Assembly: GCF_013415885.1 (NCBI RefSeq)
Contig: NZ_CP058910.1
Location: 744,001-808,000 of the forward strand
Origin: Halosimplex rubrum
GTDB lineage: Archaea > Halobacteriota > Halobacteria > Halobacteriales > Haloarculaceae
Reading direction: 5' to 3'
DNA length: 64,000 nucleotides
Below the pieces are notes generated by a model. That model was not told the origin of the DNA, searched no databases, and saw nothing but the letters and a program-made list of their open reading frames with translations. The translations under genes were made by a program, and so were the position numbers. Each line of letters starts with the position of its first letter. Within the stretch, counting starts at the first letter, position 1. Shown here piece after piece: positions 1 to 64,000 of the stretch.

Positions 1-1
1 C

Positions 2-547
2 GACCCGCTCGTCGAGCAGGCGCGGCTCACCCTCTCGGCGGCCGAAGATCTGGAGCGGCTCAGCGACCGCGCTCGCCTCGTCGAACGCGCCTTCGATGAC
101 GAGGTCGACCGTCAGGTGGTCGACGTCGCGGCCCTCTCGCGCTCGGTCGCGACCGCGGCCCGGGAGGCGGCGGACTCGGCGACGATCACCACGGAGCTGC
201 CCGACCGACTGCCCGCCCTGGCCGGCGGCCCGATCGAGGCCGCGCTGGAGAATCTCCTGTCGAACGCCGTGATCCACGGCGGTGAGTCGCCGGCCGTTCG
301 GATCGTCGGCCGGCGAGCGGGCGACGCGGTCGAGGTCGAAGTCGTCGACGACGGACCGGGGATCCCCGACGGCGAGCGGGCGGTCGTCTTCGAGGACCGA
401 CCGCTCACCCAGCTCTCCCACGGGACCGGACTCGGTCTCTGGCTGGCCAAGTGGGCCGTCGAGTCGTGTCACGGCCGCATCGACCACGAACGGACCGACG
501 GCGAGACCGTCGTCCGCGTGACGCTTCCCGCGGCCGACGCGAAGTGA
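2..547 (+). CDS. Histidine kinase, C-terminal part (5' end outside window)
   Basis: The reading frame is open from the first bases of the window, so only the end of the protein is seen (about 181 residues). It carries the HATPase_c fold of sensor kinases: an N box (ENLLSNAVIHG), a G1 box (DDGPGIP) and a G2 box (GTGLGLWLAKW), which bind ATP and phosphorylate a partner His. The residues before the N box look like the end of a HisKA dimerisation helix. The sensor part lies upstream, so the signal is unknown. The next gene, hemB, is convergent, so this gene ends its transcription unit. The kinase assignment is firm and the physiological role is open. Confidence 0.9.
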   Translation, partial: DPLVEQARLTLSAAEDLERLSDRARLVERAFDDEVDRQVVDVAALSRSVATAAREAADSATITTELPDRLPALAGGPIEAALENLLSNAVIHGGESPAVRIVGRRAGDAVEVEVVDDGPGIPDGERAVVFEDRPLTQLSHGTGLGLWLAKWAVESCHGRIDHERTDGETVVRVTLPAADAK

Positions 548-589
548 CCCCGGACGTCGACGCGGCCACCTTCGCTCGCGCGCGGCCCG

Positions 590-1570
590 CTACAGCCGCC
601 GGGCCACGTCCTCGGCGAAGTAGGTGAGGATCAGGTCCGCGCCCGCCCGTTTGATCGACAGCAGCGACTCGCGGGCGACCCCTTCGAGGTCCAGCCACCC
701 CTTCTCGGCGGCCGCGTGGAGCATCGCGTACTCGCCGGAGACGTTGTAGGCGGCGACCGGATGGTCGAAGTGCTCGCGCACGTCCGCGACCACGTCCAGA
801 TAGGGGAGCGCCGGCTTGACCATCAGCACGTCGGCGCCCTCCTCGACGTCCAGGGCGACCTCGCGCATCGCCTCGCGACCGTTGGCGGGGTCCATCTGGT
901 AGTGGCGGCGGTCGCCGAAGGCGGGCGCGCCGTCGGCGGCGTCGCGGAACGGCCCGTAGAACGCCGACTCGTACTTCGCCGCGTAGCTCATGACCGGCAG
1001 CGACTCGAACCCGCGCTCGTCGAGTTCGGCGCGGATCGCCCCGACCATCCCGTCGGTCATGCTGGAGGGCGCGACCATGTCCGCGCCCGCCTCGGCGTGG
1101 GAGGCGGCGGTCTTCGCCAGCAGGTCGAGGGTCCGGTCGTTGTCGACGGTCATGTGCGGGTCCGCGCGGGCGTCGTCCTCAACCACGCCGCAGTGGCCGT
1201 GGTCGGTGTACTCGCAGAGACACACGTCGGTGATCACGTAGGCGTCGGTCTCGTCGGTGATCGCCCGGACGGCGCGCTGGACGACGCCGTCGTCCGCCCA
1301 CGCACGCGAGCCCTCGGCGTCTTTCGACTCGGGGATCCCGAAGATCATGACCGCCTCGACGCCGGTCTCGCGGACTTCGCGGACGCGCTCGACCGCCTGG
1401 TCGACGGGCACGCGCTCGTGGCCCGGCATCGACTCGATCGGGACTCGTTCGTCGGTCGTCGCGTCGACGAACACGGGGGCGATCAGGTCCGACGCCGAGA
1501 GCTCGGTCTCTCGCACGAGCGGGCGGACGCCGTCGCTCCGGAGTCGCCGGGGTCGGCGTGACATGTCCAT
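590..1570 (-). CDS. hemB: Delta-aminolevulinic acid dehydratase (porphobilinogen synthase)
   Basis: This cytosolic enzyme condenses two 5-aminolevulinate molecules to porphobilinogen, the second committed step of haem and cobalamin tetrapyrrole synthesis. The 326-residue length fits the family. A Cys-rich metal site (CLCEYTDHGHCG) marks the zinc-dependent type. The two Schiff-base lysines lie in SYAAKYESAFYG and in LMVKPALPYLD. The start could be the Met at 1570 or the second Met at 1564; both leave the family core intact. No other hem gene lies beside it. The assignment is very secure. Confidence 0.97.
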   Translation of the reverse strand: MDMSRRPRRLRSDGVRPLVRETELSASDLIAPVFVDATTDERVPIESMPGHERVPVDQAVERVREVRETGVEAVMIFGIPESKDAEGSRAWADDGVVQRAVRAITDETDAYVITDVCLCEYTDHGHCGVVEDDARADPHMTVDNDRTLDLLAKTAASHAEAGADMVAPSSMTDGMVGAIRAELDERGFESLPVMSYAAKYESAFYGPFRDAADGAPAFGDRRHYQMDPANGREAMREVALDVEEGADVLMVKPALPYLDVVADVREHFDHPVAAYNVSGEYAMLHAAAEKGWLDLEGVARESLLSIKRAGADLILTYFAEDVARRL

Positions 1571-1694
1571 ACCCGCATTCGTCGTCTCGGGGTAATCAGG
1601 GTAGCGACCCGGCGGCGCCGGGCCCGGTCGAGCGGCGGTCGCGTCGCCCCCGAGCGGAAGACATTTGACCGATACGCCCGGACCGTTCGGGTGA

Positions 1695-2342
1695 ATGGCA
1701 TCACTGGACTCGACCCGTCGGTCCCGGCTGCGCGGGTTCGCCGAGGACTACGGGTTGATCGTCGTCGCCGGCTTCTTCTTTCTGCTGGCGGTCGCGGGCG
1801 CCGTCCTGTTCGTCTTCGGCGACGAGCAGTTCGCCCAGCGGATCATCGACACCTACGGCCTGCCCGCCCTGCTCCCCATCTTCGTCCTCGAAGGCGCGAT
1901 GCTGCTGTACTTCGCTCCCAGCGAGGCGCTCGTGCCGGGCGCCATCGAGTTCCTCGCGACCGAGTCGGCCGGCTACGAGTGGGCGACGATCGCGCTCATC
2001 TTCGCCGTCGCGACCGTCGGCGCGACGCTGGGGCAGGTCGCGCTGTTCCAGCTCGCCAAGCGCGGCGGTCGCGAGTGGCTGCTGCAGAAGCCGTGGTTCC
2101 GGATCGACGAGTCCAAGCTCGACCGTTTCGACCGCTGGTTCGACCGGTGGGGCAAGTGGGCCGTGCCCGTCAGCAACGCCCTCCTGTTCACCCGCGGCAT
2201 GCTGACCGTCCCCGCCGGCGTCGCCGAGATCGACACCCGCGAGTTCGCCGCCCTCTCCGCGGCCGGCACCGTCGTCTTCGAGGCCTGGCTCGCGCTCGCG
2301 TACCACTACGCCGTCTCGCTGGGTCTGCTGAACTTCTTCTGA
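1695..2342 (+). CDS. DedA/VTT-domain membrane protein
   Basis: A 215-residue integral membrane protein of the DedA (SNARE-associated, VTT) family, whose better-studied members act as lipid scramblases/flippases or in membrane homeostasis. A first membrane helix spans about residues 20-42, a re-entrant-like pair follows around 60-75 and 95-115, and two segments lie near the C terminus. The family signature shows as FTRGMLTVPAGVAEI at about 165-180. The ATG at 1695 directly follows the hemB promoter region, so the two genes are divergent. The substrate is unknown; the fold assignment is good. Confidence 0.8.
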   Translation: MASLDSTRRSRLRGFAEDYGLIVVAGFFFLLAVAGAVLFVFGDEQFAQRIIDTYGLPALLPIFVLEGAMLLYFAPSEALVPGAIEFLATESAGYEWATIALIFAVATVGATLGQVALFQLAKRGGREWLLQKPWFRIDESKLDRFDRWFDRWGKWAVPVSNALLFTRGMLTVPAGVAEIDTREFAALSAAGTVVFEAWLALAYHYAVSLGLLNFF

Positions 2343-2407
2343 ATCGCCCTGTCACTGCGTGACGGGGCACCGCAACGTTTTCGCGGACCCGCCGAGAGTC
2401 GCCGGAT

Positions 2408-2947
2408 ATGTCAGCCCCCGCGTTCCTCCCTGGCGACGGCGTCTCGCTTCACCCGGTCGAGGAGAGCGACCACGAGTTCCTCCAGCGAAACCTGAATCGT
2501 CCCGAAGTCCGCGCCGGCTTCGGCGCAGCGACGCTGCTCGACGAGGACGGCGTGGCGGAGTACGTCGAAGGGCTCGCCGACGGGGACGATACGGAGATAT
2601 TTCTCGTCCGTGCCGGCGGCGAGCGCGTCGGCGAGGCCTTCCTGTTCGAGCTGAACGAGCAACGGGGGACCGTCGAGATCGGCTACTGGATCGCCCCCGA
2701 ACACCAGGGCAACGGCTACGCGACCGCCGCCGCCGAACTGGTCGTCGACTACTGTTTCACCGAGCGGCGCCTCCACAAGGTCAACGCGCGCGTCCTGACG
2801 TTCAACGACGGGTCTCGGTCGGTACTCGAAACCGTCGGCTTCGAACGAGAGGGGTGCCGACGGGACGACTTCTACGTCGACGGCGAATACGTCGACGCCG
2901 ATCTCTACGGGATCGTCGAGAGCGAGTGGGACGGATTGGAGAACTAA
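2408..2947 (+). CDS. GNAT family N-acetyltransferase (RimJ/RimL-like)
   Basis: This 179-residue protein has the GNAT fold. The acetyl-CoA pyrophosphate loop is visible as APEHQGNGYATAAAELV, preceded by the beta strand EIGYWI. The C-terminal strands (VLTFNDGSRSVLETVGFEREG) match RimJ/RimL enzymes that acetylate protein N termini or small amines. The acceptor cannot be told from sequence. The gene ends 2 bases before the convergent CinA-like gene, so the two transcripts must meet with no room for separate terminators. Confidence 0.85.
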   Translation: MSAPAFLPGDGVSLHPVEESDHEFLQRNLNRPEVRAGFGAATLLDEDGVAEYVEGLADGDDTEIFLVRAGGERVGEAFLFELNEQRGTVEIGYWIAPEHQGNGYATAAAELVVDYCFTERRLHKVNARVLTFNDGSRSVLETVGFEREGCRRDDFYVDGEYVDADLYGIVESEWDGLEN

Positions 2948-2949
2948 AC

Positions 2950-3690
2950 TCACTCCTCGCCGTCGGGGTCGGCGACCCGCTCGTCGACCCACTCGACGGC
3001 GCGCTCGACCGTCGCGGGGTCGGTCCCGGTGACCTTCACGCGGCCGGGCTTGCCCCGCCGGGCGGGGTAGCTGCCGACCGCCACGTCGAACCGCTCGCGC
3101 ACGCCGTCGAGCACGTCCTTCAGCGCGCCCTCGGGCGTCGCGGTCTCGACCGACGCGGAGACGGCGTCGCCCCCGAACTCGCCGGCGACCGAGTCGAACA
3201 TCACCCGCAGCTCCTCGGGGAACCCCGGGAAGACGTAGACGTTCTCGACGACGCAGCCGGGGTTGAAGCTCTCGGCCGTCTGGAGCGGCCGGGCGCCCTC
3301 GGGCAGCGCCGCCGTCTCGTCCACATCCAGGTCGAAGTCGTGGGTCTCGTAGTACTCGGGGTCTTCCTCGCGGAACTGCCTCGCTTTCTCGGCGATCCGG
3401 TCGCGCACCTCGGGCTGGACTGCCAGGTCCCGGTCGAACGCGTCGGCGACGGCCTCGATCGTCACGTCGTCGGGCGTGTCGCCCAGCCCGCCGGTGACGA
3501 TGACGGCGTCGAAGGCCTCGGAGTAGTCGCCGACCCACCGCGCGATCAGCGCGCGGTCGTCCGGGATGGTGAGCATCCGCGCGACGGTCGCGCCGCGTTC
3601 GGTGAGCTGGCGAGCCAGCCAGGTCGCGTTCGTGTTCTCGGTGTCCCCGGCGAGCAGTTCGTCCCCGACCGTGACGAGCGCGACTTCCAT
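2950..3690 (-). CDS. CinA/MoaB-like molybdopterin-binding-domain protein
   Basis: The protein (246 residues) is almost entirely a MoCF-biosynthesis/CinA-type domain. It opens with EVALVTVGDELLAGDTENTN and contains VTGGLGDTPDDVT, the phosphate-binding loop of this fold. In CinA proteins the domain hydrolyses ADP-ribose; in MoaB/MogA it adenylates molybdopterin. The bacterial C-terminal nicotinamide-nucleotide amidase domain is missing, as is usual for archaeal stand-alone members. I start at the ATG at 3690, which begins the first beta strand; a TTG four codons upstream is less likely. Whether it serves nucleotide clean-up or cofactor synthesis is not decided by the sequence. Confidence 0.85.
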   Translation of the reverse strand: MEVALVTVGDELLAGDTENTNATWLARQLTERGATVARMLTIPDDRALIARWVGDYSEAFDAVIVTGGLGDTPDDVTIEAVADAFDRDLAVQPEVRDRIAEKARQFREEDPEYYETHDFDLDVDETAALPEGARPLQTAESFNPGCVVENVYVFPGFPEELRVMFDSVAGEFGGDAVSASVETATPEGALKDVLDGVRERFDVAVGSYPARRGKPGRVKVTGTDPATVERAVEWVDERVADPDGEE

Positions 3691-3781
3691 GGACGTGTGC
3701 AAGGTGTAGAACGGGTAAACGCTACCGGGTCGGCGACGACGAGCCGTCCGTGTCGTGAGCGGGAACGAGAGGACGGCGGTC

Positions 3782-5035
3782 TCAGACCAGCTCCTCGACG
3801 TCGACGCCCCAGCGCTTGTCGTCGTACTCGCGGTGGCGGTCGCTGCCGAGTTCGCGCTCGATGCGCCGGCGCAGTTGCTCGTTGGCCTGGCGGTCGATGT
3901 GGGCGAGTTCGTCGGCCTTGGCGACCGCCAGCGGCGGCCCCTGTTCGCCGGCCACGTCGTGGAGCACCTGCAGGCGCAGGGCCTCCCGGGTGTCTTCGTC
4001 CTCCGTGAACGCGTAGGGCGCCTCGACGCGGTAACAGAGGTCGTCGCGGGGGTCGTACAGCACGAAGAAAGTGACCTCGTAGGCTTCGGGATCGAGGCGG
4101 CGCTCGATGCCGAGCGCGTCGCCGTCGGCGGCCATCACGCGGTCGGTGCCGACCCGCGAGCGGAACCAGCCCGTCGCCGTGAGCGCGTCGGTCCGCAGCT
4201 CCCCCCGGTCGTCGCGGCGGGCGAGCACCCGCTGGAAGAAGGCGTTGTCGTTGGCCCAGGGGGCGTTGGTCTTCTCGCGGACGACCCTCGTGATCGCCTT
4301 GGCGGTGCTGTTCTTGATGAATCCGACCAGCGGCACGTCCCGGTCGACGAAGGTCTCGACGAGGCGGACGTAGTTCTCGACCACGTCGCGCGGGCGCTCG
4401 TCTTCGAGGAGCAAGTCCGCGAGTTCCGTGTCCCGTTCGCCCCACTTCAGGAGGCCGGTCGGATAGAGCGGCCCGTCGAGGATCAGCAGGTCGTCGACGA
4501 TTTCGGCCTGCTCGCGTGCGTGTTCGCTCTCGGCGAGGTACAGCGCGAGCGCGTGGACGACGTTCTGCTCGTAGCGGTCGACGCTGGGGGCGTGCAGCGC
4601 CCGCTCGCGGACGTAGCCCTCGTCCTGCATCGTCCAGTCCTCGTGACCGATGCGGTAGGCGTCGTCGTTGGAGTGGGCGGTCATCACGATGGTCCGGGCG
4701 CGGTGGAGGTCGAGATCCGAGGGCACGGCGGCCATCGCGGCCTGGGACACGTCGAGGACGAGCCCGTTCTTGAAGGTCGTGGGGTTGATCGTCCCCGAGT
4801 CCAGCCCGTGCTGGGTGGGGAACGGGGCGTCCCGGAGCGCGACGGCGTCGATCGGCACCTTCTCGCGGCGCTGCTCGCCCAGCGGTTCGAGGACGGGGCC
4901 GTCGTCGCGGAGCGGGTCGAGGAACTCCGCCCAGACGGTCTCGGCGGCGTCCTGGTGGTCGTCCTCGTCGACGCCCTCGCCGACGCGGCCGGCCAGGCGG
5001 GCGATGCCGTCGACGTGGACGGGGTCGAGTGTCAT
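3782..5035 (-). CDS. nurA: NurA 5'-3' nuclease (DNA double-strand break repair)
   Basis: NurA is the archaeal nuclease that works with the HerA helicase and Mre11-Rad50 to resect DNA ends. At 417 residues it fits haloarchaeal NurA. The metal-binding DGPL motif that defines the family is visible as LLILDGPLYP, about 200 residues in, and a second conserved stretch is VPLVGFIKNSTAK. The ATG overlaps the stop of the upstream gene by four bases (ATGA), so the two are probably translated together. HerA is not in the window. The NurA assignment rests on the DGPL motif, the GFIKNS region and length. Confidence 0.85.
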   Translation of the reverse strand: MTLDPVHVDGIARLAGRVGEGVDEDDHQDAAETVWAEFLDPLRDDGPVLEPLGEQRREKVPIDAVALRDAPFPTQHGLDSGTINPTTFKNGLVLDVSQAAMAAVPSDLDLHRARTIVMTAHSNDDAYRIGHEDWTMQDEGYVRERALHAPSVDRYEQNVVHALALYLAESEHAREQAEIVDDLLILDGPLYPTGLLKWGERDTELADLLLEDERPRDVVENYVRLVETFVDRDVPLVGFIKNSTAKAITRVVREKTNAPWANDNAFFQRVLARRDDRGELRTDALTATGWFRSRVGTDRVMAADGDALGIERRLDPEAYEVTFFVLYDPRDDLCYRVEAPYAFTEDEDTREALRLQVLHDVAGEQGPPLAVAKADELAHIDRQANEQLRRRIERELGSDRHREYDDKRWGVDVEELV

Positions 5036-5424
5036 TCCGTGGTGGGGTCTTCGGCGAGCATCTTCTCGATGGCGTCGGCGATCTCCTCGTAGGACTGCAT
5101 CTGGAGGCCGTCGGTGGTGATGAGCACGCCGCGGCGCTCGCCGGTCACTCGGAGGAGGTAGCCGTTGGTGAAGGCGCGGACGGTGAAGCGGTACTCGCCC
5201 AGCTCCGAGGACTGGTAGGCGTTGCGCGTGTCGCGGAAGCCGCGCCACTCGTGGCCGACGAAGGTGTCCAGGTCGGCGTCGCGTTCGAGGTCTTCCCGGA
5301 GGTACAGCTGCTCGAAATCGGAGCGCGTGAAGTAGGTCACCGACCGGAGGCTGTCGCCGGTCGCGGTCCGGGCCGTCGTCACGATCTGGTCGGCGAGGTC
5401 GTCCGATAGCAGTTGCGCGTCCAT
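5032..5424 (-). CDS. Conserved small protein translationally coupled to nurA
   Basis: A soluble, acidic 130-residue protein that I cannot assign to a characterised family. It shows alternating strands and helices, with TRSDFEQLYLREDLE and RFTVRAFTNGYLLRVTGERR as its most distinctive stretches, and ends in an acidic tail. No Cys, membrane segment or catalytic motif stands out. Its stop codon overlaps the nurA start, so it is expected to be co-expressed with the nuclease. A role as an accessory to end resection is a guess from position only. Confidence 0.7.
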   Translation of the reverse strand: MDAQLLSDDLADQIVTTARTATGDSLRSVTYFTRSDFEQLYLREDLERDADLDTFVGHEWRGFRDTRNAYQSSELGEYRFTVRAFTNGYLLRVTGERRGVLITTDGLQMQSYEEIADAIEKMLAEDPTTE

Positions 5425-5486
5425 GCCCTAACGATGGGGGGGCCACTCACAATAACTTTCCGCGGAATCGGGGGATCCGACCGGCG

Positions 5487-6056
5487 TCAACGGGTCGCAC
5501 GCTCTAGCGCCGCCCGACCGCCCGCGACCCACGTCCGGAACAGGTCCCGGTCGAGGGTCGGTTCGTCGGTCGCCGCGAGCGTCTCGGCGGTCCAGAAGCG
5601 CGCCGCCCCGGCGTCCGAGCCCGCCTCGATCTCGCCGCGCACGTCCGCGTAGTCGACCGCGAAGCGGATGCCGACGGTGTGCTGGGTCTCCGTGATCACG
5701 TACGTCGCGGTGTCGAACAGCACGAGGTCCTCGGGGTCGACGACCAGCGAGGTCTCCTCTTCGAGTTCGGCGGCGGCGTGTTCGTCGGGATCGTTCCCGA
5801 CTTCGACCTTCCCGCCCGGCGAGATCCACTTCCCGTCCGGCCGCGTGACGAGCAACATCGCGTCGCCGTCGTGCGGCTTCGCCGCACTGCCCGGGGGACT
5901 CCCTCCCCCGCTGTCGAGCACCGCGACGCGCGCGCTCGGGACTGGGTTGTGGAAGACGTACTCCTCGCAGTCGCGACAGCGCTGGACCGTCGGCTCGTCC
6001 ACGCCGACCAGCTCGCCCCCGCAGTGGGGACAGTAGTCCGGTGGCTCGTTGACCAT
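5487..6056 (-). CDS. Nudix hydrolase with N-terminal zinc ribbon
   Basis: The protein (189 residues) starts with a zinc ribbon (CPHCG ... CRDC, residues about 9-32), as in NudC-type NADH pyrophosphatases, followed by a Nudix fold. The Nudix box reads GGKVEVGNDPDEHAAAELEE. The Glu residues of the final E-L-E-E-E metal site are present, but the canonical first Glu is Asn, the Arg is Ala, and the closing Gly is Ser. Activity may therefore differ from a standard Nudix enzyme. I chose the ATG at 6056 because it sits just before the zinc ribbon and about 27 bases from an A/T-rich box. Confidence 0.85.
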   Translation of the reverse strand: MVNEPPDYCPHCGGELVGVDEPTVQRCRDCEEYVFHNPVPSARVAVLDSGGGSPPGSAAKPHDGDAMLLVTRPDGKWISPGGKVEVGNDPDEHAAAELEEETSLVVDPEDLVLFDTATYVITETQHTVGIRFAVDYADVRGEIEAGSDAGAARFWTAETLAATDEPTLDRDLFRTWVAGGRAALERATR

Positions 6057-6074
6057 GCTCCCTGAGCACACGCC

Positions 6075-6091
6075 ACACGTGTAAAAAATTT
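6075..6091. promoter_or_regulatory. Promoter region between Nudix gene and gpmI
   Basis: A perfect 8-bp palindrome (ACACGTGT, 6075-6082) abuts an A/T-rich box (AAAAAATTT, 6083-6091). The box is about 27-35 bases upstream of the Nudix ATG on the minus strand, the right distance for a TATA element of a leaderless transcript. The palindrome could be an operator. gpmI starts over 100 bases away and may use another promoter. Confidence 0.5.
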
Positions 6092-6208
6092 CTACACAGA
6101 ACGACCGTGAAGAAGGCGGTGCCGGTGGGCAGCGAGTCGGTCCGTGCGACCGTCAGATCGGTCGTGCGGACCGACACCGACTTGGGCGGCCCGGGCGGAC
6201 TCGGAGAT

Positions 6209-7765
<1,557 letters not shown>

Positions 7766-7802
7766 CCGAGAGCTTATCACTCATCCCGACCTGATTCGAG
7801 GT

Positions 7803-8084
7803 ATGAGCACCGACACCGACGGGACGGGCGAGGAGGACCCGACCGCGCCGGTCGAGATAACCCTCTCGCTCGGCGAGAGCGGTGACCTGTGGGTCGCCCG
7901 CGACGAGGAGACCGGCGTCGCCTCTCAGGGGGAGACCCGCGAAGCTGCCCTCGACAACCTCGACGAGGCGGTCGCTCTCTATCACGGCGATATCGGTCGC
8001 GAACCGACGGACGAAGAGCTACGCGAGGTCGGTATCGACCCCGAGGCGAACACCTCGGGGGACCTCCCGGACGTGCTGCAGTAG
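7803..8084 (+). CDS. hicB: HicB-family antitoxin-like protein
   Basis: A very acidic 93-residue protein with the short HicB fold: strands in VEITLSLGESGDLWVARDEE, then GVASQGETREAALDNLDEAV, the typical helix that packs against HicA. In HicAB modules HicB neutralises the mRNA-cutting HicA and often represses the operon. No separate DNA-binding domain is visible; the C-terminal tail is acidic. It is followed after 8 bases by the HicA-like gene, so the order is antitoxin first, the reverse of the classical hicA-hicB arrangement. Confidence 0.8.
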   Translation: MSTDTDGTGEEDPTAPVEITLSLGESGDLWVARDEETGVASQGETREAALDNLDEAVALYHGDIGREPTDEELREVGIDPEANTSGDLPDVLQ

Positions 8085-8092
8085 CCCGAGGG

Positions 8093-8347
8093 ATGGTCGC
8101 GCGCGATTTCTCCGGCGACGACGTGATCAAAGTGCTCGGGAACGTCGGGCGCTTCGAGTGGCAGCGGACGACCGGTGACCACGTCATCCTCACGTGGTCC
8201 CCACCGGAGGACCACGACACGGACCCGCGGACGGTGAGCGTGCCGCGCCACGACCGCATCGATACGGGAACGCTCCGACACATCGCCGAGCAAGCCGGCG
8301 CGGACGATTTCGACGCGTTCTGCGAGTGGATCGACCGCAACCGCTGA
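8093..8347 (+). CDS. hicA: HicA-family toxin-like protein (YcfA-type)
   Basis: An 84-residue protein of the HicA double-stranded-RNA-binding fold, a translation-independent mRNA interferase in toxin-antitoxin pairs. The N terminus (FSGDDVIKVLGNVGRFE) matches the usual first helix. The catalytic His region is TTGDHVILTW, in place of the more common GSHH-type sequence. The tail (IDTGTLRHIAEQAGAD) is the family's final helix. The ATG at 8093 follows hicB closely; a longer frame from 7889 would overlap hicB in another frame and is rejected. Confidence 0.8.
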   Translation: MVARDFSGDDVIKVLGNVGRFEWQRTTGDHVILTWSPPEDHDTDPRTVSVPRHDRIDTGTLRHIAEQAGADDFDAFCEWIDRNR

Positions 8348-8368
8348 GAGCGGTCGGCGATCGAAACG

Positions 8369-9328
8369 CTACAGCTCGATCGGCTCGCCGTCCTCGATGG
8401 ACTCGGTGACCGCCAGCGTCAGATCGAACGTCCGGCGGGCGTCGGCGTAGGGCGAGCGCAGGCCGGCGCCGTCGCCCGAGGCCACGGCGTCGACGAACGA
8501 CTCGACCTCGGCGGCGTAGGGGTTGCGGTCGAACGCCTCGTCGATCTCCTCGCCGTCGACGACGCCGGAGACGGACTGCTCCGTGACTTCGATGGTCGCG
8601 CCGTCGGCGACGACCTCCAGCCCGTGTTTGTCGTCCTCGGCGGCGCAGGTGGTCGAGACGTGCGAGACCGCACCGTTCTCGTGGGTCATCGTCGCCGAGG
8701 TGGCGTCGGAGAAGTCCACCTCGTCGGCGAGGCGGTGGCTCCCGGCCGCCGACACCCGGTCCACGTCGCCGACGAGGTGGCGGACGGTGTCGTAGACGTG
8801 GGTCGCCTGCTCGACGACCTGGCCGCCAGACTGCTCGGCGTGGCGCCACCAGTGGTCCTCGCCGCCGGCGACGCCGCCCCACCAGTAGCCGTCGACGTAG
8901 CCAACGTCGCGACCGGACAGGATCTCCCGTGCGCGCTCGACGCCCGCGGAGTAGCGCCAGTCGTAGCCGACCTGCGCGAGCACGTCGTTGTCCTCGATCG
9001 CGGCCTCGATCTCACGCGCTTTCTCGGTCGAGAGCGCGAGCGGCTTCTCGACGAACAGGTCGTAGCCGCGTTCGGCGGCGGCGATCTCCTGGTCCTCGTG
9101 GGCGAACGGTGGGAGACAGACGAAGACGGCGTCGGGGTCGGTCTCGGCGTAGCACTCGTGGTGGTCGGTGAAGGCGGGCGCGTCGAACCGCTCGGCCGCC
9201 GACTCGGCGGTCTCCTCGTCCACGTCGCAGATCCCGACGATGCGGGCGTCGTCGATGGATTCGAGGTTGTCGAAGTGCTGCCACTGGGCGATGCCGCCGG
9301 CGCCGACGAAGGCGATGTCGACCGTCAT
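8369..9328 (-). CDS. Gfo/Idh/MocA family NAD(P)-dependent oxidoreductase
   Basis: A 319-residue sugar or inositol dehydrogenase-like enzyme. The Rossmann motif is at the N terminus (DIAFVGAGGIAQWQHFDN), the family EKP motif appears as LFVEKPLAL, and a C-terminal alpha/beta domain follows, with VEQATHVYDTVRHLVGDV near the active site. The substrate cannot be named. The frame extends upstream to 9490, but the Rossmann strand begins at the ATG at 9328. It is convergent with hicA, 21 bases apart. Confidence 0.88.
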   Translation of the reverse strand: MTVDIAFVGAGGIAQWQHFDNLESIDDARIVGICDVDEETAESAAERFDAPAFTDHHECYAETDPDAVFVCLPPFAHEDQEIAAAERGYDLFVEKPLALSTEKAREIEAAIEDNDVLAQVGYDWRYSAGVERAREILSGRDVGYVDGYWWGGVAGGEDHWWRHAEQSGGQVVEQATHVYDTVRHLVGDVDRVSAAGSHRLADEVDFSDATSATMTHENGAVSHVSTTCAAEDDKHGLEVVADGATIEVTEQSVSGVVDGEEIDEAFDRNPYAAEVESFVDAVASGDGAGLRSPYADARRTFDLTLAVTESIEDGEPIEL

Positions 9329-9413
9329 TGACGGACCCGCGCGCCGACCGGGCAAAAAGGCGGCGTCGGCGGAGAGCCCGGCCGGATCGACGACCGGGGA
9401 GCGACGACCGCCG

Positions 9414-9650
9414 CTACTCCGGTTTCCAGTCGAGTTTGACGGTGAAGGCCTCGCGGCTGCCCCGCAGCAGCGAGGACATCTCGCGGACACCGACCTCCAC
9501 GCCGATGTTCTCGGGCGGCGCGAGGTGGACGGTGCGGTTGTTCACGTTCACGTCGAAGGATCCGTCGCCGCGCAGGTCGGCGGCGATCGATTCGAGCTTG
9601 TCGGCGGCCTCGTCGCGGGTCATGTCGTACGCTTCGAGCTCTTTCGACAT
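9414..9650 (-). CDS. Amphi-Trp domain protein
   Basis: A 78-residue single-domain protein ending in FTVKLDWKPE, the signature of the small amphi-Trp family common in haloarchaea. The central part (DGSFDVNVNNRTVHLAPPENIGV in two strands) predicts a compact beta fold after an N-terminal helix. Its function is unknown in the family. It stands alone, between two genes on the same strand with about 85-95 bases on each side. Confidence 0.85.
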   Translation of the reverse strand: MSKELEAYDMTRDEAADKLESIAADLRGDGSFDVNVNNRTVHLAPPENIGVEVGVREMSSLLRGSREAFTVKLDWKPE

Positions 9651-9744
9651 GCCCGTCCCTCGGGAATCGCGGCGGAAAAGTAACGGGCGTGAACCCGCGG
9701 TAACGGCGGCTTACGGGCCGACGATCTGGGTCTCGGCGGACCGG

Positions 9745-10821
9745 TTACTGTACGACCCGCTCGGGCTCGGTCAGGACCTCCCGGTCGACGCCCTCGAAGG
9801 CCTCGGCGAACTCAGGGCCGAACGCGGAGGCGGGCGTCTGGAAGCCGTCGCCGGCCACGCCCGCGAGCACGCGCCGCGCGGCCTCGACGGCCGTCGCCGC
9901 GGTCAGGTCGTAGGTGTCCGGCGTCCGCATCCGGGCGCGGGCGACGGTGCCGTCGTCGTCGGTCACCTCGCCGTAGATGTGCGTCTCGCTGCGGGCGCGT
10001 TCGTCGGCCGTCGGCCCCGAGACGACCCGACCGGCGACGGCCTCGGCCGCTCGTCGGACCGGACCCGCGGCGAGGGCGGGAACCAGCCACCGGGTCCGCT
10101 CCATCACGTCGGCGGCGCGGTCGGGGACGCCCGCGTACACCTCGATGTTCGAGATACCCGTCGAGTAGTAGGCCGCGGACACGTCGCCCCAGGGGACGGT
10201 GACGGCGGTCCGATCGCCGGTCGGGAACTCGAAGGTGCGGCGCTTGTAGGCCACCGGGACGGTCTCGACGCGGCCCGCCCGGCGGACGGCGCCGGGGCGG
10301 TCGAGCCCGCGGAGCATCGACTTCGCCGTCCCCGGCGAGAACGTCCGTAGCCCGTCGATAGCGATCGTGAGCTCCTCGGCGTCGGGGAGCAGGCCGTGGA
10401 GGATCGCGGCCAGGCAGTCGGTCGGGACGACGTCGAAGCCGACGCCCGGAACGAGCGCGACGCCGGCGTCGGTGGCCTCGGCGTCGCGGGCGGCCGTCGC
10501 TTCGAGCACGTCGACGTTGCCCGCGAGATCGAGGTAGTCGGTGCCGGTCCGGAGACACGCGTCGATCAGCGGCTCGGCGGTGTCCTCGAACGGCCCGGCG
10601 CAGTTGAGCACCGCGTCGACGTCGGCGACCCGTCGCTCGACGACGGTGGGGTGTTCGAGGCTGAACACCCGGTGGTCGCAGCCGCGCTCGGTCGCCGCCG
10701 CCTCGACGCGCTCTGCCGATCGTCCGGCGAGGATCGGGTCGAGGCCGTCGACGACGGCTCGTTCGGTAATCAGCGCCCCGGTGTAGCCGTACGCTCCGTA
10801 GACGAGCAGGTCCCCTTCCAT
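9745..10821 (-). CDS. Saccharopine dehydrogenase-like / trans-acting enoyl reductase family protein
   Basis: This 358-residue protein has an N-terminal NAD(P)-binding domain (LLVYGAYGYTGALITE) of the saccharopine dehydrogenase superfamily. It resembles the trans-acting enoyl reductase subfamily rather than true lysine enzymes. Further conserved pieces are VLNCAGPFEDTAEPLIDACL and GTDYLDLAGNVDVL. It may reduce a lipid or polyketide double bond, but no lipid genes lie beside it. The ATG at 10821 starts the first strand. Confidence 0.82.
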   Translation of the reverse strand: MEGDLLVYGAYGYTGALITERAVVDGLDPILAGRSAERVEAAATERGCDHRVFSLEHPTVVERRVADVDAVLNCAGPFEDTAEPLIDACLRTGTDYLDLAGNVDVLEATAARDAEATDAGVALVPGVGFDVVPTDCLAAILHGLLPDAEELTIAIDGLRTFSPGTAKSMLRGLDRPGAVRRAGRVETVPVAYKRRTFEFPTGDRTAVTVPWGDVSAAYYSTGISNIEVYAGVPDRAADVMERTRWLVPALAAGPVRRAAEAVAGRVVSGPTADERARSETHIYGEVTDDDGTVARARMRTPDTYDLTAATAVEAARRVLAGVAGDGFQTPASAFGPEFAEAFEGVDREVLTEPERVVQ

Positions 10822-11070
10822 GGGGCCCCGTTCGCGCTCGACGCGAAAAACGGGCGCGTCCGTTCACTCGCGGTCGCGGGTTCGCGTCGGTTCGACCGGT
10901 TCGCGCCGGTCTCCGCCCCGTCCGGCCCGGTCTCGTCTCCCGATCCGAACCGCGTTCAGCCGAGCCTTCGAGCCGGTAACCCCCGAATACGGCGGCGCCG
11001 GCCTCGGGCGATCGGGTAGCGAACGGATTACTATCCGCGCGGCGGTCCGAGGGGTCGACGGAGGATCACC

Positions 11071-11565
11071 ATGTCAGTCACATCTGCGAAAGAGCTGTTC
11101 ACGCACGAGCTGGAAGACATCTACTACGCCGAGCACGAGCTGCTCGACGTGCTCGACCAGCTCGCCGACCAGACCAGCGAGGAGGAGATCGCGCGAGCCT
11201 TCGAGGAGCACCGCGAGGAGACCGAGGGCCAGATCGACCGGCTGGAGCGGGTGTTCGAGATGCTCGGGCAGGAGCCCGAGGAGGAGGAGTGCGAGGGGAT
11301 CCAGGGCCTGATCGAGGAACACGAGGAGCTGCTCGACATGGACCCCGACGCGGACGTGCTCGACGTTCACAACCTGACGGCGGCCCAGAAGACCGAACAC
11401 TACGAGATCGCGGCCTACGGCAACCTCGCGCTGCTGGCCGACCGCCTCGGCATGGGCGAGGCCGGCGACGTCCTCCACGAGAACTTAGAAGAGGAGGAGG
11501 CCGCCCTGGAGAAACTGAAAGGTCTCACCAGCGAGTACGACTACGAGCCGATCGTCGCGGCCTGA
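11071..11565 (+). CDS. DUF892/YciE ferritin-like protein
   Basis: A 164-residue, highly acidic four-helix protein of the DUF892 (YciE/YciF) ferritin-like family, associated with stress responses in bacteria. Helix 1 starts with KELFTHELEDIYYAEHELLD and carries the typical E and H metal ligands (EDIYYAEH). A second set lies in AAQKTEHYEIAAYGNLA. Iron binding and stress protection are inferred from the family only. The 250 bases upstream hold no gene that I can support. Confidence 0.85.
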   Translation: MSVTSAKELFTHELEDIYYAEHELLDVLDQLADQTSEEEIARAFEEHREETEGQIDRLERVFEMLGQEPEEEECEGIQGLIEEHEELLDMDPDADVLDVHNLTAAQKTEHYEIAAYGNLALLADRLGMGEAGDVLHENLEEEEAALEKLKGLTSEYDYEPIVAA

Positions 11566-11670
11566 AGCGGTCGGGTGCGACCGGGACGAATTCCCCGACC
11601 GCGCAGCGTCTGACGCCTGACCGACTGGGGTTTATGGGCTGTGAGACCCTCCCGTAGAACCGAGACGAGG

Positions 11671-12015
11671 ATGATCCCGACCACGGAACACGGCGACGAC
11701 GCAGATGTCGGCGAGGCGAGTGGGGAGCGGTCGATTCCCATCGAGATCAGCGTCGCGACCGACGGCGACGAGCGGCCGCCGGTCGACGACGAGACCCGCG
11801 TCGACGTGGAGGTCGACGGGCAGATGTACCCGACGGCGCGGCTGGCCGACGGCCGCTACGTCGCGTGGTGGTTCGAGACCGACGCGCCGGAGCTGTCCGA
11901 CCCCGTGACCACCGAGTGGGTCGCCGCGCCGACCCGATTCCTCGCCGCGGGCACCCTCCACGAGCTGTGGCAGGACCCCGCGGCCTTCGACCAGCTGCCC
12001 GACGACGAGCTGTAG
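11671..12015 (+). CDS. Small acidic hypothetical protein
   Basis: A soluble 114-residue protein with no recognised family. The first 20 residues are acidic and look disordered. Three predicted strands follow (IPIEISVATDG, RVDVEVDGQMY, RYVAWWFETDA), then a helix and a short acidic tail. A GTG ten codons upstream would add a basic leader; the ATG at 11671 gives a more typical haloarchaeal start. It lies between the ferritin-like gene and the GYD-domain gene. Confidence 0.6.
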   Translation: MIPTTEHGDDADVGEASGERSIPIEISVATDGDERPPVDDETRVDVEVDGQMYPTARLADGRYVAWWFETDAPELSDPVTTEWVAAPTRFLAAGTLHELWQDPAAFDQLPDDEL

Positions 12016-12153
12016 CGCGGGTGGCGTCGCGAGCGAACGGACGGCTCGGACGAACACTGACCGCGTCCCGACCCCCACCGCCCCTCCACAGCAGCGGGCT
12101 TTCCGCGGCCGCCACCCTCAATTATCTCCCGTCCGTTGTGCGGGTGGGTAACG

Positions 12154-12441
12154 ATGCCCACGTATCTCACGGAAGTCGACGTACACGAGGCGGAGTACCA
12201 GAACCCGCAGGAACTCGTCTCGGTCTGGGGGGCGATCCGCGAGGACATCCGGGAACTCGGCGGCGAAGTCGTCGACACGCACGCCGTCCTCGGCGACTAC
12301 GACTTCCTCGTCGTCTACGCCGTCGACGACCAGGAGCGGGCGTTCCAGGTGACCCAGGCCATCGAGCGCCACGGACTCGACACGGAGACCATGCAGGGGC
12401 TCCCGATCGACCGGATCGGCGAACTCGTCGAGGACGTGTGA
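12154..12441 (+). CDS. GYD-domain protein
   Basis: A 95-residue protein with a dimeric alpha/beta-barrel-like GYD domain (PF08734). The name-giving motif is seen in AVLGDYDFLVVYAVDD, and helix NPQELVSVWGAIREDIRELG precedes it. GYD proteins are small and uncharacterised, related in fold to stress-response and Lrp/AsnC ligand-binding domains. The ATG at 12154 is preferred to the upstream in-frame codon because the fold begins with MPTYLTEVDV. It is convergent with the CBS metalloprotease gene. Confidence 0.8.
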   Translation: MPTYLTEVDVHEAEYQNPQELVSVWGAIREDIRELGGEVVDTHAVLGDYDFLVVYAVDDQERAFQVTQAIERHGLDTETMQGLPIDRIGELVEDV

Positions 12442-12506
12442 CGGTGCCGGCCGAGCCCGGTCCCGGCGGTTTCGGCGCCGGCCGCCTGGGCGTCTGGTGA
12501 CCGGAC

Positions 12507-13712
12507 TTACCGGGACTCCTCCGCGTTGAACACGTCCGATCCCGCCGGGTCGGCGGGTTCGGACTGGTAGCGACCGCTGGACTTGATGATCGACAGCGCG
12601 CTCATGATGTCCGTCCGGGTGATCAGCCCCGCGAACTCGTCGTCGTCCATGACGAGCAGGCGGCCGACGGCGTGGGAATCCAGCTCCTCCAGCGCGGTCA
12701 TCACGTCGTCGTCGGGCGCGACGGTGTAGATCTCCGTCGACATGACCTCGCTGACGCGGTAGGCGTCGCGCTCGACCTCCCGCACCGCGCGGGCGTCCTC
12801 CAGGGTGACGAGCCCGACGATCTCGCCGTCGCGCTCGACGGGGTAGCCGGTGTGCCGTTCCCGGAACATCGTCTCGATCAGCTCGGCGACCGACCCGTCG
12901 TCGTCGACGGTCGTCACGCGCTCGGCCGGCGTCATCACGTCCTCGACGACGACGCCCTCGAAGGCCGCCCGCATCGTCGTCTGCTGGGCCTCGCTGGCCG
13001 CGCCGATGTAGATGAAGAAGGCGATGGCGACCAGGAACAGGCCGCCGCCGCCGAACAGGCCGAACAGGCCGAGGCCGATGGCGAACAGCTTGCCCACCTC
13101 GGCAGCGATCTCGGTGGCTCGGGCGTACGGGCGAGTGCGGTTGAGCAGCGCCCGGAGGACCCGGCCGCCGTCCATCGGGAAGCCGGGCAGCAGGTTGAAC
13201 GCCGCGAGGACGACGTTCATCAGCGCGAGGTAACCGAAGACGAACCCCGCCGCGGCCAGCGCCAGCGAGTCCCCGGTCGGCACCGCGAGGAACGCGGCGT
13301 AGGAGACGACGCCGAGCGCGATGCTCACGACCGGGCCGGCGATGGCGATGGTGAACTCCTGGCGCCAGTCCTCGGGCATCTCGTCGAGTTGGGCGATGCC
13401 GCCGAAGATCCACAGCGTTATCGAGGAGATGGGGAAGCCGTAGCGCATCGCCACCAGCGAGTGACCCAGTTCGTGGAGGACGACGCCGACGAACAGCCCC
13501 AGCGCCGCGACCAGTCCGAGCCCCAGCGACAGCTCGGTCGAGGTCGTCAGCACCTCGACGGGGATCGCCGACCCGAACAGGTCGTTGACGATCTCGACGT
13601 ACCGCCCGATCTGCGACCCGATCGCCCAGGCGAACAGCGGCAGGACGAGGAGGAAAGTGAGGTCCACGTCGATCGGGATACCGAAGGCGCTCCCGATACG
13701 GAATCGTCGCAT
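12507..13712 (-). CDS. M50 site-2 protease with C-terminal CBS pair
   Basis: A 401-residue intramembrane zinc metalloprotease. The catalytic motif HELGHSLVAM lies in an early membrane helix, and the third zinc ligand is in NLLPGFPMDGGRVL. About six hydrophobic segments fill residues 15-235. Two CBS domains follow (about 245-375: VVVEDVMTPAERVT, VSEVMSTEIYTV), as in SpoIVFB-like S2P group III proteins, where CBS domains sense nucleotides. The start at 13712 (MRRFRIGSAFGIPIDV) matches family members; a longer frame crosses the divergent gene's promoter. Confidence 0.92.
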   Translation of the reverse strand: MRRFRIGSAFGIPIDVDLTFLLVLPLFAWAIGSQIGRYVEIVNDLFGSAIPVEVLTTSTELSLGLGLVAALGLFVGVVLHELGHSLVAMRYGFPISSITLWIFGGIAQLDEMPEDWRQEFTIAIAGPVVSIALGVVSYAAFLAVPTGDSLALAAAGFVFGYLALMNVVLAAFNLLPGFPMDGGRVLRALLNRTRPYARATEIAAEVGKLFAIGLGLFGLFGGGGLFLVAIAFFIYIGAASEAQQTTMRAAFEGVVVEDVMTPAERVTTVDDDGSVAELIETMFRERHTGYPVERDGEIVGLVTLEDARAVREVERDAYRVSEVMSTEIYTVAPDDDVMTALEELDSHAVGRLLVMDDDEFAGLITRTDIMSALSIIKSSGRYQSEPADPAGSDVFNAEESR

Positions 13713-13818
13713 ACCTTCGAGTAGTCCCGGCACGCCCTTAAGCCCGCGTGTGGGTCGAATAGCAGCGAGGACCGCCCCCTGCGAGGGGTATAAGCCCGAA
13801 GCGAGCGACACTCGGATC

Positions 13819-14658
13819 ATGTACACGAGTTTCGGGCCCGACGCCGTCGGCGTCGATTGCCAGTTCCCCGAGGCGGCCGCCCTCGCCGCCGAAACCGGCT
13901 TCGACGCGGTCCAGATCGACCTCGGATACCTCCGCGAGCACGGCCCCGACGACTACCGCGCCGTGCTCGACGACCACGACCTCCGTGCGGGGAGCGCGAC
14001 CCTCCCCGTGGACGTGACCGGCGACGCCGAGACCTACGGGAGCGACCTCGACGCGCTCGACGGGGTAGCCGAGGCCGCAGCTACCGTCGGTTGCACCCGG
14101 ATATCGACGTATCTCATGTCGTTCAGCGACGAGCGACCGTTCGAGGAGAACTTCGCCTTTCACCGCGACCGGCTCGAACCGGTCGCCGAAATCCTGGCCG
14201 ACCACGGCATCGACCTGGGGCTGGAGTTCCTCGGTCCCGAGACGCTGCGCGAGGGTCACGAGCACGAGTTCATCTCGACCGCGGAGGGCATGCTCGATCT
14301 TTGCGACGCGGTCGGCGACAACGCGGGCCTGCTGCTCGACAGCTGGCACTGGCACACCGCCGGCGGTGCCGTCGACGCGCTCGAATCGCTCGACGCCGAC
14401 GACATCGTCGACGTACACGTCAACGACGCGCCGGAGGGACTCGGAGTCGACGAGTACGTCGACACCGAGCGCGCGCTGCCCGGCGCGACGGGCGTGATCG
14501 ATATCGAGCGGTTCCTCTCGCATCTGGACGCCGTCGGCTACGACGGCCCCGTGATCGCCGAACCGTTCTCGGACGAGCTGGAAGCGATGGCCGACGCCGA
14601 TGCCGCCCGCGAGACGGCCGCGTCGCTCGAACTGGTCTTCGACCGGGCCGGCGTCTGA
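13819..14658 (+). CDS. Sugar phosphate isomerase/epimerase (xylose isomerase-like TIM barrel)
   Basis: A 279-residue AP-endonuclease-2-like TIM barrel, the fold of sugar phosphate isomerases and epimerases. The strands carry the usual metal ligands: Glu in LGLEFLGPETL, Asp and His in LLLDSWHWHTAGG, His in DIVDVHVNDAP, and Glu in GPVIAEPFS. Mn or Zn dependence is expected. The substrate is unknown. The gene is divergent from the S2P gene and runs in the same direction as the cupin and GCS2 genes behind it. Confidence 0.85.
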   Translation: MYTSFGPDAVGVDCQFPEAAALAAETGFDAVQIDLGYLREHGPDDYRAVLDDHDLRAGSATLPVDVTGDAETYGSDLDALDGVAEAAATVGCTRISTYLMSFSDERPFEENFAFHRDRLEPVAEILADHGIDLGLEFLGPETLREGHEHEFISTAEGMLDLCDAVGDNAGLLLDSWHWHTAGGAVDALESLDADDIVDVHVNDAPEGLGVDEYVDTERALPGATGVIDIERFLSHLDAVGYDGPVIAEPFSDELEAMADADAARETAASLELVFDRAGV

Positions 14659-14731
14659 GTCGGGGCGGTCGCCCGGACGTGCCCACGGTGGCGGGACCAC
14701 AGTCATCATCCCCCGTCCCGTAGCCGCCGAC

Positions 14732-15211
14732 ATGAGCGACACAGACGCGACCGACGACGAGCCGGACGCGACGGACGACCACGCGACGGCCGACCCGGCG
14801 ACGCCGCTCGTCCGCCGCGCGACAGACATCGAGTACGAACCCGTCGACGCCGCCGAGGGGCTGTCGAAGGCGGTGCTGATCGGCGAAGACCACGGCGCCG
14901 AGAACCTCGCGATCCGGCGGTTCACGCTCGCTCCCGGCGCCGAGGTGCCGAAACACACCAACGAGATCGAACACGAGCAGTACGTCCTGGCGGGCGAGTA
15001 CGTGGTCGGCATCGACAGCGAGGCGTCGGAGACGCCTCGGGTAAACGGCGAAGCCGTCGACGGCGAGGAGTTCACGGTGCAGGGCGGCGACGCGCTGCAC
15101 ATCCCCGCCGGCGCCGTCCACTGGTACCGCAACGAGCGCGACCTGGAAGGAGCCTTCCTCTGTGCCGTCCCGACCGGCGACGACGCGATCGAACTCGTCG
15201 ACGAGGAGTGA
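14732..15211 (+). CDS. Cupin-domain protein
   Basis: A 159-residue protein with an acidic, disordered first 25 residues and one cupin beta barrel. The metal-binding cupin motif 1 is PKHTNEIEHEQYVLAGEYVV and motif 2 is GDALHIPAGAVHWYRN. Two His and one Glu for a metal ion are visible in motif 1 and one His in motif 2. Single-domain cupins range from isomerases to ligand sensors, so no reaction is assigned. It lies 73 bases after the TIM-barrel gene. Confidence 0.85.
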   Translation: MSDTDATDDEPDATDDHATADPATPLVRRATDIEYEPVDAAEGLSKAVLIGEDHGAENLAIRRFTLAPGAEVPKHTNEIEHEQYVLAGEYVVGIDSEASETPRVNGEAVDGEEFTVQGGDALHIPAGAVHWYRNERDLEGAFLCAVPTGDDAIELVDEE

Positions 15212-15283
15212 GACCGAGCGGGCGACCCGGCCGCCGCGGCGGGACCGGCGGTGGAGCGGCGACGACGACGCGCCGCCCGAGCC

Positions 15284-15307
15284 TTTTTTGACCGCGGTGG
15301 ACCACCG
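15284..15307 (+). promoter_or_regulatory. Promoter and palindrome before the GCS2-type gene
   Basis: A run of six T (15284-15289) sits 26 bases before the ATG at 15315, where a haloarchaeal TATA element would be. It is followed by an odd-centred perfect palindrome (CGGTGGACCACCG, 15295-15307), lying just upstream of the expected start of transcription. It could be an operator. The T run might equally end the cupin transcript. Confidence 0.4.
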
Positions 15308-15314
15308 TCCGGCA

Positions 15315-16934
15315 ATGACCGACCACGAGTCGCTCGTCAGGCGCTCGCTCGCCGGGACCGACGCGTTCGACGAGCGGGTCCGCGCCCAGGCCGACCACCT
15401 CGCGACGGCGCTCGCCGACGGCGCCTTCGACAACGCGGCCGCCACGCTCGGCCTCGAACTGGAAGTGTACGCGCTCGCCGGCGACGGAGCGGACCGCTCG
15501 CTCGCACCGATTCCCGACGACGTGTACGACGGGCCGGCCGACAAGGAACTGGGGCTGCACAACGCCGAACTCAACGCCGCGCCGAGCGAGTTCGACGACG
15601 ACGGCGTCGCCGCGCAGGCCGAGGAAATCGAAGCCGACCTGGCCGCCACGCGGGAGCGGGCGCGCGAACACGGGCTGGAGATCGTCCTCGACGCGATGCC
15701 CGCCGTCGCGCCCGCCGGCGGTACCCACGCCTACCTCGACGACGTGGAGGTGCGCGGGGCGGACGGCGGAGGAGCGACGGACGCCAACACCGACCGCCCG
15801 GTCGTCGTCCCCGGCGGCGACCCCGACGACCCCGTCCTCGTCGCTCGGAACATGCGCAAAGACCCCCGTTACGGCGCGCTCGACAACGTCGCCGTCCGGC
15901 GGGCGGGCGGCGAGATCGACTTCGCCGTGCCGGGCGCCGAGACGGGGTATCGCACCATCCTCTTCGAGTCGCTGGCGACCTCGATCCAGCCCCACGTCCA
16001 GGTGCCCGACCCGACGGAGTTCCCGCGCTACCACAACCTCGCGACCCGCACCCTCGGCCCGCTCGTCGCGCTGTCGGCCAACTCCCCGTTCCTGCCGGGC
16101 GACTGCTACGGCGACGTTGCCGACCCCGAAGGGCTCGTCGAGGAGACCCACCACGAGCTTCGGATCGCCGCCTTCGAGCAGTCGATGAACCAGGCCTGTC
16201 GAAAGGTCCGGGTGCCCGACGACCTCGGCGACCCCGCCGACGCCGTCGAGCACGTCGTCGCAGACGACAGCTTCGCGCCGTTTCTCAGGGAGTGGATCGA
16301 GGGCGAGGACGACGTGGAAGAGGAGGGCCAGAAGGGCGGCGACCCCACGAGTCAAGCCTGGGAGTTCGACTACAAACGCGGCACCTTCTGGCGGTGGGTG
16401 CGCGGCGTGGCCGGCGGTGACGCGGTCGACGGCGCCTGCGACGAGCGCTCGCTCCGAATCGAGTATCGCCCGCTGCCCACCCAGCCGACCGTCCGCGACA
16501 TCGTCGGCCTGCAGGTCCTGACCGCGGGCCTCCTCCGCGGGCTCGTCGCCGCCGACCACCCGCTCGCCGAACTCGCCTGGGACGAGGCCGAGCGGAGTTT
16601 CTACGCCGCCGTCGAGGACGGCCTCGACGCCGACTTGGCGTGGGTGACCGCCGACGGCGAGCGGACCGACGACTCTCAGGAAGTTTTCGCCGAGGTGTTC
16701 GAGTTCGCCCGCCGCGGACTGGCCGAGCAGGGGATCGACGAGGCGACTCAGAATCGGTATCTCGACCCCATCGAAGCCCGCTGGGCGGCCGGCATCACCC
16801 CCAGCGCCTGGAAGAAAAGCCGCGTCCGCGAGCACCTGAACGACGGCGCGGACTTGGAGACCGCGCTCGCGCGGATGCAGGGCGAGTACGTCGAGTTGAG
16901 CCGCGAGCACGCGAACTTCGCCGAGTGGGTCTGA
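15315..16934 (+). CDS. Glutamate-cysteine ligase family (GCS2-type) protein
   Basis: A 539-residue homologue of GCS2-type ATP-dependent glutamate-cysteine ligases. Family elements are visible in order: GLELEVYAL (metal-binding Glu pair), ELGLHNAELNAAP, SIQPHVQVPDP, VALSANSPFLPGDC and LRIEYRPLPTQPT. Haloarchaea use gamma-glutamylcysteine as their main low-molecular-weight thiol, so a role in its synthesis is possible. The protein is longer than typical GshA, with a C-terminal helical region after about residue 440 and an insertion near 340-355, so it may form another gamma-glutamyl or amide bond. The start at 15315 avoids an unlikely Arg-rich extension. Confidence 0.75.
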   Translation: MTDHESLVRRSLAGTDAFDERVRAQADHLATALADGAFDNAAATLGLELEVYALAGDGADRSLAPIPDDVYDGPADKELGLHNAELNAAPSEFDDDGVAAQAEEIEADLAATRERAREHGLEIVLDAMPAVAPAGGTHAYLDDVEVRGADGGGATDANTDRPVVVPGGDPDDPVLVARNMRKDPRYGALDNVAVRRAGGEIDFAVPGAETGYRTILFESLATSIQPHVQVPDPTEFPRYHNLATRTLGPLVALSANSPFLPGDCYGDVADPEGLVEETHHELRIAAFEQSMNQACRKVRVPDDLGDPADAVEHVVADDSFAPFLREWIEGEDDVEEEGQKGGDPTSQAWEFDYKRGTFWRWVRGVAGGDAVDGACDERSLRIEYRPLPTQPTVRDIVGLQVLTAGLLRGLVAADHPLAELAWDEAERSFYAAVEDGLDADLAWVTADGERTDDSQEVFAEVFEFARRGLAEQGIDEATQNRYLDPIEARWAAGITPSAWKKSRVREHLNDGADLETALARMQGEYVELSREHANFAEWV

Positions 16935-16989
16935 GGGGCGGGCCGCGCCGAGTCCGTGCGGATCGCTCGTCGGATAGTTCCCCTACTTG

Positions 16990-17130
16990 ACATCCTCCTC
17001 CGCCTGAAGGCGGAGGAATCCCGAGCGTTGGGATATTAGGGTTTGCAGTCTCCCTGTTCTCTCGGTGTGAACCGTCCGCTCTCGCGGTTGAACAGGAAAA
17101 CTCCGGGCTGTGCCAACCAGCCGTTACTCA
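16990..17130 (-). ncRNA. Predicted omega RNA (reRNA) scaffold at the element's right end
   Basis: In IS200/IS605 elements the tnpB 3' end and right end are transcribed into a guide RNA whose last bases lie outside the element. Here two hairpins follow in the tnpB direction: ATCCC/GGGAT (17018-17034) and the 8-bp hairpin at 16997-17016, just downstream of the tnpB stop at 17036. The guide would then be copied from bases just below about 16990. The 5' limit is an estimate, since the RNA usually begins inside tnpB. Confidence 0.5.
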
Positions 17131-18292
17131 TATCCCCTGTTGGGGGACTCTGAGTTATCTTTCTCCGGATATTTACTGCACCATTCACGTCCGCGTTCAT
17201 CGTCGTTTCACAAGACTCGCAGACGTACAGACCACGCTCCACGCGGTTCGCCTCTCGAATCTGCCCACAACACGAACACGTCTTCGACGTGTTCTCCTCG
17301 TCTACGCGGTCAACGAGGATGCCGTGTTCCTCGGCCTTGTATTCGAGGAGACGGGTGAATCGGTCGAACTCCCAGCCGTGGAGTTTCTTGTTCCCCGACG
17401 CACCCCAGCTCCGCGACTCGCCGTTCTCATCCTCGCGGATGTCGCTGAGGTCGCCAACCGCTATCTCCGCTATACCCTCTTCGACGCACTGTTGGACGAT
17501 GTGCTTGCTGAGGGTGTGGAGGAAGTGATCTTTGCGTCGGGACAGTTTCCGCCGAGCCTTCGACGCCCGCTTCGATGGCCCGCTCTCGCCTTCGGTCTGG
17601 TACTCCTCGCGGGTGAAGTAGTGCTTGTCCTCTTTCAGCACATTCCCAGGATACAACTCCGAAGGGCCATCTTCGTAGTCGATGGCGAGATAGTTGCTAA
17701 TGCCGAGGTCGATACCCGCCGTCTTGTCGCCGGGTACGTCCTCAACGGGGATTTCTTTCTTACAGACGAGGTGGAGTTCCCACTCGTCGCCGTTCCAGAC
17801 GGCTCGTACCTGTTGAATGTTCTCCACCTGTACGTCAGGACGGGTTTCGTACTCTGCGAGGATGAAGTCCGACCGTCCGTCTTTCAGATTCCAACCTTTC
17901 GAGAGGCGGAGTTTGTTGTGCTTGGCGTCGTGTTTAATGCCTTTCTGTTTCCACGTCACGGTGGAGCGTGGGTGTCGGTCACCACGTTTCCGGTAGCCCG
18001 GTGGGTTGTTGCCGTCGTCGGAGTTGTACCAGCCGGTGAACGCTTCAGCAAGTTCTTCGAGAACTCGCTGACTTGACTGAGAATGCAGGTCACTGTAGCG
18101 TTCGTGGTCTTTCAACTCCGATTTCAGTTCGGCTTCGTCGGGTATCTCACCGTCCTCATCCCACCGTTCTTGGATGTAGTAGCGTCCGACGTTCCACAGC
18201 TTAGATGCGGAGTGCCCGCACTGGTCGAGGTCGTCACGAACCTGCCTGTGGTTCGTGATTTTGGCGACGTAGGTGCGGGTTGTCTCCAGCAT
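17036..18292 (-). CDS. tnpB: TnpB RNA-guided nuclease (IS1341-type 'transposase')
   Basis: The 418-residue protein has an N-terminal helical region (1-130) and a RuvC-like nuclease split around a zinc finger. RuvC-I Asp195 lies in TAGIDLGISN and RuvC-III Asp368 in NADVNGAVNI. The zinc finger uses C339/C342 and C358/C361. The RuvC-II position, normally Glu in an E-D/N-L motif, reads IAVGDLSDIRED, so the usual Glu is Gly280 with Asp281 and a downstream E287/D288. TnpB cuts DNA chosen by the omega RNA and helps the element persist; it is not a transposase itself. The start at 18292 follows an A/T-rich promoter. Confidence 0.93.
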   Translation of the reverse strand: MLETTRTYVAKITNHRQVRDDLDQCGHSASKLWNVGRYYIQERWDEDGEIPDEAELKSELKDHERYSDLHSQSSQRVLEELAEAFTGWYNSDDGNNPPGYRKRGDRHPRSTVTWKQKGIKHDAKHNKLRLSKGWNLKDGRSDFILAEYETRPDVQVENIQQVRAVWNGDEWELHLVCKKEIPVEDVPGDKTAGIDLGISNYLAIDYEDGPSELYPGNVLKEDKHYFTREEYQTEGESGPSKRASKARRKLSRRKDHFLHTLSKHIVQQCVEEGIAEIAVGDLSDIREDENGESRSWGASGNKKLHGWEFDRFTRLLEYKAEEHGILVDRVDEENTSKTCSCCGQIREANRVERGLYVCESCETTMNADVNGAVNIRRKITQSPPTGDMSNGWLAQPGVFLFNRESGRFTPREQGDCKP

Positions 18293-18303
18293 CGTACTGT
18301 GTT

Positions 18304-18317
18304 CATAACTAGTTATG
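18304..18317. promoter_or_regulatory. Palindrome at the tnpB promoter
   Basis: CATAACTAGTTATG is a perfect 14-bp palindrome 12 bases upstream of the tnpB ATG. An A/T-rich stretch (GTATTAAATTC, 18328-18338) further out can serve as the TATA region on the minus strand. The palindrome therefore sits near the expected start of transcription and could be an autoregulatory site. Confidence 0.45.
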
Positions 18318-18382
18318 AGTCAAACTGTATTAAATTCTGTGTTTGGCGTGGAATATCCAGTTCTGTCGGTATCGGCGGAAGG

Positions 18383-18425
18383 CGTCATTGAGTGACGGCG
18401 CGTATCCACGGCCTGAAGGCCGTGG
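18383..18425. repeat. Left-end hairpins of the tnpB element
   Basis: Two stem-loops lie in tandem: CGTCA/TGACG (18383-18397, 5-nt loop) and CCACGGCC/GGCCGTGG (18406-18425, TGAA loop). The second copies the design of the right-end hairpin but with a different stem. These are the likely recognition structures for a TnpA acting in trans. Confidence 0.6.
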
Positions 18426-18528
18426 TATTGCGCCTGCTCCGCGTATAACCGTACCGCCGCCGTGCGTCGTGACGACACGGACACACTGCCGAGTCGACTT
18501 CTTTCCTCGCCCGCGAGTCGACTCGAAT

Positions 18529-19002
18529 ATGTCGACAGCCACCGAGGCTACGACGGAGGAACCGTACGCCAACGACTCCTGGCAGGCCGGCGTCGTCGGT
18601 GGAATACTCGGCGCGCTCGTGATGGGCGCCCTGGTCGTTGCGATGAACGAACCCACGATCGCGGTGGCGATCCCCTCGCTGTACGCGCTGGCGCCGCCGC
18701 CCAACGCCGCCGCGGGGCTGTTCGTCCACGCCTCCCACGGTGCCGTGCTGGGCGTGGTCTTCGCCGCCATCGTCGGCGCGCTCGACCTCGATTCGGTCGG
18801 CGAGCAGGTCGGCGCGGGCGTCGCCTGGGGGGTCGTCACGTGGGCGGTCCTCGCGGCGCTCGTGATGCCGCTGTGGCTCGACGCGGTGGGGTCGCCGGCG
18901 TCGCCGCCGTTCCCGAACTTCGCTGCCCCCTCGTTGCTGTGGCACGCCGTCTACGGGCTGGTGCTCGGCGGCGTCTACGCCGCGACGGCTGACCGGCTGT
19001 AG
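18529..19002 (+). CDS. Small four-helix membrane protein
   Basis: A 157-residue protein with four predicted membrane helices (about 22-44, 52-78, 92-112 and 132-152) after a 20-residue soluble leader. The helices are rich in Gly and Ala (GGILGALVMGALVVAMN, LLWHAVYGLVLGGVYAATADRL). It resembles a haloarchaeal membrane family sometimes labelled DUF6789 or, misleadingly, 'histidine kinase'; no kinase motif is present. The ATG at 18529 is favoured because the longer frame runs into the mobile element's left end. Function is unknown. Confidence 0.7.
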   Translation: MSTATEATTEEPYANDSWQAGVVGGILGALVMGALVVAMNEPTIAVAIPSLYALAPPPNAAAGLFVHASHGAVLGVVFAAIVGALDLDSVGEQVGAGVAWGVVTWAVLAALVMPLWLDAVGSPASPPFPNFAAPSLLWHAVYGLVLGGVYAATADRL

Positions 19003-19026
19003 CTCGATACTGCCTGACCGAGGTGC

Positions 19027-20049
19027 TCACACCTCTCCCAGCACCGCCGGGAGCAACTCGGCCGCGTCGAAGCGGACGGGATCGGTCGCGGGGGCGTCGA
19101 TGGCGTCGGCGTACGCCTCGACGGCTTCGCCGGCCGCGTCGTCGTCGAGGCGCTGGGTGTTGAGCGACCCGGCGACCACCTCGGCGGGCGCGACGGGCTC
19201 GGCCAGCGACTCGTACAGCGCCGCGTACTCGCCGGGTGGCGAAATGGGGACGTGCTCGTAGCCGTGGACGGCGTCGCGGCCGGCGGCGTGACAGAGCACC
19301 AGTCGATCCGGCATCGCGCCGTGCAGAATGGCCGTCGTCACGCCGGAGTAGGCCGGATGGGCGACGGCTCCCTGGCCCTCGACGAACAGCACGTCGTACT
19401 CGGCGGCGTGTTCCTCGACCATCCGCTCGACCGCGCCGGCGGCGAAGTCGGCGACGACCCGATCCACGGCGATCCCGTCGCCCTCGATGGCGATCCCGGT
19501 CTGGCCGGTCGGGACGACGCCGGCGTCGACGCCACGCTCGCAGGCCGCTTCGGCGAGTTCGAAGGTGGTCGTCATCTTCCCCGACGAGCAGTCGGTGCCG
19601 ACTGTGAGAACTACCTCGGCGTCGACCTCGCCCGCACGGCCGTCGCTGACGGCCAGATCGTCGGGCGGTCGGCGCAGGTCGCGGATCTCGGCGCCGTGTT
19701 CGTCGGCGAGGCGGGCGAACTCGTCGTCGTCGCCGAGGAAGGAGTGCAGGCCGGCGACCACGTCGGCGCCGCGTTCGAGCGCCCCGCGCACGTCTGGTCG
19801 CCACGTCTCGTCGAAGCCGCCGCCGATGGGTGCGATCCCGACCACCAGTGCGTCGATCGGCTCCTCGACCGCGTCGAGACCGTCGACGATGGGGGCGTCG
19901 GCCACGTTCGAGACGTGGTCGCGGACGCGCTCGCCGGCGCGGGTCCGGTCGAGGACGGCGACCACCTCGTCGTCGCCGTACCGCAAGATTCCGACGGCGG
20001 TCTTCGCCCGGTCGGGGAACCCCTCGTGGGCCAGGATCGCGACGCGCAT
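19027..20049 (-). CDS. DUF1611 family P-loop protein (DgcN-like)
   Basis: A 340-residue protein of the DUF1611 family. The N-terminal half is Rossmann-like (VAILAHEGFPD ... PIDALVVGIAPIGG). The C-terminal half is a P-loop domain with GTDCSSGKMTTTFELAEA as its nucleotide-binding loop. Later motifs DVLFVEGQGAVAHPAYSG and DRLVLCHAAGRD are typical. One bacterial relative, DgcN, is a D-glutamate N-acetyltransferase in D-amino-acid use, but this function cannot be transferred with confidence. No partner epimerase lies beside it. Confidence 0.8.
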   Translation of the reverse strand: MRVAILAHEGFPDRAKTAVGILRYGDDEVVAVLDRTRAGERVRDHVSNVADAPIVDGLDAVEEPIDALVVGIAPIGGGFDETWRPDVRGALERGADVVAGLHSFLGDDDEFARLADEHGAEIRDLRRPPDDLAVSDGRAGEVDAEVVLTVGTDCSSGKMTTTFELAEAACERGVDAGVVPTGQTGIAIEGDGIAVDRVVADFAAGAVERMVEEHAAEYDVLFVEGQGAVAHPAYSGVTTAILHGAMPDRLVLCHAAGRDAVHGYEHVPISPPGEYAALYESLAEPVAPAEVVAGSLNTQRLDDDAAGEAVEAYADAIDAPATDPVRFDAAELLPAVLGEV

Positions 20050-20147
20050 GGACGAGTGTTCGGTTTCGCCCGGTTTAATCGCATGGGAGTTCGAGAAACC
20101 GAGTCGACCAACCGAACAGCGACCAGCCGTACCGCAGGCTCGATCGT

Positions 20148-20473
20148 GACCGCGAACGGCGTGAAAGCCCCGAGTACAGACGGGACGACAGCGACCGCGA
20201 ACAGCGTGAAAGCCCCGGCTCTGTCGACTCGGACGCCTCGCTGCGCGCTTCGCTCACTACGTTCGCTGCAGTGCTTGCGTCGTCGGCCTTCGTCGACAGA
20301 GCCGCCCCTTTCATTCCCGCCCACACAGACTGGTCGGTCAGCAGATGTGGGTGGGAATGAAAGGGGCCGTCCGCTTCGGGAAGACGGGTGACGCAAGCAC
20401 CGCAGCCGAGCGAAGCGAGGTGAGGAGCGCAGCGAACCCCTCGACCGAAGCGGACGGGGGCTTTCACGCTGTT
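20148..20473. repeat. Nested inverted-repeat region between DUF1611 and VLRF1 genes
   Basis: The 527-base gap between genes (20050-20576) holds no credible ORF but much symmetry. AACAGCGTGAAAGCCCC (20200-20216) recurs as a perfect inverted copy at 20457-20473, and a near-identical direct copy lies at 20155-20171. Inside are GGCTCTGTCGAC (20217-20228) with its inverse at 20292-20303; GTGCTTGCGTC (20271-20281) with its inverse at 20390-20400; and a 21-of-22 inverted pair, about 20303-20324 with 20346-20367. The whole could fold into one long cruciform. It may be a MITE-like relic or a structured RNA. Confidence 0.7.
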
Positions 20474-20576
20474 TGCACTACGATCTGACCGGCGGTGCGG
20501 TCCGTTGCTGCCGCTCTCGAGACTATCACGCCGCTTGCAGTCGCTGCCGTCCGGTTCACCCTCACGACAGTTCGAA

Positions 20577-21476
20577 CTACAGCGCTCGCAACTGGACCTG
20601 CCAGAACTCGCGGAACGCCGACTCCAGCGCGGGCTCGGGGTCGCCGCTCGCACTGACCGACGAGACGGTGTCGGCCAGGTCCTCGAACTCGTCCAGTACC
20701 GTCCGCTCGCCGACGACGTACAGCCGGTCGGTGTCGGCGTCCTCGATGGCCACCTGACACCGCTCGACGTGGTTCTCGATCTGCTCGTCGCGCAGGCGCT
20801 CGAAGCGGGCCTGCGAGTAGCCGCCCTTGGAGTGTTGGCTCTTCAGCTCGGAGTCGAACCCCTGGAACGCCACGCGCTCGCGCCCGTCGTACTCCCCCAT
20901 GGCGAACAGATCCGAGCGGACGAGCGCGAACGTAAAGGATCCCGTAGGCTCGAACCACGACCGGTCGAACTCGAAGGCGTCGCTCCACGTCGCGAACGAT
21001 TCGGGCGGGTTCGGCACCGAGAGGCAGGCGTCGACGAGCGCGGCGTCGTCGGTGACGGCGAGACAGGGGGCGGCGCGGCCCACCAGCGCCGCGCGGTCGC
21101 CGAACGCCTCGCGGACGGGCTCGGAGAGGTCGTGTCCGTCGGGGACGTAGGCGGTGAACGCGCCCTCGGGGTCGGTCTCGACGGATTCCAGGCGGTCGAG
21201 GACCGCGCGGAAGCGGCCGTCGCGCAGCGTCTCCTCGGCGGCGAACGCTCGGTCGGCGCCGGCCTGCCCGTCCCGCAGGCGCTCGACTTCCCCCTCCAGC
21301 TCGGCGATGCGGTCTTCGAGGCGGTTGACCCGCTCTTCGGCCTCCTGTCGGTCGCTGGCGGCGTCGGCCCGCCGGCGCTGCTCGGCTTCGAGCTGTTGCT
21401 CGCGGCTGTCGAGTTCGTCCTCCAGTTCCGCGATGCGGTCTTTGAGTTCGGCGCGGCCGAGCACCCGGTCTAACAT
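20577..21476 (-). CDS. Vms1/Ankzf1-like (VLRF1) release factor
   Basis: A 299-residue protein with a long N-terminal coiled coil (about residues 5-75, EKRQ-rich heptads) and a C-terminal VLRF1 domain of the eRF1/Vms1 superfamily. The catalytic loop equivalent of the GxxQ motif is seen in SKGGYSQARFERLRDEQ, followed by the helix IENHVERCQVAIED. Eukaryotic Vms1 releases stalled nascent chains from ribosome-bound tRNA; an equivalent ribosome-rescue role is inferred here. The frame is open far upstream, across ahcY, but that part is a shadow; the ATG at 21476 begins the coiled coil. Confidence 0.8.
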   Translation of the reverse strand: MLDRVLGRAELKDRIAELEDELDSREQQLEAEQRRRADAASDRQEAEERVNRLEDRIAELEGEVERLRDGQAGADRAFAAEETLRDGRFRAVLDRLESVETDPEGAFTAYVPDGHDLSEPVREAFGDRAALVGRAAPCLAVTDDAALVDACLSVPNPPESFATWSDAFEFDRSWFEPTGSFTFALVRSDLFAMGEYDGRERVAFQGFDSELKSQHSKGGYSQARFERLRDEQIENHVERCQVAIEDADTDRLYVVGERTVLDEFEDLADTVSSVSASGDPEPALESAFREFWQVQLRAL

Positions 21477-21686
21477 CACCGGATGGGGACGCCGCGGGCG
21501 GTTAAAACTACAGGGTGCCGGCGCGAGCGACCGCGCCGCTCGCACGCTCGCGACGGCCGCGCCCCCGGTGGTCGCGCCTCGCTCCGCTCGACGGGGGGCG
21601 CCGGTTCGGCGGCTCGGTCGGCGGTCCCGTTCGGCGGCTCCCGCGGATCCGGTGGGGTTTTCCCGGCGGTGCGCCTTTCTCCGGCC

Positions 21687-22964
21687 ATGACAGAGCCGAT
21701 CACCGAGCGCGTCGACGACCCCGAGGCCAAGCGGGAGTCGGGCCGCCGGAAGATGGAGTGGGCGCGCCAGCACATGCCGATCTGCGAGTCGCTGCGCGCC
21801 GAGTTCGAGGCCGACCAGCCCTTCGCCGAAGAGGTCGTCGGGATGGCGATGCACGTCGAAGCGAAGACCGCGATCCTCGCGGAACTGCTCGCCGTCGGCG
21901 GCGCCGAAGTGGCGATCACCGGCTGTAACCCCCTCTCGACCCACGACGACGTGAGCGTCGCGCTCGACGCCGTCGACGGTGTGACTTCCTACGCCGAACG
22001 CGAGGTCGACGACGAGGCGTACTACGCCGCCATGGAGGCGGTCATCGAGCACGAACCGACGATCACCGTCGACGACGGGATGGACCTGGTGGCGGCGATC
22101 CACGAGGACTACCCCGAACTCATCGACTCCATCGTCGGCGGCTGCGAGGAGACGACGACGGGCGTCCACCGCCTGCGCGCGATGGACGCCGACGGCGAAC
22201 TCGCCTACCCGATGTTCGCCGTCAACGACACGCCGATGAAGCGGCTGTTCGACAACGTCCACGGCACCGGCGAGTCCTCGCTCGCGTCGATCGCGATGAC
22301 CACGAACCTCTCGTGGGCCGGCAAGACCGTCGTCGTCGCCGGCTACGGCCACTGTGGCAAGGGCGTCGCGAAGAAGGCCAGCGGCCAGAACGCCGACGTG
22401 GTCGTCACCGAGGTCGAGCCCCGCCGCGCGCTCGAAGCCCACATGGAGGGCTACGACGTGCTGCCGATGGCCGAGGCCGCCGCCGAGGGCGACGTGTTCA
22501 TCACGACGACCGGCAACCGCGACGTGATCGTCTCCGAGCACTTCGAGGACATGCAGGACGGCGTCCTGCTGGCGAACGCCGGCCACTTCGACGTGGAGAT
22601 CGATCTGGACGCGCTCTCCGAGCTGGCCGTCGACAGCTACGAGGCCCGCGACGGCGTGCGGGCCTACGAGATGGCCGACGGGCGGCGGCTGAACGTCCTC
22701 GCGGAGGGGCGACTCGTCAACCTCGCGACGCCGATCGCGCTGGGTCATCCGGTCGAGGTGATGGACCAGAGCTTCGGCGTGCAGGCCGTCTGCGTGCGCG
22801 AACTGGTGGAGTCCGGCGACGACTACGAGGCCGGCGTCCACGACGTGCCCGACCGACTGGACAAGGAGGTCGCGGAGATCAAACTGGACGCGGAGGGCGT
22901 CGCGTTCGACGCGCTGACCGAGACCCAGGAGGAGTACATGGGGTCCTGGCAGCACGGGACGTAG
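21687..22964 (+). CDS. ahcY: Adenosylhomocysteinase
   Basis: This NAD-dependent cytosolic enzyme hydrolyses S-adenosylhomocysteine to adenosine and homocysteine, keeping SAM-dependent methylation running. The 425-residue length is that of archaeal SAHH. The NAD site is VVVAGYGHCGKGVAKKASG and the substrate region includes AEVAITGCNPLSTHDDV. The C-terminal QEEYMGSWQHGT is shorter than the K-x-x-x-Y-R-Y end of eukaryotic enzymes. The ATG at 21687 follows a 210-base Arg-rich shadow region. It is divergent from the VLRF1 gene. Confidence 0.97.
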   Translation: MTEPITERVDDPEAKRESGRRKMEWARQHMPICESLRAEFEADQPFAEEVVGMAMHVEAKTAILAELLAVGGAEVAITGCNPLSTHDDVSVALDAVDGVTSYAEREVDDEAYYAAMEAVIEHEPTITVDDGMDLVAAIHEDYPELIDSIVGGCEETTTGVHRLRAMDADGELAYPMFAVNDTPMKRLFDNVHGTGESSLASIAMTTNLSWAGKTVVVAGYGHCGKGVAKKASGQNADVVVTEVEPRRALEAHMEGYDVLPMAEAAAEGDVFITTTGNRDVIVSEHFEDMQDGVLLANAGHFDVEIDLDALSELAVDSYEARDGVRAYEMADGRRLNVLAEGRLVNLATPIALGHPVEVMDQSFGVQAVCVRELVESGDDYEAGVHDVPDRLDKEVAEIKLDAEGVAFDALTETQEEYMGSWQHGT

Positions 22965-23207
22965 GGCGGTCTGAGCGGAGCGAAGACCGCCGAACTGCGA
23001 GCGGGAGCGAACGGAGTGAGCGACACGCGAGCAGTAGCGAGGTCCCGACCGAAGTGAGCGCCTCGTAATTGCGAGCGGGGAGCGTAGCGACCCGCGAGCA
23101 GTAGCGAAGCGGCGAACGGCAGTGAGCCGCGGAGAACGGAGGGAGACACGGACGAAGTGAGCGGAGCGACCCGGCGCAGTCGGGCTTCGAGCGCTCGAAC
23201 CGGGCGG
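22965..23207. repeat. Low-complexity GAGCG/AGCGA-rich intergenic repeat tract
   Basis: No gene is supported here. The tract starts with an 8-bp perfect hairpin, GGCGGTCT/AGACCGCC (22965-22972 and 22984-22991), directly after the ahcY stop, which may act as a terminator-like structure. It continues as degenerate repeats of GAGCGnAGCGA type. A 15-base direct repeat (CGCGAGCAGTAGCGA) occurs at 23026-23040 and 23093-23107. The sense of such tracts, common between haloarchaeal genes, is unknown. Confidence 0.6.
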
Positions 23208-23987
23208 CTACTCCTCGCCGGCGCCGGTGAGACAGAAGACGAGCGAGCCGTCGTCGAGGCCGGCGACGCGGGTCTGTGCAGTGAAGGTGTCGCCGCCGTC
23301 GGTTTCGCAGACGGTGCCGCCGGTCCACTGCCAGTCGTCGCGGACGGTCTCCAGCGCGGTGGATTCGAGCCGTTCGACCTCGTCGTCGGGGAAACACTCG
23401 CGCCACGGCCGGCCGAGCAGGTCGTCGGGGGCGGCGCCGAAGCGGCTGGCGAACACGCGGTTGACGAAGGAGAAGTCGCCGTCGGGAGTGACGACGGCGA
23501 CGCCGTCGCCGGTGGCCTCGATCGCGGTCAGGGTCCGCTCGGCGGTCCGCATCGTGCGGTGGTGGTGGACGAGCCGTCGGATCCGTCCGGCGAGGACCGA
23601 CATCGTGGTCGCGGGGCTGTTCTTCCGGAGGAACTCGGTCCACGTCGACTCGGGGAACCCCTCGGCGATGTCGGCCCGTTCGGACCCGGTGAAGAGGACG
23701 AACGGGAGCGTCGGCGCCCGTTCGCGCACGTCGGAGAGAAATTCGAGGCCGTCCGTCCCGGGCATGTCGTAGTCGCTGACGACGCAGTCGACGGCGTCGA
23801 GGTGGTCGAGCGCGTCGGCGGGGGCAGTCTCGGTTCGGACCGACAGGTCGTCGTGTTCGGAGAGATGGGCCGCTACCAGGGCCAGGTAGTCGCGGTCGTC
23901 GTCGACGCAGAGCACGTCGATCGACTCGTCGCCGCTCGCCGGCGCGTTCGCGGTCGCCGCAGCGATGTCTTCTATCACGGCTGTCAT
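23208..23987 (-). CDS. Response regulator receiver plus PAS protein
   Basis: A 259-residue cytosolic protein with an N-terminal receiver domain (about 22-140: VLCVDDDRDYLAL, phospho-acceptor Asp in CVVSDYDMPGTDG, FTGSE, and a Lys in FLRKN) and a C-terminal PAS domain (about 145-255: ERTLTAIEATGDGVAVVTPDG). It has no kinase, HTH or other output domain, so it probably relays phosphate or acts through protein contact. It lies with a HalOD1 protein and a Bat-type regulator in one signalling block. No cognate kinase is adjacent. Confidence 0.9.
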   Translation of the reverse strand: MTAVIEDIAAATANAPASGDESIDVLCVDDDRDYLALVAAHLSEHDDLSVRTETAPADALDHLDAVDCVVSDYDMPGTDGLEFLSDVRERAPTLPFVLFTGSERADIAEGFPESTWTEFLRKNSPATTMSVLAGRIRRLVHHHRTMRTAERTLTAIEATGDGVAVVTPDGDFSFVNRVFASRFGAAPDDLLGRPWRECFPDDEVERLESTALETVRDDWQWTGGTVCETDGGDTFTAQTRVAGLDDGSLVFCLTGAGEE

Positions 23988-24087
23988 TTCCGAGTGCGTC
24001 GGTGCGCCGCCGGACGGGACGGCGGCGCGTCGGTCGTCCGTTCGGTCCGTTCGGTCGCCGCTCCGCTCCCCGTGTCCCCCGGACCCC

Positions 24088-24243
24088 TCATTGCTCGATC
24101 TGCTCGGTCACGTCCGACTGGATCCAGGCGTGTTCGTTCTCGGGGTCGGCGATCATCGCCAGGCGGGTGTCGCCCACGTCGTACTCCTCGTACGTCTCGC
24201 GGATCGCGCCCTCGGCGTCTTCGGTCGAGCCCGTCGAGGACAT
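24088..24243 (-). CDS. Small acidic protein (DUF7331-like) behind HalOD1 gene
   Basis: A 51-residue acidic protein that begins one base after the stop of the HalOD1 gene, so the two form an operon. The end of the domain reads ADPENEHAWIQSDVTEQIE, which resembles the W-I-x-S-D tail of a small haloarchaeal family I recall as DUF7331. A helix (EDAEGAIRETYEEYD) precedes two short strands. Function is unknown; co-occurrence with HalOD1 suggests a partner role in signalling. Confidence 0.7.
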   Translation of the reverse strand: MSSTGSTEDAEGAIRETYEEYDVGDTRLAMIADPENEHAWIQSDVTEQIEQ

Positions 24244-24244
24244 C

Positions 24245-24493
24245 TCAGGCCCCTCCCGCGCCGTCGACGGTGACCGTCCCGTCGCCGTCGACGACGACGC
24301 TGTGTCCGTCGTACTCGAACTCCACCGTCGCGGTCGCCCCGCTCTCGTAGAGCGCGTCCAGCGCGTCCGTGTCCACGACCTCGTACAGCGGCGGCTCCAT
24401 CGTCAGCGGGTCGGTCCCGGTCACGTCGGCTATCGTCTCGATCACGTCGATGCTTATCTGCTCATCGGGCTCTTGCACTGCTATACCGTCCAT
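24245..24493 (-). CDS. HalOD1 output-domain protein
   Basis: An 82-residue protein consisting of a single HalOD1 domain, a haloarchaea-specific output domain often attached to receiver domains. Visible parts are a helix (SIDVIETIADVTGTDP), the proline patch MEPPLYEVVDTDALDAL, and strands ATVEFEYDGHSVVVDGDGTV. I use the ATG at 24493; a longer start at 24544 would add a hydrophobic leader that is not part of the domain. It is the first gene of a pair with the DUF7331-like gene and is divergent from the large regulator. Confidence 0.85.
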   Translation of the reverse strand: MDGIAVQEPDEQISIDVIETIADVTGTDPLTMEPPLYEVVDTDALDALYESGATATVEFEYDGHSVVVDGDGTVTVDGAGGA

Positions 24494-24695
24494 CCTGTTT
24501 CCCCATAGGACGACGACCAGTATCGGACTGTCCGCTACGTACATACCGCGGCCGCCGGAACGGGGGCAATATGTATAGCGTCCGGATCTCGATGACGGAC
24601 CGGTGACGTGTCTCGCACGCGGCGGCGGGGCGGCCCGGTGTGTCGGATCGGGCGGGTGTCGGCGCGTCGAACGGACGGGACGGTGACGGGTTCCC

Positions 24696-24730
24696 GATAC
24701 GTATCAGCTGACGGAAACCAACCGTTAATT
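24696..24730. promoter_or_regulatory. Palindrome and TATA box before the LOV/PAS regulator
   Basis: The 260 bases between the divergent HalOD1 and LOV/PAS genes contain a perfect 10-bp palindrome, GATACGTATC (24696-24705). A TATA-like TTAATT (24725-24730) sits 24-29 bases before the ATG at 24754, so the big gene is probably leaderless. The palindrome lies where an activator such as a Bat-type protein could bind. Confidence 0.5.
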
Positions 24731-24753
24731 GCGCGCCCTCTCAACACCCTCCA

Positions 24754-27700
24754 ATGGACGCTGGATCGCTCCTCGACGCCGTCACAGGCTGGGGCGTCGC
24801 GGACAGGGGGAGTACCACTGCCCGAGGGGATCCCGGACGCGTTCCGGGTCGACCGTCGGGCGTCCGTCCCGTACTCGTCGCGGTCGCCGCTGTCGCGCTC
24901 GCGGCGGCGGTCGCCGGGGTCGTCGCCGTCGACGGGGTGCCGTCGGTTCGGTCGGTCGGCCCGCTCGTCGGTCTCCTGGGGCCGGGCCTGCTCGGGCTCG
25001 CGGCGTCGGACGACCGCGACGAGGGGATCGCCGAACTGGTCGCGGACGTCGAGCGGGTCCGCGAGGGCGAAGACGTGACCTTCGAGACGGACCGCGAGGA
25101 CGGCCTGGGGGACCTCGCCGAGGCCGTCGAGGGGCTGGCCCGAGACCTCCGCGAGTGCGAGCGCGAGCGGTCGCTGCAGGAACGCGTCATCGAGTCGGCG
25201 CCGGTCGGGATCACGGTCGCCGACGTGACCGAACCGGAGGAGCCGCTGGTCGCCGTCAACGACCGCTTCGAGGAGGTGACCGGCTACGACGAGGCGGAGT
25301 GTCTGGGTCGCAACTGCCGGTTCCTCCAGGGCGAGGATACCGACGAGGAATCGGTCGCGCGCTTGCGGCGGGCGATCGACGCCGAGGAGGAGACGACGGT
25401 CGAACTGCGCAACTACCGGGCCGACGGCACCGAGTTCTGGAACCGGGTCCGGCTGGCGCCCGTCGAGAACGACGGCGGCGAGGTAACTCACTACGTCGGC
25501 TTCCAGGAGGACGTGACCGACCGCGTCGAGCGGGCGGCCGAACTGGAACGGCAGTCGTCGCTGCTGGACTCCATCTTCGATCAGGTGCCGATCCACCTCT
25601 ACGTCAAGGACCGCGAGGGCCGCTACGAGCGGGTCAGCAGCGCCTATATCGACGAGGCCTACGACTGGGACCCCGAGCGGGTGATCGGCGAGACGGACCG
25701 GGACCTCTTCGGCGACGAACTGGCCGAGGAGAGCCACGCGGACGACCTGCGCGTCGTCGAGACGGGCGAGCCCATCGTCGGCAAGGAGGAGTACGTGCCG
25801 GACGTCGAGGAGTGGAACCTGACGACGAAGGTTCCCTGGCGGGGCGCCGACGGGGAGGTCCGCGGGCTGTTCGGCGTCTCCCAGAAGGTCACCGAGCGCA
25901 AGGAGCACGAGCGCGAACTCGCGCAGTACCGCGAGTACACCGACGACATCCTCGACGCGATCGACGACGTGTTCTACGTGTTGGACGCCGACGGCGACCT
26001 GTTGCGGTGGAACGAGACGCTCGCCGAGGTGACCGGCTACGACGACGCCGAGATCGCCGAGATGAGCGCGGCCGACTTCGTCGTCGAGGCCGACCGTGAG
26101 GCGGTCGAACGCGGGATCGCGAACATCGACGAGGCCGCGGGCGTCCCGCTGGAGGGTCGCTTCGAGACGAAAGACGGTGAGGTGATCCCCTTCGAGATCG
26201 TCGCCTCGCCGCTGGAGAATCCGGACGGCGAACGGATCGTCGCGGGTATCGCCCGCGACATCTCCGAGCGCAAGGAGCGCGAGCGCCGACTGGAGGCCAT
26301 CGTCGAGAACACCGAGGACCCGATCTACATCAAGGATCGCGAGGGGCGCTACCGGTTCGTCAACGAGGCAGCCGCCGAGAACTTCGGTAAACCGCCGGCG
26401 GCGATCACCGGAATGAGCGACGACGACCTCTTCGACGAGGAGACGGCCGCCGACATCCTGTCGGACGACCGGCGAGTCGTCGAAACCGGCGAGCCGGTCT
26501 CGCGGGAGGTCGTCCGACCGATCGACGGCGAGGAGCGGGTCTATCTCGACTACAAGTACCCCTACCGGGACGAGGACGGCGAGATCATCGGGCTGATGGG
26601 GATCAGCCGGGACATCACCGAGCGCAAGGCCGCCGAGAAGAAACTTCGCGATCGCGAGCGTCGCCTCCAGGAGTACCGCGAGTACACCGAGGACATCCTC
26701 GACGCCATCGACGACGTGTTCTACGTGTTCGACGGGACCGGCGCGATCCAGCGGTGGAACGACGCCGTCGCCGAGGTGAGCGGCTACGACGACGCCGAGA
26801 TCGCCGAGATGCACGGGACGGACTTCTTCCCGGAGTACGCTCACGAGCGGGTGGCCGAGGCGATCGGGTCCGTCTTCGAGGGCGGCGAGGACCGCGTCGA
26901 CGCGCCGGTGGTGACCAGCGACGGGGAGGAGATCCCATACGAGTTCGTCGCCTCCCGGCTGGAGAACCCCGACGGCGACCCCGTTCTCGTGGGCGTCGGC
27001 CGGGACATCTCCGAACGCAAGGCCCGCGAGCGGGAGCTTCGCGCCACCAAAGAGCGCATGCAGAAGTTCATCGAGACCTCGCCGGTGGGGGTAGTCGCGA
27101 CCGACCCCGAGGGAACGGTCACGCTGTGGAACGACGCCATGGAGGACATCTTCGGCTGGTCGGCCGAGGAGGTGGTGGGCGAGCCCTACCCCGCGGTGCC
27201 CGACGACCGCGAGGGCGACGACGAGATCCGCCAGCGCGTCCTCTCGGGGGAGTCGTTCACACAGATCGAGCGCCAGCGCGTCCGGAAGGACGGCGAGCGC
27301 ATCGACATCTCGCTGTCGACGACCCCGATCCGCGACGACGACGGCGAGGTCACCGAGGTCGTCGGCTACATCGAGGACATCACCGAGCGCAAGGAGCGCG
27401 AGCGGGAACTGGCCGCGCGGTCGGCGGCGATGGAGCAGTCCATCGACGGGATGGCGATCCTCGACGCCGAGGGCCGCTACGAGTTCGTCAACCGGGCCCA
27501 CGCCGAGGTCTACGGCTACGACGACCCCGAGGCGTTCCTCGGGGAGACGTGGGAACTGTGCTACGGCGACGAGGCCGTCGAGCGCCTCGAACGGGAGGTG
27601 CTCCCCGTCCTCGCCGACGAGGGCGAGTGGCGCGGCGAGGCCGCGGGGCTGCGAGCCGACGGGTCGACGTTCCCCCAGGAGCTGTCGCTGACCGTCCTCG

Positions 27701-30276
27701 ACGACGGACGGATGGTCTGCGTGGTCCGCGACATCACCGAGCGCAGGGAGCGCCAGCGCGAACTCGAACGGACGGCCGACCTGCTCGGTCGCGCCGAGAA
27801 GATGGCGGACCTGGGCGGCTGGACGGTCGACATCGCGAGTGGGGAATCCCGGCAGGTGCGGTGGACCGACAACCTCTACGACATCTGGGGGGTCGACGGC
27901 GAGGAGGGGCCGCTGACCGAGGGCGTGCTCGACCTCGTCCGTCCCGACGACCGCGAGGCCCACCGCGACCGGATCCGGCGGGCGACCGAGGCGGGCGAAC
28001 CGTGGGACACCGAGTATCGGATCCGCGCCGGGGACGGCGCCGAGCGGTGGATCCACTCCATCTGCGAGCCCGTCGTCGAAGACGGCGAAACCGTCGAGCT
28101 GCGGGGGTCGATCCAGGACGTCACCGACCGAAAGGAGCGCGAGGAGGAGCTCGAACGGACGAAGGACCTGCTCCAGCAGGCCGGCCGCATCGCCGCCATC
28201 GGCGGCTGGGAGCTCGACCTGACCGGGGCGGAGCCGGAGATGACCTGGACCGACGAGCTCTACCGGCTCCACGGGGTCCCCCCGGACACGGACATCGACC
28301 TGGAGAGCGCCGTCGGGTTCTACCACCCCGACGACCGCGAGGAGATCCGCGATTACTTCCGGCGGGCGGTCGAGGTGGGCGAGAGCTACGACATGGAGGT
28401 GCGCCTGGGGACCGACGAGTCGCTCCGCTGGGTGCGCGCCATCGGCGAGCCCGTCCGCGACGACGACGGCGAGGTCGTCCGCGTCCGGGGCTCTATCCAG
28501 GACATCACCGAACAGAAGGAGCGCGAACTCGCCTTGGAGTCGCTCCACGAGGCGACGCGTGACCTCCTCGGCGTCGAGACCGACACCGAGACGGCCGAGC
28601 TCGTCGTCGACACCGCCCAGTCCGTGCTCGACGTGGCCGGCGTCGCCGTCTACCTGCTCGACGACAGCGCCAACCACCTCGACGCCGTCGCCTGCTCGGA
28701 GGGGTTCGACCGGCTCTGCGACGCCGCGCCGGTCGGCGCCGGCGCCGCCGACTCGCTGCTGTGGAACACCTACGTCACCGGGACGCCGACGGTGTTCGAC
28801 GACACGGGGACCGTCGCCGAGTCGCAGGTGTTCGGGCCCGAGGTCAGCGGCGGGCTGCTCGTCCCGGTCGGCGACCACGGCGTGTTCGTCGTCGCCACCG
28901 AGGACCGGGCGGTCGGGGGGCCGACCCGCCAGCTCGCCGAGACGCTCGTCGCGACGACCGAGGCGGCCTTCGACCGGCTGGCCAGCGAGCGGACCCTGCG
29001 CGAGCGCGACGCCGAGCTCGCCGACCAGAACGCCCGCCTGCGCCGACAGATCGGGATCACCGACCTCATCCGGCGGATCGACCAGTCGCTCATCCAGGCC
29101 GAGTCCCGCGAGGCCATCGAGGCGGCGGTCTGCGACCGGCTCGTCGAGAGCGACGACGTGGCCTTCGCGTGGATCGGCGGCCTCGACGCCGCGGGCGAGC
29201 GCGTCGAACCGTCCGCCTGGGCCGGCGACGGCGCCGAGTACCTCGACGCGGTCGACCTCGCGCTCGGCGGGGACGAGCCCGCCGCCAGGACGGCCGCCGC
29301 CGAGACGCCGACGGTCGTCGGCAACGTCGTCGACGACCTCCAGCGCGAGCCCTGGCGCAAGGCCGCGCTCGCCCGGGAGTTCCACTCCGTCGTGAGCGTG
29401 CCCCTGGCCTTCGAGGAGTACTTCTACGGCGTGCTCACGGTGTACGCGTCGGAACCGGACGACTTCGGCGACCTCGAACGGGAGGTGTTCGCGGAGCTCG
29501 GCGAGAACATCGCGTACTCGATCAACGCCGTCGAGACCCAGCGGGCGCTGCACACCGACCAGCGGGTCGAACTCACCCTCTCGTTCGACGCCGAGGAGGA
29601 CGTGCTGGGCCGGCTGGCCCGGGCCGCCGACTGCACCGTCGCGTTCGAGGGGCTGGCGGCCCACTCGGAGTCGGAGACCGGGCTGTTCCTCACGACCGCG
29701 GGCGCGCCGGTCGGGGCGGTGACCGACGCGCTGGACGCGCTCGTCTCCGTCCGGGACTTCCGGCTGGTCGGCGAGCCCGGGGCCGAGGGGGACGGCGGGA
29801 GCGGCGGGGACGACGCCGGGGCGAGCGCGCTGTTCGAAGTGACCGTCGACGGCGATTCGCTCGCCGCGGCGTTCGTCCGCCACGGCGCCGGCCCGCGGTC
29901 GATTCGAGCCGTCCCCGCGGACATCGAGGCGGTCGTCGACGTGTCCGCGGCGACGGACGTGCGGGCGTTCGTCGAGATGCTCGGCGAGACCTACCCCAGC
30001 GTCGAGCTGACGACCCGGCGGACCGTCGACCGCTCCGACGACCGCGAGCGCCGCGCCGGCTCGGCGTTCGACGCGCTCACCGACCGCCAGCTGGAGGTGC
30101 TGCGGACGGCCTACTACGCCGGCTTCTTCGAGTGGCCCCGCACCTCTACCGGCGAGGACGTGGCCGAGATGCTCGACGTGAGCCAGCCCACCGTCAACCG
30201 CCACCTCCGCGTCGGCCAGCAGCGCCTGCTCGACCGGCTCTTCGAGGACCACACCGCGTCCGCCGACGCGGAGTGA
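24754..30276 (+). CDS. LOV/poly-PAS/GAF Bat-type transcription regulator
   Basis: A 1840-residue regulator. Two hydrophobic segments (about 38-60 and 66-85) may anchor it. The first PAS domain (145-257) is a LOV domain: the photoactive Cys188 lies in LGRNCRFLQGEDTDE, and the FMN-contact Asn and Gln residues appear in LRNYRADGTEFWN and GFQEDVT. Eight more PAS domains follow (about 268-385, 390-505, 512-625, 640-755, 768-880, 888-1010, 1015-1130, 1135-1260). Two GAF domains come next (1270-1410, 1430-1590), then a Bat-associated region and an HTH_10 domain (1770-1830, LTDRQLEVLRTAYYAG). No kinase domain is present, so light and other signals should act directly on transcription. Confidence 0.92.
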   Translation: MDAGSLLDAVTGWGVADRGSTTARGDPGRVPGRPSGVRPVLVAVAAVALAAAVAGVVAVDGVPSVRSVGPLVGLLGPGLLGLAASDDRDEGIAELVADVERVREGEDVTFETDREDGLGDLAEAVEGLARDLRECERERSLQERVIESAPVGITVADVTEPEEPLVAVNDRFEEVTGYDEAECLGRNCRFLQGEDTDEESVARLRRAIDAEEETTVELRNYRADGTEFWNRVRLAPVENDGGEVTHYVGFQEDVTDRVERAAELERQSSLLDSIFDQVPIHLYVKDREGRYERVSSAYIDEAYDWDPERVIGETDRDLFGDELAEESHADDLRVVETGEPIVGKEEYVPDVEEWNLTTKVPWRGADGEVRGLFGVSQKVTERKEHERELAQYREYTDDILDAIDDVFYVLDADGDLLRWNETLAEVTGYDDAEIAEMSAADFVVEADREAVERGIANIDEAAGVPLEGRFETKDGEVIPFEIVASPLENPDGERIVAGIARDISERKERERRLEAIVENTEDPIYIKDREGRYRFVNEAAAENFGKPPAAITGMSDDDLFDEETAADILSDDRRVVETGEPVSREVVRPIDGEERVYLDYKYPYRDEDGEIIGLMGISRDITERKAAEKKLRDRERRLQEYREYTEDILDAIDDVFYVFDGTGAIQRWNDAVAEVSGYDDAEIAEMHGTDFFPEYAHERVAEAIGSVFEGGEDRVDAPVVTSDGEEIPYEFVASRLENPDGDPVLVGVGRDISERKARERELRATKERMQKFIETSPVGVVATDPEGTVTLWNDAMEDIFGWSAEEVVGEPYPAVPDDREGDDEIRQRVLSGESFTQIERQRVRKDGERIDISLSTTPIRDDDGEVTEVVGYIEDITERKERERELAARSAAMEQSIDGMAILDAEGRYEFVNRAHAEVYGYDDPEAFLGETWELCYGDEAVERLEREVLPVLADEGEWRGEAAGLRADGSTFPQELSLTVLDDGRMVCVVRDITERRERQRELERTADLLGRAEKMADLGGWTVDIASGESRQVRWTDNLYDIWGVDGEEGPLTEGVLDLVRPDDREAHRDRIRRATEAGEPWDTEYRIRAGDGAERWIHSICEPVVEDGETVELRGSIQDVTDRKEREEELERTKDLLQQAGRIAAIGGWELDLTGAEPEMTWTDELYRLHGVPPDTDIDLESAVGFYHPDDREEIRDYFRRAVEVGESYDMEVRLGTDESLRWVRAIGEPVRDDDGEVVRVRGSIQDITEQKERELALESLHEATRDLLGVETDTETAELVVDTAQSVLDVAGVAVYLLDDSANHLDAVACSEGFDRLCDAAPVGAGAADSLLWNTYVTGTPTVFDDTGTVAESQVFGPEVSGGLLVPVGDHGVFVVATEDRAVGGPTRQLAETLVATTEAAFDRLASERTLRERDAELADQNARLRRQIGITDLIRRIDQSLIQAESREAIEAAVCDRLVESDDVAFAWIGGLDAAGERVEPSAWAGDGAEYLDAVDLALGGDEPAARTAAAETPTVVGNVVDDLQREPWRKAALAREFHSVVSVPLAFEEYFYGVLTVYASEPDDFGDLEREVFAELGENIAYSINAVETQRALHTDQRVELTLSFDAEEDVLGRLARAADCTVAFEGLAAHSESETGLFLTTAGAPVGAVTDALDALVSVRDFRLVGEPGAEGDGGSGGDDAGASALFEVTVDGDSLAAAFVRHGAGPRSIRAVPADIEAVVDVSAATDVRAFVEMLGETYPSVELTTRRTVDRSDDRERRAGSAFDALTDRQLEVLRTAYYAGFFEWPRTSTGEDVAEMLDVSQPTVNRHLRVGQQRLLDRLFEDHTASADAE

Positions 30277-30380
30277 CGACGGCCCCGGTCGGGCTCGTCG
30301 GCCGCAGGGCTCGCCGCGGCGGATGTCGAGCCGTCTCACGCCGCCGAAACGTTCAGGCGGCGGCGCGCCTCACTCGGCGT

Positions 30381-31214
30381 ATGTCCGACGACGCGTCCGA
30401 GGAGTCGCCCGACAGCTCACGCGAGCGCTCGCCCGACGACGCCCGCAACGAGTGGGACCCCGACTCGTACGACGACCACACCGGCTTCGTCCACGAGTAC
30501 GGCGGCCCCCTCGTCGAGTTGCTCGACCCCAGCCCGGGCGAGCGCGTGCTGGACCTGGGCTGTGGCACCGGCCACCTCACCGCCGACATCGACGAGCGGG
30601 TCGGCGGGTCCGGGGTCGCGGTCGGCGTCGACGCCTCGGCCCAGATGGTCGAACGGGCCCGCGAGACGTACCCCGACCGCCGGTTCGACATCGCCGACGC
30701 CCGCGAGTACGCGCCCGACCGGTCGTTCGACGCCGCCTTCTCCAACGCGGCCCTGCACTGGATCCCCCGCGACGACCAGCCGGCCGTCGCCGAGCGCGTC
30801 GCGGCCCTGCTGGAGCCGGGTGGCCGATTCGTCGCCGAGCTGGGCGGGACGGGGAACGTGGCCGATATCGCCGACGCGACGCTCGCGGAGCTGCGCGAGC
30901 GCGGGCACGAGGCCGACCACCCGTGGTACTTCCCGACCGTCGGCGAGCACACCGCGGTGCTGGAGGCGGCTGGCTTCGAGGTCCGACTCGCGCGGCTGTT
31001 CGACCGGCCGACCGAACTGGACGGCGGACCCGAGGGGCTGGCGAACTGGCTCGACGTGTTCGGCGACTCGCTGTTCGCCGACCTGGGCGACGCGGAGACG
31101 CAAGCGGTCGTGTCGGCCGTCGAGGACCGCCTCCGGGGCGACCTGTTCGACGCCGACACCGGGACGTGGACCGCCGACTACCGACGCCTGCGGTTCGTCG
31201 CCGTCCGGGAGTAG
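30381..31214 (+). CDS. Class I SAM-dependent methyltransferase (trans-aconitate methyltransferase-like)
   Basis: A 277-residue Rossmann-fold methyltransferase. The SAM-binding motif I is RVLDLGCGTGHLTADI, motif II is GVDASAQMVERA, and the substrate-side motif is FDAAFSNAALHWIP, which is typical of Tam-like enzymes. A very acidic N-terminal tail (1-30) precedes the fold. The acceptor is unknown. The frame is open far upstream as a shadow of the regulator; the ATG at 30381 is clear. It runs in the same direction as the regulator, about 100 bases on. Confidence 0.87.
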   Translation: MSDDASEESPDSSRERSPDDARNEWDPDSYDDHTGFVHEYGGPLVELLDPSPGERVLDLGCGTGHLTADIDERVGGSGVAVGVDASAQMVERARETYPDRRFDIADAREYAPDRSFDAAFSNAALHWIPRDDQPAVAERVAALLEPGGRFVAELGGTGNVADIADATLAELRERGHEADHPWYFPTVGEHTAVLEAAGFEVRLARLFDRPTELDGGPEGLANWLDVFGDSLFADLGDAETQAVVSAVEDRLRGDLFDADTGTWTADYRRLRFVAVRE

Positions 31215-31374
31215 GATCGCGGTTCGGAGTCGACACCGCAGGTCGGTCCGACGGCTCCCGAAGGGCATCGTTTCGGGTGGAACACGCGTGGGATCGGCAC
31301 CGACGAGGCGTGACGACGCTCGGGGGTTCGCCCGGTCCGTAGGTTTACGTCCGAACGGGCGACCACCCCTGCGC

Positions 31375-31941
31375 GTGACCGACGGCGCTCCGGCGATACC
31401 GACTCGCCCGTCCCCCCACAGCGACCGCGCCGCGACGCCCGTCGTCGGCGTCGTCTTGCTGGTGGGGCTGACGGTCCTGCTCGCGTCGGTCGCCGCCGCG
31501 ACCGTCGGGTTCGAGAGCGCTCGCCCGGAACCGGCCCCGCAGGCCCGTCTGGACGCCGAGCTATCGGCGACCGACGGTTGGCCGGACGGTCAGCGACTCC
31601 GTCTCGTCCACGAGGGCGGGGACACCCTGGCGGTCGCGGAGCTGGCCGTCGTCGTGGCGTTCGAGCGCACGGGCGATCGCGCGCGGCTCTCGGGCTTTCC
31701 GACCCGGCGGCTCACCGACGACCACCGCCGGGGTGCGGATCTGTTCGACCGGACCTTCGCGGGCGTCGACGGGGCGCTGGACTCGACCCACGCCGACGGT
31801 CGCTGGACGGCGGGCGAGACGGCCTCGATCCGGGTCGCGCAGAACGAACTCGACGTGCGACCGGGCGACCGGGCGGCGGTCCGGGTGGTCCACCGGCCGA
31901 CCGGCGCGCAGTTACTCCGGACGGAGGTGCGAGCCACGTGA
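31375..31941 (+). CDS. Type IV pilin-like protein (archaeal pilin N-terminal domain)
   Basis: A 188-residue exported protein with a class III signal. The polar leader (17 residues) ends before SDRAATPVVGVVLLVGLT, which starts the hydrophobic pilin helix (about 21-45). The prepilin peptidase would cut just before or within the RAATP segment. The C-terminal head is a beta-rich domain of unknown function. The start is a GTG at 31375; no ATG in frame fits. A prepilin peptidase gene lies 15 kb downstream, at 46605. Confidence 0.85.
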   Translation: MTDGAPAIPTRPSPHSDRAATPVVGVVLLVGLTVLLASVAAATVGFESARPEPAPQARLDAELSATDGWPDGQRLRLVHEGGDTLAVAELAVVVAFERTGDRARLSGFPTRRLTDDHRRGADLFDRTFAGVDGALDSTHADGRWTAGETASIRVAQNELDVRPGDRAAVRVVHRPTGAQLLRTEVRAT

Positions 31942-32057
31942 GGGTCCCGAAACGGCGATCCGCGAGAGCCGGATGCACGATCCGGCAGGTAAAACGGCCG
32001 TTCCGTCCCGGGATCGGTCGCGAACGGATCGATATCTCGATCATGTGACAGTCCGGT

Positions 32058-33512
32058 ATGACAAGCCTTAATTTCGCGCCCCGTCAACTCATGGCGTCGA
32101 TGGGTATACCCGCAGCGGCGTGGTCACAAGTGATCCCCGCCGCACAGCAGACGATCGACGTGTTCGGAAACCAGATCCCGAAGAACAGCGTTGCAATCGC
32201 TGGAACGCTCCTGATCGTCGTGCTGATCGGGCTGTCGGCGTTTTTCTCGTCCTCCGAGATCGCGATGTTCTCGCTCCCGGCCCACCGGATCGAGGCGCTC
32301 GTCGAGAACGGGCGCCGCGGTTCGAAGACGCTCAAGGCGCTCAAGGACGACCCCCACCGCCTGCTGATCACCATCCTCGTGGGGAACAACCTCGTCAACA
32401 TCGCGATGTCTTCGATCGCCACCGGGCTGTTCGGCCTCTACATGAGTCAGGGCCAGGCGGTGTTCGCCGCGACGTTCGGGATCACGGCGGTCGTCCTGCT
32501 GTTCGGCGAGAGCGCGCCCAAGTCCTACGCCGTCGAGAACAGCGAGTCGTGGTCGCTGCGGATCGCCCGTCCGCTGAAGATGGCCGAGTACGTGCTGTTG
32601 CCGCTGATCGTCCTGTTCGACTACCTTACCCGGGTCGTCAACAAGGTGACCGGCGGCCGCTCGGCCATCGAGGAGTCCTACGTCACCCGCGAGGAGATCC
32701 GCGAGATGATCGAAACCGGCGAGCGCGAGGGCGTCTTAGACGAGGAGGAGCGCGAGATGCTCCAGCGCACGCTCCGGTTCAACAACACGATCGCCAAGGA
32801 GGTCATGACGCCGCGGCTCGACATGGACGCCATCTCGACCGAGGCCTCCATCGACGAGGCCATCGAGCAGTGCATCCACAGCGGCCACGCCCGCATTCCC
32901 GTCTACGAGGGCAGCCTCGACAACGTCATCGGCGTCGTCAACATCCGCGACCTCGTCCGCGACCGCAACTACGGCGAGGCCGGGGGCGACGACCTGGAAC
33001 TGGAGGACATCATCCAGCCGACGCTGCACGTCCCCGAGTCGAAGAACGTCGACGACCTGCTGACCGAGATGCGCAAGGAACGGCTGCACATGGTCATCGT
33101 CATCGACGAGTTCGGGACGACCGAGGGGCTCGTGACGATGGAGGACCTCACCGAGGAGATCGTCGGCGAGATCCTCGAGGGCGGCGAGGAGGAGCCCATC
33201 GAGTACGAGGGCGACGACACCGTCGTCGTCAAGGGCGAGGTCAACATCGAGGAGGTCAACGAGGCGCTCGATATCGACATCCCCGAGGGCGAGGAGTTCG
33301 AGACCATCGCCGGGTTCATCTTCAACCTCGCCGGCCGCCTCGTCGAGGAGGGGGAAGTGATCGACTACGACGGCGTCGAGATCGCCGTCGAGGCCGTCGA
33401 GAACACCCGCATCATGAAGGCGCGGGTCACTCGAACCGACGCCTACGACCCGGGCGACACGTCCGAGGACGACGAGATCGAACCCGACACCGACGAGGCC
33501 CAACCCGAGTGA
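32058..33512 (+). CDS. CNNM/CorC-type membrane protein with CBS domains
   Basis: A 484-residue protein of the CNNM (DUF21)/CorC 'hemolysin' family, implicated in magnesium or other cation efflux. The membrane domain (about 40-195) has three to four helices, with FFSSSEIAMFSLP as the conserved DUF21 element. A CBS pair (about 215-345: EVMTPRLDMDAIS, SGHARIPVYEG) and a C-terminal CorC_HlyC domain (about 375-455: YEGDDTVVVKGEVNIEEVNE) follow. The start could also be the Met at 32091 or 32100; 32058 lies closest to the promoter. Confidence 0.9.
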   Translation: MTSLNFAPRQLMASMGIPAAAWSQVIPAAQQTIDVFGNQIPKNSVAIAGTLLIVVLIGLSAFFSSSEIAMFSLPAHRIEALVENGRRGSKTLKALKDDPHRLLITILVGNNLVNIAMSSIATGLFGLYMSQGQAVFAATFGITAVVLLFGESAPKSYAVENSESWSLRIARPLKMAEYVLLPLIVLFDYLTRVVNKVTGGRSAIEESYVTREEIREMIETGEREGVLDEEEREMLQRTLRFNNTIAKEVMTPRLDMDAISTEASIDEAIEQCIHSGHARIPVYEGSLDNVIGVVNIRDLVRDRNYGEAGGDDLELEDIIQPTLHVPESKNVDDLLTEMRKERLHMVIVIDEFGTTEGLVTMEDLTEEIVGEILEGGEEEPIEYEGDDTVVVKGEVNIEEVNEALDIDIPEGEEFETIAGFIFNLAGRLVEEGEVIDYDGVEIAVEAVENTRIMKARVTRTDAYDPGDTSEDDEIEPDTDEAQPE

Positions 33513-33702
33513 CCGCGGCTCGCGGGACCGTCGCCCCACCGCCGCGACCCGTCGCCGTTCCCGTCGTTCTCGCGCCCGTGTGACTCCTCCCCGAACGCCT
33601 TCGTTTCCGCTGGAGATACGCCCGAAAGCGACCGCGTCGGTCCGTTCGGTGGACTCGGAGTTCCACGTCGGTGAGGGTGGACCGCGACGGGTTCGCGTCC
33701 GG

Positions 33703-34308
33703 CTACCGGTCGATCTCGGCCCGGCCGCTGGTGGCGCTGCGGATCCGGTCGCGCAGCGCGCTCCCCTCGTCGACGGGGGCGCGCACGTCGAAGGCGACCC
33801 GCTCGGCGTAGTCGGCGTCGAACTTGACGGACTCGCTCTCCAGAATCCCTCTGACGGTGCCCGAATCGTCGTAGTCGACGGTGACGGCGAAAGTCTCGTG
33901 GGGGCGCTCGGTGGTCGTGCCGGCGGTGTCGAGGCCGTCCTTGACCGCGCGCGAATAGGAGCGGGCGAGGCCGCCGACGCCGAGGTTGGTGCCGCCGTAG
34001 TAGCGGGTGACGACGGCGACGACGTTCTCGATGTCCTCCTGCTGGAGGACGTTCAGCGCGGGGTCGCCCGCCGACCCCGAGGGCTCGCCGTCGTCGCTGG
34101 CCCACTCGCGGAAGGGGTCAGCGCGGACGCGGTAGGCCGGGACGTTGTGGGTCGCGTCGACGTACGCCTCGCGGACCTCGGCGACGAAGTCCTCGGCGGC
34201 CTCGACCGTCCGGGCGGGCGCGACGTGGCCGATAAACTCCGATCCCCGGACTTCGAAACGGGTCTCCCCGCGGCCGGCGACGGTCCGGTATGGCTCGCGC
34301 TGGCTCAC
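33703..34308 (-). CDS. YigZ/IMPACT family protein
   Basis: A 201-residue soluble protein with the IMPACT N-terminal fold. Its signature is seen in full: SDDGEPSGSAGDPALNVL, then VVTRYYGGTNLGVGGLARSY. A C-terminal RNA-binding-like half follows (residues about 130-200). Relatives bind ribosome or Gcn1 in eukaryotes; the archaeal role is not established. The gene ends 190 bases after the convergent CNNM gene and is about 37 bases downstream of the ferredoxin stop. Confidence 0.9.
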   Translation of the reverse strand: MSQREPYRTVAGRGETRFEVRGSEFIGHVAPARTVEAAEDFVAEVREAYVDATHNVPAYRVRADPFREWASDDGEPSGSAGDPALNVLQQEDIENVVAVVTRYYGGTNLGVGGLARSYSRAVKDGLDTAGTTTERPHETFAVTVDYDDSGTVRGILESESVKFDADYAERVAFDVRAPVDEGSALRDRIRSATSGRAEIDR

Positions 34309-34345
34309 GTCCGGGCGTTCCGGCGGGAGGCGAAAAGCGCTTGCG

Positions 34346-34741
34346 TTACTCGCCGCCGTCGCCGTCTCCAGACGGTGGCGCCGCCGTCGGGTCGCCGTCG
34401 CTCACACGGGTTCCCCACACCCGCTTGTCGAGCAGTTTCACCGCCATCCCGTCGCGGACGCGGAGCTGGCAGGAGAGCCTGGGATAGCCGAAGCGGTCGG
34501 CCAGGTCGTCGTGCCAGTGGTCGGGGTCGGGCGGCTCGGCGAGGCGGACGCCGCAGGTCGCACAGAGGCCGCGCCCGCCGCAGTTGACCCGCCGGGCGTA
34601 GCGGCCGTGCGGGGAGAGTCCGGCCGCCAGCAGGGCGTCCCGGAGGACCGCCCCCTGGCTCGCGGTCAGTTCGCGGCGCTCGCCGTCCGGCGTCTCGACC
34701 GTGAGTCGGGCGTGGTCGGTCACGTCGGAGTCCCGGGTCAC
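34346..34741 (-). CDS. 2Fe-2S ferredoxin-like protein
   Basis: A 131-residue protein with a plant/bacterial-type 2Fe-2S domain. The three clustered Cys ligands lie in RRVNCGGRGLCATCGVRL and the fourth in YPRLSCQLRVRDG. The C-terminal 35 residues are Gly/Asp-rich and probably disordered. It starts with GTG and overlaps the stop of the ACT gene by four bases (GTGA), so it is translated as the third member of the hisB-ACT-ferredoxin operon. Its partner enzyme is unknown. Confidence 0.88.
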   Translation of the reverse strand: MTRDSDVTDHARLTVETPDGERRELTASQGAVLRDALLAAGLSPHGRYARRVNCGGRGLCATCGVRLAEPPDPDHWHDDLADRFGYPRLSCQLRVRDGMAVKLLDKRVWGTRVSDGDPTAAPPSGDGDGGE

Positions 34742-35274
34742 CGCAGCTCGATCTTGTGGACGAACGGCATGTCGCGGATCTCCGTCAGCAGGTCCCCGGG
34801 GATCGTCCCGTCGGTGATGACGTACAGCTTGGGCTGGTCGGTGAACTCGGGGTCCTCGCTGATGGTCTGGCGGATGGAGAGGCCGCGGTCGGCGATGGCG
34901 CCGGTGACGGTCGCGACGATGCCCGACTCCTCGGCGTCCCGCACCGTGATCGCCAGCGCCGACAGATCGAGGACGGGGGCGAGATCCATCAGGCTCGGGA
35001 TGGCCGAGATGTTCTGGAAGATCCGGCGTAGCTGGTCGTCGTCGAGGATGGCGTCGGTGGTGGCGTCGACGACCCGGCGGTCGACATCGACCTCGCGGGC
35101 GATGCCGGTGTTGGGGATCTCGATGCCGCCCGAGACCACTCGGCCCTCGTCGTTGACGGAGAACCCCCGTTCGAGCAGCAGGCGGATGACCGCCTGCTGG
35201 CTGGGCGAGTCGGCGAACTTCTCCATGATCGCGTCGAAGGTGGCCTCCTCGTCGGAGCCCCCGTCCTCGCTCAT
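34738..35274 (-). CDS. ACT-domain regulator of amino-acid metabolism with N-terminal HTH
   Basis: A 178-residue protein with an N-terminal winged-helix-like region (about 15-85: [20 protein letters not shown]) and a C-terminal ACT domain (about 108-178: [20 protein letters not shown]). This architecture is that of an archaeal group of ACT regulators (COG2150-like) that sense amino acids. Its ATG overlaps the hisB stop and its stop overlaps the ferredoxin start, so it could tune histidine synthesis according to amino-acid supply. Ligand and DNA target are not shown by the sequence. Confidence 0.85.
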
Positions 35275-35858
35275 AGCTCGCCCTTCGTGCTGGCCACGTC
35301 GGTCCGGCGCTCGTCGATCCGGGTGGCGTCGTCGAGCGCGCGGGCCAGCCCCTTGAACAGCGCCTCGACCTCGTGGTGGGCGTTCTCGCCGTCGACGCCG
35401 GCGTGCAGGGTCAGTCCGGCGTTCGTGGCGAGCGACCGGCAGAAGTGCTGGGCCATGTGGCTGGTCATCCCGCCGACCTCGCTCTGGGAGAACTCGCCGT
35501 CGAAGTCGAAGTACGGCCGGCCGCTCACGTCGACGACGACGCTGGCGACCGCCTCGTCGAGCGGGACTTTCCGGTCGGCGAACCGGCGGATGCCGCGCTT
35601 GTCGCCCAGCGCCTCCGTGAAGGCCTCGCCGAGGCTGATCGCCACGTCCTCGACGGTGTGGTGGTCGTCGATCTCCAGGTCGCCGTCGCAGTTCACGGTG
35701 AGGTCGAACAGGCCGTGGGTGGCGAACGATTCGAGCATGTGGTCGAAGAAGCCGATCCCCGTGTCGACGGTGGCGTCGCCGTCGCCGTCCACGTCCAGGG
35801 TCACCTCGATCGCCGTCTCGGCGGTCTCGCGGGTCACCGCCGCCGTCCGCTCGGTCAT
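35271..35858 (-). CDS. hisB: Imidazoleglycerol-phosphate dehydratase
   Basis: HisB removes water from imidazole-glycerol phosphate, the sixth step of histidine synthesis. It needs Mn2+, bound by the repeated His motifs visible here: [37 protein letters not shown] and [12 protein letters not shown]. At 195 residues it is a monofunctional dehydratase without the bacterial phosphatase domain. I start at the ATG at 35858; five further upstream residues are possible but not needed. hisA is 3.3 kb away on the same strand, in a separate unit. Confidence 0.96.
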
Positions 35859-36035
35859 GTCTCGACCAAGCACAGCCGTCTATTTGGCCGTTGTGTTCGT
35901 TCGAGCACCGCTCCGGACGGCGGCCTCGACGTCCGCCGCTCCCCGCTCCGTCGGTCGCCCGACGGCGGGGCGTCGGCCGCGCGTCAGACGCGCGTCTGCC
36001 CGGCCTTTATATCTGGTTGCGTCGATGACAGGAGT

Positions 36036-36203
36036 GTGGACCGACACTGGACGCATCACCTGGTAGCGCTGTCCGGCGTCCTCGCCGGGGTCGTCATCTT
36101 CGCGGCCGGCGACGCGACCTCGCTGGCCGCCGGCGTGGCCGCCGTCGGCGCCGCCGCCCTCCTCCCCGAACTGGCGTCCGGCCGTCGGACCAGTCCCCGC
36201 TGA
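36036..36203 (+). CDS. Small two-helix membrane protein
   Basis: A possible 55-residue protein starting with GTG. A short polar start (DRHWTHH) precedes two hydrophobic stretches (LVALSGVLAGVVIFAAG and ATSLAAGVAAVGAAALL), and the end is basic. The supporting evidence is a TATA-like TTTATAT at 36006-36012, 24 bases before the GTG, the distance of a leaderless haloarchaeal gene. No family is recognised. It sits between the divergent hisB operon and the convergent MFS gene. Confidence 0.5.
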   Translation: MDRHWTHHLVALSGVLAGVVIFAAGDATSLAAGVAAVGAAALLPELASGRRTSPR

Positions 36204-36218
36204 CGCGGCCCGCGCGAG

Positions 36219-37457
36219 TCAGTCGTCGACGGCCGTCGAGCCACTCGCGGCCCGGGCGTCCCGCCGTCCCTCGGCGACCCTCGCGAGCACGATCACGCCC
36301 AGCGCGGCGACCACGGGTACGGCGAGCAGCCGCATCGCCGTCGCGGCGTCGGCCCCGCCGACGACGACGCCCATGACGGCGGGCACGCCGCCGACCGAGA
36401 CCGACGACACGGCCGACGCCAGGGCGTTGACCGGGCCGCTGTGCTCGGGGACGGCGTCGGTCGCGTAGGCCATCATCGTCGGGAACACGCCCGAGATCAG
36501 CAGGCCGATGGCGACGACGCCGCCCAGCACCGCGAGCCCGTCGGCGACGAAGAAGGTGAACGCGAAGGCGGGGACGAGCAGCCCGAGCACGCCCACCAGG
36601 AGCGTGAGCGGGCCCAGGCGCTCGGTCAGCGCGCCGCAGACGAACCGGCCGGGGATGTACGCGGCGAGCATGACCGTCAGCGTCAGCCCCGCCCACGCGT
36701 CGGGCAGCTCCGCCGCCGCGTAGTAGGGCAGCCAGGTGAACAGCCCGCCCTCGACGCCGGTCACGAAGAAGAGGGCGGCGAGCAGGGCGAGCACCTCGGG
36801 CCGGCGGATCAGCTCCGCCAGGTCAGCGCGGGTGAGCGGCTCCTCGTCCGACTCGACGGCGGGCGACCGGAGCGACCGGAACACGACCGCGAGCGCGAGC
36901 AGGGCGAGCCCGACCGCGCCGTAGACGAGCCGCCACGACCCGGCTCGCAGCGCGAGGACGACCGCCAGCGGGCCGAGCGCGGCGCCGACCGCCCAGGTCG
37001 CGTCGTAGCGGTTGTACACGCGTCCGCGCTGGCTCGGGTAGAAGTGACTGAGCAGCGGCCGGTCGAGCGCGCGGAACACCCCGACGGCCGCTCCCTGGAC
37101 GACCAGCGACCCCAGGAACACCGGAAAAGAGGGCGAAAGCCCCATCGCCAGCAGCGCGCCCGCGGTCAGGAACGCGCCGCCGGCGATGAACCGCCGGGCG
37201 TCGACCCGCCCCGCGCTCGACCCGACCGCGAGGATGACCAGCAGGTACCCGACCGTCCCCGCCGGCGCGACGAGCCCGAGCTGCCACTCGGGGACCGTGA
37301 AATACCCCTCCAGCGTCGGTAGCACCGCGCCGCGGATCTGCATCACGGCGCCCGTACACGCCATCGTCAGGAAGATCGCGACCGTCCACAGCCGCCGGTT
37401 GCGGGCCTCGGCGGCGGCCCTGTCGCTCCCCGAGTCGACCGCCGACGGCCCGCTCAC
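36219..37457 (-). CDS. MFS transporter
   Basis: A major facilitator superfamily permease of about 412 residues with 12 predicted membrane helices. The GRVYNRYDATWAVG region and the loop LSHFYPSQRGRVYNR fit the MFS loop 2-3/8-9 signatures. The substrate is not evident. I prefer the GTG at 37457, which gives a short polar leader before helix 1; the frame is open up to a TTG at 37571, but this would place the start inside the divergent regulator's promoter. It is divergent from a TrmB-type regulator, which may control it. Confidence 0.85.
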   Translation of the reverse strand: MSGPSAVDSGSDRAAAEARNRRLWTVAIFLTMACTGAVMQIRGAVLPTLEGYFTVPEWQLGLVAPAGTVGYLLVILAVGSSAGRVDARRFIAGGAFLTAGALLAMGLSPSFPVFLGSLVVQGAAVGVFRALDRPLLSHFYPSQRGRVYNRYDATWAVGAALGPLAVVLALRAGSWRLVYGAVGLALLALAVVFRSLRSPAVESDEEPLTRADLAELIRRPEVLALLAALFFVTGVEGGLFTWLPYYAAAELPDAWAGLTLTVMLAAYIPGRFVCGALTERLGPLTLLVGVLGLLVPAFAFTFFVADGLAVLGGVVAIGLLISGVFPTMMAYATDAVPEHSGPVNALASAVSSVSVGGVPAVMGVVVGGADAATAMRLLAVPVVAALGVIVLARVAEGRRDARAASGSTAVDD

Positions 37458-37583
37458 CGGGCGTCCTCCCGCGGTCGTCGGTCGCGTTGGGGCGTCGCGC
37501 GCCGCTCGCTCGTCGGTTGCATACCACTCCCTCTCGGTTCGATCCGGAAAACGTTTTTGTAGATAGTCCAAGAACGCTCGTCA

Positions 37584-38657
37584 ATGAGTGAGTCGCGGAT
37601 CCGGGAGCACCTGGGGGCGTTCGGGCTGTCGACGACGGAGGTGGCGACGTACCTCGCGATCCTTCGACGGGGGGAGGCGACGACGGGGGACGTGGCGGCC
37701 GCGGCGGACGTGTCCCAGGGGTACGTCTACGACGTGGTCGAGACGCTGGTCGACCGCGGGCTGGTCACCGTCGACGAGAGCGAGCGTCCGACGGTCCTGC
37801 GCGCGCGCCCGGCCGCCGAGGCCGTCGCGGAGCTGTCGACGCGCGTCTCGGACCTGCGGTCGGCCATCGAGGACGCCTACAGCGAGCCGACGACGGCCGA
37901 CGTTGGCTTCGAGGTGGTCCGGTCGCGCCAGACCGTCGAACGGCGCGCCGAGCGGTTCCTCGCCGACGCGAGCCACGAGGCGTTCGTCGTCGTCCCCGCC
38001 ACGGCCTTCGGGGCCCTCAAAGAGGCGATGGCCGAGGCGGTCGACCGGGGCGTGTTCGTCTACTGTATGCTGCTGGCGCCCGACACCGGGGTCGTCGCCG
38101 ACGCCGTCTCCGACTTCGGTCGGTACGCCCACGTCGTCCGGACGTGGGAGGCCCGCCCGCAGGTGTTCGTCCTCAGGGACGCCCGCGCCGGCCTCGTCGG
38201 CTCCCACGGCGTCCTGACGGGGCGCCACGGCGACGAGTACGCCGTCGCGTTCGGCCAGCCGGAGGTCGCCAACGGCTTCTACGGCAACATGGTCAGCAAC
38301 GTCTGGCCGATGGGCGAGGTCCGTCACGTCGCCGATCCCACCGAACTGCCGGCGACCTTCGAGTACTTCCGCAACGGCGTCACGACGGCCGCTCAGTGCC
38401 TCGACGCCGACCGCGACCTCGTCGCGGACGTGACCGTCGCCGACACCGGCGGCGACCACGAGATCGACTTCGAGGGCGTCCCCGTCCGGGCGGCCAACCA
38501 GACGCTCGTCCCGCCGGTCACGAGTTCGTTCCCCGTCGAGAGCGCGCTGGTCGTCGAGACCGACGGCGGCCCCGTCAGCATCGGCGGCGACTCACCCGGC
38601 TTCGACCCCTACTTCGAGGAGTTCGCCGCCCGGGAAGTCACCCTTCGCGAGGCGTGA
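37584..38657 (+). CDS. TrmB-family sugar-responsive transcription regulator
   Basis: A 357-residue regulator with an N-terminal winged HTH (about 5-75: GLSTTEVATYLAILRRG, DVSQGYVYDVVETLVDRG) and a TrmB-type effector region (about 105-255: VERRAERFLADASHEAFVVVP). A C-terminal beta domain is present (about 260-350). TrmB proteins in archaea bind sugars and repress or activate transport and central carbon genes. Divergence from an MFS transporter within about 130 bases suggests the transporter is a target, which is an inference. Its last 20 bases overlap the convergent next gene. Confidence 0.88.
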   Translation: MSESRIREHLGAFGLSTTEVATYLAILRRGEATTGDVAAAADVSQGYVYDVVETLVDRGLVTVDESERPTVLRARPAAEAVAELSTRVSDLRSAIEDAYSEPTTADVGFEVVRSRQTVERRAERFLADASHEAFVVVPATAFGALKEAMAEAVDRGVFVYCMLLAPDTGVVADAVSDFGRYAHVVRTWEARPQVFVLRDARAGLVGSHGVLTGRHGDEYAVAFGQPEVANGFYGNMVSNVWPMGEVRHVADPTELPATFEYFRNGVTTAAQCLDADRDLVADVTVADTGGDHEIDFEGVPVRAANQTLVPPVTSSFPVESALVVETDGGPVSIGGDSPGFDPYFEEFAAREVTLREA

Positions 38658-38961
38658 CCGCGGCGTCGGGCGCCGGGTCGCCCCGGCTGTCGCCGTCGTC
38701 CGTCGCGGCGCCCTCGCCCTCCTCGTCCCGTCGGCCCGCGCGGTTCGCGATTCGGTCGAGCCCCAGCGTCGCCAGGAAGCAGACGACTCCCACGTACAGC
38801 AGCGAACTCGGTTCCGTCACCAGTCGGCTCACGACGCTGTTGCCGTACCCCAGCACCGTGCCGAGAAAGCCCAGCGTCGAGGTGGTCCAGCCCAGGCCGG
38901 CGAGGCCCGCGAGTTGGTCGGCGAGGTCGGTATCGAGCGAGACGGTCGGCTTCCGGATCAT
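38638..38961 (-). CDS. Small membrane protein overlapping the TrmB gene end
   Basis: A 107-residue protein with one clear membrane helix (about 57-75, SSLLYVGVVCFLATLGLD), a second weaker hydrophobic part (about 15-45) and an acidic C-terminal tail. It resembles small haloarchaeal membrane proteins of no known function. Its last 20 bases overlap the 3' end of the convergent regulator gene, so both transcripts share antisense sequence there. Confidence 0.6.
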   Translation of the reverse strand: MIRKPTVSLDTDLADQLAGLAGLGWTTSTLGFLGTVLGYGNSVVSRLVTEPSSLLYVGVVCFLATLGLDRIANRAGRRDEEGEGAATDDGDSRGDPAPDAAVTPREG

Positions 38962-39142
38962 TGCCCGTTGACTCCTCGCTCCGAGTATAACGGTTCACTT
39001 TTCGTGAGTACTGGGTCGGCAAGAATCCCCGAGAGGCCCGGATCCGATCAGTATCCGGAGCGGAACGCGCAGCGAACCGGCGACCGTCGCGCTCGGAGCG
39101 CGACCGCGTCCGAGACGGACCCGACGGCCCTTCGCTCGCCCG

Positions 39143-39862
39143 TTACACCGCGTCGAGCGCCTCGTCGAGCGTGAACGCCCCCTCGTAGAGGGCGCTGCCG
39201 ACGACGACGGCCGCGGCGCCCGCGTCCTTCAGCGCGCGCACGTCCGCCAGGGTCGCGACGCCGCCGCTGGCGACGACGGGGATGTCGACCGCCTCGACGA
39301 CTCGCTCGACCGGCTCCGTGCGCACGCCCTCCAGCTGGCCCTCCACGTCGACGTCGGTGAAGAGGATCCCGCCGGCGCCCAGCTCCTCGTAGCGCGCGGC
39401 GGCCTCGGCGGGGTCCAGGCCCGTGCCCTCGGTCCAGCCGGCGACGACGACCTCCCCGCCTTTCGCGTCGAGGCTCACGAGGACGCTCTCGGGGTGGTCC
39501 TCGCTGATCTCGGCGACGATATCCGGATTCTCGACGGCGGCGGTGCCGAGGATCACCCGGTCGATCCCGGCGTCGAGCAGGCCGACGGCGTCCTCGACCG
39601 TGCGGATGCCGCCGCCGAGTTGCGTCTCGGCGTCGACGGCGTCGACCACGGACTGGATGGCCGCGGCGTTCTCGCGCTCGCCCTCGAAGGCGCCGTCCAG
39701 ATCGACGAGGTGGAGGGTGCGCGCGCCCTGCTCGACCCACCCCTCGGCGGCCTCGACGGGGTCGCCGTAGGTCTTCCCGGTACCGCGTTCGCCGCCGACC
39801 AACTGGACGACCTGCCCGTCCTGCACGTCGACCGCGGGCACGACCTCGAACTCCGGAAACAT
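39143..39862 (-). CDS. hisA: Phosphoribosylformimino-AICAR-P isomerase
   Basis: HisA catalyses the Amadori rearrangement of ProFAR to PRFAR, the fourth step of histidine synthesis. The 239-residue (beta-alpha)8 barrel shows the catalytic Asp at the first strand (FEVVPAVDVQDGQVVQLVGG) and the second near LGTGLD-type loop GTGLDPAEAAARYEELGAGG. Phosphate-binding loops are VVASGGVAT and AVVVGSALYEG. The ATG at 39862 starts the first strand. It forms a separate unit from hisB. Confidence 0.96.
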   Translation of the reverse strand: MFPEFEVVPAVDVQDGQVVQLVGGERGTGKTYGDPVEAAEGWVEQGARTLHLVDLDGAFEGERENAAAIQSVVDAVDAETQLGGGIRTVEDAVGLLDAGIDRVILGTAAVENPDIVAEISEDHPESVLVSLDAKGGEVVVAGWTEGTGLDPAEAAARYEELGAGGILFTDVDVEGQLEGVRTEPVERVVEAVDIPVVASGGVATLADVRALKDAGAAAVVVGSALYEGAFTLDEALDAV

Positions 39863-39961
39863 ACTCGGTCGTGGGCGAGCGGGGGGCGAAAGCGTGTCGG
39901 TCGACCGCAAACACCACTAAACCGCCCGACTGCAGTATCACGCGCGAAAACTCGGTGCGTA

Positions 39962-39974
39962 GTGTTAAGAACAC
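39962..39974 (+). promoter_or_regulatory. Inverted repeat upstream of the HemAT gene
   Basis: GTGTT-AAG-AACAC is a perfect 5-bp inverted repeat with a 3-base spacer, 40 bases before the hemAT ATG at 40014. It lies in the only A/T-rich stretch upstream of the gene. It could be an operator or part of the promoter. Confidence 0.4.
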
Positions 39975-40013
39975 CAGCGGGGAACGGTCGCGTACGTATT
40001 CGGGTATCTACCG

Positions 40014-41657
40014 ATGAAGGACTACGCTGACGAATTCGGCCGCGGGGGACTGAACTCGGAAGTCGATCTCGATTCGCTGCTGGCCGGGATCGGACTCGAC
40101 GGCGAAGAGATCGGCTGGCGCAAGGAGTTCGTCGGCTTCGACGAGGCCGACGCCGAGCGCCTGGCCGCGCTCGAACCGCTGTTCGCGAGCCACGCCGACC
40201 AGATCGCAGAGGACTTCTACGACAACCTCACCGGTCACGAGGAGACCACCGCGGTCATCGACCGGTCGCCGAAGACCGTCGAACAGCTCAAGCGCACCCA
40301 GTCGGCGTACTTCGCGAGCCTGACCGCCGGGGAGTACGGCGAGGCGTACTTCGCCAACCGCGCGCGAATCGGCAAGATCCACGACGTGCTGGAGATGCCG
40401 ATGAAACACTACATCGGCCAGTACGGCGTCTACTACGACCTGATCCTCGACCTGCTCCGCGAGCGACTGCAGGAGAACCTCGTCGAGTCGCTTCGGGCGG
40501 AACTCGTCGACGCCGCGACCGACGGCGGTGGCGCTGTCGCGGACACGGACGGCGACGGGCCGTCCTCCGACGACCGTTCGCCCGCGGGACAGCCGGTCGA
40601 CATGGACGCCGTCGAGCGCGTCGTCGAGTCGGAGGTCGACGCCGGCATGGACGAGGTCCTGTCGGTGTTGCGGGTGATCAACCTCGACATGCAGGTGGTC
40701 GCGGACACCTACATCCACTCGTACAACGAGCGCCTGCAGGACGAGGTCGACCGCCGCGAGCGGGTCGCGGCCGAGCGCGAGCGACTCCGGGAGCAGGTCA
40801 GCGCCGACGTCGAGCGGCCGGTCGACCAGCTGCTCGACGCCTCCGAGGACATCGCCGACAGCGCCCGCGCGATGTCCGAGCTGACCGACGAGCAGGTCGG
40901 ACGGGTCGACGAGATCGCCGGCGAGGTCTCGCGGATGAGCGCGACGGTCGAGGAGGTCGCGGCGACCGCCGACGAGGTCGAGACGACCAGCGAGCGCGCC
41001 CGTTCGCTGGCCGAGGAGGGCCGCGACGAGGCCGACGGCGCGGTCGAGGTGATGGACGAGGTCGGCGAAGCGGTCGACGGCGTGGCCGACGACGTGGACT
41101 CGCTGCAGGCCCGGATCGGCGAGATCGACGAGGTCGTCGAGGTGATCAACGACATCGCGGACCAGACGAACATCCTCGCGCTGAACGCCTCGATCGAGGC
41201 CGCACGCGCGGGCGATGCGGGGTCGGGCTTCGCCGTCGTCGCCGACGAGGTGAAGTCGCTGGCGACGGAGTCCCAAGAGCGCGCCGGGGAGATCGAGCGG
41301 ATGGTCGCGGAGATCCAGGCCGACGCCGACGAGACGGTCGACAACCTCGCGACGACGACCGTGCGGGTCGAGGAGGGGATCGACCGCGTCGAGACGGCGA
41401 TGGCGAACCTCGACGACATCGTCGCGGCCGTCGCCGAGGCCGCCCGGGGGATCGGCGAGGTCGCCGACGCGACCGACGACCAGGCCGCCAGCGCCGAGGA
41501 GGTCGCGAGCATGCTCGACGACCTCGTCGAGCGGACGGAGGAGGTCTCCGACGAGGTCGCCGACGTGGCGGCCGCCAGCGAGCAACAGGTCGAGATGGTC
41601 CGCGAGATCGACCGCACCGTCGACCGCCTCGACGCCGCCGGGACCGACGCCGCGTAG
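40014..41657 (+). CDS. hemAT: HemAT-type globin-coupled aerotaxis transducer
   Basis: A 547-residue soluble chemotaxis transducer with no membrane segment. The N-terminal sensor globin (about 25-155) carries the proximal haem His123 in [21 protein letters not shown]-like sequence ([11 protein letters not shown]). A Gly/Asp-rich linker (about 170-195) and a helical region follow. The MCP signalling domain ends the protein, with its conserved tip around [19 protein letters not shown]. HemAT binds oxygen and controls CheA, steering archaellar motility. CheA/CheW are not in the window. The gene is monocistronic, with the Pit gene 74 bases on. Confidence 0.95.
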
Positions 41658-41731
41658 GCGGCCGCCACGCCGCTCCCGACGGCGGTCCCCCACTCCGCCA
41701 GTCTTTACTCGGCATCGGTCGACCGTCCGGT

Positions 41732-42940
41732 ATGGTTTCCCTGTTGCTCGTGGCGGGGGTCGCCGTCGCGGCGTTCGTCGGATTCAACATCGGGGGCTCT
41801 TCGACGGGCGTGGCGTTCGGCCCTGCGGTCGGCAGCGACACCGTCTCGAAGGTGACCGCCGCGGCGCTGATGACCGGCTTCGCGCTGCTGGGCGGGTGGA
41901 CCGTCGGTCGCGAGGTGATCGATACCCTCGGCAGCGACATCGTCACCACGGCGTTCACCCTGGAGATCAGCATCGGCGTCCTCTTTTTCGTCGGGCTCGC
42001 CCTCTTTCTCTCGAACGTCGCGGGCGTCCCCGCCTCGACGTCGATGACCGCCGTCGGCGCGATGGCCGGGCTGGGGCTGGCTCGCGGCACGCTCAACTGG
42101 GGCGAGATGGGCCGGATCGTCTCCTGGTGGCTCGTCTCGCCGGTAATCGCGTTCTGGGTGAGCGCCGTCGTCGGCCGCTACCACTACCCCCGGCTCGTCG
42201 AGTGGTTCGCCGTCACGCAGACCGAGGGGTCGCTGGTCGTCCTCGACCGCTCGGGAGCCCTGCCGCGGCCGGAACTCGGTCCCAACACCACCACTCGCGA
42301 ACTCGTCGGGACGCTGCTGGTGATCGCGATCGGCTGTTACATGGCGTTCTCGGCGGGCGCGAGCAACGTCGCCAACGCCGTCGCACCGCTGTACGGCAGC
42401 GGCGACCTGGAGATGTCCCAGGCGATCCTGCTCGGCGGCGGCGCCATCGGGCTCGGCGCGTTCACGATCGCCCGACGGACGATGGACACGGTCGGCAACG
42501 ACCTGACGGACCTGCCGCTGTTGGCGGCGCTGGTCGTCGCGACGGTCAGCTCGACCATCGTCACCGGACTATCGGCGCTGGGGATCCCCGCGAGTTTCGT
42601 CATCATCGCGACGATGAGCATCGTCGGCCTGGGCTGGGGACGGGCGACCCGGACGGTCACCATCGCCGACGCCAGGGGCGGCGACCCGCCGGCGGTGTCC
42701 GTCGGCGCGCTGGCCGCCGAGGCCGACGAGGCGCCGACGGTCGGCGGCGACGGCGGCGAGGGCGGCGCGTCCGACCCGCCCGACGCCCCGCCGATCGGCA
42801 GCGAGGACCGCGAGTCGATCCCCGACGCGGAGGATCTCTTCGAACCGGCGACGACGGCGCGGGTCATCTTCCTCCAGAACGTCGTCCCGGGAATCGCGAC
42901 CGTCGCCTCGTTCCTGCTCTTCCGGTTCGTCCCGCTGTGA
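41732..42940 (+). CDS. PiT-family inorganic phosphate transporter
   Basis: A 402-residue membrane protein of the PiT family, which takes up phosphate with Na+ or H+. The two duplicated family signatures are visible: GFNIGGSSTGVAFGPAVGS near the N terminus and FSAGASNVANAVAPLYGSG in the second half. About ten helices are predicted, with an acidic cytosolic loop at about 310-360. In the first repeat the usual N-D-x-x-N-A is changed to N-I-G-G-S-S, as in other halobacterial paralogues. It runs in the same direction as hemAT but probably separately. Confidence 0.9.
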   Translation: MVSLLLVAGVAVAAFVGFNIGGSSTGVAFGPAVGSDTVSKVTAAALMTGFALLGGWTVGREVIDTLGSDIVTTAFTLEISIGVLFFVGLALFLSNVAGVPASTSMTAVGAMAGLGLARGTLNWGEMGRIVSWWLVSPVIAFWVSAVVGRYHYPRLVEWFAVTQTEGSLVVLDRSGALPRPELGPNTTTRELVGTLLVIAIGCYMAFSAGASNVANAVAPLYGSGDLEMSQAILLGGGAIGLGAFTIARRTMDTVGNDLTDLPLLAALVVATVSSTIVTGLSALGIPASFVIIATMSIVGLGWGRATRTVTIADARGGDPPAVSVGALAAEADEAPTVGGDGGEGGASDPPDAPPIGSEDRESIPDAEDLFEPATTARVIFLQNVVPGIATVASFLLFRFVPL

Positions 42941-43068
42941 TCCGTCGCCGGAATGGGACGTACGTCCACCCGTGAGCCGTCGAGCCCGGCAGATATTGCG
43001 CTCGCGAGCCGCGAATCGGTAGCACGAACAGCAAGGTCTAACAGTCAGGGGGTCGAATCCCGCAAGTG

Positions 43069-43455
43069 ATGCCCACCGTAGAGTACCTGAATTACGAAGT
43101 ACTGGACGACCAGGGTTGGGACATGGACGCATCGGCCTTCGACGAGGCCGCTGACGCCGACCTCGACGCGGAAGACCACGGCACACTCGAGGTCAACGAG
43201 GGCGAGTACATCCTCGAGGCCGCCGAGGCCCAGGGGTACGACTGGCCGTTCTCGTGCCGCGCCGGCGCGTGCGCCAACTGCGCCGCCATCGCGGTCGAGG
43301 GCGACATCGACATGGACATGCAGCAGATCCTCTCCGACGAAGAGGTCGAGGAGAAGAACGTCCGCCTGACCTGCATCGGTAGCGCCGCCACCGACGAGGT
43401 CAAGATCGTCTACAACGCCAAGCACCTCGACTACCTGCAGAACCGCGTCATATAA
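43069..43455 (+). CDS. fer: Halobacterial-type 2Fe-2S ferredoxin
   Basis: A 128-residue acidic ferredoxin, the classic haloarchaeal electron carrier for 2-oxoacid:ferredoxin oxidoreductases. Cys ligands lie in [17 protein letters not shown] and LTCIGSA. The haloarchaeal insertion rich in Asp/Glu ([20 protein letters not shown]) is present near residues 18-40. The ATG at 43069 gives the usual [14 protein letters not shown] start; a GTG immediately before it is also in frame. It is a single-gene unit. Confidence 0.97.
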
Positions 43456-43939
43456 CCAACAGCGTAACACGCTCGTCGAACAAGCGAATCCTGTCCCGGA
43501 AGCGGGCCGACTTCGATTCCGGGACTCTCTCGCGGTCGAGAGTCTCTACTGCCGACGTTATCTTCAGTTAGAGACGGGGTTCAGAACGATTCTGTGACAC
43601 ACGCCAGCGTGCTGTTCTCACCCGTCGCGATGCGGATTCGATACGGACCCGCTGTCGGTTCCGCAGTTTGTGGTAGTGGCGTTAGCGGGCCGGTCGGGTC
43701 GACTGAGCCGTCGAGGCGCGGTCCCGCAGTGGTATCAGCGGCGTGGGCTTCGGGAGCGATATCGGATACCGGGGTGCCGGCCGAGGTGGTGGCGATAGCT
43801 CACGCGCTATCGAACGCTCACCGGGGGTGTTGTACATCGATCCGGCCGGTTCTGACTCCGACCGTAGCGAGTGAAGCAACCGCTCAGTGCGGCCTCGAAC
43901 TGACTGAACTACCGCAGTGGCGCGCACTCGGCAAGGCAG
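43456..43939. other. Gene-free interval between ferredoxin and SBP-MCP genes
   Basis: A stretch of 484 bases with no ORF that I can assign. Two hairpin-like pieces are visible: TCCCGGAA...TTCCGGGA-type pairing around 43495-43527 and CTCTC...GAGAG around 43527-43545. Composition is lower in GC than the genes to the left. A 173-residue plus-strand ORF and an 81-residue minus-strand ORF cross it, but both have unlikely composition and no recognisable motif. Remnant sequence of a decayed gene is possible. Confidence 0.5.
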
Positions 43940-46300
43940 TCACTCTCTGTCCACATCGAACGCGTCGAGTCGCGTCCGGAGTTGTTTCGCCTGGGTGGCG
44001 AGCGACTCGACGTTCGAACTCACTTGACTCATCGAAGCGGCCTGTTCCTCCGCCGCGGCCGACGCGTTCTCCGCGGCATCCGCGGTGTGTTCGCCGAGTT
44101 CGACGACTTCGTTGACCATCGACAGGACCTCCTCGGCGCTGTTGGCCTGGTCGTCGACCGCGCGGGTTATCTCCTGAACGCCCTCGTCGGTCTCCTCGAC
44201 GTTGTCCACCACGTCGACGAACGCATCTGCGGCGTTCTCGACCGACTCGGTCGACCCCTCGATTTCACGTTCGGTGGTCCGGATCCGTTCGACGGTCGTC
44301 GACGTGTGTTCCTGGACGTCTTCGATGAGACCGGAGACCTCGCTGGCCGAATCCCGCGTCTGTTCGGCCAGTTGCTTGACTTCGTCGGCGACGACGGCGA
44401 AGCCGTCGCCGGCGTCTGTGCCGCCGCTTCCCCCGGCTCGGGCCGCTTCGATATTTGCGTTGAGTGCCAGGATGTTCGTCTGTTCGGCGATCTCGGAGAT
44501 CAGGTCCACGATCTCGTCGATCTGGGCAACCTGTTCGTCGAGTCGCTCGACGGACTCGACGACCGCCGACATCTCGGCCTGAATCCGCTCCATCTCCTCT
44601 CTCGCCTGTTCCGCAGTCGATTCACCGTCCTGTCCGACCTCGGCGGTGTCTTCGGAGAGTTGCGCGACGGTTCGCGCCGTCGACGCGACTTCTTCGACCG
44701 TCGCGGAGAGGTCGTTCATCTCGCCGGACACTCGATCGAGTCGCTCACGCTGCTGGTCGGCCCGGCTCGTGACCTCCTCGATCGACTCGCCGACCTCTTC
44801 GCTTGCCCGTTTCACTTCCCGGGCTCCCGAAGTGGCCTGTTGGCTCGCCGTCGCAACGTCGTGTGAGAAGTCCTGGATACGTCGCATCGTCTCTTCGATT
44901 TCGTCGAGCATCGCGTTGAACGCCGTCGCGATTTCGCCCATCGCGTCATTTTCGGCGTCCGTCGGCAACCGGACAGTCAGATCTCCGTCGGCACAGTCGC
45001 TCATTATCTCGCCGTATTCCTCCGCGCGTGCCTCGACCCGTTCGCGCAACTCCTGGGATTCGTGTGCCTCTTGAACCCGGTCTTGCAGCGAGTCGTGCAT
45101 ACTGTCGAACGTTCCCTCCTGGTGGAACAGCGCGGGTCTGTACTGCGTCGTTTCGGCGACCTCTCGGAGGTCACACCCGACCGTCTCGGAGAGGAACGTC
45201 TCCTCGGTTCTCTCCGCCCCGAAGAATTCGATATCGTGGTTCTCGTCGGCTCGTGCGATCCGCATGTTGTGGCTGATGTGATGGGTCGCGCCGTCGAGGG
45301 TCACGGTGCCTTCCGGTGCGTCGAAGGTTAGCCCGCTCCGGAGTTGGTCTATCACCGCAGCTTGATCGGTCGTTCCCGCGGCTTCGACAGCCTTCGCGTA
45401 GAGGTGTATCGAAACGTAGCTGTTCTGTGCCTCCTGATTGATGTACTCCGCGTTCGGGAACTTCTCGTAAAACCGCTCGACGAAGGCCTCGTTTTCCGGC
45501 GTCGAGATCTCCTCCATGTAATTAACTCCGACGTGGACATCCGCGAACGCCGGCGGCTCGTATCGTTCGTGTTCGAACGCCTGCGCCATCGCCGTCGACG
45601 TTCCGACGGGCATCGCGAGTCCGCGGTCGGCTTTCTCCCGGAAGAACTCCGCGTGGTTGTCCCCGACGAGCATCGACATGATCACGTCGGGATCAGCCTT
45701 CTCGATCCGATCTACTATCGGCCCGAACGAGGTCTGGGAGAGCGGGGCGAACGCCTTGCCGATCACCTCGGCACCGTGTTCCGCCGCGAGGATGTCCACC
45801 CAGTCGGAGGAGAGATGCCCGAAGTTGTAGTCCGCCGCCACCGTGAAGATCTCCGGCCCGTATTCCGATACGAGATACGGAAGTACGGTTCCGAGTTGCT
45901 GGTGAGCGGTCGCTCCCATGGGGAAGGTGTATCGGTCACAGACACCCCCCTCGTACTGGGTCGTGTAGAAGTAGAGCTGTCTGTGAGCGTCCATCAACGG
46001 ACGGACGACCTCTCGCTCGGAGGAAGCGTACCCGGCCCAGACCGCGTCGGGGTCCTCCGTGCTCAGAATGTCGGTGACCAGTTGTCGGTATCGGTCTACG
46101 TCCGACGCCGGGTCCGGATCGACCACCTCGATCTCGCGACCGAGAATCCCGCCACTTTCGTTCAGCTCTTCGATCGCGAGAAGACTCGCCTGCCACTTTG
46201 AAGTGCCGAGTTCGGCGAACTTCCCCGACCGATTCTCGAGGATGGCTATCGTAATCGGCTCGTCCGACTCGTCAGCCCTACTAATCATCGTTGATACCAC
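43940..46300 (-). CDS. Soluble chemotaxis transducer with amide/urea-type substrate-binding domain
   Basis: A 786-residue protein joining a type 1 periplasmic-binding fold to a transducer. Residues about 16-390 match urea/short-chain-amide binding proteins of the UrtA/FmdD/AmiC type: ITIAILENRSGKFAELG, GGILGREIEVVD, YFYTTQYEGGVCDR and TVAADYNFGH. A HAMP-like segment (about 430-475) and an MCP signalling domain (about 480-786, tip [17 protein letters not shown]) follow. There is no signal peptide and no membrane helix anywhere, so sensor and output both lie in the cytosol. Start is GTG 46300 or ATG 46288. It would detect a metabolite inside the cell and steer CheA. Confidence 0.92.
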   Translation of the reverse strand: MVSTMISRADESDEPITIAILENRSGKFAELGTSKWQASLLAIEELNESGGILGREIEVVDPDPASDVDRYRQLVTDILSTEDPDAVWAGYASSEREVVRPLMDAHRQLYFYTTQYEGGVCDRYTFPMGATAHQQLGTVLPYLVSEYGPEIFTVAADYNFGHLSSDWVDILAAEHGAEVIGKAFAPLSQTSFGPIVDRIEKADPDVIMSMLVGDNHAEFFREKADRGLAMPVGTSTAMAQAFEHERYEPPAFADVHVGVNYMEEISTPENEAFVERFYEKFPNAEYINQEAQNSYVSIHLYAKAVEAAGTTDQAAVIDQLRSGLTFDAPEGTVTLDGATHHISHNMRIARADENHDIEFFGAERTEETFLSETVGCDLREVAETTQYRPALFHQEGTFDSMHDSLQDRVQEAHESQELRERVEARAEEYGEIMSDCADGDLTVRLPTDAENDAMGEIATAFNAMLDEIEETMRRIQDFSHDVATASQQATSGAREVKRASEEVGESIEEVTSRADQQRERLDRVSGEMNDLSATVEEVASTARTVAQLSEDTAEVGQDGESTAEQAREEMERIQAEMSAVVESVERLDEQVAQIDEIVDLISEIAEQTNILALNANIEAARAGGSGGTDAGDGFAVVADEVKQLAEQTRDSASEVSGLIEDVQEHTSTTVERIRTTEREIEGSTESVENAADAFVDVVDNVEETDEGVQEITRAVDDQANSAEEVLSMVNEVVELGEHTADAAENASAAAEEQAASMSQVSSNVESLATQAKQLRTRLDAFDVDRE

Positions 46301-46320
46301 GACTGGGAATTGGCACCTTA

Positions 46321-46402
46321 CGATATATCGGTTTGGATTGCATCAATATGCTCTACTCAACGATAATAATTGGATCTTTATCCACTAATTAGCCTGATTA
46401 GT
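46321..46402. promoter_or_regulatory. Promoter region of the SBP-MCP gene
   Basis: In the 304-base gap between the divergent transducer and prepilin peptidase genes, the first 100 bases are the most A/T-rich of the window. CGATATATCG (46321-46330, palindromic) is a TATA box about 22-30 bases upstream of the GTG at 46300 on the minus strand. ACTAAT/ATTAGT (46384-46389 and 46397-46402) is an inverted repeat that could bind a regulator. The rest, 46403-46604, is GC-rich and holds the peptidase promoter, with no gene seen. Confidence 0.6.
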
Positions 46403-46604
46403 GTGGAACGCAACTCTGGGCGATGGGCGATGGAGTCGAGGCCGAATACGGCCCAGCACCGCACTTGACGCAGATGCTACGTACAGCGGATCGCGCCGGT
46501 CGTCGTTTCCGGGCGAGATCCCGCTCACACACTCGGACGCCCACGACGGCCGCCCCGCCGCCCGCGCCGAAACCACTAATGTCCGCGGGCGCGCTGGTTC
46601 GGTC

Positions 46605-47663
46605 GTGATCGACTGGCTGGGAACCGTCCTGACGGAGAGCCCGCCGCCGGACCTGCTGCGGCTGGTGGCGGTCCCCGTCTTCGGCTGGGCCGCCTACCGG
46701 GACGTTCGGACCCGTCGGGTGCCCAACGCCACGTGGCTCCCGCTGGCGCTGCTGGGGGTCGCCTTGCTGGCCTGGGACATCGAGCGGATCGCAACCGGCG
46801 ACCTCCCCTTCTGGGTCGAGTCGCGCGAGCTGTTCTACCTCCGGGTCGCGCTCTCGCTGGGGATGGTCGGCTCGATCGGCTACCTGTTCTACTACTTCGG
46901 CGGCTTCGGCGGCGCCGACGCGAAGGCGTTGATCGTCCTCGCCGTCCTCTTCCCGACGTTCCCGATGTACATCCTCCCGACGGAGGCGCTGCCGCTGACC
47001 CGGACGACCGTCGGCGTCTTCTCGCTGACGGTCCTCTCGAACACCGTCCTCGTCGGCGCGGCCTACCCCGTCGCCGTCACGCTGCGCAACGCCCTCTCGG
47101 GGCACCTCGCGCCGATCATGTTCCTCGGCAAGCCGATCCGCGCCGCCGACGCGACCGCCGAGTACGGCTCGTTGCTCCAGACGCCCGACGGGTTCACCCG
47201 CCGCGGCCTCGACCTCGACGCCCTGCGGATGTACCTGCGCTGGCGCGGGACGACGCTGGCCGCGGTCCGCGAAGCGCCCGAACGCCACCGCGACCCCGCG
47301 AGTCTCCCCGACGACCCCGACCCGCCCGGCGACGGCTCGATCCCCGAAAGCGGGGACCCCGCTGGCGGCGCCGACGGCGAAGTGGCCACCGACGGCGGGG
47401 AGCGTGCCGACGCGGAGACCGCCGGCGGGGCCGACGCCGACTACGACGACCCCTGGGGCGCGCGGGCCTTCCTCGACGACATCGAGGGGTCGGCCTACGG
47501 GACGACCGCCGAGGGACTGCGGGACGGATTGGACGTGATCGCCGACGAGGACGTGGTCTGGATCTCCCCCGGGATGCCCTTTATCGTCCCCATGTTCGTC
47601 GCGCTCGTGATCAGCCTCGTCTACGGCGACCTGTTCTTCAAACTCGTCTCGCTGCTGGTGTGA
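46605..47663 (+). CDS. pibD: Archaeal type IV prepilin peptidase (A24 family)
   Basis: A 352-residue aspartic peptidase that cuts class III signals of pilins and archaellins in the membrane. The catalytic Asp residues are in [15 protein letters not shown] (about 30) and [15 protein letters not shown] (about 107). Membrane helices cluster at 10-165 and again at the C terminus. A soluble acidic insertion (about 210-320) is typical of haloarchaeal PibD. The start is GTG 46605; the longer frame upstream is unlike any peptidase. The pilin at 31375 is a likely substrate. Confidence 0.88.
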
Positions 47664-47690
47664 GGCCGTCGTTCGCGCCGGCGGGCGGCG

Positions 47691-47948
47691 CTACTCCTCG
47701 GGGACGAACCGCGTGTAGGCCGGCCCGATGATGAAGATGGAGACGAGCCACAGGACGGCGACGGCGATGTAGGCGAGCAGGACTCCGCGCTGGAAGCCGG
47801 GCGCGTCGGTCACGACCAGCAGGGCGAACGCGCCGACGAGCAGGCCGACGGCGCCGACGGTGTTGCTCGCGTCCCAGAGCAGAAACGCCCGGGTCCGCGC
47901 GTCCTCCTCGGCCATCGCCGCGAGGAACCGCCGGACGGATCCGATCAT
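47691..47948 (-). CDS. Small two-helix membrane protein
   Basis: An 85-residue protein with two predicted membrane helices (about 28-48 and 54-77) after a polar, charged N terminus (GSVRRFLAAMAEEDARTR). No family is recognised. It is convergent with the prepilin peptidase gene, with 27 bases between the stops, and lies downstream of the S8 peptidase-like gene on the same strand, 60 bases away. Confidence 0.65.
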   Translation of the reverse strand: MIGSVRRFLAAMAEEDARTRAFLLWDASNTVGAVGLLVGAFALLVVTDAPGFQRGVLLAYIAVAVLWLVSIFIIGPAYTRFVPEE

Positions 47949-48009
47949 CGCCCGTGGGTTGTTCTCGGTCCGTCATAAGTGTGGGCGTCGAGGAGTCGAC
48001 GGTCGGCGC

Positions 48010-49290
48010 TCACCGGGTCGCGTTGGCCGGCAGGTCGACGACGCGGCCGGGGACCACCAGCCCGTTGCCCGCCGTGGGGTCGGTGCCGTTCGGTCCCACG
48101 TCGCGGGCCGTCCGTTCGAGGCGCAACTCGACTGCTCGGGGCGAGCGGTCGGGGTCGGCGTCGAGGGCGAGCGCGGCGAGGCCGCCGACGTACGGCGTCG
48201 CGGCCGAAGAGCCGACGAGCGGCTCCTCGTACCCCGCGATTTCGTGTCGAGCGGGCGCGACCACGTCGACGCCGAGGCGGCCGTCGGCGGTTGGGCCCCT
48301 GGAGCTGAACGGCTCGACGCGGCCGGCCGCGGGGTCGTAGGCGCCGACGCCGATCACGCCGCGGCCGGTCGCGGGGGCGGCGACGCTCCCCTCGGACCGG
48401 GTCCACTGGAAGCGGTGGGTCGGCGACGAGAGGCGGACGCGGGCGCCCGTGGCGTTGGGCGGCCCCCGGACGACGACGTAGTAGGTGCCGCCCTGGAGGC
48501 GGGCGTTGATCCGGGCGTTGGGGACGCCGTCGCCGGGGAACGGGGCCGACCTGGCGACCAGGCTGGCCTCGCCGTCGTCGGTTCGGTAGAGCTCGGCGAC
48601 GTAGGTCTCGTTCCCGTGGGCGCGGTCCCAGCCGAGCCAGATCCGCGTCTCGCTCCCGCGGCCGGCGAGGTAGTTGCGCGGCCGCTCGCCGAAGCGCAGG
48701 CGGCCGTCGCTGGGGTCGTCGTAGCGGCCGGCCCAGTGGCCCCGGGCGAGGTTGCCGGTCGGCGCGACGAAGACGACGCCCTGCCGGCGCGCCCACTCGC
48801 CGAGCCGCGCCACCGTCGAGGTCCCGTCGCCGGGGCGGCCGTAAAAGGACACCGGGGCGACGATCACGTCCACGTCGGCGGTGACGAGCCACGTCACCGC
48901 CCGCCGGAAGCTCGTCGTGTCGTCGAAGGTAGCGAGCCGCAGGTCGGCGTCGGGCGCGGTCCGCGCGACGACGGCGGCGGTCGCGGTGCCGTGGTGGTTG
49001 CGGCCGCCGTTGGCGACCGTCTCGCCGTCGCCGAACGCGCGACTCTCGGCGATCCGGTCGCCGATCGTCGGATGGTCGGTGTCGAAGCCGGTGACGCCGA
49101 CGACGCCGACGGTGACGTCGTCACCGGTGACGCCGGCGTCGTGGAGCCGCTGGAGGCCGCCGTCGGCCGCCTCGCGCTGGCGTGTGTCGGCGGGGGCACC
49201 GGGGACCGACAGCGCGAGCGCGCCGATCGCGGCCAGGACACAGCAGAGGGCGACCGCGACGACCCCCAGCGCGCGGATACGGGCGGGCAT
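48010..49290 (-). CDS. S8 (subtilisin-like) peptidase family protein, possibly inactive
   Basis: A 426-residue exported protein. A signal sequence or anchor covers residues 7-30 (hydrophobic, no twin-Arg). The S8 fold follows. His100 (GRNHHGTATA), the oxyanion Asn180 (VAPTGN) and Ser362 (LVGSSAATPYVGG) are in place. The Asp box, normally D-T/S-G, reads VGVVGVTGFDTDHP, so the usual Asp is missing. A beta-rich insertion (about 205-295) lies between His and Ser. It could be a scaffold or use another acid. No processing propeptide is obvious. Confidence 0.8.
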   Translation of the reverse strand: MPARIRALGVVAVALCCVLAAIGALALSVPGAPADTRQREAADGGLQRLHDAGVTGDDVTVGVVGVTGFDTDHPTIGDRIAESRAFGDGETVANGGRNHHGTATAAVVARTAPDADLRLATFDDTTSFRRAVTWLVTADVDVIVAPVSFYGRPGDGTSTVARLGEWARRQGVVFVAPTGNLARGHWAGRYDDPSDGRLRFGERPRNYLAGRGSETRIWLGWDRAHGNETYVAELYRTDDGEASLVARSAPFPGDGVPNARINARLQGGTYYVVVRGPPNATGARVRLSSPTHRFQWTRSEGSVAAPATGRGVIGVGAYDPAAGRVEPFSSRGPTADGRLGVDVVAPARHEIAGYEEPLVGSSAATPYVGGLAALALDADPDRSPRAVELRLERTARDVGPNGTDPTAGNGLVVPGRVVDLPANATR

Positions 49291-49449
49291 GGAGGGGACT
49301 AGCGGTCGATCGGACCGCGACGATCAAAACGATACCGGTGTTCGGCGGTCTCGTCGCCGCTGTCGACCTCACTCGCCGAACGGGTCGCCGAATTCCTCGA
49401 TTCCCTGTTCGTCGGGCCGGTCGGCTACGGGACCCGTGAGGGCCGCGGC

Positions 49450-49851
49450 TCAGTCGTCCAGCGCCTCGGGTTCGTCGTGCTGGACCGACCAGCCCCGGTT
49501 GACTCCGCAGGCCTCCCGTTCGGTGTACTCGATCTCGGTGTCGAGGCCGACCCGCGAGCCGCTGTCGACTGCGAGGTCGTCGTCGCCGACCTCGTTCTCC
49601 CGTGGTGGCTCCGTCACCACGCGCTCGACCACCAGCGGCACGTCCATCCGGCTGCCGCAACAGCCCACGTCGGTGAACTCGTCCCACTCGTCGCCCTCGG
49701 CGGCCGTGTCGTGAACCTTGGTGAGATACGTCCGGTAGTAGTCCGAGCGGATCCGACTGCGTCCGTGCTCGCCGATGTCCGCCGGGAAGGACAACACCAC
49801 CCGGGCGGCGAGCGGCTCGGTCGTCCCGTCCGCGCGGTCCTGACTGCTCAT
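49450..49851 (-). CDS. Conserved haloarchaeal protein with CC motif
   Basis: A 133-residue soluble acidic protein with no characterised family. It has a recognisable centre (TDVGCCGSRMDVPLVVERVV), where the CC pair might bind a metal or form a disulphide. A preceding helix-rich part (RIRSDYYRTYLTKVHDTAA) and a tail (YTEREACGVNRGWSVQHDE) complete it. It is transcribed in the same direction as the MBL-fold gene 67 bases upstream. Function is unknown. Confidence 0.7.
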   Translation of the reverse strand: MSSQDRADGTTEPLAARVVLSFPADIGEHGRSRIRSDYYRTYLTKVHDTAAEGDEWDEFTDVGCCGSRMDVPLVVERVVTEPPRENEVGDDDLAVDSGSRVGLDTEIEYTEREACGVNRGWSVQHDEPEALDD

Positions 49852-49917
49852 ACCCCCGGTTCGAGCGCGACCGGTATGGGGCTTCCGGGGCCCTGCGTCG
49901 CGGACGGACCGCTCGGG

Positions 49918-50742
49918 TCAGAGGCTATCGGTTTCCCCGTCGACGGCCAGCGGCGCCTCGAACGCTCGGTCGGCGTCGAGGAAGTGGGAGACGTGGACCA
50001 CCCTCGTCTCCTCGGCACCGAGGTCCTCGCCCAGCGCGACCGCGCCCTCGACGGTCATGTGTTTCGTGCCGAACGTGCGGGCGACGCCGTCGTCGTCGAA
50101 GTGGTCGCCGCCCGCGGGGTGGTGTTCGCACAGGTCGGCGGTCACGATGCCGTCGGCCAACAGCAGGTCCGGGTCGGCGAGGGCCGCGCGCGACTCTTCG
50201 CCGATGCCGTAGGTCGTGTCCCCCGAGATCGACAGTTTCGCCCCGGTTTCGGGGTCCTCGACCGCGAGCCCGTAGCAGACGAGCGGCGGGTGGTCGACCG
50301 GGACGAGCGTCACCTCGAACCCGCAGGTCTCGAACGGCTCGAACGGGGTCTCGGGGACGACTTCCACCTGGTCGAGGTAGTCGTAGCGGCGGCGGACCGT
50401 CTCGGCGACGCTCTCGCCGGTCTCGGGGTCCCGTTCGTCGGCGGCGTGGACGGGCAAGCGGTCGAACAGGCGGTAGGCGTGCCCGAGCCCGTCGAGGTGG
50501 TCGAAGTGGATGTGCGTGATCACCGCGGCGTCGGGCAGGGCCACGTCGTGGTCGAGGAACTGCTGGCGGAAGTCGGGGCTGGTGTCGACGAGCAGGGACT
50601 CGCCGGTGCGCTCGTTGCGGACGTGGACCGAGAACCGCGACCGCTCGACGCCCCGTTCGCGGGCGCGCTCACAGGTCTCGCAGTCGCAGCCCGGCGTCGG
50701 CGTCCCCGTCGTGTCGCCGGTCCCGAGGAGGGTGACTTCCAT
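49918..50742 (-). CDS. MBL-fold metallohydrolase (PhnP-like)
   Basis: A 274-residue metallo-beta-lactamase-fold enzyme. An N-terminal loop with CDCETCERARE matches the Cys-containing entry of PhnP-type phosphodiesterases. The metal-binding motif is ITHIHFDHLDGLGH, with later ligands in SISGDTTYG and RVVHVSHFLDAD. It probably hydrolyses a cyclic or phosphodiester substrate. The ATG at 50742 begins the first strand. It is preceded by a structured intergenic region of about 300 bases. Confidence 0.87.
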   Translation of the reverse strand: MEVTLLGTGDTTGTPTPGCDCETCERARERGVERSRFSVHVRNERTGESLLVDTSPDFRQQFLDHDVALPDAAVITHIHFDHLDGLGHAYRLFDRLPVHAADERDPETGESVAETVRRRYDYLDQVEVVPETPFEPFETCGFEVTLVPVDHPPLVCYGLAVEDPETGAKLSISGDTTYGIGEESRAALADPDLLLADGIVTADLCEHHPAGGDHFDDDGVARTFGTKHMTVEGAVALGEDLGAEETRVVHVSHFLDADRAFEAPLAVDGETDSL

Positions 50743-50816
50743 CGCTCGACGGGAGGGCCGGCCCACGCCTAAAGGGCGCGGTCGACAGCTACCCCCGCGG
50801 TCAGTTCGGTGTGCGA

Positions 50817-50926
50817 ACCCACTTTTTGCGACGGAGAGTTCCTCGGCGCGCTTCGCGCGCCTGCGGGAATCCTCCGTCGCAAAAACGTGGGGAAAAAGGC
50901 TGAATCCTCGCTCTGCTCGGATTCAG
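50817..50926. repeat. Long inverted-repeat stem-loops between MBL and PPOX genes
   Basis: The 302-base gap 50743-51044 has no gene. TTTTTGCGACGGAG (50823-50836) pairs perfectly with its inverse at 50872-50885. Within that loop GGCGCGC/GCGCGCC (50845-50851 and 50855-50861) forms an inner hairpin. A third hairpin, CTGAATCC/GGATTCAG, follows at 50900-50907 and 50919-50926. The rest, to 51044, shows nothing else. It may end or insulate two transcripts, or be a relic repeat. Confidence 0.6.
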
Positions 50927-51044
50927 TGAATCGCGCTCGCTCCGCTCGCGCGAATGCTACTGATCAGCCTATCACCTGCACTGAACATCCGCACGCCCGC
51001 GACGCGCGGAGACGCCCGAGGGGTTCCCGACCCGGAAAGGGGGT

Positions 51045-51452
51045 TCAGTAGGTCCTGTGACTGGCCGACCCGACGGCGATGCGGACGAGCGTGTTGCCCG
51101 CCCAGTCGTCGGGGTCGGCGCCGTAGCGGCGGTTGATCCTCCGGTTGGCACGCTCGTTCTCGGTTTCGTCCTCGACGACCGTCGCCGTGCCGCGGACGGT
51201 GACCGTCCACTCGGGGTGGCCACCGTCACTGTCCTGGATCGAGAGCGCGACGCGGGGGTTCTCCCGGACGTTCGCGAGCTTCCGGCCGGTGGTCGTCACT
51301 TCGATCACGGGGCGGTCGTCGCCGTCGGCCGGTTCGTAGCGGAACCAGACCGGCGCGGCGTGGGGTCGGTCGTCGACACAGGTCGCGAGGTGGGCCGCGA
51401 CCGGGTCGCCGGTCAGCAGTTCCTCGACTTCGTCGGGGACTGAGTCGGCCAT
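51045..51452 (-). CDS. Pyridoxamine 5'-phosphate oxidase-family (PPOX) protein
   Basis: A 135-residue flavin-binding split-barrel protein. The start (PDEVEELLTGDPVAAHLATC) and the strands RPHAAPVWFRYEPADG and VRENPRVALSIQDSD are the hallmark of small PPOX proteins that bind FMN or F420. The likely role is as a small flavin/F420 reductase; the substrate is unknown. The ATG at 51452 fits. It lies downstream of the S2P/TraB operon on the same strand. Confidence 0.82.
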   Translation of the reverse strand: MADSVPDEVEELLTGDPVAAHLATCVDDRPHAAPVWFRYEPADGDDRPVIEVTTTGRKLANVRENPRVALSIQDSDGGHPEWTVTVRGTATVVEDETENERANRRINRRYGADPDDWAGNTLVRIAVGSASHRTY

Positions 51453-51495
51453 GGGGACGCTACGGCCGTCAGCGACAAGTGAGTTGGTCGGTCTC

Positions 51496-52200
51496 TCAGA
51501 GGCCCAGACCGACCAGCGCGTACAGCGCGAGCAGCACGGTCGGGACGGCGACGGCGACGTACACCGGCTTGCTCCAGCCCAGCACTTTCCGGCCGTCCAG
51601 CGGGCCGTAGGGGATCATGTTGAACCCGGCGAGCAGGAGGTTGATGGTGAGGCCGCGCTGGCCGACCAGGCCGAGCAGGCCGGGACCGAACAGGAACAGC
51701 GGCAGGAAGACGGCCGCGAGGCCGACGTTCGTGACCGGGCCGGCCAGCGCGATGAGGCCGTTCTCGCGGGCGGTGATCCGACCGCGGTGGACGACCGCAC
51801 CGGGCGCGGCGAAGAGGAACCCCGCCAGCGCCGACATCACGGCCAGGAAGAGCATACCGTAGTCGGCCTGGAACGCGGCGGCCTGACCGAAGCGGACGGC
51901 GACGACCTTGTGGGCGAGTTCGTGCAGGAGGAAGGCGACGCCGACGCTCGCCAGGGAGACGCCCAGCGCGATCGCGATCGTCGACGGCGCGACGGTTCCG
52001 CGGGCGACCGCGTCGACGAGCGACCGGTCGATGAACAGCATGAACGCGACGCCCAGCGCGAGCCAGGCGATCCCCAGGTCCCGGAGTTCGCGCCGGCTGA
52101 AGGAGATACCGTGCCAGCCGCGGCCGCCGCTCGACCGACCCGGACCGCCGGGGCCACCGCGGCCGCTCAGGCCGGCCCGTCCGCCCGCGGGTCCGCTCAC
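51496..52200 (-). CDS. M50 site-2 protease-like membrane protein
   Basis: A 234-residue intramembrane metalloprotease homologue. A Gly/Arg-rich cytosolic leader (1-30) comes first. Six helices follow, with the zinc motif HELAHKVVAV in one and the third ligand Asp in NMIPYGPLDGRKV. A flexible loop with AAFQADYG separates them. It starts with GTG at 52200, overlapping the TraB stop (GTGA). The pair is therefore a translationally coupled operon. The CBS S2P at 12507 is a different subfamily. Confidence 0.85.
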   Translation of the reverse strand: MSGPAGGRAGLSGRGGPGGPGRSSGGRGWHGISFSRRELRDLGIAWLALGVAFMLFIDRSLVDAVARGTVAPSTIAIALGVSLASVGVAFLLHELAHKVVAVRFGQAAAFQADYGMLFLAVMSALAGFLFAAPGAVVHRGRITARENGLIALAGPVTNVGLAAVFLPLFLFGPGLLGLVGQRGLTINLLLAGFNMIPYGPLDGRKVLGWSKPVYVAVAVPTVLLALYALVGLGL

Positions 52201-53996
52201 GAGACCACGCCCCAGACGATCTGCCAGCCGTTGCGCGCGCCGTCGAGCAGCAGGCCCGGGATGGCGTCGACGCCGCCGATCGGCGCCGACAGCATCGGCA
52301 GGACCAGCGGGAAGACGACGAGGCTCGCGATCATGCTCCCGACGTTGGTGAGCCCGGCGATCAGGATCAGCCGGAACAGGGGGACCTGGCGCATCCGGGC
52401 GAAGATCTCGCTCACCGGCGCCGTCTCGTCGTCCATGATCTCGTTGAGCCGGGCGATGTCGGAGACGTTCACGTCGACGTAGCGCAACTCGACGTAGCCG
52501 GCGAACCAGCCGGGCGCCAGCAGCGGGTTGACGCTCGTCAGCCAGGCGACGCCGCCCCCGACGAGGGCGCTGGGCCAGGTCGCGCCCGCGAGCTTCGCCA
52601 GCCCGCCCGCCAGCACCGCGTTGACGATAAACCACGCGACGAACAGCTCGACCAGCCACTCGTTGCTCGCGCCGCCCAGCGCGAGCAGGGCGAAGAAGAC
52701 GACGAAGCCGACCGTCAGCAGGTAGCCGACCGCCTTGTAGAGGTACCCCGTGAGACTCGTCCCGGAGGCCTCGCCGACCAGCGACTCCATCGGCGGCAGG
52801 CTCTCCGGGTCCGCGAGGTACCGTTCGATGCCCTCGCGGTGGCCGGCGCCGACGACGGCGACGACGCTGTAGCCCGCCTCCCGCAGCGCGACGAGCCGAT
52901 GGGCGATGAACGCGTCGCGCTCGTCGATGAGCGCCTCCGCGGCGCCGGGGGCGAACCGGCGGAACTCCTCCATCATCGCCGTCACCACGTCCGCGTCGGT
53001 CAGTTCGTCGATGTCGATCTCCTCCAGTTCCTCCTCGTCCGGCAGGAACGCCGCGAGGACGGCGCCCCCGAGCGCGCCGAGGGCGGCACCGCCGACGGCG
53101 CCGCCGAGGACGCCCGTCCCGGTCTGGAGGACGAACCCGCCCAGGCCGGTCAGCCGGTCGCTCGACACGGCGAGCGGGCCGAGCGCGAGCCCCCCGCTGG
53201 CGGCGATCGCGACGCCCGCCGCCGAGCCGACGAGGACGCCGGCGGCGACTCTGACGTACGTGGTGTCGGGCACCGGGAGCGGTTCGAGCCACTCGGCGAG
53301 CCACGGTTCGAGCAGGCTCCAGAGGACGACGCCGCCGACGGCGCCGCCGACGAGGCCGCCCGCCAGCGCCACGGCGTCGGGACCCAGCGCGGCGACGAAG
53401 TCCGCGCTCGCGAACCCGAGCGCGCCCGCCCCGACCATCGCGAGGGCGAAGCCGGCGAACAGGCCGAACGAGAGGCCGAGGCCGGCGCCGACGGCGATCG
53501 GCGACCCGATCGCCAGCGTGAGGTTGCCGAGCATCGATATCTTGCGCAGCGGGCTGAGTCTGGCCCAGAACCGCTGGACGGTCATCTGGATGTCGCGGTC
53601 GACGAGGGCGACGCCGAGGCCGTGTTCCTCGGCGGCGTCGACGGCGGCCAGCATGTCGGCGCCGGGGTCGACGCCGAGCTTCTTGCCCATGCGGGTCTGG
53701 ACGTAGGATAGCATCCAGTAGGCGAGAAACTGGAAGACGGTGTTGCCACGGAGCATGTCGCCGGGGTCGATGTCGTCGGGCGTCTCGCCTTTCAGCTGGC
53801 GGAACCGCCCCTCGTCGAGTTCGACGGCGACCACGTCCGGCTTCCGCTCGGCGATGGTCTCCTCGACCTTCTCGACGCTCTGTTCGGAGACGTGTGCGGT
53901 GCCGAGGACGTGGACTTCCCCCTCGCCGCGCTCGCGGGAGGGCGGGCGCGACAGCTCCCCGTCGACCCCGATGTCGTCACCGGCGGGCTCGGTCAT
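52197..53996 (-). CDS. TraB/GumN-like family membrane protein
   Basis: A 599-residue TraB-domain protein. The three hallmark motifs of the family are VLGTAHVSEQS, VAVELDEGRFRQL and VVAVVGAGHREGIERYL. The domain is split by a Gly/Ala-rich block (about 160-320) with several membrane segments, and the C terminus has about five helices (420-595). TraB/TIKI relatives are membrane-bound metallopeptidase-like proteins. Here it is the first gene of an operon with an S2P, overlapping by four bases, so a shared membrane-protein quality-control role is possible. Confidence 0.85.
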   Translation of the reverse strand: MTEPAGDDIGVDGELSRPPSRERGEGEVHVLGTAHVSEQSVEKVEETIAERKPDVVAVELDEGRFRQLKGETPDDIDPGDMLRGNTVFQFLAYWMLSYVQTRMGKKLGVDPGADMLAAVDAAEEHGLGVALVDRDIQMTVQRFWARLSPLRKISMLGNLTLAIGSPIAVGAGLGLSFGLFAGFALAMVGAGALGFASADFVAALGPDAVALAGGLVGGAVGGVVLWSLLEPWLAEWLEPLPVPDTTYVRVAAGVLVGSAAGVAIAASGGLALGPLAVSSDRLTGLGGFVLQTGTGVLGGAVGGAALGALGGAVLAAFLPDEEELEEIDIDELTDADVVTAMMEEFRRFAPGAAEALIDERDAFIAHRLVALREAGYSVVAVVGAGHREGIERYLADPESLPPMESLVGEASGTSLTGYLYKAVGYLLTVGFVVFFALLALGGASNEWLVELFVAWFIVNAVLAGGLAKLAGATWPSALVGGGVAWLTSVNPLLAPGWFAGYVELRYVDVNVSDIARLNEIMDDETAPVSEIFARMRQVPLFRLILIAGLTNVGSMIASLVVFPLVLPMLSAPIGGVDAIPGLLLDGARNGWQIVWGVVS

Positions 53997-54256
53997 TCAC
54001 CCGCGCTACACGGCCGTCCCGTTTACCGTTGTCGGGACGGCGACGGGTCGAACCGCCCGAACGCGCCCACGACCGACCCGACCGCCCGATTCCGGCCACG
54101 AGGCGACCGTCCGGGACTCGCACCGGAGCGTACGCCCGGGCAACACGTCAGGCCGAAATCCTGTCGGATCGATCGTTCCGATGAGCCGGGAACGGGGCTA
54201 TCAGCTGGGAAAATTTGCCGACAACATCTATATGCCGGCATCGGAGTCTCGTGAGT

Positions 54257-56278
54257 ATGAATCTGAAGATCAAGCTGGTCGTCCTCTTTCTCGTCATCTC
54301 GCTGGTGCCGCTGACGGCCGTGGGGGCGGTCGCCACCACCAGCATGGGCGACCTGAACCAGCACGCGCAAAACCAGAGTTCGGAGTACCTGCGCGACGAG
54401 ATCACGGCGCAGCTGGATCTGACAGTCGAGGCGAGACAGGACGGCATCCAGAACCAGATCGACGAGCGCGGCGTGGGCGTTCGGGGGATGGCCGCGTCGA
54501 CGACGATGGAGAACTACGTCGCCGCGGGCGACGGGGAGATGGATCTCGTCCGGCAGATGAGCGAGGACCAAGTCGGGTACGTGGCGCTGCAGATGCGCAG
54601 CTCCATCGAGAACGCGCGGCGGACGATCCTCGAGTCCGACTACGACGGGCGCGCGTGGGACGACCTCTCCGCCGAGGAGCAACGCGAGGTCGAGCGCCGC
54701 GTCGAGGAGCAGATCGCCGGCACCACCGGCGACGGCGTCACCGACGACGGGACGATGTCCGACACGTTCCGACCCGGTTACATCGGCGAGACGGGCTACG
54801 CGTACATCACGGACATCGAGTCGAACGTCGTCGTCCACCACAGCCTCGAGGAGGGACACAACCTCAAGGAGGACTCCGGCGGGACGCTCACCGTCTTCGA
54901 GGACATCAAAGAGCGGATCCGGAGCGACGAGGCGATCCGCTCGGGCGAGGAGTGGGGCGTCGCCCAGTACGACTGGGAGGACACCACCCAGGAGGGCAAC
55001 CCGGTCGAGACGAAGTTCATCTCCTACACCTACTACGAGCCCTTCGACTGGGTGCTGGCGCCGAACGTCTACTACTACGAACTCCAGCAGACGGCGGTCA
55101 CGGACGCGAAAAACCGGATGGCGTCCTCGTTCGAACGGAACCTCCAGACCCAGACGATGACCGTCGCAGGCAGCGAACTGTCCGTCTTCGAGTCGATCAC
55201 CTTCGTCGACGCCGACGGCCGGGAGGTCGTTCGGGCCGACCGCGAGGACGGCCGGATCGTCACCGAACGGGACGGCGGCGACTCCCGAGCCGACGAGGCG
55301 TGGTTCTCCGAGGCGCGACTGATCGGCCCCGGCGAGACGCACTTCGGGGAGGTTCGGTCCGTAGACGGTCACGAACGCGTGGCCATCGCGACCCCGGTGT
55401 ACAGTGAGAGCGACGGCACCCTCCGCGGGGTCGTCGCGGCGGAGTTCAACTACTCGCTGATCACCGCGACGACCAACTCGGTCACCGTCGGTGACAACGG
55501 CCACCTCTACGTCCTCGACGAGGATGGGACGATAGTGAGCCATCCGAACCGGTCGGTGGTCGAGGCCGGGACCGACGCCGCCGCTGGCGAGTACGGCGAG
55601 GAACTCGGCGGGATCGTGACCGAGCGGATGCTCTCGGGCCAGTCCGGGATGGCGACCCACACGAAGCGCGTCGACGGCGAGAACGTCACCCGCTACGTCC
55701 AGTTCGCGCCGATCAACTTCGGCAACAGGCAGTTCACGCTCGTCGCCACGGTCCCCGAGGACGACGTGAACGAGCCGATCGCCGCGCTCGGCACGTCGCT
55801 GCAGAACAGGGCCGACGGTACGCGCAACATCATGATCGGTCTGATCGCCCTCGCAGCCCTCGTCGTCACCGGCGCCGGCTACGGCGCGGCCCGATACATC
55901 TCCCGCCCGATCGTCCAGATCAAAGAGCGCGCCAGGGCGATGTCGCGGGGACGCTTCGAGGACGACGACACCGAGATCTCCACCGGCGACGACGAGATCG
56001 GCGAGATGGTCGCCGCCTTCGACGAGATGCAGGCGAACATGGACCGGCAGATCGAGGGGATCGAGGCCGTCGGCGAGCGCCTCCGGGCCGGCGACATCGA
56101 CGACGACATCGAGACGGACCTGCCGGGGAAGTTCGGCGAGATCATGATCGCTCTGGAGGACGGCATGACCCAGCTCCGGGCGAGTTTCGACGAGATCGAC
56201 CGCGCGAGCGCGACGTCCGCGCCGGCCAGCTCGACCAGGAGCTGGACACCGACCTGCCAGGCGACTACGGCGCCGTGA
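54257..56278 (+). CDS. dCACHE chemoreceptor, N-terminal portion of a frameshifted MCP
   Basis: A 673-residue membrane receptor part. Helix 1 is at 5-27. A large extracellular dCACHE-like region (about 30-520: [40 protein letters not shown]) comes next, then helix 2 (about 524-545) and HAMP units ([18 protein letters not shown]). The frame is lost after FDEIDRAS (about 56209): one missing C turns the coding sense into [17 protein letters not shown] and a stop at 56276. The signalling half continues in the next frame. Real mutation, sequencing error or a split gene are all possible. Confidence 0.88.
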
Positions 56279-57540
56279 TGACCGAGCTCGACGACGGGCT
56301 CGAGCAGCTCTCGGAGAGTTTCGACCAGCTGGAGGCGGTCAGCGCCGACCTGCGGGACGGCCGGCTCGACCAGGACCTGGACACCGACCTGCCCGGCGAC
56401 TACGGCGCCGTGATGGCCAACATCGACGAGGGGCTCGATGCCGTCGACGAGAGCGTCGCGCGGGTCCAGGCCATCGCCGAGTCGGTCCGGGCCGCCAGCG
56501 AGGACGTGGCCGGGAGCACCGACGAGATCGAGTCCGCCAGCGGGGACGTGGCCGACTCGGTCCAGGAGATATCCAGCGGGGCCGACCGCCAGGCGGAGAA
56601 CTTGGAGGAGGCCGCCGGCGAGATGAACGAGCTGTCGGCGACCGTCGAGGAGATCGCCTCCTCGTCGGCGGACGTGGCCGAGACCGCCCGGCGGGCCGCC
56701 GAGCGGGCCGACGCCGGCCGCGAGCAGGCCGCCGACGCCTCCGCGGAGATCGCAGAGAGCGAGAGCGAGAGCGACCGGGCCGCCGACCAGGTCGCGGCGC
56801 TGGACGAGGAGATGGACGAGATCGGCGAGATCGTCGCCATGATCAACGACATCGCCGAGCAGACGAACATGCTGGCGCTGAACGCGAGCATCGAGGCGGC
56901 CAACGCCGGCGAGGCGGGCGAGGGCTTCGCCGTCGTCGCCGACGAGATCAAGTCCCTGGCCGACGAGGTCGCCACCGCGACCGACCGGGTCGAGGACCGC
57001 ATCTCGGAGGTCCAGGCGACGACCGGCGACACCGTCGACGACATCGAGCGGATGCGCGGGCGCGTCGAGTCCGGCGTCGCGACCATCGAGGACGCGATCG
57101 GCCAGTTCGACGACATCGCCGACGCCGTCGAGGACGCCGAGGCCGGCGTCCGGGAGATCAGCGACGCCACCGACGACCAGGCCGCCTCCACCGAGGAGGT
57201 CGTCGCGATGGTCGACGAGGTCAGCACCGTCAGCGAGGAGACGGCCGCAGAGGCGAGCAACGTCTCCGCCGCGGCCGAGGAACAGGCCGCCTCGGTCAAC
57301 AGCGTCGCGGCCAACGTCGACGAGATGGCCGACCTCGCGGCCGACCTGCAGGCGCTGGTCGACGAGTTCGAAGTGTCCGCCGCGGAGGCGGCCGACGGAG
57401 CGGACGACGGCGACGCCCCGGGCGGCGGCTCGCGCACCCTCGACGACGCGCTCGACACCGGCCCCGCTCCCGGCGCCCCCGACGGTTCCGAATCCGCCGG
57501 CTCGCCCGACGACACGCACGGAACGGCCGACGACGACTGA
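56275..57540 (+). CDS. MCP signalling domain, C-terminal portion of the split chemoreceptor
   Basis: A 421-residue cytosolic part. It begins inside a poly-HAMP linker ([18 protein letters not shown] repeats) and carries the full MCP signalling domain, with tip [20 protein letters not shown] at about 190-210. GTG 56275 and ATG 56278 are both in frame, and ATG overlaps the upstream TGA stop (TGATG), so re-initiation is possible. With one base restored near 56210 the protein would be about 1094 residues in one chain. Without repair this half lacks any sensor. Confidence 0.88.
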
Positions 57541-57598
57541 GCGGCGACGACCGGCGGCCGGGACGCCGGTTCCGCGGCGTCACCGCTCGTCGGGCCCT

Positions 57599-58606
57599 TC
57601 AGCCGTCGACGTAGCGCTCGTCGAACAGCCGAACGAGCGTCGCGAACAGACCGACGACGATCGGCCCGTAGAACAGCCCGATCGCGCCGAAGGCGTAGAC
57701 GCCGCCGAAGACGCCGACCAGGACCGTCGCCGAGTGCAGCGACGACCCGCGGTCGACGACGCGGGCCCGGAGGTAGTCGTCGACGACCGCGACCGCCGTG
57801 GCCCCGTAGACGACCAGGAACGCGGCCGCGAGCAGCCGGTTCTGGAGGCCGAGCCACAGCGCCGCCGGCCCGAGGACGCCCGCGACGCCGACCACCGGGA
57901 ACAGCTCCAGGACCATCATCACGAACGTCCAGAACAGGACGTTCGGGAGTCCGACGAGGAGGAGGCCGGCCCCGGCGACCGCGCCCTGGACGACCGCGAC
58001 GAAGCCGTGGCCCTTCAGGACCGCCCAGGTCGTCCGGTGGGCGTCCTCGCGGAGCCGTTCGGTCGTCGCGTCGTCGAGCGGGAGGCGCTCGCCGACCCAC
58101 TCGACCAGTCGGTCGCCGTCGACCAGCAGGTAGTAGAGGACGAACAGGAAGAGCACGGCGCCGAGGAAGAGGTCGGTCGTCGCGTTCACCAGTCCGGTGA
58201 GGTCGCCGACGAGCAACTCGCCCACTCGCCGCGGGACCGACTCGGCGATCGACGCCAGCGGGACCTCGACGCCGAACAGTCGCTCGACCCGCCGCTCGGC
58301 CGCCGCCGGGACCGACAGCCCCTCCAGCGTCGCCGAGAGGTCGCTCAGCCCCGTCGGCGCCGCGGCGACCAGCGCCGCCCCGACGGCCGCGGTCGCTCCG
58401 ACCGACAGCGCGACCAGGGTGACGGCCGCGATCCGCTCGCCGATCCGGGAGGCGAGCCGCCGCTGGGCCGGCGCGAGCAACACCGCCAGCAGGAGGGCGA
58501 GCGACAGCGCCGTCAGGAACGGGCGGACGATCAGCACCGCGAGATACGCGAACGTCGCGATCAGGACGGCGAAGAACCCGACCCGCAGCTGCTCCGTGTC
58601 GGCCAT
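57599..58606 (-). CDS. AI-2E family transporter
   Basis: A 335-residue membrane protein of the AI-2 exporter (TqsA/YdiK)/PerM family, a group with autoinducer or small-molecule transport roles. About eight helices are predicted. The conserved block GAVAGAGLLLVGLPNVLFWTF and VMMVLELFPVVGVAGVLGP lies in the C-terminal half, as is usual. The substrate in haloarchaea is unknown. The ATG at 58606 is preferred; a GTG directly before it is also possible. It is convergent with the split receptor. Confidence 0.85.
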   Translation of the reverse strand: MADTEQLRVGFFAVLIATFAYLAVLIVRPFLTALSLALLLAVLLAPAQRRLASRIGERIAAVTLVALSVGATAAVGAALVAAAPTGLSDLSATLEGLSVPAAAERRVERLFGVEVPLASIAESVPRRVGELLVGDLTGLVNATTDLFLGAVLFLFVLYYLLVDGDRLVEWVGERLPLDDATTERLREDAHRTTWAVLKGHGFVAVVQGAVAGAGLLLVGLPNVLFWTFVMMVLELFPVVGVAGVLGPAALWLGLQNRLLAAAFLVVYGATAVAVVDDYLRARVVDRGSSLHSATVLVGVFGGVYAFGAIGLFYGPIVVGLFATLVRLFDERYVDG

Positions 58607-58899
58607 CACGACCCCTCGCGGGCGACCGACCGACGGGGGGCCGTTCCCGCATCGCTGGTCGGTCGACGCTCCACGGACCGGTTCGAACTCGCTCCCGTCC
58701 GGGCGACGCTCCGTTCTCGCACGCCGGGATCGACGAGTGCCGGTCGGAAGGGCCTTGATCCGGGCTACGAGCGGGTCGGTTGCGGACTCCGTGCGAGGGG
58801 ACGCCGCCGATCCGACGGGCGGCGGGAGACGAGCGACCGCCGCCGGAGCGGTCGCTGGCGGGGCGAAGAGACGCAGAACTGCGGAGCGCGGACGGTGGC

Positions 58900-59643
58900 T
58901 TACTCGCTCTGGATGCGCGGCGCGAGCATGAACGTGACCTGGCCCTCACCCTCGGCGATGTCGAAGTGCATCTTGACGGGGAACTCCTCGCCGAGCTCCA
59001 TCCGCACCTCGGCGTCTTTCGGGATGGCCTTGTTCATGTCCTTCAGGTAGTCCAGCGAGAACAGCGAGTGGGCCGTGCCGGCGGTCAGGTCGATGAGGTC
59101 GTCGCGGGTGAGTTCGAGGTGGACGTCGTCGGTGTCGCCCTCCGCGTCGACGTAGAAGTACTCGTCGGCCTCGTTCACGCCGAGCGCGATGTGGTCGCTC
59201 ACCATGTCCGCGGCGGTGACGGCGCGGTCGATGTCCCGGCCTTCGATGACGATCTCGGCGGCGAGATCGAGGTCTGGCAGGTCGGGCTCCTGGCGGATGG
59301 AGTCGGGGTCGATCAGCGCCAGCGTGTACTCCAGGCCGTCGATGGCGATGTGCAGTTTCCGGGTCTCCTCGTCGAGTTCGAGGTGGACCAGCTGGTCGGC
59401 GTCGGCCATGCCGGCGATGTCCTCCAGCCGCGAGAGGTTGACGCCGATGACGCCGCCGTCGGTCTCGTAGGACTCGAAGGCCGAGGCCGACAGTTCGAGG
59501 TCCACCATACCGACGTTGGCGGGGTCGACCGCCCGGATCTCCAGGCCCTCCTCTTCGAGGTGGATCTTGCACTCGTCCACCAGCACGCTCACGGAGTCCA
59601 GTGTCGTCCGGAGCGTGTCCGCGCTCACGATGGCGTTGAACAT
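58900..59643 (-). CDS. pcn: DNA polymerase sliding clamp (PCNA)
   Basis: A 247-residue PCNA, which forms the trimeric ring that holds DNA polymerases, ligase and FEN1 on DNA. Landmarks are the first strands ([20 protein letters not shown]), the inter-domain connector region ([17 protein letters not shown]) and the acidic C terminus (LAPRIQSE). The length and surface acidity match haloarchaeal PCNA. The ATG at 59643 is typical. It is preceded by a plausible T/A-rich promoter (TTAAAAAG at about 59669). Confidence 0.96.
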
Positions 59644-59802
59644 CTTGCCCGCGGCTACGCCCCCATCCGTTAAAAAGTCCCTTCTTTGCCCGCGAGCCCG
59701 CGCGTGGCCGCGTGGTGCGGTTTCGGCGGGTCGGAGCCGGCCGCCGCGGGAGCCTGCGAATGCGCGCACGTCGATTAGACGACTCAGCGACGAACCCCGA
59801 CC

Positions 59803-60459
59803 ATGGAGCGAGACCCGAACCGCGCCGACGAGTCGGGGGCCGGCACGCCCGGCGAGGTGGCGGTCACGCGTCGGTCCGTCCTCGCGAAGGGCGCCGCGAC
59901 ACTAGGGGCCGGGGCCGTGGCCGCCGGCGGTTTCGTCGGCGCCAGCGGCGTCGCGACGGCCCAGATCACCGAGGCCGGAGCGATCCCGCGGCCGTCGAAA
60001 TGGGGCGACGACACCAACTTCGCCGGGTTCATGGTCCACGTCGGGGGATCGCTCTCCCCCGAGCGGGAACGAGTCGCCGCGGACTGCGAGCTGGTCGGCA
60101 GCGACACGTGGCCGCCCGACGAGATGCTCGCCTACGACGCACAGCTCATCAACCGGAAAGACGACAGCACCGAGCAGGCCGAGACGACGCTGTACATCGG
60201 CGAGACGGCGGACGTGACCGCCGGCAAGCTCTACATCGTCAACCGATTCGACCGCTGTGACGGCGACTTCCTCGGCGTCAGTCTCGAACAGATCGGTCTC
60301 TCGGAGGTGAACGTGGACGGCGAGGGACCGAACGCCGCGACGACGGAGCCCGGCGACGGCGGGTCCGGCGCCTTCGGTCCCGGGTTCGGCCCGCTCGCGA
60401 CGGCGGTCGGCCTCCTCGGCGGCGGGGCGCTCCTCCGCCGTCGCGACGACGGGAACTGA
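59803..60459 (+). CDS. Tat-exported surface protein with PGF-CTERM-like sorting tail
   Basis: A 218-residue secreted protein. The Tat signal is [20 protein letters not shown] (about 22-41), followed by an Ala/Val-rich h-region and a cleavage site near VATAQ. The mature domain (about 60-175) has one Cys pair (CELV, RCDGDF) and no known fold. The C terminus carries an [20 protein letters not shown] segment and RRR, the pattern of a PGF-CTERM signal that ArtA-type enzymes cut and lipid-anchor. It is probably on the cell surface. The ATG at 59803 is clear. Confidence 0.8.
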
Positions 60460-60516
60460 CGGTTCCCCGCAGTCCGCACTCGACCGCACGTATCTTTATG
60501 TGCCATCCCGGCAGAA

Positions 60517-61263
60517 ATGTCGGATAGTATGAAGAAGATCCTCGCGTCAGTCGGCATCGGGAACGCGACTGTCGACACGGTCCTTCAGGACGAAACCGTG
60601 CGACCGGGCGACGCCGTCGACGCCGTCGTGCAGGTCGAGGGCGGCGACGCCGAACAGACCGTCGACCGGATCGAACTGGAAGTCGAGACCCGCTATCGCG
60701 GCGAAGAGGGCTACGAGGAGGCGACCGTCGACCGCCTCCACCTCACCGACGGGTTCACCGTCGAGCCCGACGAGTCGACGAGCTACGAGGCGACCCTCGA
60801 TATCCCCTACGCGACGCCGCTGACGATGGGCGACGCCGACGTGTGGGTCGACACCGACCTCGAGATCGGGATGGCCGTCGACCCCGAGGACGAGGACCGC
60901 CTGGAGGTCCGGCCCACCGAGCGCATGGAGACGGTCTTCGACGCCGCCGACGATTTGGGGCTGTCCTTCCGGACCGCCGACTGCGAGGCCGACCCCTACG
61001 CCCGCTACACCGACCGCCGGTTCGTCCAGGAGTTCGAGTTCCGGCCGTCGGGCGGCCCGTTCCGCGGGGACCTGGACGAACTCGAACTCGTCTTCGACCC
61101 CTCGCCGGAGGCGCTGACCGTCTACGCCGAGGTCGACCGCCGCGCCGGGTTGCTCAGCGAACTCGCCGACGCCGACGAGCGCAAGACGAGCTTCGCCCTC
61201 CCCGAGACCGACCCCGACGCCGCCCGCTCGCAGCTCGAACGGACGATCGACCGGCTGGTGTAG
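60517..61263 (+). CDS. Spo0M-like (arrestin-fold) protein
   Basis: A 248-residue protein of the SpoOM family, with two arrestin-like beta domains. Landmarks are MKKILASVGIGNATVDTVLQ, RPGDAVDAVVQVEGGDAEQT and RIELEVETRYRGEEG. Relatives in Bacillus modulate sporulation; the archaeal role is not known. A TATA-like CTTTAT at 60494-60499 lies 23 bases before the ATG at 60517; the next Met at 60529 is also possible. It stands alone. Confidence 0.85.
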   Translation: MSDSMKKILASVGIGNATVDTVLQDETVRPGDAVDAVVQVEGGDAEQTVDRIELEVETRYRGEEGYEEATVDRLHLTDGFTVEPDESTSYEATLDIPYATPLTMGDADVWVDTDLEIGMAVDPEDEDRLEVRPTERMETVFDAADDLGLSFRTADCEADPYARYTDRRFVQEFEFRPSGGPFRGDLDELELVFDPSPEALTVYAEVDRRAGLLSELADADERKTSFALPETDPDAARSQLERTIDRLV

Positions 61264-61360
61264 CACTCGGAGCGGACGGGGGACCGATAGGGGAGTCGAG
61301 ACTCGGACTGACGCACGGCCGACGGAACCGGGGATGCCCAGATTCGACGCTTCGAGGGCT

Positions 61361-62275
61361 CTACTGCATCGCCTTGACCCAGCCGGGGACCGAGGCCATG
61401 CCGTCCTTGCTCTCCCAGCCGTTGTCCCGGAGGTACGTCTCCAGGTCGTCGAACGCGAAGCCGAACTGCTCCTCGAGCGCCGGCACGTCCGCGCTGTAGC
61501 CGACCTCGTTGAACCACTCGCACATCACCGTGAACTCCTCGCCGAAGCTGTCGTAGGCGTCCTCGATGGGGACGTGGACGGCCTCGACGTCGACGCCGGT
61601 GACCTCCGAGAGGACCGCGGCGGTCTCCTCGAGGCTCTTCTCGTCGCCGGCCAGGTCGACCGCTTCGCCGACGAACTCGTCGGGGTTCGCCAGGGCGACG
61701 GCGGCGGCGTGGCCCACGTCGTCGTTGCTGACCATCTGCAGGCCGACGCCCTCGGCCAGCGGGAGCGCGAGCTGGCCGTCGTCGACGATGTCCTCGGCGA
61801 ACGCCTCGAGGTTCTCGAAGAAGAAGACGGGCTTGAGGGTCGTCCAGTCGAGATCCGTCTCGCGAATGTGCTCGTCGATCTCGCCGGCGGAGTCGAAGTG
61901 CGGGACGCCCGTGTCCTCGTCGTGGCTACCGACGCCGGAGAAGACGAAGTGGTCGACGCCCTCCTCGTCGGCGACGGTCGCGAGGCGCTTGCCCTGTTCG
62001 ACCTGCTGGTCGTAGCCGACGGTCCAGAAGTTCGTCACCGCGAACACCGCGTCGGCGTCGCCGACGGGGCCGCGCAGCGACTCGGGGTCGTCCAGGTCGC
62101 CCTCGACCATCGTCACGCCACGGTCGTCGAGCGCCTGCGCCGCGTCGCCGTCGGCATCACGAGTGAGCCCCCGCACGTCGAACGCCGTCTCGCTCGCCAG
62201 CAGGTGGTTCACGACCGCGCCGCCCTGATTTCCTGTCGATCCGACTACCAGTACGCTCGTGGGTTCGTCGCTCAT
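61361..62275 (-). CDS. NmrA/HSCARG-family NAD(P)-binding protein
   Basis: A 304-residue Rossmann protein of the atypical SDR (NmrA/HSCARG) family, often redox-sensing rather than catalytic. The nucleotide motif is VLVVGSTGNQGGAVVNHLL. Further blocks are GVTMVEGDLDDPESL and DHFVFSGVGSHDEDTGVPHF. It may bind NADP and a regulator; no target is visible. The ATG at 62275 is clear. It is convergent with the Spo0M-like gene, about 97 bases apart. Confidence 0.85.
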   Translation of the reverse strand: MSDEPTSVLVVGSTGNQGGAVVNHLLASETAFDVRGLTRDADGDAAQALDDRGVTMVEGDLDDPESLRGPVGDADAVFAVTNFWTVGYDQQVEQGKRLATVADEEGVDHFVFSGVGSHDEDTGVPHFDSAGEIDEHIRETDLDWTTLKPVFFFENLEAFAEDIVDDGQLALPLAEGVGLQMVSNDDVGHAAAVALANPDEFVGEAVDLAGDEKSLEETAAVLSEVTGVDVEAVHVPIEDAYDSFGEEFTVMCEWFNEVGYSADVPALEEQFGFAFDDLETYLRDNGWESKDGMASVPGWVKAMQ

Positions 62276-62375
62276 TGTTCGTCGGATCAGGGTAGGGTCC
62301 CGACCCGTATATGTTTCAGGCTACGTACACGATACCGGCTGACATCGGTGTTACCGGGGTCGGCGTGGATCGCCA

Positions 62376-62402
62376 CATGAGCGGCAAAACGAGTACTACG
62401 AC
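62376..62402 (+). repeat. Left copy of a direct repeat of the rlmE start
   Basis: This stretch copies the beginning of rlmE at 63801-63828. CATGAGCGGCAAA is identical, one G is missing, then ACGAGTACTAC is identical, and one base differs after it. The missing G shifts the frame, giving M-S-G-K-T-S-T-T and a stop after 17 codons. It is therefore a broken duplicate flanking the HEPN-MNT genes, in the 169-base gap after the NmrA gene. Confidence 0.75.
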
Positions 62403-62444
62403 GACTCATAACGGCCTGTTCGGCTACTGACTCAGCGGTCGTGG

Positions 62445-62957
62445 TCAGCGCCGGCACTGACATTCGTAGGAGCGGTTCGCGAAGCGTTTCACGTAGTCGT
62501 GGACGACTACCGCGAGATCGAACATCGCCTCGGCCTGCTGTGCGGCCGCGACCGTGTCCCGGTAGTACGCCGCTGCCCGGTTATCGCGGTACAGTTGTTT
62601 CAGCCGTCGAGCGGTTGCCTCGGTGATCAGATTCAGACTGGCGGCCCGGTCGTAGGCGCGATCGTGTCCTTCGCGGAAATCGTCGACGGTATCGTTCGAC
62701 GCCGTTAGCGCGTAGAACTCCAGCGTCCGCTCGATGGCGGCGAAGGACATCTCGATGACGCTCGTGTGGTAGCCGTCGTGGTCGCGGAGCAGCCGACACG
62801 CGTCCAGCAGCCGGCACGCCTTCCGTAGCTGGATCACGTCGGCGTCATGGTCGCTGGGGTCGAGCCCTTTCTCGTAATCCGGCCGGCCCAGCTGGCCGCC
62901 AAATGCGTCCTCGGCGTGGGCGACGGCCTCAGCGAGTTCGTCGGGCTCGTCAGGCAC
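62445..62957 (-). CDS. HEPN-like protein partnered with a MNT nucleotidyltransferase
   Basis: A 170-residue all-helical protein, the second gene of a two-gene module. Helices run over about 35-60, 63-90, 95-115 and 118-160. Position and helical content match the HEPN partner of MNT-HEPN toxin-antitoxin pairs. The typical R-x4-6-H RNase motif is not clear; the corresponding stretch is YRDNRAAAYYRDTVAA, with Tyr where His is expected. The start is GTG 62957, overlapping the MNT gene by 8 bases. The HEPN label is thus partly contextual. Confidence 0.7.
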   Translation of the reverse strand: MPDEPDELAEAVAHAEDAFGGQLGRPDYEKGLDPSDHDADVIQLRKACRLLDACRLLRDHDGYHTSVIEMSFAAIERTLEFYALTASNDTVDDFREGHDRAYDRAASLNLITEATARRLKQLYRDNRAAAYYRDTVAAAQQAEAMFDLAVVVHDYVKRFANRSYECQCRR

Positions 62958-63630
62958 CGCTCAACACCTCGTGTTTGAGATCCCGGAGCGTGTCGCTCTC
63001 GACGAGCGTGATCGCGTCGGCGAACACGTCTTCGAGGCGGTCGCCGTGACCGCGGGCCGATTCGGCCGTCTCGACGAGGATCTGGAACTCGTAGCGGTCG
63101 CCGTTGAACCGCTCGGTGCCCAGTTCCTTCGCGAGTTCGTTGGCGCGGTGCTGGTCGGCGCGGCCGTCGGCCAGCACCCAGAGGTCGATGTCGCTCTGGC
63201 GGTCGGCCCGGCCGCGGGCGACGCTACCGAACACGAGGACGCCTTTTACCGCGCCAAGCTCGTCGCGGATGCGGGCGAGCGCCGCGCGGACGGGCGGGTG
63301 GAACTCGGGTTGTGGGATGCTCAGGACGGGGTCGTCGGGCTTCGTCACGCGGCGGCGGTTGATGCCGACCAGCCGGCGGTTGCCTTCGCTCTCGACGACG
63401 ACCAGTCCGTTGGGTTCGAGGACGTCGACAGCCCGTTTTACCGACTGGGCGGCGTTGTCGGTGAGCCGCCCGAGTTCGCGGATCGTGAACTGCTCGTCGG
63501 GGTTGTCGAGCAATAGCCGGAGGAGCTCGTCGGTGGCCGAGTGGCGGAACAGGTCGGGATCCGGTGCCGGTACCGGGAGCCCGACCGTGGCCCGTTCCGT
63601 CCCACCCGCCGCACTCTTTTGTCTCGTCAT
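62950..63630 (-). CDS. HTH plus MNT-type nucleotidyltransferase (antitoxin-like)
   Basis: A 226-residue protein with an N-terminal winged HTH (about 30-85: DELLRLLLDNPDEQFTIREL) and a minimal nucleotidyltransferase domain. The NTase signature is VFGSVARGRADRQSDIDLWV, with Gly135-Ser136 and Asp147/Asp149 for metal. In MNT-HEPN pairs the MNT enzyme AMPylates and silences the HEPN toxin; the HTH could also bind the operon promoter. It is divergent from rlmE. Confidence 0.88.
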   Translation of the reverse strand: MTRQKSAAGGTERATVGLPVPAPDPDLFRHSATDELLRLLLDNPDEQFTIRELGRLTDNAAQSVKRAVDVLEPNGLVVVESEGNRRLVGINRRRVTKPDDPVLSIPQPEFHPPVRAALARIRDELGAVKGVLVFGSVARGRADRQSDIDLWVLADGRADQHRANELAKELGTERFNGDRYEFQILVETAESARGHGDRLEDVFADAITLVESDTLRDLKHEVLSGA

Positions 63631-63800
63631 ACGTTATGTGTCCCGCCTCACGAGACAATAGTCTTGGGCTGGCGTGGTCCGATACGGACGGCAAGCGCTA
63701 TCCGACGGTCCTTTCCCCTTCGACGGCGTCTCTCCCCCTATGAACGAACATTCGCCCGCGGTTTCCACGCGATACACCACGGAGAACCCGGTGACGTACC

Positions 63801-63828
63801 CATGAGCGGCAAAGACGAGTACTACAAC
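63801..63828 (+). repeat. Right copy of the direct repeat (intact rlmE start)
   Basis: The intact original of the broken copy at 62376-62402. It covers the C before the rlmE ATG and the first nine codons. The two copies bracket about 1.4 kb that contain only the HEPN-MNT module. Confidence 0.75.
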
Positions 63829-64000
63829 AAGGCCAAACAGCAGGGGTATCGCGCCCGCTCGGCGTACAAGCTCCAGCAACTGGACGAGACGGCCGGCCTC
63901 TTCGGGCCGGGCAACACCGTCGTCGACCTCGGCGCGGCGCCCGGCGGCTGGCTGCAGGTCGCCGCCGAGCGCGTCGACGACTACGGCACCATCGTCGGCG
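63802..64000 (+). CDS. rlmE: 23S rRNA (uridine-2'-O-)methyltransferase, N-terminal part
   Basis: Only the first 66 residues lie in the window. They read MSGKDEYYNKAKQQGYRARS, then AYKLQQLDETAGLF and the SAM motif VVDLGAAPGGWLQVAAERV, which is diagnostic of FtsJ/RlmE. The enzyme 2'-O-methylates 23S rRNA in the A-loop region; K-D-K-E catalytic residues beyond the first Lys are outside the window. It is divergent from the MNT gene, with 171 bases between. Confidence 0.93.
   Translation, partial: MSGKDEYYNKAKQQGYRARSAYKLQQLDETAGLFGPGNTVVDLGAAPGGWLQVAAERVDDYGTIVG

Follow-up and report, generated by a model that had tools for sequence, protein, structure and literature searches.

The receptor gene and its surroundings

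The window, a stretch of 64,000 nucleotides of Halosimplex rubrum contig NZ_CP058910.1 (positions 744,001 to 808,000), carries on its minus strand a gene for a chemoreceptor in which a transporter-type binding protein is predicted to serve as the sensor. The features of the locus, in window coordinates, are the following.

43940..46300, minus strand: chemoreceptor gene, GTG at 46300 to the stop at 43940, 786 aa; probable start at ATG 46288, 782 aa
45134..46258, minus strand: sensor domain, residues 15-389, type 1 periplasmic-binding fold of the haloarchaeal UrtA (TIGR03669) kind
44891..45133, minus strand: linker and HAMP-like control stretch, residues 390-470, with a helix at 398-437 and the HAMP match at 437-470
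43940..44890, minus strand: MCP signalling domain, residues 471-786, a long helical hairpin with tip and three strict methylation-consensus motifs (483-492, 532-541 and 747-756)
46301..46400, minus strand: A/T-rich upstream region with the TATA-like GATATATCG about 35-40 nt ahead of the ATG, a putative promoter
43456..46486, no strand: segment of about 3.03 kb that holds the receptor gene alone, with a clean empty site in the sister Halosimplex genome G277

The open reading frame is intact over its 786 codons. Comparison with the Halosimplex carlsbadense and Halosimplex pelagicum copies suggests that ATG 46288 (MISRADESDEP), and not GTG 46300, is probably the true start, since H. carlsbadense has a codon other than a start codon in place of the GTG. 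A gene lower in GC than its neighbours, with its own A/T-rich promoter, had been predicted originally. The base composition agrees, as GC is 0.62 vs 0.70-0.77 and GC3 0.78 vs 0.94-0.95 in the neighbouring genes; of the promoter, the A/T-rich 100 bp upstream and the TATA-like GATATATCG, whose core ATATATCG is also kept in H. pelagicum, are present, while its function stays putative. The adjoining genes encode a ferredoxin and a prepilin-type peptidase. Three genes away, a HemAT-like soluble oxygen transducer (Protoglobin plus MCP) is encoded at 40014-41657 on the plus strand; a further MCP homologue follows some 10 kb beyond, at about 56317-57378 (plus strand).

Domain architecture and topology

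The N-terminal half of the receptor is a binding protein of the urea/amide type, as originally proposed for residues 16-390. The archaeal urea transporter model TIGR03669 ('urea_ABC_arch', NCBIfam) spans residues 16-389 with all of its positions (1-375/375) at 602.8 bits, above the curated cutoff of 494.8 bits at which a match is scored as a urea equivalog, which places the sensor in the UrtA family; Peripla_BP_6 (residues 15-354, E 1.3e-82) and Peripla_BP_5 (residues 16-358, E 4e-71) of Pfam match the same region. The MCP domain predicted to follow the sensor is recognized as MCPsignal (PF00015) at residues 562-733 (E 7.8e-44). For the HAMP-like piece between the two, Pfam gives a near-threshold match at residues 437-470, weaker than had been stated, with 23.1 bits against a gathering threshold of 25.

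In an AlphaFold2 model of the receptor, built on a 48-row alignment, the sensor is confidently modelled, mostly at 85-98 pLDDT over residues 12-380 with some lower blocks; the linker at 395-419 is poorly defined and the long MCP helices are lower in confidence. The best matches of the modelled sensor in a Foldseek comparison with the PDB are the urea-binding proteins 8tg1 (Caldicellulosiruptor), 8hic (Prochlorococcus) and 7s6e and 7s6f (Synechococcus), and AmiC of Pseudomonas is also among the top matches, with a TMt of 0.87 for structure 1qnl. The sequence search agrees with this result, and the AmiC entries 1pea, 1qnl and 1qo0 were matched in sequence or structure searches. Structure prediction and HMM search, the checks suggested with the original prediction, thus returned urea-binding proteins and AmiC on the one side and TIGR03669, Peripla_BP_5/6 and MCPsignal on the other.

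Like a soluble transducer, the window protein has neither a transmembrane helix nor a signal peptide, and it lacks the signal peptide or lipobox with which an UrtABCDE subunit is exported. Kyte-Doolittle means over 19 residues peak at 0.87, far under the level of a membrane helix, and this peak ranges from 0.87 to 1.26 across all six fused receptors known from the genome and plasmid searches described below, none of which carries an export signal. A wrong start that hides a signal peptide or a membrane helix was ruled out by hydropathy, by the six homologues and by reading the frame from stop to stop, which adds just 14 residues (CNPNRYIVRCQFPV) and no signal peptide. Both outcomes named beforehand as contradicting the prediction, an export signal or membrane helix and a sensor region without a match to binding-protein families, were looked for and neither was found. 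Without a membrane segment, any MCP protein able to reach CheA must keep its sensor inside the cell, and the HemAT-like location assigned to the whole sensor is supported in the same way. The receptor is thus confirmed, as far as the protein sequence and its predicted fold can tell, to be a soluble chain that lacks membrane and export signals and combines a UrtA-type sensor with an MCP domain.

Signalling domain

The tip of the MCP hairpin is intact, and E536/E537, within the second methylation motif, are invariant in all six fused receptors. CheW-family genes and archaellin genes are present in all six genomes. From the conserved motifs, we infer that the output of the receptor would be CheA-dependent taxis with adaptation by methylation. 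An insertion in the tip, GGSGGTDAGDG, was considered as a special feature and dropped, as glycine-rich insertions occur in two other MCPs of the same genome (L003 and L008), there right after the conserved tip, e.g. AGGDGGGGGAGDG.

Distribution, origin and transfer

By kinship and by the genes around the receptor, the window genome groups with Halosimplex. Five named relatives share the architecture. Four came from scanning 84,980 species genomes with a sequence pattern (H. pelagicum, H. carlsbadense, Haloarcula mannanilytica and Halonotius pteroides), and the fifth from a plasmid search, on plasmid PL131 of Natronomonas pharaonis, the one record of the collection with a place covering at least 80% of the query. 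These five copies are full-length, intact and 62-87% identical to the window protein end to end, and the six fused copies occupy different genomic sites. A query across the junction retrieved the fusion from 5 of the 146 family genomes, of which three are Halosimplex, and from the window genome alone among 295 sampled genomes of the phylum, so that its distribution is rare and patchy; in a survey of the order, it was carried by three of 392 genomes. Long frames of weak similarity in G296, G208 and G175 turned out to be ordinary signal-bearing binding proteins, and the fusion was seen in none of the long frames of G296, G208, G006 and G175.

The fused sensors are monophyletic (100/100) amid haloarchaeal UrtA lineages, with a long stem of 0.58, a topology by which the sensor-MCP fusion arose once. 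The ratio dN/dS is about 0.1 in the sensor, 0.06-0.11 in the linker and 0.15-0.27 in the MCP part, values indicating that purifying selection acts throughout the fused gene.

Between Halosimplex and Halonotius or Natronomonas, the fused sensors are 81-85% identical, and in the same pairs free UrtA is 63-68% and urease alpha 73-76% identical. Four other Halosimplex genomes (G277, G369, G414 and G417) are without the fused gene: in G277, the flanks with ferredoxin and prepilin peptidase join directly and the missing part is precisely positions 43456-46486, and the absence is similar in the other three. A membrane partner transferred along with the receptor was considered and ruled out, since the absent segment holds the fused gene alone. 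The deviating GC3, the incongruent identities and the empty site therefore indicate that the gene travels as a single-gene cassette and moves horizontally between species.

Up to about residue 430, over sensor and early linker, the N. pharaonis copy shares 69-81% identity with the window protein (81% for the sensor), but over the MCP part just 35-53% (L126/PL131 13282-14373 vs window 43940-44998). A conserved sensor next to a divergent MCP part suggests that a module swap may have occurred, by which the sensor-linker unit was joined to a different MCP module at about residue 430. A search for the donor of that module did not find it, the nearest MCP matches being 43-47% identical.

The ligand pocket and the link to urea

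Urea is bound in the UrtA protein of Prochlorococcus by a pocket of W120, S122, Y141, Q144, E146, Y190, F192, N246 and S274, of which W120 and N246, hydrogen-bonded to each other, are needed for binding and are said to be strictly conserved across the UrtA proteins of bacteria and archaea (PMC10392092). Eight aligned positions, without the counterpart of S274, were compared, and in the sensor these are Y91, S93, Y112, Q115, E117, Y158, F160 and V212. Six of the eight (S93, Y112, Q115, E117, Y158 and F160) match the Prochlorococcus protein, and W120 and N246 are replaced by Y91 and V212. All eight are identical in six of six fused sensors and in nearly all free haloarchaeal UrtA proteins. Tyr/Val in place of W120/N246 is thus a feature of nearly all haloarchaeal UrtA examined. 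AmiC carries Tyr and Val where the sensor has Y91 and V212, and Pro where the sensor has Q115 (Q144 of UrtA). Given the hydrogen bond between W120 and N246 in the bacterial protein and Tyr/Val in AmiC, the exchange looks like a coupled, family-wide variant. The residues beside the pocket Ser93 differ between fused and free forms (S92A and A94S).

Haloarchaeal UrtA and the sensor share the same domain over 375/375 model positions, the same eight pocket positions and about 52-61% identity. Unlike the fused receptor, which lacks an export signal, is joined to an MCP domain and lies away from urt and urease genes, free haloarchaeal UrtA stands alone, is exported and is mostly encoded beside urease. 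Nearly all of about 70 such proteins, partial or truncated loci excepted, show a twin-arginine motif and a lipobox-like ..GC as read from their N-termini; at 78 of 91 free loci, urease alpha is encoded no more than 12 kb away. A strong urease alpha match is found in 84 of 87 genomes with a TIGR03669-like UrtA vs 106 of the 392 haloarchaeal genomes overall. The free UrtA of the window's own genome, 55% identical to the sensor, carries a Tat/lipobox signal; its gene, with a permease gene behind it, lies about 4.3 kb away from that of urease alpha. Each of the six genomes with a fused receptor has urease and also a free UrtA that scores over the family cutoff. A urease linkage of the fused gene itself was dismissed: no linkage to urease or urt genes was found, with urease 290.8 kb away in this genome and on other contigs in G327 and G148.

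The ligand of the sensor is most likely whatever the urease-linked haloarchaeal UrtA binds and, with an identical pocket in a urease-linked UrtA family, urea is most likely this compound; given W120Y and N246V, another small amide remains a candidate. In free UrtA, C121 (45938-45940, minus strand, in the window gene) and C376 (45173-45175, minus strand) co-vary, with 28 proteins having both, four neither and one a single cysteine, and probably form a disulfide in the exported protein; both are kept in all six cytosolic fusions.

Relation to known receptors

The sensor of the haloarchaeal transducer Car is not a periplasmic-binding-protein domain of the UrtA kind, and neither is that of HemAT, for whose gene in the window Pfam gives Protoglobin. 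Car (Htr11, arginine) and HemAT (Htr10, oxygen) are cytosolic transducers of Halobacterium and, like the receptor described here, soluble MCP-type proteins with a cytosolic sensor (PMC3579733). With these two, the class exists already, and the UrtA sensor within it is what is new. Halobacterium salinarum also pairs binding proteins with transducers for taxis in BasB/BasT and CosB/CosT (PMC3579733); in those systems the two proteins are separate chains, with two transmembrane helices in the transducer, whereas here a single soluble chain combines both. The same Pfam sensor domain is annotated in a chemoreceptor in a survey of plant-associated bacteria, which lists a Peripla_BP_5 singleton, one bacterial sequence that is given no description (PMC8547431).

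That a type 1 binding-protein fold can act as a cytosolic amide sensor is known from AmiC of Pseudomonas aeruginosa, so that the surprise is smaller than the original prediction implied. AmiC resembles the receptor in having a binding-protein-fold sensor in the cytosol, in line with the structural match to 1qnl and the absence of an export signal; it differs in being a protein of its own, with the antiterminator AmiR as its target, and by Pro at the position of Gln115. TlpB of Helicobacter pylori is a chemoreceptor for urea, as the present receptor probably is, there with a periplasmic PAS-type sensor in a membrane receptor and here with a cytosolic UrtA-type one. To our knowledge, a cytosolic urea receptor for taxis has not been described before, and this receptor would be the first. 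Urea as such is a taxis attractant (PMC5245789). The fused receptor is genuine, rare and mobile, a variation on known parts and not a new class of system.

Proposed function and alternatives

Taken together, we consider it rather probable that the receptor is a soluble methyl-accepting transducer which senses cytosolic urea. Urea would arrive through the UrtABCDE transporter or from metabolism and would close the Venus-flytrap sensor; closure would be transmitted via the helical linker and the HAMP-like stretch to the MCP hairpin and would alter CheA activity. Swimming would then follow net internal urea, that is uptake vs urease activity, with adaptation by methylation. The module would have been built a single time, when a haloarchaeal UrtA shed its Tat/lipobox signal, and would now spread as a single-gene cassette. 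Several observations speak against this proposal: the change of W120/N246 to Y91/V212 as in AmiC, the exchanges S92A and A94S beside Ser93 in fused vs free forms, the location of the fused gene away from urease and urt genes and a cytosolic urease that would keep urea low. The retained pair C121/C376, with its probable disulfide in exported UrtA, is a further point against it.

A receptor that is cytosolic but reads another small amide in an AmiC-like manner, such as formamide, acetamide or a short aliphatic or amino-acid amide, appears unlikely, if worth keeping in mind: Y91 and V212 match AmiC and not bacterial UrtA, and AmiC is itself a cytosolic amide sensor, yet Q115 corresponds to Q144 of UrtA and not to the Pro of AmiC, the same pocket occurs in the free UrtA so frequently found near urease and TIGR03669 is scored as a urea equivalog. 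Less probable still is an MCP-like protein with another output, i.e. a cytosolic signalling or scaffold protein for gene regulation or biofilm, or a decoy that buffers urea. Some cytosolic transducers of Halobacterium did not co-purify with CheA (PMC3579733) and the fused gene is a mobile accessory gene, but neither the MCP tip nor the methylation motifs are degraded, both are subject to purifying selection, and CheW and archaellin accompany the receptor in all six genomes. The low GC and patchy distribution could even suggest a gene-call artefact or a decaying, functionless fusion in which a urtA pseudogene had by chance run into an MCP gene; six intact full-length copies of single origin at different sites, with dN/dS of about 0.1, make this hardly credible.

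Returning to the sensing of cytosolic urea, the locus is a clear example in which a transporter subunit that works outside the cell was taken over in full as the sensor of a cytosolic chemoreceptor, and its exported counterparts, the fused copies and the empty sites can all be compared. If the proposal is true, cells would steer by their internal urea (nitrogen) level. The receptor opens 'metabolite taxis by intracellular pool' to direct tests. It is a more tentative, about evenly balanced suggestion that the gene represents a mobile one-gene 'internal urea taxis' cassette, in which a former transporter subunit without export signal is fused to an MCP, the sensor-linker unit can be joined to different MCP modules and swimming would be governed by the balance of uptake and urease and not by external urea.

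The N. pharaonis copy also presents an annotation trap, as the RefSeq name of NP_RS14050 (PL131, 11986-14376), 'urea ABC transporter substrate-binding protein', denotes the transporter binding protein alone. Here the equivalog match hides the MCP half, and other such fusions may therefore be misnamed in databases.
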